A DNA stretch of 24,519 nt from a virus: positions 1 through 24,519 of IMG/VR virus record IMGVR_UViG_3300048918_000328; one strand, written 5' to 3'. Positions 1 through 24,519 of this stretch are shown one piece after another (positions within the stretch are counted from its first letter, which is position 1; each line of letters starts with the position of its first letter). Position numbers and translations under genes: made by a program. The notes beneath the pieces are model-generated. The model was given only the letters and a program-made list of their open reading frames with translations. It made no database searches and was not told the DNA's origin.

Positions 1-153
1 GCTGTGCAACCCGCATGCGGACCCTCTAGGGAGGACCCTCGAACCGGTGACGCTGTCTGCCCCGCGACACCGCGTGGCCGAGCCGCTGCGCTGCGCGCGC
101 GACTCGTTCCTCAACACGGGGGCCGGGGCGCGGGGTTCGCGACTGCGCGTCAT
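1..153 (-). CDS. Partial unknown early phage protein (N-terminal 51 residues)
   Basis: I do not recognise this gene. An ATG at 153-151 overlaps the TGA stop of the upstream gene as ATGA, the same junction used by its neighbours. The frame then stays open to base 1, so the C-terminus is outside the window. The visible residues are rich in Arg, Ser and Ala with no motif I can name. Most third codon positions are G or C, as in the rest of the operon. A competing frame on the same strand stays open to base 26, so the frame choice rests mainly on the coupled start and third-position composition. By position it would be an early lytic gene. Confidence 0.4.
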   Translation of the reverse strand, partial: MTRSREPRAPAPVLRNESRAQRSGSATRCRGADSVTGSRVLPRGSACGLHS

Positions 154-464
154 ACAGCGCGTCCTGTGCGAAGTGCCGCACGCAGTTCCGCTTTGACTGT
201 GGCTTGTGTCGGCCCACGGCCATCGGCATCACGGCACCACGTCGCCACCAGGTCCGACATGTGATCGCGAAGCATGAGGCCGTCCGCGCGGCTTTCAATG
301 GGCACGACGATGATCGATCGACACGGCAACACGAACACGCGTACGCCTTTGCCCTGCCATGCACGCTCAGCGATATGGCCAGACACCGCAGCCAGGCACG
401 AACCCACGCCACCAATGCGGCGACGCCCACCCACACCAAGTGGCAACTCAGTGGTGGGCGTCAT
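150..464 (-). CDS. Hypothetical early phage protein, 104 aa
   Basis: Unknown function. The start ATG (464-462) overlaps the upstream stop as ATGA, and its own stop overlaps the next ATG in the same way, which argues for a genuine translationally coupled gene. The same frame stays open upstream for 125 codons, but those codons are antisense or out of frame to better-supported genes, so the coupled start is preferred. The protein has a Gly/Arg-rich N-terminus and a central hydrophobic beta-like stretch (VRVFVLPCRSIIVVPIESR). No signal peptide or clear domain is seen. It is the fifth gene downstream of the Cro-like gene in the leftward operon. Confidence 0.55.
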   Translation of the reverse strand: MTPTTELPLGVGGRRRIGGVGSCLAAVSGHIAERAWQGKGVRVFVLPCRSIIVVPIESRADGLMLRDHMSDLVATWCRDADGRGPTQATVKAELRAALRTGRAV

Positions 465-655
465 GCTGGTGGTGACAACCTCAACGACGCCTGGCGCGCC
501 TGCGGCGGCCGCTGCAGCTCGGCCAAGATCTGGGCGCGTTCCTCGTCCGTAATCCCCTGTTCGAAGATACGGGCCACGCGCTCCTGCGCTGCGCGCAACG
601 TCGCGCGCTCCTGTGCTGATAGCGGACACGTTAGCGAGCCGCGCGCGGTGACCAC
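461..655 (-). CDS. Hypothetical early phage protein, 64 aa, GTG start
   Basis: Small unknown protein, probably largely helical (ERATLRAAQERVARIFEQG). The start is taken at GTG 655-653 because a perfect AGGAGG lies at 668-663, seven bases upstream; the longer upstream open frame has no comparable site. The gene overlaps the end of the zinc-finger gene by 25 bases, and its stop overlaps the ATG of the next gene. No catalytic motif is visible. Position in the early leftward operon is the only clue to a role. Confidence 0.55.
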   Translation of the reverse strand: MVTARGSLTCPLSAQERATLRAAQERVARIFEQGITDEERAQILAELQRPPQARQASLRLSPPA

Positions 656-855
656 CGGCGCGCCTCCTGCTCGTTCGCCTTCGCACAATCGATACATAGG
701 CGTGCGCCCATGCGCTGGCGCAGTTCGCTGATCGGCTCGCAACAATCGAGCATCGAGCAGAACGGCAAACCCTTGCCGGCCTGCTGGCGTGCCTGAAGTG
801 CGTGCTCGATGTCCTCCTGTTGGCGCTGTTGCGCCACATCGATCGCGTCCATCAT
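631..855 (-). CDS. TraR/DksA-type zinc-finger protein
   Basis: A 74-aa protein (73 aa if the second ATG at 852 is used) with the layout of short phage TraR/DksA-family proteins: an acidic, helical N-terminus followed by a C4 zinc finger. The visible metal ligands are FCSMLDC (CX4C) and LCIDC (CX2C), separated by a short helix containing EPISELRQRMGA. Family knowledge: DksA/TraR proteins bind the secondary channel of RNA polymerase and change promoter choice; phage copies have this size but are rarely tested. The tandem ATGATG start overlaps the stop of the CII-like gene, and AAGGGG lies just upstream, spaced better for the second ATG. The assignment to the family is good; a role in transcription is inferred. 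Confidence 0.8.
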   Translation of the reverse strand: MMDAIDVAQQRQQEDIEHALQARQQAGKGLPFCSMLDCCEPISELRQRMGARLCIDCAKANEQEARRWSPRAAR

Positions 856-1232
856 TTGCCCCTTGGCTTGGTCATGCCCGCTGCCTTCAGCAACCCTGGA
901 AGGTCCTCACAGAGGTGAAAGAGCGCGGCGAGAATCTGTTGCTGGCTCACCGACGGGTCCTGCAAGAAGCGGTCGATGAGGTAGTAGATGGGTGTCAGGT
1001 CGCCGCTCTTGGCGATGTATTCCTCGAGTAGGTCGCAACCGACATCGCGCTTGCGACCCGTACCGCCGCTGAGCTTCTCGCTCAGCGACGCAGGGGTTTC
1101 ACCGACCTGGGCGGCTACGTTCGACAAGCCGCGGTTGTAGACACCGGCTGCGACACAGTTGCGCAGCTTGCCGTGGAGCTTCGATAGCCCAGGCTGAAAG
1201 GTGACTGTTGTCGCCGCTTCAAAAGTTCGCAT
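852..1232 (-). CDS. CII-like phage regulatory protein (Phage_CP76 type)
   Basis: A 126-aa protein resembling the phage regulatory CII family (CP76). It has an N-terminal region with the pattern seen there (LSNVAAQVGETPASLSEKLSG, a helix-turn-helix-like unit with a long second half). A helical C-terminus with EEYIAKSGDLTPIYYLIDRFL follows. Members act as DNA-binding regulators at the lysis-lysogeny switch. It is the second gene of the early leftward operon, the classical place for cII. The start is uncertain: ATG 1232 matches the usual family length, but no good ribosome site precedes it, and an in-frame ATG at 1289 would add 19 residues. Its stop overlaps the start of the zinc-finger gene. 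Confidence 0.7.
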   Translation of the reverse strand: MRTFEAATTVTFQPGLSKLHGKLRNCVAAGVYNRGLSNVAAQVGETPASLSEKLSGGTGRKRDVGCDLLEEYIAKSGDLTPIYYLIDRFLQDPSVSQQQILAALFHLCEDLPGLLKAAGMTKPRGK

Positions 1233-1310
1233 TGGTTCGCACTGACCGGTGGGAGAATGGGTGCCATGACGGACGGACGCCGCACGCATGGATTCGCTTT
1301 CTCTGGGGCC

Positions 1311-1529
1311 TTAACTGGGCGCACTCGCGCACATTTGGGTCGCAACCGGGTCGCAGCCCGGAACGACTTCACGGGCGAGCTTGATCACGGCGTCGCCGGC
1401 GTCCCAAAAGGTCTGCCTGCCCCGCTTCATCCGGTGGACGGTGGGCTGGGAAGCATCAATGCGCGCGGCAATGCGAGCCTCGCTCCAACCCGCTTTTAGA
1501 AGGATGTGAACAGCGTCTGCTGGCTTCAT
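1311..1529 (-). CDS. Cro-like helix-turn-helix repressor
   Basis: A 72-aa small DNA-binding protein, divergent from the cI-type repressor and first in the early operon, as cro is in lambdoid phages. The HTH is visible in the N-terminal half: WSEARIAARIDASQPTVHRM, followed by a basic turn (KRGRQTF). The start at ATG 1529 leaves just over 100 bases between the divergent genes, holding three palindromes. In-frame ATGs at 1547 and 1541 would place operator DNA inside the coding sequence and are less likely. Role (family plus position): repression of the repressor promoter and tuning of early transcription. No paralogue of it is seen in the window. Confidence 0.75.
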   Translation of the reverse strand: MKPADAVHILLKAGWSEARIAARIDASQPTVHRMKRGRQTFWDAGDAVIKLAREVVPGCDPVATQMCASAPS

Positions 1530-1541
1530 GGCGCCCAGCAT

Positions 1542-1641
1542 ATTCATTACTGAATCACAAGGCAAGTCACAAATGAATCACTCGAATGTAGTTCAGGTGT
1601 GGCCGAGTGGAGGGATGCCCGAGCATTATTCAGGCATGAAT
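1542..1641. promoter_or_regulatory. Immunity operators: three ATTCA-N4-TGAAT inverted repeats
   Basis: Site A is ATTCA-TTAC-TGAAT (1542-1555). Site B is AGTCA-CAAA-TGAAT (1565-1578, one arm mismatch). Site C is ATTCA-GGCA-TGAAT (1628-1641). A and B are 23 bases apart, about two helical turns. They lie between the divergent Cro-like and cI-like genes, so they are the natural operators for those two regulators. Site C overlaps the proposed repressor start codon. A -10-like CATTAT at 1624-1629 would start transcription at or near that ATG, giving a leaderless message as in lambda PRM; no good -35 precedes it. The repeats are seen directly; the binding proteins are inferred. Confidence 0.7.
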
Positions 1642-2307
1642 CACCTCGCCAAAAATCTCGAATTCCTTATGCAGGGCCAGGAACTCAGTCCGCGCGACAT
1701 ACAGCGCCGGTGCGGGGTGTCACAGCCGACGATCCACCGGATCCTCACCAAGGATGATTACAAGCCCCGTATAGAAGCCATTGACACCTTGGCGGATCTG
1801 TTCGGCGTGTCCGCGCACGACCTGCGCTTCAGCGACCTATCCGAACCGGGCGCACTTGACGTGCCGGGCCCAAGGCACCTGCGCGACACCGTCCGCATCC
1901 AGGCCCTAAAGGATTTTGGCCCCCGGTCGACACAGTCAGATCGACTGTCCCCTTTCGAGCACCTCGATGTTTCGATGCCCTGGTTCACGGCGCACATCGG
2001 CTCCAATCCCGCTAACGTGCGGTTCGCAGTGATGCGGGACGACTCAATGCGTGGCGAAATAGAAATGGGGGATGTGGTATTCATCGACACCACTGCTACC
2101 AGCATTGAGCAGGCCGGCGACGGCATCTATGCCTTTACTTACTTTGGCATCAGCCACATCAAATACGGACAGCGCCCTAAGTTAGGCGAGCTCGTCTTCA
2201 AAGGAACGAAGCCCTTTCTGGACTCGATTCCCATAGAGGGCAACGAGCACGACGGCCTGCAGATCCATGGCCGCGTCGTTGCGAAGCTCAGTCTGACCAA
2301 GGTATAG
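1636..2307 (+). CDS. cI-type phage repressor, HTH plus S24 peptidase-like domain
   Basis: A 223-aa repressor. Residues 1-65 form an HTH domain (recognition region around RRCGVSQPTIHRIL). The C-terminal half is S24/LexA-like, with the Ser motif MRDDSM (Ser137) followed by EIEMGDVVFID, and a plausible catalytic Lys in HIKYG (Lys176). The usual GDSM reads DDSM here. The linker before the Ser motif has no Ala-Gly or Cys-Gly pair, the cleavage site in RecA-responsive repressors, so self-cleavage is doubtful. Start: ATG 1636 fits the family N-terminus. In-frame ATGs at 1573 (AAGG ten bases upstream) and 1615 are alternatives. It is divergent from the Cro-like gene and followed after 28 bases by the MASE1-like gene. 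Expected role: maintenance of lysogeny. Confidence 0.88.
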   Translation: MNHLAKNLEFLMQGQELSPRDIQRRCGVSQPTIHRILTKDDYKPRIEAIDTLADLFGVSAHDLRFSDLSEPGALDVPGPRHLRDTVRIQALKDFGPRSTQSDRLSPFEHLDVSMPWFTAHIGSNPANVRFAVMRDDSMRGEIEMGDVVFIDTTATSIEQAGDGIYAFTYFGISHIKYGQRPKLGELVFKGTKPFLDSIPIEGNEHDGLQIHGRVVAKLSLTKV

Positions 2308-2335
2308 GGCAAATCTGCAGGGGGCAGATAAAGCG

Positions 2336-3949
2336 ATGACCAAGCAGGGGAATGTCCGGCTGTGCGCCTACGTTGCGCTCGCCTATGCAGCGCTGTACTA
2401 CCTTCTTCGATCCACGCCATCCTTCATCAATTTGTCGGCAGGCCTCTCGTTGACGGCCTTTCTGTTTTCGAGCCGCCGGCTCTGGCCCGCCTATGTCGCT
2501 GGCCAATTGCTTGGCGCGTCGGTCGCCGCTCTCGGGCAATATGGCCAAGCGCCGTATACAACGACTTGGATGGCTACCGTCGTTGTTCTTCCCATGGTGG
2601 TTTCCTTGTGGATTGCGGTTGTAGCGCGGCGCTCTGAAGACCATGTCGGCTTCTTTGGATTGGGAGATGCGTCGCGATTCCTTGTCATTGCCGGACTCGG
2701 GTCCGTCGCACTCGGAGTGTCGGGGCTGGTGATCCTTTCCACTCTGGCCAGCGACGTCGAGGCGCTTTACCCCGGATGGGTGCGCCGCCTTTGGCTCTAT
2801 TCAATTGGGTCGTTTGTGGGCGCCATTGCAGTCGCACCTGCCGTCGCATCGATACGCGACCGATTTTTGGCGACCCGCTCCATTTCAGGCCTGCTGAAGG
2901 GCTTCGAATCGACCCTCCGCCGGCATTTCTTAGGAGCGCTTCACGTCTTGGCGTGGTGCGTGCCAGCCGTTGCGCTCTCCACAATCATCACGTCTCCGGA
3001 AGCCTTGTGGATAATCCGGTTGGCGATGGCCCTTGCGCTCTGCGCTACCACCGTTACCCGTTCACGACCGCAACCGATCGCGTTCGCTCTTCCGTGCGTG
3101 ATGATCTCGTTAGCCCTCACTCAGGGCGAGCAATTTCGGGCACCTCAATTGCTCCAGGTGACTGACCTGACAGCGTTCATTGGCGCACTGGTCCTCGTGG
3201 TCAGCATGCGCTCCGCCGAAGAGCGCGCCGTGGCCCGCAACGCTTCCGCGAATGCCAGGCATTGGAAGCGTTCCGCACAGGAACGCGCACAGCTGCCGAG
3301 CATCATTCGCCGACAGCAGGCCGCTCAGATCGACCGAGTCCTCAATTGCATCTCGCAAACTGATGCGGCGCTAAGGAACGAAGACAGGGACCGCGAAGAG
3401 GTCGCCATGACCTGGTGGCGAACGATCTCCACAGCACGTCACCAGCTGCGGTCGCTGCGTGATTCGGTTGCGCCACCCGTGCTCATCGGCCACGGTCTCG
3501 CGGCCGCCCTCGCCGCAAGCCCGGTTGTTGTTTCGGTCGAGGACGGCGGCGGCACTTACCACTCCCATACACCGGCGGCCGCCCGCGAGCTGTCTCAGAC
3601 GATCCAGGAGACGGCGTACCACGTCGCGACCAAGGCAGCATTTCTCCTCATGTCACATGGCCGCCCTTCACGCGTCGCTGTTCGCGTCAGAGTCGGTATG
3701 AAAGCTGGAAGGCGCTGGGCGGTTGTGACGGTGAAGGCGGACTCGGTCGCCGAATTGACCGAAGCGAACGATAGCCATATCCGCTACACCGAATCGTCGA
3801 TCAAGGATCTCGCCAAGATCGCGCGCGCCTTTGGCGGGGCATTGCACCGCCGTGATCTGGGCACCCGCCAGATCATCTCAGCGTTATTCGTGGATGATGC
3901 AGTGGAGACTGTCTTCGGCCTCCCAATGAAAAGGGCCGGCGAACGTTAA
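2336..3949 (+). CDS. MASE1-like membrane sensor with degenerate histidine-kinase-like C-terminus
   Basis: A 537-aa protein. Residues 1-291 hold about eight or nine hydrophobic segments (near 7-24, 34-62, 76-96, 112-136, 152-172, 198-217, 224-240, 245-262, 277-291), in the style of MASE1 integral membrane sensory domains. Residues 295-375 are charged and helical. Residues 376-520 resemble the NarX-type kinase core: PPVLIGHGLAAALAASP matches the end of a HisKA_3-like unit. QETAYHVATKAA sits where the ATPase N-box should be but lacks its Asn, and the expected DxGxG is replaced around VKADSVAEL. No phosphoacceptor His appears in an ERxxIARELHD-like motif. I infer a pseudokinase-like sensor. It follows the repressor by 28 bases and probably shares its lysogenic transcript. 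Immunity modulation, superinfection exclusion or host signalling are possible roles; none is shown. Confidence 0.7.
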   Translation: MTKQGNVRLCAYVALAYAALYYLLRSTPSFINLSAGLSLTAFLFSSRRLWPAYVAGQLLGASVAALGQYGQAPYTTTWMATVVVLPMVVSLWIAVVARRSEDHVGFFGLGDASRFLVIAGLGSVALGVSGLVILSTLASDVEALYPGWVRRLWLYSIGSFVGAIAVAPAVASIRDRFLATRSISGLLKGFESTLRRHFLGALHVLAWCVPAVALSTIITSPEALWIIRLAMALALCATTVTRSRPQPIAFALPCVMISLALTQGEQFRAPQLLQVTDLTAFIGALVLVVSMRSAEERAVARNASANARHWKRSAQERAQLPSIIRRQQAAQIDRVLNCISQTDAALRNEDRDREEVAMTWWRTISTARHQLRSLRDSVAPPVLIGHGLAAALAASPVVVSVEDGGGTYHSHTPAAARELSQTIQETAYHVATKAAFLLMSHGRPSRVAVRVRVGMKAGRRWAVVTVKADSVAELTEANDSHIRYTESSIKDLAKIARAFGGALHRRDLGTRQIISALFVDDAVETVFGLPMKRAGER

Positions 3950-3961
3950 TTCGCCGGCCCT
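3932..3961. terminator. Bidirectional intrinsic terminator between convergent genes
   Basis: A perfect 12-bp stem, AGGGCCGGCGAA (3932-3943) with TTCGCCGGCCCT (3950-3961), closes a 6-base loop that contains the TAA stop of the MASE1-like gene. Reading the minus strand, the stem is followed by TTTTC, so it is a better intrinsic terminator for the secreted-protein gene that converges on it. In the plus direction the U-tract is absent. Confidence 0.8.
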
Positions 3962-3987
3962 CCCGATTCGTGACGCCGTATAGTTCG

Positions 3988-4491
3988 TCAGTTAACCGGC
4001 TTGCTGCACTCGATCGGGTCACCACAAGACAGCGCCTGAGCCTGCGGCGTGACGGTAGCGGCGGCAGGCGCCACAATCCGCGGCTTACTGCATTCGATCG
4101 GGTCGCCGCAGGCCGCTGGCTGGACCGATAGACCCGAACCGGTGGCCTGGATCGAGATGGCCTGGTCCGAGTAGACCGTAGCACCCTGCACGGCTGCGCC
4201 TTGCGGCGCCGTGGTCACGATCGACGGATTGCCGACCGGCAGGACCATAACGTTCTGCCCATCCGTAGCAATAGCTGCCAGCGGCGCCCCGTTCGCACCA
4301 TTGACCTGGATGAACTCGACTCCGTTTTGCACCCACCGATATGCGTGAAATGACGCATGGCTGCTGACGTCCTGGGCATTCGGCCAGTTCGAGCCTAGTC
4401 CCGCCTGGTCAGCGGAAGCGACGCCAGCCACCCCAAAACCCGCGACCAACGCCACCGCGGCGAGCATCCACCTCTTTGATCGATTTCCCAT
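3988..4491 (-). CDS. Secreted accessory protein with duplicated CGDPIECSKP motif
   Basis: A 167-aa protein with a clear Sec signal peptide: basic MGNRSKRW, a hydrophobic stretch to about residue 24, and a cleavage-like ASA-DQ near residue 27. The mature part is Ala/Val/Gln-rich and probably mostly beta. The C-terminal third carries CGDPIECSKP twice, the second copy four residues from the end (SKPVN), giving four cysteines that could make two disulfide loops. I do not recognise the family. A good ribosome site (AAGGGGAAAGCA) precedes ATG 4491. The gene stands alone, is antisense to its phage neighbours, and has its own terminator and a repressor-like palindrome upstream: the usual build of a lysogenic conversion gene. 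Export to the periplasm or beyond is inferred from the signal peptide. Confidence 0.75.
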   Translation of the reverse strand: MGNRSKRWMLAAVALVAGFGVAGVASADQAGLGSNWPNAQDVSSHASFHAYRWVQNGVEFIQVNGANGAPLAAIATDGQNVMVLPVGNPSIVTTAPQGAAVQGATVYSDQAISIQATGSGLSVQPAACGDPIECSKPRIVAPAAATVTPQAQALSCGDPIECSKPVN

Positions 4492-4550
4492 TGCTTTCCC
4501 CTTTGGGCTTGGTTTCTTCGCTCTGAATGTGAACGAACACTGAACACATA

Positions 4551-4576
4551 TGAATCAAATGATTCACTTGTGAATC
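4551..4576. promoter_or_regulatory. Distal repressor-like operator
   Basis: GATTCA-CTTG-TGAATC (4561-4576) has the same arms and 4-base spacer as the immunity operators about 3 kb away, with one extra base pair per arm. It overlaps a second palindrome, TGAATCA-AA-TGATTCA (4551-4566). It lies between the secreted-protein gene (start 4491, minus) and the accessory operon (start 4686, plus), so the immunity repressor or Cro-like protein could control either or both. No strong -35/-10 pair is evident on either strand. The region 4492-4685 otherwise holds only the two ribosome sites. Confidence 0.6.
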
Positions 4577-4685
4577 TATGAAGCGATACATTCGTGACTA
4601 GACCGGCAGGGCACGAATGCCCGCCCTGGTCACTGCGAAGCATACGGGCCGCGGTTGGCGGCGCACAGGCTCTGAGGACAAACCT

Positions 4686-4937
4686 ATGATCGAGAGCGCA
4701 GTCCATCACGCTGCCGGCCGTTTCCGGAAATGCCGGAAGTGCAAGGCCGAGCCCAAGCACTACAAAGTTCACGGCCGCCGCAGTGGCGAGCCCGTTCGGT
4801 TCGAGCCCTGCCCCGCCCGTCACCGCATCGCCTGCGGCTGCACGCAGACGGGCGAGCTGCCCACGCTCGAACTCGCGGAAACCGCCTGGGAGCAGGCGCA
4901 GCGCCGCACCAAACGCCCTGCAGCGGTGGCCGCATGA
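4686..4937 (+). CDS. Small zinc-ribbon-like phage protein, 83 aa
   Basis: A basic 83-aa protein with KCRKCKAEP (CX2C), then PCPARHRIACGC (CX7CXC), spaced as expected for a zinc ribbon; binding to nucleic acid is a guess. ATG 4686 has GAGG about nine bases upstream and is preferred over an upstream in-frame start at 4617. The stop overlaps the next ATG (ATGA). It is the first gene of the rightward accessory operon that ends in the integrase. Confidence 0.65.
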   Translation: MIESAVHHAAGRFRKCRKCKAEPKHYKVHGRRSGEPVRFEPCPARHRIACGCTQTGELPTLELAETAWEQAQRRTKRPAAVAA

Positions 4938-5167
4938 GCACGGCAACGCACTACTGGGAAAAGCTCGCCGCGGCTCACGACGCCCAGGCGCTCGCCCATC
5001 GCCTTTACGCCGAAGCGGCCCGCAAATCCGGCCGTTCCGACGAAACCACGCTGGCCACCATCAGCCACAACGACGTGCAGAGCGGCTATTTCGCGAAGCG
5101 CGCCGACGAAGCGCGCGCCAACGCCGCATGGCCCAGCACGCCCCTCGCCATCGCCTCGGAGGCCTGA
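4934..5167 (+). CDS. Hypothetical phage protein, 77 aa
   Basis: Unknown. A predicted all-helical, Ala-rich soluble protein (WEKLAAAHDAQALAHRLYAEA near the N-terminus). The start ATG overlaps the preceding stop (ATGA), supporting coupled translation, and the next gene begins two bases after its stop. No motif or cysteine pair is visible. Confidence 0.55.
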   Translation: MSTATHYWEKLAAAHDAQALAHRLYAEAARKSGRSDETTLATISHNDVQSGYFAKRADEARANAAWPSTPLAIASEA

Positions 5168-5169
5168 TC

Positions 5170-5376
5170 ATGCCTGCTGCCACCCTTCCTATTGCTCCGC
5201 CGGTGACCTTCAACGCAGCGCGTGAAGGCGACGCCTATCGCGGCGAGATCATCCAGTCCAACGGCGAGCGCGCTGCGCGCACCCGTCACCTCCACGCCAC
5301 CGTGCAGGCTGCGCTCCAAGCCGCTGATCGCTTGTGGAAGAGCCTCCGCGCCCAGGCCGCCGAGGTGGACTTGTGA
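5170..5376 (+). CDS. Hypothetical phage protein, 68 aa
   Basis: Unknown small protein. The middle reads as two beta strands (DAYRGEIIQSNGERAARTRH) followed by a helix (HATVQAALQAADRLWKSL), a plausible compact domain. ATG 5170 follows the previous stop by two bases, and GAGG is present in the end of the preceding gene. The stop overlaps the following GTG start. Confidence 0.55.
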   Translation: MPAATLPIAPPVTFNAAREGDAYRGEIIQSNGERAARTRHLHATVQAALQAADRLWKSLRAQAAEVDL

Positions 5377-5579
5377 TCGTCACCGATCGCACCGGCTCCA
5401 AAGGCGATGTCGCGGCGGCCGTCAAAGCCGCCCTCGCCCGAATTCAGAGCGCCACGCAGGTGCCCGAGCTGTTCGACAAGCAGCCGGGCGCCTGGATCGT
5501 CTCGTGGCCGTCCATCTGCGCGGCCTGGGTGATCGCCGCGCTCATCGCCTACTGCCGTTTCACCGGCCGCATCCAGTAA
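5373..5579 (+). CDS. Small single-pass membrane protein, 68 aa
   Basis: Starts at GTG 5373, overlapping the upstream stop, with GAGGT about eight bases before it. Residues 1-45 are soluble and helical. A single hydrophobic segment near the C-terminus (SICAAWVIAALIAYCRF) is followed by a short basic tail, so it is probably a C-terminally anchored inner-membrane protein. No family recognised. Membrane insertion within an otherwise soluble accessory operon is its only distinctive feature. Confidence 0.55.
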   Translation: MIVTDRTGSKGDVAAAVKAALARIQSATQVPELFDKQPGAWIVSWPSICAAWVIAALIAYCRFTGRIQ

Positions 5580-5594
5580 CTAAGGGGAACATCT

Positions 5595-5918
5595 ATGGAA
5601 CTCATCGCATCACTAACTGCTCCCGTCCAAGCAGTGCACGCCACCGACATTCTCGCGGCAGCTGCCGACAGCATTGATGACCGCGCCGCTTTGCGCGATC
5701 AAGCCGATGGCGAGCGCAGCATGGCGCGAGCCATTTCCGCCTTCAACGCAGTTCATGGCACCCAATTGACCGAACTGCAGGGCTGGAACCTCATGCTGCT
5801 GTTGAAGATCGCCCGAAGCACCGCTGGCCGCACAAACGCTGACGATTACACCGATATGGCCGGCTACGCGGCGCTCGCCGGCGAATGCGCGCAACGCGTG
5901 CACCAGGCGGCCGCGTAG
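5595..5918 (+). CDS. DUF6378-like phage protein
   Basis: A 107-aa protein matching the DUF6378 pattern known from many phages: DQADGERSMARAISAFNAV, then a Gly-Trp-x-hydrophobic helix (GWNLMLLLKIAR), then an Asn/Asp-Asp-Tyr-x-Asp signature (NADDYTDMAGYAALAGE). The family's enzymatic function is not established to my knowledge; its acidic helices recall MazG-like pyrophosphohydrolases, which is only a comparison. AAGGGGA precedes ATG 5595. The gene is intact and of normal length. Confidence 0.75.
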   Translation: MELIASLTAPVQAVHATDILAAAADSIDDRAALRDQADGERSMARAISAFNAVHGTQLTELQGWNLMLLLKIARSTAGRTNADDYTDMAGYAALAGECAQRVHQAAA

Positions 5919-5920
5919 TC

Positions 5921-6109
5921 GTGAGCCAGCAGAAACGCGATGCGAAGCAGCTGACCCGAGCCGCCGAGTCCCTCACGGGCCGGTGGTTTTGCGGTTCGGG
6001 CCAGCACTTCGTCACCGGCGACGCCGTGCTCCGCAACGGCAGGCGCGTATGCATCGCCTGCAGCCGACGCATGGCTGAGCTGCGCCGCAAGCAGCGTAAC
6101 CAGGGGTAA
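5921..6109 (+). CDS. Small zinc-finger phage protein, 62 aa
   Basis: Starts at GTG 5921, two bases after the previous stop. It has a basic N-terminal helix, then WFCGSGQHFVTGDAVLR and RRVCIACSRRM. One Cys plus His in the first half and CX2C in the second suggest a single treble-clef or ribbon zinc site. The C-terminal helix is strongly basic, consistent with nucleic acid contact. No named family recognised; the ribosome site is weak. Confidence 0.55.
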   Translation: MSQQKRDAKQLTRAAESLTGRWFCGSGQHFVTGDAVLRNGRRVCIACSRRMAELRRKQRNQG

Positions 6110-6113
6110 GACG

Positions 6114-6386
6114 ATGGACGCAAAAGCACGTCAGCGGCGGCGAGCTCAGAACGCCGCTCGCATCATCAGCGCAATCCAGCCCGCGCAAGGTCAGCTCACG
6201 AAAGCCCAGGACGAGTTGGCCCTCATGTACACGCCGCCTGGCGTTGCCATGGCATTGCTTCGCGCCGGGGCCGAGATGGAACGGGCGATACGGATGGCGG
6301 AGCGCGCCATGCATCGCGCATCGCGCAAGGCACTTCGCGGCGAGCCGTTGGCCGCCGCCACTCACCAAACGGGGGAATCCCTTTGA
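6114..6386 (+). CDS. Hypothetical helical phage protein, 90 aa
   Basis: Unknown. Strongly basic N-terminus (KARQRRRAQNAAR), then helices rich in Ala and Met (MALLRAGAEMERAIRMAERAM). It ends inside the first codons of the ParB-like gene by a 4-base overlap, so the two are probably co-translated. It may be a DNA-binding or adaptor protein for its neighbour, which is inference from position only. Confidence 0.5.
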   Translation: MDAKARQRRRAQNAARIISAIQPAQGQLTKAQDELALMYTPPGVAMALLRAGAEMERAIRMAERAMHRASRKALRGEPLAAATHQTGESL

Positions 6387-8266
6387 TCACTTCCATTCCG
6401 CTTTCCAAGCTGGTCCCGTCGTCACTCAACGTCCGCAAGACGGGCGGCGAGAACATCAGTGACCTCGCGGCGTCCATTCGGGCCCATGGCCTCATCCAGA
6501 ATCTGACGGTGGTGGCCAAAGGCGACCAATTCGAAGTCGTTGCAGGCGACCGCCGCCGGCGCGCGCTCTACCTGGTTGAGAAGCTGGACGGCAAGCTGCC
6601 AGCGCCGCTCGATGAAGGCATTCCTTGCAAGATCGTTCACGCCTCTGACGCGCTCGACGCCAGCCTCGCAGAAAACACCGTGCGCGAAGCCATGCACCCC
6701 GCCGATCAGTTCGATGCATTTCAGGCGATGACGGAGCGCGGCATCGGTGTCTCGGCCATCGCAGCCTCATTTGGCTGCAGCGACGCCGTGGTGAAGCAAC
6801 GCCTGAAGCTGGCCAAAGTATCGCCCAAGCTCATCGAGGCCTACCGCGCCAATCAGATGACGTTGGAGACGCTGCAGACCTTCAGCATCACGGACGACCG
6901 CAAGCAGCAGGAACGCGTGTGGAAGGATGCCAGCGGGATGAACCCGCTGTACCAGGCCCGCTACGTGCGCAGCCAACTCACCACGAGCGAGATAGAGTTT
7001 GCGGACAGCCGCGATGCTCAACTCGTAGGGCTCGATGAGTACCAGGCTGCTGGCGGCTTCATTCGCCGTGACATGTTCACGCGCGCCGTGTACCTAGATC
7101 GCGGCCTGGTCGACAAGCTGGTCGCGCGGAAGCTTGATCTGCTCAAGATGGAGGTGAAAGCCGAGGGCTGGGCCTGGGTGGAGCTGAAGCGCGAATACGT
7201 CTCCCTGCACAATTTCAAGCGCAAGAAGGCCACTAAGCGCACGCCGACCGACGACGAGCAGGAGCAGATGTCAGAGCTGGAGGCCGAGCGTGACCGGCTA
7301 CGCGACCGCCAGAGGGGGCTCGACGACATCGACGGCGACGAGGTCGACGATTTCATCCAGAACGAGATGAGTGACCTTGAGTCGGCAGTGGAGGCCATCG
7401 ACAACCAGCTCGCAGTTCTGCAGGGCAAACTTGAATCCTTTTCCCCCAAGGTCATGGCTGGGTCCGGCGCCATCATCGAGTTCGCGTACAACGGGCTGCG
7501 CATCCATCGCGGCCTGATCAAAGCGGCAGACGCGAAGAAGGCCGAGCAAGCAAAGCACGCGAAGGCCAACGGCTCCGCCGTCGCGCCGGAGTCGACTGAG
7601 CTGTCCAACGCTATGGTCGAGCGCCTCACCGGCTACCGCACGGCCGCCATGCAGCACGAGCTGGCCAAGCACACCGATGTGGCGCTAGCGCTCCTGGCCT
7701 GGGGACTTCTTCAGAGCACGCTGGGGGAGCACTGGTTCCGCGATCTCGGCGAACTGAAAGCGAGCCCCTACATCGATGGCAGCCTCGATCGCATTGGTGT
7801 TGCCCCTGACTTTTCACCGCGCGAAGCACTCGCCAAGATCACGGAAGAGTGGCGCGAGCAGATCCCCGATGATGGTGAAGCCGCACTCCGCTGGGTGCTC
7901 GATCTGCCGGAGCATGAGCTTCACGAACTCCTGGGCGTCTGCGCCGCTTGCGCCTTTAACGGTACGTTCGGAACGCAGACCCATAACGGCGAACACCGCA
8001 AACGCGAGCTCGTCGAGATCCTCGCGACGCGCCTCGAATTCGACATGGCAAAGCACTGGCAGCCCACCGTCGACAATTTCCTGGGCTCCGTTCCCAAGGC
8101 GGTGCTGATCGAAGCGGTCAGCGAGGCGTGCGGCGCGGAAAGCGCCAAGAAGCTGCAGCCACTCAAGAAGGCCGACGCCGGCGCGCTGGCCGAGGAAATG
8201 CTCGATGGCACCGGTTGGCTTCCCGCGCCTTTGCGCCTTGTCTGGGAGGTGAGCCATGGGAATTGA
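6383..8266 (+). CDS. ParB/RepB/Spo0J-family protein without a ParA partner
   Basis: A 627-aa protein. Residues 1-110 carry the ParB N-domain: a VRKTGG-type loop, the arginine-rich box AGDRRRRA (about 54-61) and ENTVRE (97-102), the two regions that bind nucleotide in ParB CTPases. Residues 122-145 form the HTH (VSAIAASFGCSDAVVKQRL). The remaining 450 residues, including an acidic coiled-coil-like part near 290-350, are far longer than chromosomal ParB (roughly 300 aa) and resemble large ParB-like proteins of plasmids and phages. No ParA-type ATPase and no obvious parS palindrome are visible in the window. It overlaps both neighbours. Possible roles are regulation, partition of a plasmid form, or recombination; the last two are speculation. 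Confidence 0.85.
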   Translation: MITSIPLSKLVPSSLNVRKTGGENISDLAASIRAHGLIQNLTVVAKGDQFEVVAGDRRRRALYLVEKLDGKLPAPLDEGIPCKIVHASDALDASLAENTVREAMHPADQFDAFQAMTERGIGVSAIAASFGCSDAVVKQRLKLAKVSPKLIEAYRANQMTLETLQTFSITDDRKQQERVWKDASGMNPLYQARYVRSQLTTSEIEFADSRDAQLVGLDEYQAAGGFIRRDMFTRAVYLDRGLVDKLVARKLDLLKMEVKAEGWAWVELKREYVSLHNFKRKKATKRTPTDDEQEQMSELEAERDRLRDRQRGLDDIDGDEVDDFIQNEMSDLESAVEAIDNQLAVLQGKLESFSPKVMAGSGAIIEFAYNGLRIHRGLIKAADAKKAEQAKHAKANGSAVAPESTELSNAMVERLTGYRTAAMQHELAKHTDVALALLAWGLLQSTLGEHWFRDLGELKASPYIDGSLDRIGVAPDFSPREALAKITEEWREQIPDDGEAALRWVLDLPEHELHELLGVCAACAFNGTFGTQTHNGEHRKRELVEILATRLEFDMAKHWQPTVDNFLGSVPKAVLIEAVSEACGAESAKKLQPLKKADAGALAEEMLDGTGWLPAPLRLVWEVSHGN

Positions 8267-9110
8267 ATCGAGCATCCTTAAGTCGCTGCGCGCCGCCGGC
8301 GAGCCTGTCGCCATCAACGAGCTCGCCATCGTCACCGGTACCGACACCAACGACACGGCCGCGATGCAGAAGCTGCGGAACGCGTTGCGCGGCATGGTGC
8401 ACAAACGGCAGCTGCTTAGCCGGAACGGCCTGGACGGCATCCTGCGGTACATGCTGCCAGGGTCACCTGTGGCCCGCGTCGCGTCTGTACCTCAGCCCGA
8501 CGCTGATGCGGCTCAGCAAGCGTCGGAGATCCGTGCCGCCGCGGAATGCCCCGGCGATAGCACTCCGGCGCCCGAGGGCACTGCAGCCGACAAACCCGAC
8601 GTTGCTGTCGGGCGGCTTGGCACCAAGACCCTTCTTGTGTTCCAGGCGCTCCGCGAGGGCGAATGGGTGGAACGCGGCACCCTGGACTTCCGGACCAAGC
8701 TCAGCATGACGGAAGTGCTCACCGGCCTGACCGCCTTGCGTAAGCGCGGACTGGTCGTCTCACAGGGCACAAAGGCAAATACGCTTTGGGCTCGTGCAGA
8801 CGCAGCAACGCTTGCCCATTTCGATCAGGCTGCTGCCTTCATGGAGCGCGTGTCGGAGGCCATGCCTAAAGCGGTCGCCCTGGTAGCCGCCCCTGCGCCG
8901 AAGGCGGTGTTGCCGTCTGCATCACCTGACAGCGACGAAGCGCGGCGCTACCGTTGGTTGATCGAGAACGCAGACATCTCGTTCTCATTCGGCGGCATCA
9001 GCATGCGTTCGGCGTTTTCACCGAAGGCCGGCGAAGCGAAGGTGCTTTGGGACGCGGCCATCGACACGATGCTTTCGATGGCGCCGGCGCGCACTGAGGT
9101 GAGCGCATGA
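8256..9110 (+). CDS. Phage protein with two winged-helix-like units
   Basis: A 284-aa protein. Residues 1-70 and about 120-180 each look like winged-helix DNA-binding units: ILKSLRAAGEPVAINELA and VFQALREGEWVERGTLDF start the two, each ending in a short hydrophobic wing. A Pro/Ala-rich linker separates them. The C-terminus begins with DEARRYRWLIENADISF, a recurring tail in phage accessory proteins. GGAGG six to seven bases before ATG 8256 supports the start, which overlaps the ParB-like gene by 11 bases. The overlap and DNA-binding features suggest it works with that protein; this is inference. No named family recognised. Confidence 0.65.
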   Translation: MGIESSILKSLRAAGEPVAINELAIVTGTDTNDTAAMQKLRNALRGMVHKRQLLSRNGLDGILRYMLPGSPVARVASVPQPDADAAQQASEIRAAAECPGDSTPAPEGTAADKPDVAVGRLGTKTLLVFQALREGEWVERGTLDFRTKLSMTEVLTGLTALRKRGLVVSQGTKANTLWARADAATLAHFDQAAAFMERVSEAMPKAVALVAAPAPKAVLPSASPDSDEARRYRWLIENADISFSFGGISMRSAFSPKAGEAKVLWDAAIDTMLSMAPARTEVSA

Positions 9111-9691
9111 ATGGAACAAAGGCCAAGCTACGGAAGCTGGAACGTTACGAGATTGCGATGGAGCAGTTTCAACGGTGGCTAGTCGAATTCCCTGATCTAC
9201 TCCACGCATTGCGCACCCTGCAGGCCCATGTCGATGGCGAAAGTCTGAACGCCGGCACCTCTCTGGGACTAGAGCACTGCTCGATTAACGGTCTGAGGGA
9301 GCAGCTTCGTCGTAGCAAGCGCCAGGCCGACGCGGACGCCCGCGGCAGCGCCAAGGCGGGAGAGGTGGATGTTCCGGCCAGTCTCCAGGCTCTGTCTGCC
9401 TCTGCAACGCCTGGTAAGTGGCGCTCGATGCGTGAGGGCAACCAATTCGTCGACACCTCATATCTGCCCACCGCAAAATGCGTTGGCGCTTCCCGGATCG
9501 ATGGCCCGAAGCGCCCCTGGAATCCGCACGCGCTGATCACCTTTGGCTTCAAACCCGAAGAGTACGAGAAGGTCCGCATGACGGACGCCGACGCCGACTT
9601 CGTGTGCGCGCTGGTGAACTGGTGCCGCGAGACAATCGCCCTCTCTACCCAACGCGGTGGCGCCAGTGAGATGGGGGTGGGGAATGGGTGA
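9107..9691 (+). CDS. Hypothetical phage protein, 194 aa
   Basis: Unknown. The N-terminal 80 residues are helical and charged. The C-terminal part (from LSASATPGKW to the MTDADADFVCALVNWCR helix) resembles the phage modules that begin ATPGPW and contain a DAxFIxxxxN segment, though no function is assigned to them. The ATG overlaps the preceding stop (ATGA) with GAGGTGAGC upstream. Its stop lies inside the next gene. Confidence 0.6.
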   Translation: MNGTKAKLRKLERYEIAMEQFQRWLVEFPDLLHALRTLQAHVDGESLNAGTSLGLEHCSINGLREQLRRSKRQADADARGSAKAGEVDVPASLQALSASATPGKWRSMREGNQFVDTSYLPTAKCVGASRIDGPKRPWNPHALITFGFKPEEYEKVRMTDADADFVCALVNWCRETIALSTQRGGASEMGVGNG

Positions 9692-9887
9692 TTCTCTTGC
9701 CGAAGCGCTTCCGGGCGAGATCGAGCGCGTGCAGGAACTGCTGCCGCTCTATGACGCCATTCCGACCGGCATATTCGCCGCAACGATGATGCGCAACTCG
9801 ATCAAGGCTGCGCATGCCGCGATGGTCGCGGGTGACGTCATCGCCATGATCCAGTGCTACGAAGATCTCAAGGGCTACAAAGCATGA
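9684..9887 (+). CDS. Small conserved-type phage protein, 67 aa
   Basis: Starts at ATG 9684, overlapping the upstream stop by eight bases and preceded by GTGGGGA. Pattern: LPGEIERVQELLPLYDAIP, then FAATMMRNSIKAAHAAM, then GDVIAMIQCYEDLKGY. I recall this arrangement from short proteins in other proteobacterial prophages near the integrase, but it has no function I can name. It is entirely helical with no cysteine pairs or membrane segment. Confidence 0.6.
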   Translation: MGDSLAEALPGEIERVQELLPLYDAIPTGIFAATMMRNSIKAAHAAMVAGDVIAMIQCYEDLKGYKA

Positions 9888-9905
9888 CCGCGGCAGAGGC
9901 AACTC

Positions 9906-10124
9906 ATGAGTGAGACCTGGCTTACGCCCGAGGAAGTCACCCAGCTCACCGCGAAGAAGCGGTGGTCTGCTCAATGCAAAGCGCTCACGATGATGGGCAT
10001 ACCGTTTCGCCCGAATGCCGTCGGCCGCCCCCTGGTCGAGCGCGCGATGGCGTTGATCTCGCGCGCACCGCCAAAGCCGAAACGCCGCGAGCCTGATTTC
10101 TCCAGTCTCTTTCGAGCGATCTGA
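9906..10124 (+). CDS. DUF4224-like protein in the excisionase position
   Basis: A 72-aa protein with the DUF4224 layout: WLTPEEVTQLTAKKRWSAQ, then a second helix and the IPFRPNAVGRPLVERA hairpin. The domain is a small winged-helix-like fold commonly encoded next to phage integrases, where a recombination directionality factor would sit. It ends one base before the integrase ATG, so the two are surely co-expressed. An excisionase role is inferred from position and size; direct evidence for the family is not known to me. Confidence 0.8.
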   Translation: MSETWLTPEEVTQLTAKKRWSAQCKALTMMGIPFRPNAVGRPLVERAMALISRAPPKPKRREPDFSSLFRAI

Positions 10125-10125
10125 C

Positions 10126-11115
10126 ATGGGACGCAAACGCACCGCTAACAAGCACCTGCCGCGCCGCATGCAGCTCAAGCACGGCGCCTACTACTACGTC
10201 TCGCGCAAGGACGGAAAGCCGCACTGGCTGCGCCTGGGCGATGACTATGCGATCGCGCTGCAGGAGTGGGCGAAACTGGAGGGCGCGGCCCGTCCCGACA
10301 AGATGACGGTCGGCGGAGCCATCGCGCATTACCTGCAGGTCGCCGGCAAACGCCTCTCGCCACGCACCGTGGATAACTACGGCTGGAGCGCAAAGGCTTT
10401 GCTGCCTGTATTCGGCGAACTGTTGCTCGAGGAAGTGGAGCGCTCGCACGTCTACACATACCTGGTGCAGAAGGGCAACGTCGCTGCCAACCGCGACCGC
10501 GCGCTGCTTTCCGCCGCGTACAACCACATGATGAATGCCGGTCTGTACAAAGGCGAAAACCCCGCCGCCGGCATGCGCTTCCGCAACAAGGAAACGGCGC
10601 GCGATCGCTACGTCACCGACGCCGAGCTCGATGCGCTGGTGGCGCAGGCCTCGACACGTTTTGGCGACCTGCTGCAGTTCGCCTACATCACCGGCATGCG
10701 TCAGCTCGACCTGGTCAGTCTGAACCTGACGGCCGCGACCGACGATGGCATCGCCTACATCGACAGCAAAACCAAGAAGCGCCACGTCATCGGCTGGACC
10801 GATGAGCTCACCACGCTGTGGAAGCGCATCGCAGGCCTCCGCATTGGCTCTCAGCCGGCGTTCCTGACCCGCGACGGCACGCGCTATACCACCACCGGCC
10901 TGAAGGCCTCGTGGCGCCACGTGAAGCTACGGGCGAAGCTGGGTGATCTCACGTTCCATGACATCCGCCGCAAGAGCGGCAGCGATGCCGACGACGAGGC
11001 GCATGCGCAGCAGCTGCTGGGTCACGCGGATCCGAAGGTGACCCGCAAGCACTACCGGGCCAAGCCCACCACGGTGAGCCCAATCACGCCAAATAATAGA
11101 CAGAAGCGCGAATAG
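10126..11115 (+). CDS. int: Tyrosine-family phage integrase
   Basis: A 329-aa integrase of normal length. Residues 1-60 form the arm-binding N-terminus (with YYYVSRKDGKPHWLRLG), residues 60-150 the core-binding SAM-like domain, and residues 160-311 the catalytic domain. Catalytic residues are visible: Arg192 in TGMRQLDL, Lys217 or 218 in the beta hairpin, His278 and Arg281 in FHDIRRKSG, His300 in LLGHADP and the nucleophile Tyr310 in RKHYR. It catalyses site-specific recombination between attP and a chromosomal site. The 3' end runs into the attachment region, and a tRNA-Asn fragment 47 bases downstream is the likely crossover site. It closes the rightward accessory operon. Confidence 0.95.
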   Translation: MGRKRTANKHLPRRMQLKHGAYYYVSRKDGKPHWLRLGDDYAIALQEWAKLEGAARPDKMTVGGAIAHYLQVAGKRLSPRTVDNYGWSAKALLPVFGELLLEEVERSHVYTYLVQKGNVAANRDRALLSAAYNHMMNAGLYKGENPAAGMRFRNKETARDRYVTDAELDALVAQASTRFGDLLQFAYITGMRQLDLVSLNLTAATDDGIAYIDSKTKKRHVIGWTDELTTLWKRIAGLRIGSQPAFLTRDGTRYTTTGLKASWRHVKLRAKLGDLTFHDIRRKSGSDADDEAHAQQLLGHADPKVTRKHYRAKPTTVSPITPNNRQKRE

Positions 11116-11126
11116 TAGACAAAAGC
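11092..11126 (+). repeat. Direct repeats, putative integrase arm sites (left side)
   Basis: AATAATAGACAGAAGC (11092-11107) and AATAGTAGACAAAAGC (11111-11126) match at 14 of 16 positions and start 19 bases apart. The first lies within the end of the integrase gene. Short direct repeats beside the core are typical of arm-type integrase sites. Binding is inferred. Confidence 0.5.
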
Positions 11127-11127
11127 A

Positions 11128-11153
11128 AAGGGCTGCGATTGCTCGCAGCCCTT
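11128..11153 (-). terminator. Hairpin terminator beside the attachment site
   Basis: AAGGGCTGCGA (11128-11138), loop TTGC, TCGCAGCCCTT (11143-11153): a perfect 11-bp stem. Reading the minus strand it is followed by TTGCTTTTG, so it looks like a terminator for minus-strand transcription coming out of the tRNA sequence. It could also stop integrase transcription, but in the plus direction no U-tract follows. Confidence 0.6.
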
Positions 11154-11161
11154 GCAGTATC

Positions 11162-11210
11162 TGGCGCCCGAAGTTGGACTCGAACCAACGACCCCCTGAT
11201 TAACAGTCAA
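11162..11210 (-). other. Attachment-site core: 3' half of tRNA-Asn
   Basis: Reading the minus strand, the anticodon loop CTGTTAA (anticodon GTT, Asn), the 3' anticodon strand TCAGG, a 5-base variable loop, a perfect T arm (GTTGG-TTCGAGT-CCAAC), the acceptor 3' strand TTCGGGC, discriminator G and CCA are all present. Upstream of the anticodon stem there is no D arm and no 5' acceptor GCCCGAA, so this is not a working tRNA gene. Tyrosine integrases commonly use tRNA 3' halves as crossover sequence, and the integrase lies next to it. Crossover probably falls within the anticodon-to-T-arm block. Confidence 0.85.
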
Positions 11211-11265
11211 AGAGCCTTATTTGATATAAGTCATTGTTGTATCTTGCAATTATTGCTGAGGAACA

Positions 11266-11278
11266 TGTCAACTAATTG
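11266..11278 (+). promoter_or_regulatory. Possible IHF site in the attachment region
   Basis: TGTCAACTAATTG differs from the IHF consensus WATCAANNNNTTR at one position. It sits in an AT-rich stretch (about 11210-11310) between the tRNA fragment and the right-side repeat, where an IHF-induced bend would be expected in an attP. A single degenerate match, so weak. Confidence 0.35.
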
Positions 11279-11326
11279 GCGATTGTGGATGTGAATAATC
11301 GAGGTATATGGGCAACGTCTCGCCGG

Positions 11327-11336
11327 ATAGTAGACA
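11327..11336 (+). repeat. Third arm-type repeat, right of the core
   Basis: ATAGTAGACA repeats the first ten-base core of the copy at 11112-11121 in the same orientation, on the opposite side of the tRNA-Asn fragment. Its presence on both sides supports a complete attP rather than a one-sided prophage end. Short, so chance is not excluded. Confidence 0.4.
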
Positions 11337-11350
11337 CCGGACTCGCCCGG

Positions 11351-12247
11351 TCATGTCGCCTCAATTGCTTCATCCTGGACGTGGTGGCCGTCCAATGCCA
11401 GCCGAGCCACGATCAACGGGCGTAATTCAAGAATTGCGTCGGCGTGGACCACAAAACCAAGGTTCATCATCTGATCGTGAACAGGAACCTCCTGCAAACC
11501 CGTCGGGATAGCGCGCTGCTCCATGCGCCCTTCAGCCGTAAAGAGGGGCCCCGCGAATAGAACACCAAGAAGCCGCGCCCGAAAGCCAATTCCGACTGCC
11601 CCGCCTGGCTGACGAATGGCACCGTCTTCATAAAGGAACACTGGCGAGCCGCTCGAACCAGGGAAACAAGCGGCATCGATAACGAACTGCCGCGCTCCGT
11701 TCCACCGCTGGAGCGGATGGGACGCGGTCATCGCACGACGTGCAATTGGCCGATTATTGGTCTCATCCCATAGCCCGTTGGGGTATCCGATCATTACAGC
11801 CGTCTCTATCGGACGGACCTCGGCTGCCTCCTCTGGCGGCAGGTGCCAACTAGCGCTGATCGCGAGAAGGCGCACCTTCCGATCCGGAGGCCCTGCGCTC
11901 ACAACGTCGTCGATGGCGAACGCGCAGAGGTCAACGGCGGGATCTGGATGGGGGAACAGCCTGCCGGCCATCGCTACTCTGTGGGTTATATGCTGGTCAT
12001 CTTCCTCGATGACCCCTTCGGTGAGTTCGGCGCCGGGCCTTAGCCAGGTCAGAGTAAATTCCACCAAGTGTGCCGCCGCAGCCACGTGCTTGTTCGTAAT
12101 GATCAAGTGCACGGCTGCGTCAGGACGCTCAATGCTAGGCACTTTAAATTGATAAAGAAATCCGGTCCCGACCTGGGTTCCATTTGGACCAGTGGCGACA
12201 AGACGTATAGTCGCCAGAGACATCATTGCTGCCGCACTCAGTGGCAT
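11351..12247 (-). CDS. Trypsin-like serine protease, cytoplasmic, accessory gene
   Basis: A 298-aa protein of the chymotrypsin/trypsin fold. His54 in ITNKHVAAA, Asp106 in PAVDLCAF and Ser199 in FPGSSGSPVF form a complete triad at normal spacing, and GTGFLY supplies the expected first strand. There is no signal peptide, membrane segment or PDZ domain, so it should act in the cytoplasm. The start is ATG 12247, with GGGGGG eight bases upstream; an in-frame ATG at 12298 would add 17 residues. It is the last gene before the attachment site, is transcribed towards it, and appears to have its own promoter. Single-domain cytoplasmic trypsin-like proteases occur in defence and phage accessory loci. 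A role in defence or superinfection exclusion is conjecture. Confidence 0.85.
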   Translation of the reverse strand: MPLSAAAMMSLATIRLVATGPNGTQVGTGFLYQFKVPSIERPDAAVHLIITNKHVAAAAHLVEFTLTWLRPGAELTEGVIEEDDQHITHRVAMAGRLFPHPDPAVDLCAFAIDDVVSAGPPDRKVRLLAISASWHLPPEEAAEVRPIETAVMIGYPNGLWDETNNRPIARRAMTASHPLQRWNGARQFVIDAACFPGSSGSPVFLYEDGAIRQPGGAVGIGFRARLLGVLFAGPLFTAEGRMEQRAIPTGLQEVPVHDQMMNLGFVVHADAILELRPLIVARLALDGHHVQDEAIEAT

Positions 12248-12285
12248 TGCCGTTACCCCCCGATTCAACCGGTTATCAGCCCGAT

Positions 12286-12306
12286 CGACCTTCGTCATGA
12301 AGGTCG
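12286..12306. repeat. Inverted repeat at the protease transcript start
   Basis: CGACCTTC (12286-12293), spacer GTCAT, GAAGGTCG (12299-12306): a perfect 8-bp inverted repeat. It would lie just downstream of the predicted transcription start, so it could be an operator or a 5' leader hairpin. It differs from the immunity operators. Confidence 0.45.
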
Positions 12307-12314
12307 CGCATCAA

Positions 12315-12343
12315 ATTAAAAGTCTGTCCAACTTTGAAGGCAA
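12315..12343 (-). promoter_or_regulatory. Sigma-70-like promoter for the protease gene
   Basis: On the minus strand, TTGCCT (12343-12338, 4 of 6 to the -35 consensus), a 17-base spacer and TTTAAT (12320-12315, 5 of 6 to the -10). Transcription would start near 12308, about 60 bases before the protease ATG. The surrounding 12299-12421 has no gene. Confidence 0.5.
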
Positions 12344-12421
12344 TTCAGGTGCTTGCGCGGCCAAATTTTACGGACCGGCCGCACGCGACGTGTTTTCATT
12401 TCAAATAGTTGCGTGCCAATT

Positions 12422-12676
12422 TTACGGGTCTGGGGAGTCGCCCCGATACTTCCAGAGCGCACGCTCCAGTTCGTCCTTGCTGTTCGGAAAACAGCCGGCC
12501 TCATCGCAGAAAATCGAGAACATGACGCTGCAGGCCTCGCAGCCACACTCGCCGGCGCACAGGCGGTGACAGGTCTCGTTGCAGACGCAGGGAATCGGCT
12601 CGCGCAGCTCGGTCATGTGGCCGGTCGGCGGATAGCGGCGCAAGCCTTCGGCTGTGGGTTCGGTCTGGTCGGTCAT
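12422..12676 (-). CDS. Small Cys-rich putative metal-binding protein, 84 aa
   Basis: Ten cysteines crowd the centre: CVCNETCHRLCAGECGCEAC, then FCDEAGC, with a His in the first cluster. This is consistent with one or two zinc sites or a small iron-sulfur site. No signal peptide, so disulfides are unlikely. The ATG overlaps the stop of the SRAP gene (ATGA), so the two are translated together. Family not recognised. The imperfect direct repeat CCAA(A)TTTTACGG at 12361-12373 and 12416-12427 flanks its 3' end. Confidence 0.65.
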   Translation of the reverse strand: MTDQTEPTAEGLRRYPPTGHMTELREPIPCVCNETCHRLCAGECGCEACSVMFSIFCDEAGCFPNSKDELERALWKYRGDSPDP

Positions 12677-13368
12677 GGCTCGATCGGCTGGACGAGTTCG
12701 GGGCCCTTGTTCCGGGGCGACCCGACGGCTTTGGGCACGGGATAGTAAGCCAACGCCGCCTCGGGTGCCGACGCAATGACATCAGCAGCCTCTTGAGGCG
12801 TGCCATCAAGCCATGTTTCCCAGGCGTCCGGCTGCAGGATCACCGGCTGACGGTCGTGGATATCGCCACTTACCTTGCCCGGCTCGCCTGTAATGATGGT
12901 GAACGATCGATACCACTCGGCCGCCTCGTCGTCTATCGGCCTCCAAGCTTCCCAGAGCCCCGCGAAGAGCAAGAGGTCACCCGCGGGGTCATGGATCAGA
13001 TACGGCTGCTTGGCGCCGGCCTCACCCTTCCACTCGAAGTAGCCCGACGCAGGCACCATGCAACGGCGCTTCTTGAAGGCCGTGCGGAACATGGGTTTAT
13101 CGGCAACGGTGTCCGATCGGGCGTTGATTGCGTGTGAGCCGATCTTGGTGTCTTTTGCCCAGATGGGGACCAGCCCCCAATGCAGGGCCTTCAGCTCGAC
13201 GGCCGCTTCGCCGCGCGCAAGAACCGGAGCCCGCTGGGTGGGAGCAATGTTGTATTGCGGCTCGCGTTGACTGACTGCGCCGACGAGATCGATGCCAAGC
13301 CGAACAAGTTCGGCTTTCGCTTCACGCGAAAGACTGGCGGGACCGTATAGCGCGTAGCGGCCGCACAT
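12673..13368 (-). CDS. SRAP-domain protein (YedK/HMCES family)
   Basis: A 231-aa intact SRAP protein. The catalytic Cys is residue 2 (MCGRYAL). Asn40 in YNIAPTQ, Glu112 in PASGYFEWK and His171 in GDIHDRQPVIL complete the active site; the usual Met after IHDR is Gln here. Family knowledge: SRAP proteins bind abasic sites in single-stranded DNA and form a covalent thiazolidine crosslink through Cys2 after removal of Met1, shielding the lesion. It sits in a three-gene cassette with the 76-aa protein (two bases upstream) and the Cys-rich protein (overlapping). A phage copy could protect single-stranded replication intermediates or blunt base-excision-based defence; both are inference. Confidence 0.93.
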   Translation of the reverse strand: MCGRYALYGPASLSREAKAELVRLGIDLVGAVSQREPQYNIAPTQRAPVLARGEAAVELKALHWGLVPIWAKDTKIGSHAINARSDTVADKPMFRTAFKKRRCMVPASGYFEWKGEAGAKQPYLIHDPAGDLLLFAGLWEAWRPIDDEAAEWYRSFTIITGEPGKVSGDIHDRQPVILQPDAWETWLDGTPQEAADVIASAPEAALAYYPVPKAVGSPRNKGPELVQPIEP

Positions 13369-13370
13369 GG

Positions 13371-13601
13371 CTATGCCGGCAGAGGCCGCGTAGACAAGCC
13401 GTGGAATTGGAGCATGGCGTCAATACGATCCCAGATCCATTCGTCGTTTTCGGGACCGCCTACGCTTCGGATCGCATCAGCCAGGGGAGCGAACTCAGGC
13501 CAAAAGTCCGAGCCGTCCGGATAGGCGCGCTGCAGCACGGGGATGCTGTCCTCGAGTTCGTTGAGGAGTTGTTGGAGGTGGTCGCGAGAAGGCATGGGCA
13601 T
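13371..13601 (-). CDS. Hypothetical protein, 76 aa, upstream of SRAP gene
   Basis: Unknown acidic helical protein (DHLQQLLNELEDSIPVLQRAY, then FAPLADAIRSV and WIWDRIDAML). It ends two bases before the SRAP start, so they are probably co-transcribed. The start could be ATG 13601 or the in-frame ATG six bases later; the ribosome site is weak in both cases. Low cysteine content and no membrane segment. Confidence 0.55.
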   Translation of the reverse strand: MPMPSRDHLQQLLNELEDSIPVLQRAYPDGSDFWPEFAPLADAIRSVGGPENDEWIWDRIDAMLQFHGLSTRPLPA

Positions 13602-13640
13602 AGCGTAGCACCGGCTCCGAGCGGTGGCCGACGGGATCGT

Positions 13641-14105
13641 TCAGTAAGGAAGAAATGGCGCGCCGATGCAGGTTCGCAGGCGCGTGGACGCCGGCGCCTG
13701 CTGCAGGCACTGTGAAAACGCTTCCAGATTAGCTTTCGAACCCTCGCGACAAGCCGTGGTTTCGGCGTGTGCTGCAGCTACGTCGGCGATGCCTCGGTCA
13801 GCTGCGCTGATGAGGATGGGACCATTTAGAAGCGCCAGCTTAGGATTGATATACGCAGCGAGGCGCTCGATGTCGTCGCTCAGCTGTTTGTTTACCCCCG
13901 CCATGACCTTTCTGGCCTCGTCGTCGACGGAGGCCGCCGAGTTGCCTGCCGACGCTGCTTGAATGTTTTCGAGCTGAGTTCGATCGGCTGCCAAGCAATA
14001 GCCGGCCTTTAGGTCGATATCCGTTGGTGTGCGCCCGGTCTGAGCGGTGACGCCCAATGGCAGCAGTACTAAGGCCGAAAAGAGATGAGCGCGGTTCCAT
14101 TTCAT
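13641..14105 (-). CDS. Exported accessory protein, 154 aa
   Basis: ATG 14105 is chosen because AGGA lies eight bases upstream and a signal peptide follows directly: MKWNRAH, a hydrophobic core to about residue 18 and VTAQT as a likely cleavage region. The open frame upstream has no such features. The mature protein is mostly helical, with single cysteines near both ends (GYCLAADRTQ; TACREG, FSQCLQQ, RTCIGA), suiting disulfides in the periplasm. No family recognised. It lies between the SRAP cassette and the zinc-ribbon gene, outside the late operon terminator, so it may be expressed in lysogens. Confidence 0.65.
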   Translation of the reverse strand: MKWNRAHLFSALVLLPLGVTAQTGRTPTDIDLKAGYCLAADRTQLENIQAASAGNSAASVDDEARKVMAGVNKQLSDDIERLAAYINPKLALLNGPILISAADRGIADVAAAHAETTACREGSKANLEAFSQCLQQAPASTRLRTCIGAPFLPY

Positions 14106-14220
14106 CTGACACGTCCTGTTCATGCTTGGCGCGTGCAGGCTACCCGAATTTCCACCTGCCTGCCCGGCGGGGCCCGGCAGCTCTCGTGGCGTGAGATAAG
14201 CGGGTCCTACCCTGCCGCCC

Positions 14221-14505
14221 ATGGGCAGACGAGACAAATTCACTATGGGCCGGGCGGGCATTTGCAACGTCTGTACCCGGTCGTGCATCACTTTGGACCA
14301 GGTGGGCATCAGGTGCTTTCACTGCGGCCAGGGCGAATTCATCCATCGCAGCTTCTGGGAACAGCGCGAATGCCGCTGCCGAAGCGCGCCAGGCTGCTCG
14401 TTGTGCGGCGGCGCCGGCTTCATCGCTATTCCACGGGAAGACTGCCGAGAGTGGCCGGCATTTCGACAGATCTTCAGCGCGCCGGCGGTCTTACCCACAA
14501 AATGA
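14221..14505 (+). CDS. Zinc-ribbon phage protein, 94 aa
   Basis: A lone plus-strand gene among minus-strand neighbours. Two CX2C pairs (GICNVCTRSC; IRCFHCGQG) make a zinc ribbon, and a second cluster CRCRSAPGCSLCGGAGF resembles a DnaJ-type zinc-binding repeat. The protein is of a size seen in phage and plasmid accessory genes, with no known function to my knowledge. The start could be ATG 14221 or the in-frame ATG 14245. Its stop (TGA, 14503-14505) touches the late operon terminator hairpin. The 14106-14220 gap has no clear promoter. Confidence 0.65.
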   Translation: MGRRDKFTMGRAGICNVCTRSCITLDQVGIRCFHCGQGEFIHRSFWEQRECRCRSAPGCSLCGGAGFIAIPREDCREWPAFRQIFSAPAVLPTK

Positions 14506-14525
14506 GCCCCGCTCTCGGCGGGGCT
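14505..14525. terminator. Terminator of the late operon
   Basis: AGCCCCGC (14505-14512), loop TCTCG, GCGGGGCT (14518-14525). Reading the minus strand it is followed by CATTTTGT and lies six bases after the o-spanin stop, so it ends the tail-lysis transcript. It also follows the convergent zinc-ribbon gene and may serve it. Confidence 0.8.
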
Positions 14526-14531
14526 TCTCGC

Positions 14532-14855
14532 TTATCGAATTACGCCGGCCGCTCGAAGCTCGGCCATGCACGCGCGCTCTTGGGACCGGATCGTCACCAG
14601 CTCGGCGTATTTGCCGATCGCGTCGGCCTTCCAGGCGTCATTGGCTGGGATGTCCGCGTCCGACTGCAGGGGCGGGACTCGATCCAGTAACTGCGGGGGC
14701 GGCGTCTGATCGCAGGTCACCTGGGGCACCTGCAGCGGCATTGGCGCGGTCGACGGCCTGGTCGAGGGCCGACTGCACGCCGTCAGGACGACTGCAAGCA
14801 ACAGCGGCAGCAGGCCGGTCACGGTAAACAGTGCGGATCGTTTCGATGGTGTCAT
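14532..14855 (-). CDS. Outer-membrane spanin (o-spanin, Rz1-like lipoprotein)
   Basis: A 107-aa lipoprotein. The signal peptide (MTPSKRS, then a hydrophobic stretch) ends in the lipobox LLTAC-type sequence VVLTAC at about residue 26. The mature part starts with a Pro/Ser/Thr-rich segment, as Rz1 proteins do, then a helix. It starts inside the i-spanin gene in another frame (from 14855) and extends about 100 bases past it, an overlapped arrangement. The o-spanin pairs with the i-spanin across the periplasm to fuse inner and outer membranes at lysis. The longer open frame upstream lacks support. Confidence 0.85.
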   Translation of the reverse strand: MTPSKRSALFTVTGLLPLLLAVVLTACSRPSTRPSTAPMPLQVPQVTCDQTPPPQLLDRVPPLQSDADIPANDAWKADAIGKYAELVTIRSQERACMAELRAAGVIR

Positions 14856-15126
14856 GGGTCTGCCCCTGTATGGTCGGCAGCACAGTGCCGAGGTTGTTCT
14901 GGAGTTGCTGGCCAGCTGCCGCGCTGAGCGAATCGAGCGCATTGCGTGCCTGCTGCACCTGCGCGACCTGGCGCGCGTCATCGGCGAGCACCGCGTTACG
15001 CCCGGCATCCTCGCCGGCGGCGTAGCGCGTGTTGCCGTAGTGCACGACCGCCCAGCACAGGGCGATGATGAAAAGAATGATCAGTACGCCGATGATCAGG
15101 CGCCCGTATTGCTTCAAAGTGCTCAT
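14638..15126 (-). CDS. Inner-membrane spanin (i-spanin, Rz-like)
   Basis: A 162-aa protein with one N-terminal membrane segment (residues about 9-31, RLIIGVLIILFIIALCWAV). A periplasmic helical region rich in Ala, Gln and Asp (DDARQVAQVQQARNALDSL) follows, the expected type II membrane topology and coiled coil. The C-terminus is Pro/Ala/Ser-rich. The ATG overlaps the stop of the small membrane protein upstream (ATGA). The o-spanin overlaps it in another frame. Located last in the lysis cassette, as usual. Confidence 0.85.
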   Translation of the reverse strand: MSTLKQYGRLIIGVLIILFIIALCWAVVHYGNTRYAAGEDAGRNAVLADDARQVAQVQQARNALDSLSAAAGQQLQNNLGTVLPTIQGQTHDTIETIRTVYRDRPAAAVACSRPDGVQSALDQAVDRANAAAGAPGDLRSDAAPAVTGSSPAPAVGRGHPSQ

Positions 15127-15338
15127 GCGCGGCCCTCGGGACCTTTGCCAGAGAAAGAGACAGCGATCGCCATCAGGACGATCACCAGGAACGCCACACG
15201 AACGACGTCAGCTTCGAGGGCCGGCCAATGGGCCCGCGCGCAGGCTTGATTGAGGGCGGTCACGCCAATGACGATGACGGCCACAATCAACATGTGGCCA
15301 AGCCAGAACTGAGTCCGTTTGCGCCTACGGCCCGCCAT
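15123..15338 (-). CDS. Small two-helix membrane protein, holin or antiholin candidate
   Basis: A 71-aa protein with a basic N-terminus (MAGRRRKR) and two hydrophobic segments, about residues 15-33 and 47-64. Size, basic end and position between the LydA-like holin and the spanins suit a second holin or an antiholin. No family signature is recognised. ATG 15338 overlaps the end of the upstream gene by 14 bases. The longer in-frame upstream extension is not needed. Confidence 0.6.
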
Positions 15339-15663
15339 TGGCGATGCCTCCGGTATCCGTGACCCCCAGCTTGTTTCGCACCACACGCTCGAGCATGCGG
15401 ATGCTTGCTGTGGCGCCAAGCCAACCGCAGACCCCGACCATGACGCCTGTCCACTGCGGCGACAGCTGCATGGCCTGGCACAACAGCATCACCAGGATGC
15501 CTACGAAACCGGCGGCCAACGACTCGATCACCGCGCGCCATAGGCTGACTTTCAGACCCGCGTCCATCATGCGCAGCGCATAGCCCAACAGGCCGCCGAA
15601 GGCAGCGAACACGGGATACAGGAGCAGCTGCCAGAACTGGAGGCTCGGCGGCGGTGCATCCAT
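15325..15663 (-). CDS. Putative phage holin (LydA-like)
   Basis: A 112-aa membrane protein with three hydrophobic stretches: around residues 12-30 ([19 protein letters not shown]), 45-65 and 70-90. The C-terminus is short and basic, with [13 protein letters not shown]. The GGLLGYALR turn and overall plan recall the LydA/phage holin superfamily. It starts one base into the stop of the endolysin gene (TGATG), as expected for a paired lysis cassette. A holin forms inner-membrane lesions that release or activate the endolysin. Experimental lysis function is not shown. Confidence 0.75.
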
Positions 15664-16163
15664 CAGGCATCCACCGCGCGGACGGTGGCGAGGGCCGTGG
15701 CATAGTGCTGGGGCCACGCTTCCGGATGCGGCCGCCCTGGGCGCCAGTTGCGCTGGTAATACGCCCAGGCCGCCGCTTGATCACCGAGCGCAGGCAGCGC
15801 CGCTGCATCCGTCAGCAGGAGAAGCCGCGCAAACCCAGCGGCCAGCAAATCGTCCGTAGCCAGCGCCACGTAGACCGATTCGCATACCGCTGGCACGCCA
15901 CGAACAGCACACAAGGACTTCGCGAGATCCGCCGAGGCTGGATGCGAAAGAACGCCGGTGACGCCGCCGCGTTCGAACTGCGCGAGGCCGTGCGCTGGGC
16001 CGCCAATCTGCACACGGCATTTAAGGCCGGACTCCTGCAGAAAAATGGCCAGCGTCTGCACGCGCGCCTGATCGCTAGTGAGTTTCGGCGGCAGCAAGTG
16101 CAGGGCCGGGTCAATGATCTGGACCAGGGCGTCTCGGGGCGCGATGGGGAGCGGCAGCGTCAT
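15663..16163 (-). CDS. Endolysin candidate (lysozyme-like phage family)
   Basis: A 166-aa protein. The key segment is [29 protein letters not shown] (given here as [12 protein letters not shown] and [14 protein letters not shown]). The Glu in LQESG and the GLAQFE block match the catalytic lysozyme/lytic transglycosylase-like pattern seen in a set of phage proteins from Burkholderia, Pseudomonas and Stenotrophomonas, which also share the tail [16 protein letters not shown]. No signal peptide or SAR-type N-terminus is visible, so a holin is needed for export. ATG 16163 matches the family N-terminus, but its ribosome site is poor. It is directly upstream of the holin gene and below the tail genes. 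Which bond it cuts cannot be told from sequence. Confidence 0.75.
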
Positions 16164-16221
16164 GACCGACAGCGTGCCGCCCAAGGTGGAAATGGCTAAG
16201 GCAAACTGTTTCCGCCCATCT

Positions 16222-16941
16222 CTAGGGATCTGCGAACGGCGCCGCCGGTGGAGTGAAGTTGGCCGTATACAGTGCCGCGCCTTTAATGAGTCGAAACTCG
16301 TCGATGTAGCCATTGAAGAAACTCGACGAAGGCTGACCGTTCTGATAGCCAATGAATGCCGGCTTGCCGCCATCGATCACGCTATTGGTCGAAAGGACGG
16401 TCCAGTCCAGATTGCCGTCGACGAAGGCACGGACGGTGGTCCCTTGCCGGGTGATGGCCACGTGATGCCACGCCCCCGTGCTCATCGGATTCGTGCCGCT
16501 GCCACCGCCCATGTTCTGGTTAGCACCGGTGCCGTTGCCGGTGCCCAAACTGAAAGTCAGCCGGCCTGTATTGTCGATGCGCATTTCGTACTGTGGAAAC
16601 GATACGCCCGCCACGCCGTCCTTCTCGAAGATGGTCATATTCGACGTCGAGAGCGCGTTGATCCGAATAAACGCCTCGATCGTGAAGTCGCCGGTCGATA
16701 GATTAAAGGCAGAGCTGTGCGGCGTGGTGAGATAGGCGTTCGTGCCATTGAGCGAGCCGGCGCTCCCACCGAACTTGCTCTGGGCGGTGCTGAGGGATGC
16801 CGCTCCGTTAGCCGTCCAGGTGTTTCCCGCTGTATCAGTAAAGACGGTGCTGCCATTCGTACCATCGAAGTGCAACAGTGCGGAGATCGTGTAGGACAGC
16901 GTCTTTCTTGCGCCCGCCACCACGCCAGCGAGGAAATTCAT
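16222..16941 (-). CDS. LamG/concanavalin-like phage protein, 239 aa
   Basis: A LamG-like jelly-roll protein. LLHFDGTNGSTVFTDTAGNTW, then GSLNGTNAYLTTPHSSAFNL, FTIEAFIRINA, HHVAITRQGTTVRAFVDG and IDEFRLIKGAALYTANFTPP all match the family's strand pattern. The domain spans most of the chain. Such proteins often bind carbohydrates and, in phages, form tail-tip or adhesion decorations. The ATG overlaps the stop of the gene above it (ATGA), so it belongs to the late operon. Receptor or glycan binding is inferred from fold and position. Confidence 0.85.
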   Translation of the reverse strand: MNFLAGVVAGARKTLSYTISALLHFDGTNGSTVFTDTAGNTWTANGAASLSTAQSKFGGSAGSLNGTNAYLTTPHSSAFNLSTGDFTIEAFIRINALSTSNMTIFEKDGVAGVSFPQYEMRIDNTGRLTFSLGTGNGTGANQNMGGGSGTNPMSTGAWHHVAITRQGTTVRAFVDGNLDWTVLSTNSVIDGGKPAFIGYQNGQPSSSFFNGYIDEFRLIKGAALYTANFTPPAAPFADP

Positions 16942-17384
16942 GCCATAGCCCCCACCACCGTCGCAGCGTCGTCGGCATGGAAGATCAAAGCCAAGACGCC
17001 GCGGACGGCGCGCGTCTTCAGGGAGACCTCGGTCTCCAGCGTGACGCCCGAAGCCGCTGCCATCGTGACCTGGCCCGCACCGGACTGCTTGATATAGACG
17101 ACCGCGTTCTTCTTGAAAATGCCAAGGGGCACCGTGATAGTGACGGCCGACGCGTTGGTCGCAATGACCAGGCAGCCCTTGTCGGCGGCTGTCAGCGTAT
17201 AGGCGGTGCCCGCCTGCGTGTTGACACCTGCGATCTCGCCGGTCACGGCCTTGGTTGTGGAGGGGAGATCCACAATTGCCTGCACACCGACCTGGGTGGC
17301 CGCCGCACCCTGCAGGCCAATAACCTTTTCCGATCCACTGAGGGCGCTTGCCGCCGGAAGCGCCGAAAATTTGGTGTCTGCCAT
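16938..17384 (-). CDS. Putative tail fibre/tail-tip accessory protein, 148 aa
   Basis: Starts at ATG 17384, four bases after the stop of the J-like gene; an upstream extension overlaps that gene and is not used. N-terminal MADTKFSALPAASAL, then a beta-repeat part: LTAADKGCLVIATNASAVTITVP and VVYIKQSGAGQVTMAAASGVTLE. This is the pattern of short beta-stacked phage tail and capsid-decoration modules. It has no enzyme motif. It probably sits on the tail tip with the LamG protein that overlaps its end. Role inferred. Confidence 0.7.
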   Translation of the reverse strand: MADTKFSALPAASALSGSEKVIGLQGAAATQVGVQAIVDLPSTTKAVTGEIAGVNTQAGTAYTLTAADKGCLVIATNASAVTITVPLGIFKKNAVVYIKQSGAGQVTMAAASGVTLETEVSLKTRAVRGVLALIFHADDAATVVGAMA

Positions 17385-17388
17385 CTGG

Positions 17389-20100
17389 TTACTCCATGAG
17401 ATACGCGCCCGAGCCGTCCTCGGTCGCATAGTGATTCGATCCGCTTTCCGCGATGTAAAACGAATGGTCGAGCGCGGAGATCGAGAAACTGAAGCTGTGG
17501 CGTTGCCAGCTGGCAAGGCCATCGCGTGCGCTTTCCAGCTCGACGCGATAGGAGCCCACCGTCGCAGGCGTCCATCGCAACGCTGTTGCGTCGATCCCTG
17601 CCAACGTGGCCACCAGGGTGTTACTGCTGTCGTAGACCCGCACCGTATAGGTGGTGCCCGCCTCGGGCGCCACGCCCGCCATTGACGTATCGACCAGCTG
17701 GTCGGCTTGTATGAGGCGATTGCGATGCACCCAGCTCAGTTGCAGGCTACCGGTGATCGCCGGATTCCCCCAGGGCGATGCACCATTGAGCGTTACTTGA
17801 GCAGGTGGATAGGGTCGGAACTGCCGCTGGCTAAACGTCAAGCTCAACGCGGTGGCCATGGTCGGATCAAGCTGCTGGGTACCGGTATTGGTCAAGAGCT
17901 TCACCGAGATCGTCTCACCCGCGGTGTACTCGGTGAAGTCGTTCGCGGCTACCGCACCGAAAAACCACACGCGACTGCCGGCGGCATGCACGGCAGGCGT
18001 CGTATCGGCGCAGCCTCGCCCAAATTGGACAGCACCGGTGCCCACGTCGATCGCGTCCACACGCACGATCTCGTCATCCCAGAGGCCTGCCATACCGACT
18101 GCGACGAGCTCAAGGTTGACGCCCTGGGACAGCGTAAACGTCGTGTCACCAAAGGCTGATGCTTGCGCCATTGTCGCGGTGGGACACCATTCACCTGTGC
18201 CGACCGCAGCGAAGTCGCCGCCGGCGGCCGACACCGTCTCGGTGAAGTCCCGACTGCTCGCCGGATCAGCCGCAACAGCGAATCCAAAGCCTACGTCGTC
18301 CGGGAGCACCGCCAGGTTAGCCCGCGACAAGCTCGTCACCACTTCGATATATGGAGCCTCGAACAGGCGCTGGAGAGCGATCGCGACAGGCTTCTGTGAC
18401 GGACGCGTATCGACCCCGTGCTCGGCGTCGATGAACGTCGCCGCCGGGAGGCTATAGATGTCCTGCGACGCGGTGATCTTGATCGCACCCGACTTGAGGG
18501 TGCCGCTGGACTTTTCAGCCAGGATGCAAACCATGTCCGCGATGCCGCGCTTGGGCGACTGCAATCGAAAGTACGTGCCCACGCGCCAGCCGTATGGGGC
18601 GCGGGTCGTGGTGAGCTCAAAGGCGCGTGTCGGGGTGACGGAAGCCCGTAGGTCACGGGTGGCCACGCGAAGAGCCAGATCGTAAGTCGGAAGCTCCGGG
18701 TACGACGCCTGGTCGAAGATCGTCCCAAAGGCATCGATCAGAGCCATGGCCTGAACCGGCGCGGTGGTGAGCGATTCCTTCTCCTGCGGATCAAAAAACG
18801 TCACGCTCACGCTGTTGGTCGCGCTGTCCTGCACACTCGGCGATTCGCTGAAGTCGAGGATATCGTCATCAGTCAAGACAGGAAGGCTTTCTAGATCATA
18901 GACACCGTTGGCGATGTCCAGGTACCACAGACCATCGATCGGGCTGCGGCTCATGCTGCAGCCGGCGACCTTCTCGATGCGTGCAACGAAGTCATCATAG
19001 GTCTCGCTGGCAGGATCGTACGCGGTACACAGGCCAAACGCCTGCGACGCGTACCAGTCAGCGGCGGCGCGAAAGCTGGCGTCACTCATGTTGCCCACGG
19101 GCTCGCGCCCCATGTCTTGCTGGGTGCGCGCGTAGTACAACACGTGCGCTGGGTTCATCGAGTACCACGACTCCATCACGGCACTCGATGCCACGATCAT
19201 GCGGTGCTGCGTGGGTGTCCCGAGCGCCAGCCCCGTGTTGATGTCTAGCGAATCGACACAGGCAAAGCACACCCAGCCATGAAACGGCGCGCTGCTGGCC
19301 GGCACGATCACCTGCACACCGGTTGCCGTCAGATAGGTGTCGACGGGCAACGGCGGCGTGCTGTCGCCGATGGTGACGCCGCTGGTGCCGATGACCTTGC
19401 CTGAGTCGTCATAGTTGATCTTGACGTCCATCGTGAAGCTGTTCGGCACGCCGTTGGGCGCATCAATATGCATCCAGAGAAGCCCTGTCGCACCGATGCC
19501 CGCGGGGAACGTAGGAGTCAGTGTGCTCGGCTCGGTGGCATAGGCAGATGGATCAGTCGCCCATGAGGCGACATCGCCAGGCGATGTGAACGTGATCGGT
19601 GAACCGACCGTCTTCTCCCAGGTAATGCCTGCGATGATCGCTTGAATGAGCGGATCGTTTGCCAGCCCGATCGCTGCCTTTTCGGGATACCAGCAGACGT
19701 CGTTATCCCACCCTTTCACGACACGCATAATTTTGTAGCTGGGCTTCTGCGGGTAGGGGTTCATGGCGCCATACCGGCCGCCCTTGAATACCAACGTCGC
19801 CAGCCCGCGCCATGCGGGCTGCTGGCTGCCGAACACGGAGCTCAGATACGCATTAGGCTGCTGAGTGGCTTCGCCAAACATCACATCAACGTCGCCCGAT
19901 ATACCGCCTTGATCTTTCTCGCCACCCCAGAGGTTTGGCGCACTGATGGTGATCGTGCCGCTGCTGGTCAGGTTGCCCGCCCATGCGGTTTGGTCACCAC
20001 CACGAAATTCGAGTAATGCATCGATCGGGCCCACGCCAAGGCCGGCGTGATAGGCGACCTTGTACCAGTAGCCGACCGTGGTTTTGCCACCCTTACCCAT
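17389..20100 (-). CDS. Tail-tip host-specificity protein (J-like)
   Basis: A 903-aa protein. The N-terminus begins MGKGGKTTVGYWYKVAYHAGL (first residues MGKGGKTTVGYWYKVAYHAG) and holds GG-rich tail-hub motifs. The middle (about 370-520, including DDFVARIEKVAGCSMSRSP, then DILDFSESPSVQDSATNS and VTFFDPQEKE) resembles Phage-tail_3/J-type modules. The C-terminal 120 residues contain a fibronectin III-like repeat (TYTVRVYDSSNTLVATL ... YRVELES). Length is typical of J-like proteins. It is the receptor-contacting or baseplate-hub component. It overlaps the small protein upstream by eight bases and is followed by the two accessory tail genes. Confidence 0.88.
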   Translation of the reverse strand: MGKGGKTTVGYWYKVAYHAGLGVGPIDALLEFRGGDQTAWAGNLTSSGTITISAPNLWGGEKDQGGISGDVDVMFGEATQQPNAYLSSVFGSQQPAWRGLATLVFKGGRYGAMNPYPQKPSYKIMRVVKGWDNDVCWYPEKAAIGLANDPLIQAIIAGITWEKTVGSPITFTSPGDVASWATDPSAYATEPSTLTPTFPAGIGATGLLWMHIDAPNGVPNSFTMDVKINYDDSGKVIGTSGVTIGDSTPPLPVDTYLTATGVQVIVPASSAPFHGWVCFACVDSLDINTGLALGTPTQHRMIVASSAVMESWYSMNPAHVLYYARTQQDMGREPVGNMSDASFRAAADWYASQAFGLCTAYDPASETYDDFVARIEKVAGCSMSRSPIDGLWYLDIANGVYDLESLPVLTDDDILDFSESPSVQDSATNSVSVTFFDPQEKESLTTAPVQAMALIDAFGTIFDQASYPELPTYDLALRVATRDLRASVTPTRAFELTTTRAPYGWRVGTYFRLQSPKRGIADMVCILAEKSSGTLKSGAIKITASQDIYSLPAATFIDAEHGVDTRPSQKPVAIALQRLFEAPYIEVVTSLSRANLAVLPDDVGFGFAVAADPASSRDFTETVSAAGGDFAAVGTGEWCPTATMAQASAFGDTTFTLSQGVNLELVAVGMAGLWDDEIVRVDAIDVGTGAVQFGRGCADTTPAVHAAGSRVWFFGAVAANDFTEYTAGETISVKLLTNTGTQQLDPTMATALSLTFSQRQFRPYPPAQVTLNGASPWGNPAITGSLQLSWVHRNRLIQADQLVDTSMAGVAPEAGTTYTVRVYDSSNTLVATLAGIDATALRWTPATVGSYRVELESARDGLASWQRHSFSFSISALDHSFYIAESGSNHYATEDGSGAYLME

Positions 20101-20314
20101 TGGACTGCTCCGCCCGCTTGCATGCCCATGCCACGAGCATCAGTGCCAGGGCATCGCCTGTCGCTTTCAAGATCTCTGCGTCGATGCCGTGCTTCACAAA
20201 ATCTGTCCAATCCAGGTCATGCGCGGCGAACCATTGGCGCGCACCATTTCGGCAAAAGCCAGCGCGCTTGCTGTAGCCCGGCACGGTGAAGAGATCTCTC
20301 GTGGTCACGATCAT
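20093..20314 (-). CDS. Small tail-assembly-module protein, 73 aa
   Basis: A 73-aa protein with MIVTTRDLFTVPGYSKRAGFC, then RQWFAAHDLDWTDFVKHGID and ILKATGDALALMLVAWA. This layout recurs between the BR0599-type gene and the J gene in many proteobacterial prophages, and some gene transfer agents. Function is unknown. Its start overlaps the preceding gene by four bases and its end overlaps J by eight. It has conserved-looking WF and GDA motifs, and two cysteines. Confidence 0.7.
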   Translation of the reverse strand: MIVTTRDLFTVPGYSKRAGFCRNGARQWFAAHDLDWTDFVKHGIDAEILKATGDALALMLVAWACKRAEQSNG

Positions 20315-20739
20315 TTCTTGCCACCGCTGGACTTGATCGCGTCACGACCGACCAGTTTCCAAGCGAGAAGAAACGAGTCATCCACCCAGTTCGTGCCGAA
20401 GTGGTGTTTTACCGATTGACCGTCGTCGGTGGTGGGCGTACTGCCCGTCTGCGCCGTGGGCGGCTGTTGATGGCCCGCCAGCATGTATGCGGCCACGGCG
20501 GCCAGCAACGCGATCAAGATGTAGACGACAAACCAGATGACTGCTTGGTGCGGACGGTCCTTGGGCGCCGGCCTGGAGGCCTCAACAGCTGCGGCTACGA
20601 TCTGCCAAATGCCGCCCAGACAGGCGAACCCAATCAGCATGAAGCGCGCGTGCAGCCCTGAGGGCGTATCCGCCCACCAGTAGCGGAATCGCCAGCCATA
20701 GACGTAGCGCCATCGCTTGGCGCGTGCGATTAGCTCCAT
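20311..20739 (-). CDS. Membrane-spanning tail-module protein, 142 aa
   Basis: A 142-aa protein with an N-terminal basic/aromatic segment (KRWRYVYGWRFRYWWAD) and two membrane helices (about 32-52 and 66-88). A flexible Pro/Thr-rich linker and a C-terminal GTNWVDDSFLLAWKLVGRDAI helix follow. I know no exact family. Membrane segments in a tail gene could relate to assembly at the membrane or to DNA ejection; both are guesses. It overlaps both neighbouring genes. Confidence 0.6.
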   Translation of the reverse strand: MELIARAKRWRYVYGWRFRYWWADTPSGLHARFMLIGFACLGGIWQIVAAAVEASRPAPKDRPHQAVIWFVVYILIALLAAVAAYMLAGHQQPPTAQTGSTPTTDDGQSVKHHFGTNWVDDSFLLAWKLVGRDAIKSSGGKK

Positions 20740-21584
20740 GACATGCTCTGCCCGTTGTAAGGATTCTGGACGGGCTTGTAGATGGCACCGCCGTAGTTGA
20801 TCGTGTTGCCGCGCGCATCGCAGCCTGTCCAGGTGCGGGGGCAGCCTGGATAGACCGTGACGTCCGTCCCCGCGACTAGCCCCGCCGCGCCCGACAACAC
20901 CGTGATGGCCGCACCCTGATGGCCCATGATGGAGAGGCGTTGGACCATCCCGTTGCTGTCAGTGAATTGCAGACCGCCCCCGGCGAGCGGCAGTGGCACG
21001 CTACTAAACGCGGCGGCAGTGAGCGTGAGGCCGTTCACGTCAGTCAGCGTTGCGGTCGTAGACTGGGTGGCGCGATCCAGGTTGCAGCCCCGAACACCCA
21101 CTGAGTAAACCGTTTTCCAGCAGGCGATTTGCCACTTCGCGCCTTGGCGCTGCGCCTTGCCGATACTGCTCGCTTGGACACAGGTCAGTTTGAGCTGGCC
21201 GTCGGTGAAAGTTGGCTGCCCCACCTGCCCCAGCCACTCAACGATGATCTCCTGGTCGGGATCGTTGAGGTGGGTTGCCATGCACGCGACCGCGACGGTG
21301 TCGCTCGGGATGAACGGATGCCAGTTGTCGCCCAGCGATTGCGTGACCGGATCAGTGTTGTTGGCGTCGCGGTTGTAGGGCAGCGTGATGGCGATGCTGG
21401 CCTGCGCTGTCTCCACCGTCTGCTTTATTTCCTCGCGGCTGATGGGCGCGCTAAGCCAGGTGAAGCCCCCGATCGTGATGTCTCGATCGGAGGCAGCGAA
21501 ACGCCATACTTGGCCCTGCCGCGTAAAGCGGAACAGGTGTGTGGGCTTGCCGCCACGACGGCTGAGTTCGAAGTCGTTAAACAC
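20730..21584 (-). CDS. Phage BR0599/DUF2163 family tail protein
   Basis: A 284-aa protein with the DUF2163/BR0599 pattern: LFRFTRQGQVWRFAASDRDI, then FTWLSAPISREEIKQTVE and SIAITLPYNRD in the first half. A C-terminal half with GCRD-like cysteines follows (CWKTVYSVGVRGCNL; YPGCPRTWTGCDARGN). The family is a tail assembly protein of the distal tail hub in siphoviruses and gene transfer agents. Position between the 400-aa tail protein and the small 142-aa gene matches. It overlaps the preceding gene by eight bases. Confidence 0.85.
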   Translation of the reverse strand: MFNDFELSRRGGKPTHLFRFTRQGQVWRFAASDRDITIGGFTWLSAPISREEIKQTVETAQASIAITLPYNRDANNTDPVTQSLGDNWHPFIPSDTVAVACMATHLNDPDQEIIVEWLGQVGQPTFTDGQLKLTCVQASSIGKAQRQGAKWQIACWKTVYSVGVRGCNLDRATQSTTATLTDVNGLTLTAAAFSSVPLPLAGGGLQFTDSNGMVQRLSIMGHQGAAITVLSGAAGLVAGTDVTVYPGCPRTWTGCDARGNTINYGGAIYKPVQNPYNGQSMSWS

Positions 21585-22779
21585 TGTTCTGCACCGCCTG
21601 CCAGGTCAGGCTGCAAGTGGCGACGCCTTCGGCGTCGGTGACATGGCTGATCTGCACGCTATCGGCGGCGAGCTGACAGATAGAGAGCCAATTGATCTGG
21701 CGGACCTGATCGGGCGTCACGTCCCGCCCTAGCACGCTGTCGAATTGCAGCGATTCGCCGTTGGCCAGCTGCGCGCTGCCGATGATCCGGCGGTAAAACA
21801 CGGTACCGTCATAGAGCTCAATGCGGATGTCGCGGCGGTTGGTTTGCTGCGCGCCGAACACGCTGTAGTAGCACGGCGCGACCTGCATCGATGCCACGTT
21901 GCCAGCGATGCCTGCAGTGAGGCGCAGATCGTCCTGCCAGCTCGGCACCCACAGCTGGCCAGCACGACCCGCAAGTGCATACAACAGCGACCGAAAGGCA
22001 GTGTGATCGGTGCGACCGGCCAGCAAGAAGTTCTGCACCTGCACGCGCCAGGGTAGATTCGGAAGATCGAAGTAGTAGATCGTCGCCGTGTCGACATCCA
22101 CGCTGCCGCCCTGCCTGGCGTACTGCACGGTAGGGCTATTGGACTCGTCGCCCCGCCACTCCAGCACCGGCACGCCACGATAGGTCGAATCGCTGGGCCA
22201 TGCCGCCGGCCAGTCACAGGGCTCATCGATAAGCACGTTGACCTGCAGCGATGACGTTGCCGCGCTGCTCTGGGTCGCAACAGGCATGTCCTGAAGGCGC
22301 GCGCTACGCAGGGGGTACAGGCGGGTACCCAATGGCCACGCGTCGACCGTGGGGGCCGCGAGCGAAAGCCCGTTGGCTTCCACCGCTTCGATGGTCGCCA
22401 CTTCCCAATGCTGCTCATCCAGCCACAGCGCGACCTTGCCGCCGGCCACGAAGTCGAACCCGACCGTGGCGCATGCGATGGCGACGATGCCGGCGGCGAG
22501 CGGCGCGGCCAGCCACTGCACGTCCGGGTAAATGGGGAAAAGGAAACCGCGCGTACCGACATCGAACGCGATGGCATCAATGATGCGGCGAGCGTCGGCC
22601 GCGTCCAGCGTCTGAATGGTGAAACTACGGCGTGGCGCACCGAGGAGCGCCCTAACCTGCTGGAACGCCGTTCCGCTGGACTGCATCACATCGGAGAGCC
22701 ACGACAGCGTTTCGCTGACACCCTGGCTCCAATCCGGCTGTGCGGGCCATAGCACCGGCTGGCCAACCATATAGCCCAT
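21577..22779 (-). CDS. Distal tail protein, 400 aa
   Basis: The start is ATG 22779, five bases after a GGAGG; it overlaps the tape-measure stop (TGATG). The in-frame GTG 12 bases upstream is that ribosome site's own region and is rejected. The protein begins [19 protein letters not shown], with SETLSWLSDV and a beta-rich body, and ends near SHVTDAEGVATCSLTWQAV. This layout matches the phage tail protein that lies between tape measure and BR0599 in this kind of module; I cannot name a function beyond tail-tip assembly. Confidence 0.75.
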   Translation of the reverse strand: MGYMVGQPVLWPAQPDWSQGVSETLSWLSDVMQSSGTAFQQVRALLGAPRRSFTIQTLDAADARRIIDAIAFDVGTRGFLFPIYPDVQWLAAPLAAGIVAIACATVGFDFVAGGKVALWLDEQHWEVATIEAVEANGLSLAAPTVDAWPLGTRLYPLRSARLQDMPVATQSSAATSSLQVNVLIDEPCDWPAAWPSDSTYRGVPVLEWRGDESNSPTVQYARQGGSVDVDTATIYYFDLPNLPWRVQVQNFLLAGRTDHTAFRSLLYALAGRAGQLWVPSWQDDLRLTAGIAGNVASMQVAPCYYSVFGAQQTNRRDIRIELYDGTVFYRRIIGSAQLANGESLQFDSVLGRDVTPDQVRQINWLSICQLAADSVQISHVTDAEGVATCSLTWQAVQNSV

Positions 22780-24519
22780 CAGCGCCTCCACTTCCCTTGG
22801 ATGGTGCGCGGGTTATCGCCCACGATGTGCACTACGGCCTTCTGCATGGTGGGTGACGCCGCCAACTTCTCGGCCGCGTCCTCAATGCTCCACACGTGGA
22901 TATGCGTTTGGCCATCCGCATTTCCGCCAGCAGCGGCATTGTTCGACGCCGCGGCGTTGGCAGCGTCGGCCGAAAGGCGCGGCTCCGACGGCGCAACGGG
23001 TACGGGCAACCAGTTGGCGCCTACATATCCGCCGTCCGCGTACCCGCCCAACCCTGCGCGGAAGGCTTCAAAGGCCGCAGGGCCGCCCATGGCGGCGATA
23101 TCCTCCTGACTCAGCACGCCCTCCCCGCGATGCACCACACCCGCCACTTGGTACTTGCCGCCGCGTCCCGTATAGCCACCTTCAGAAAACCCGGCCTGCA
23201 CGGAGGTGATCTGCGAGATCAGGGCGATCATCTGCGCGCCCACGGTGGCCATCGCGGCGATGTTCGCGGGAAACGGCACGTCGGCGCCGGCGTTGCTGAT
23301 GGCCTTGCCGAGATTGATGCTGGCTTGGGCGATTGCTGCGGCCTTGCTGGCCGCGAACGCAATGCGATAGGCCTCGGTGTTCTTGCCCACCGATTCCTTC
23401 ACCGCGTTTGCCGATTGCGCAAGCGTGCTCGCGACGCCCGTCATCAGCACGTCGTTGCTGGCATCCTGCAACTGCTGCTTCTTTGCGTAGTAGTCGGTAT
23501 AGAGCGCGTTTTCCTTGGTGACGAAATCCTCGTCAGCCAGGAGCTTCTTCTGGTTCTGATCGACCAGCGCGGCCAGCTCGGCGGCGTACTGCTTGTCCAG
23601 CTCATTGCCGGCGACGTTGATCTTGTCCAACTCGCCGAAGGTGCCGCCCACGGACGAACCGACGCCCTTATAGGTGGGCAATGGTTTCAGCTGCGTGTTA
23701 AGCACGCCCTGGACGGCCTGGTGATACTCGCTCGCGCTGATGACGCCCTTGTCCAGGTCATCCTTGAGCGTCTGCAGCTGCGCGCGCAGGCCATCGAGCT
23801 TGAGACCATTGGCGTCCTTGAGGCTCTGCAGCAGCTTCTCGAAGGCCTCGCGGGCTTTCTTGGCAGGCGCATCGAGCTGTGCATCGCGAGCGGCGGCCGC
23901 CGCGGCGATGACCGCGTTGCGTTCTGCATCGATCGCTTCCGCATTGGCGCCATTGGCGGTCTTGGCCTTGTCGGCCAATGCATTCGCCTGTGCCACCTTG
24001 TCGTTGTACGTGGCCCACGCCTTCGCCACGGGGTCGAGCGCGCCCTGCTCATCGTTGAGCAGTTTGATCAGCTGCGCCTGCGCGTCTTCAGCGGCCTTAT
24101 CGCTTTTGGGCTTTGGCGTCTTGGTGTCGTAGCGCTTGTTGATGTCGGCGACATACTGGTCGTACATGCCACCGCTGAAAGAAACTTTACCGTCCTCCCC
24201 CGTGATGGCCTGGACGCCTGCCAGACGCGGGTCACTCGGATCACTGCCCTTCCACAGCTTGAGGAAGTCGGCATCGAGCTTATTAAGCTCGGCCTGTTTG
24301 GCCTTGTTTCGATCGAGCGATTGGCCCATGCGGTCCAGATCGGCGGCTGCGTCGACGGCACCCGTGGAAAGACTTTGTGCCAGGCTTTTCTTTTCGGCGT
24401 CGTCGCCAGCCTGCTGAATCTTTGCCTGCAGCGCCTGCAGCTTGGCCTCGTCATCCGCCGTCCACGTCGCCTGCAAATGTGTATAGATGACAGGGCCGAG
24501 CACGCCACCCACCGAACCA
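22779..24519 (-). CDS. Tail tape measure protein, C-terminal part (runs off the window)
   Basis: The visible 580 or so codons are open to the right edge, so the start is outside. Residues are mainly long Ala/Lys/Asp/Gln coiled-coil helices ([27 protein letters not shown]-like repeats around residues 300-400). A hydrophobic helix-rich segment follows ([20 protein letters not shown] and [20 protein letters not shown]). A Gly-rich tail follows with [20 protein letters not shown], the usual end of tape-measure proteins. It determines tail length and serves in DNA ejection. Followed directly by the distal tail protein gene, as expected. Confidence 0.88.

Follow-up and report, generated by a model that had tools for sequence, protein, structure and literature searches.

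Eight distinct phages and prophages carry a repressor, a membrane sensor and a convergent small secreted protein (SSP) in that order, and this common layout suggests that the viral lysis/lysogeny switch has incorporated a cell-surface signalling pair. One of the eight is IMG/VR virus record IMGVR_UViG_3300048918_000328, of which we analysed the 24,519-nt stretch from position 1 (the window). Its sensor is one of a large family of UhpB-like pseudokinases from Xanthomonadales, most of them paired with an SSP, and lies in the following immunity cassette:

1314–1541, minus strand: small Cro-like HTH protein whose gene diverges from that of the repressor (HTH-type sequence SEARIAARIDASQPTVHRMKRG; Pfam HTH_23 matched weakly, E 0.002)
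1542–1555, unstranded: operator-like palindrome ATTCATTACTGAAT, of the form ATTCA-N4-TGAAT
1565–1578, unstranded: operator-like palindrome with one mismatch, AGTCACAAATGAAT
1628–1641, unstranded: operator-like palindrome ATTCAGGCATGAAT, overlapping the likely repressor start
1636–2307, plus strand: CI-like repressor, HTH plus peptidase S24 (Pfam HTH_31 and Peptidase_S24; PHROG 4, E 6e-21)
2336–3949, plus strand: UhpB-like MASE1 pseudokinase, 537 aa, open frame, in the position that rexAB holds in lambda
3932–3961, unstranded: strong hairpin with a 12-bp stem over the sensor stop (fold −25.8 kcal/mol, z −4.1)
3988–4491, minus strand: SSP, 167 aa, conserved convergent partner of the sensor gene, with a signal peptide, a beta-rich core and two CGDPIEC motifs at the C-terminus
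4562–4575, unstranded: operator-like palindrome ATTCACTTGTGAAT in the gap separating SSP from the divergent rightward genes, 71 bp upstream of the SSP start
4617–11115, plus strand: divergent rightward operon beyond the second operator, a pL-like arm (ParB-like protein 6383–8266, tyrosine integrase 10126–11115)

By its ORF coordinates the pseudokinase starts 28 bases past the repressor stop (2307) in the same direction. This was already part of the first-pass annotation, and most of what that annotation read from the protein itself is borne out: hydropathy gives about 8–9 membrane segments within residues 1–295, the GHGLAAAL block lies at residues 386–393, and alignment to true MASE1 kinases places the phospho-His, the N-box Asn and the G1 motif all among the missing elements. 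The H-box of the true kinases, RRHMAAELHDELGQN, is replaced by RRQQAAQI-DRVLNC (residue 325), their N-box YRLVQESATNAVKHA by YHVATKAAFLLMSHG (residue 428), and their G1 motif DIRDDGVGLP by TVKADSVAEL (residue 465). The hairpin over the sensor stop is probably a bidirectional terminator that separates the convergent sensor and SSP genes.

Structure prediction, which had been proposed as a check, returned a fold match of HisKA_3/HATPase type. The AF2 model of the window pseudokinase, built on family sequences (mean pLDDT 86.8), consists of a helical membrane bundle, a long coiled coil (270–349), a helical hairpin and an alpha/beta sandwich at about 388–520; Foldseek gave the DesK catalytic core as its top PDB match (prob 1.0, E 1.6e-4), with RetS also among the fold matches. 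The kinase region, previously labelled NarX-like, is instead UhpB/DesK (HisKA_3)-like, and 54 of 55 family members match NCBIfam UhpB. The MASE1-like domain is upheld by homologues that match Pfam MASE1 at 1e-13 to 1e-20; the window protein is assigned to MASE1 through homology only, by a profile of chromosomal relatives alone that matches it end to end (1.4e-52, an E value scaled to a nominal 1,000,000 sequences), and the sensor of prophage G012 reached only E 0.0024 against the MASE1 profile, below the cut-off. Taken alone, the window pseudokinase matched nothing in Pfam, NCBIfam or PHROGs. Direct searches with it or with its first homologue yielded nothing useful in those collections, in PDB sequences, or in phages, plasmids, and viral and genome contigs.

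The relatives were reached through the tail protein at 17389–20100, which led to 28 related viral contigs and from there to the first sensor homologue, a 27%-identical protein (E 4.6e-34) in the isolate prophage G012 that again lies directly after a repressor. With a two-sequence profile, relatives, mostly full-length, were detected in 155 of 397 genomes of the order containing Lysobacter, often several per genome; other family members are 18–25% identical to the window protein. Among 102 sensors classified, 25 retain His, Asn and Asp and are true kinases, while the remaining 77, that is, the window copy and 76 further family members, lack the phospho-His, the N-box Asn and the G1 Asp together. 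Since the whole family is kinase-dead at the same positions, the degenerate kinase is a family hallmark and not a ruin left in a phage. The first-pass description of a ruined kinase core was right about the dead core and missed that the ruin is a trait of a large chromosomal UhpB-like pseudokinase family; because the trait is family-wide, we rejected the idea of an active kinase decaying within this phage. The sensor tree places the phage copies in two well-supported groups, joined to each other only weakly (71). Their branches are long, so the exact origin of these copies is unsure.

The SSP gene adjoins 60 of the 77 pseudokinase genes, at the 3' end and always convergently, versus none of the 25 true MASE1 kinases, about 19 of which adjoin a NarL/FixJ-type response-regulator gene by neighbour clustering. 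A reverse search found a sensor gene adjacent to 50 of 53 SSP genes, a set that included 20 picked for having no listed partner. On gene neighbourhood, then, a protein of secreted type and a membrane receptor are closely paired as genes. SSP was present in 111 of 233 genomes from the family to which G355, another carrier, belongs, and in only 2 of 369 sampled genomes of the class, one of them G355. Many Xanthomonadales genomes hold multiple sensor/SSP copies. Distances in the sensor and SSP sets are correlated (r 0.89), which we rejected as evidence of binding because adjacent genes are inherited together.

The conserved SSP core, GLGxxWPNAxDVS...WHVYVF..G..YVQVNDLNG, is predicted with confidence to be beta-rich. 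Its predicted structure has no PDB match and the 53 members have no consistent Pfam match, and we thus rejected its assignment to a known fold. The C-terminal motif CxDPxEC is repeated, with two copies in the window protein (3988–4491) and at least three in L111 (2466–3248), and may form a repeated disulfide loop.

Several variants of the chromosomal arrangement were observed. Twelve pseudokinases that lack SSP (L078, L079, L087, L101, L112, L113, L122, L126, L127, L128, L132 and L152) form a clade, a separate sub-family in which one conserved gene, possibly a class II DAHP synthase of about 461 aa, stands upstream of each sensor gene. Locus L284 (2233–9016) holds two sensor/SSP pairs in opposite orientation within 7 kb, with both SSP genes between the sensors. 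The IMG/VR contigs L211 and L212 carry a chromosomal-type pseudokinase plus SSP with no repressor match nearby, and could represent either flanking host DNA or a different type of phage. In L092, L093 and L135 the pseudokinase/SSP pair directly follows a CheY-like single-domain response regulator. These three pairs excepted, chromosomal pairs have no conserved upstream regulator, and the link to a repressor is therefore specific to the phage copies.

The eight phage copies reside in the window and G012, both virus records; in G355 (its copy equals viral contig L210), G255 (L207) and G441; twice in G079 (G079a and G079b, one of which equals L208); and in L206. L206, L207, L208 and L210 are viral contigs with the triad. 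The G355 copy is proven to be prophage-borne by the terminase, portal, DnaC loader and integrase nearby, and one of the two G079 copies has a primosomal protein in its neighbourhood. Where they could be aligned, the repressors are 20–40% identical to that of the window. In all eight phages the sensor directly adjoins the repressor on the same strand (gaps of 12, 12, 29, 38, 28 and −3 bases in the six measured cases, the other two being directly adjacent), which agrees with the earlier proposal that the sensor is coupled to the repressor. That proposal omitted the chromosomal pseudokinase family, the SSP partner and the operator-like sites common to both promoter regions. The ParB-like protein of the window's rightward operon (PHROG 7783) is large, and its whole length is similar to stretches of two gut phage records at 33–34% identity.

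In the window, operator-like sites stand at 1542, 1565 and 1628 and again at 4562, a layout repeated in the other seven phages. The repressor ORF opens at 1528 and alignment of homologues favours a start at 1636 (MNHLAKNLEFL), while the Cro-like ORF spans 1311–1565 with a likely start near 1541; the palindromes at 1542 and 1628 fall between the two starts. ATTCA-N4-TGAAT occurs only three times in 24.5 kb (1542, 1628 and 4562) versus 0.01 expected, and TGAATCAAATGATTCA at 4551–4566 adjoins the last of these. The window site was picked after looking; the same rule then held in the other phages with different letters. In each of the eight, an operator-like palindrome found at the repressor promoter recurs on the SSP side, with different letters from phage to phage: ATGCT-N4-AGCAT in G012, ATGCA-N4-TGCAT in G355, TAAACAC-A-GTGTTTA in G255, ATAAAC-N5-GTTTAT in G079b, AGTAAG-N7-(C/T)TTACT in G441, TGGTTGA-N6-TCAACCA in L206 (the second copy with one mismatch) and TTTACC-N5-GGTAAA in G079a, where the second pair is imperfect. 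Five cases of sharing are exact; measured against random windows from those records, their chance probability is 6e-8. The palindromes are likely repressor binding sites. A consensus promoter scan gave nothing above chance. As the divergent operon starts beyond SSP in seven of the eight phages, which is also the arrangement at lambda OL, the second operator may serve that operon, SSP or both. In G079a, a 399-aa tRNA_anti-like (OB-fold) protein is encoded between the second operators and SSP, in the SSP direction (L217:14337–15536).

The repressors themselves differ in their S24 catalytic residues. Four of the eight (G079a, G079b, G441 and L206) lack both Ser and Lys of the dyad, whereas all 14 aligned control repressors from the same bacterial family retain both; these controls were chosen by a good PHROG 4 match, which favours intact dyads, and one further control, L034, was left out as it did not align over the dyad. 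The substituted repressors (L217:17662–18378, L216:5626–6435, L213:8389–9114 and L206:10006–10755) have Asn, Val or Ala for Ser and Arg for Lys. They look related, apparently as one lineage, and count as one lineage-level fact. Having lost the dyad, those four phages cannot use self-cleavage and therefore need another input. A missing linker cleavage site (Ala-Gly/Cys-Gly) was dropped as evidence, being true of the window and other phages but also of several controls.

The cassette closely resembles the lambda immunity region (cro-OR-cI-rexA-rexB-OL), with divergent Cro-like and CI-like genes around an operator group, an accessory membrane-protein gene directly after the repressor and a second operator before the integrase-side operon. 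It differs in having a MASE1 pseudokinase in place of rexAB and an extra convergent secreted-protein gene by the second operator. No sequence relation to Rex was seen, the window pseudokinase being without a Pfam, PHROG or PADLOC match. The lambda rex genes use the repressor's maintenance promoter and RexB is a membrane protein; RexA biases the lambda switch and the Rex proteins contact CI (PMC11077077). The rex position is therefore known both for exclusion and for switch tuning. The first-pass statement that no characterised immunity region has such a partner holds in that we found none described with a membrane pseudokinase and a secreted partner, with the caveat that lambda rexAB occupies the same position.

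Other known systems share parts of the design. UhpB and other MASE1-HisKA_3-HATPase_c kinases of the DesK fold class have the same full-length architecture and predicted fold, but the window family lacks the phospho-His, N-box, G1 and response regulator and has SSP instead of UhpC/UhpA. RetS, which acts on GacS, and the ChrS pseudokinase variant of Corynebacterium are precedents for pseudokinases with a histidine-kinase fold (PMC12148439, PMC4866733, PMC9491836), and the phage protein would likewise have to act without phosphotransfer of its own; RetS differs in being a hybrid kinase with a known partner. Phage-borne receptors, sometimes with a secreted signal, lie near life-cycle control genes in the arbitrium AimP-AimR system, in phiCDHM1, which carries agr genes (agrDBC; PMC3901668), among phage LuxR receptors and in the LuxI/LuxR pair of a Phaeobacter prophage. 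Those systems use a short peptide or small molecule, whereas the putative system here would use a folded secreted protein of about 150 aa and a membrane pseudokinase. The literature searched contained no phage signal-receptor system with a membrane pseudokinase and a secreted partner.

Our leading explanation, held tentatively, is that a captured host-derived membrane receptor and its secreted partner bring a signal from the envelope or from neighbours to bear on the immunity circuit. We favour it because these sensors usually come with SSP, because both genes are retained in the phages, and because SSP repeatedly has operator-like sites beside it; the loss of the dyad in four repressors and the restriction of operonic coupling with a regulator to the phage copies also speak for it. 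An exclusion or lysogenic-conversion role like that of Rex, in which cargo expressed by the lysogen shields the host against other phages, or modifies the host envelope, without taking part in the switch, is nearly as likely. Position and co-transcription as in lambda rexAB, with RexB a membrane protein (PMC11077077), find their counterpart here in the same-strand adjacency seen throughout; RexAB-type defence is known in other prophages (PMC12894663); and chromosomal copies without phage genes indicate that the pair has a job of its own. Yet PADLOC gave no defence match for the window pseudokinase and SSP lies beside the second operator, outside the repressor transcript, while the influence of RexA on the switch and the Rex contacts with CI mean that a role in the switch need not be excluded even then. 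The chromosomal pairs, which exist without any phage repressor, also count against the favoured switch-tied pair, since the basic job of the pair is then not immunity. So does the second operator, which faces the divergent early operon in seven of eight phages, so that control of SSP may be incidental; in G079a the second operators are 1.5 kb from SSP, upstream of another same-direction gene. The intact Ser/Lys dyad of the window repressor points the same way.

The pseudokinase might also be a decoy that pairs with a true MASE1-HisKA_3 kinase of the host, or with chromosomal pseudokinases, and so alters host signalling. The same bacterial group does encode true MASE1 kinases with response regulators, the DHp/coiled-coil fold is kept in the AF2 model, and RetS and the ChrS variant offer models for such pairing. 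We consider this unlikely: the degenerate state is family-wide, dozens of host paralogues included, the low identity of the window protein to family members makes direct pairing with a host kinase uncertain, and the tie to the repressor and the shared operator-like sites are left unexplained. That the pair is a passenger, a host moron under no selection for function in the phage, would suit the long branches of the phage copies and is very improbable given the open frames, the intact triad in eight divergent phages, its tight spacing, the conserved SSP core and the shared operator-like sites.

Under the favoured switch-tied pair, a lambda-type cassette (cro, OR, cI, rex position, OL-like) would hold a host-derived membrane signalling pair in the rex position. 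The pseudokinase would be made together with the repressor in the lysogen, where SSP would be held down by the repressor, to be released upon repressor loss or in a newly infected cell. From outside the inner membrane, SSP would act on the MASE1 part of the pseudokinase. As the pseudokinase is without phosphotransfer chemistry, it would relay its state by protein contact, either through tethering and release of the repressor or through pairing with a host kinase, and the lysis/lysogeny balance would thereby be adjusted to the state of the envelope or to neighbouring infected cells. A more specific and doubtful form is a protein-ligand/receptor system in which repressor-free cells release SSP and lysogens display the MASE1 receptor, which would retune the repressor through direct contact with it. 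Lysogens would thereby respond to infection or induction in cells nearby, and in some phages this input would take the place of SOS self-cleavage.

The sensor/SSP pair, whose secreted member has no Pfam entry, appears in no paper that we found. Should the pair prove to signal to the repressor, lysogeny would gain an input from the envelope or from other cells by way of a kinase-dead receptor. The phage copies, with their short circuit and the ready read-out of induction, would then be the easiest place to learn the role of the chromosomal pairs.
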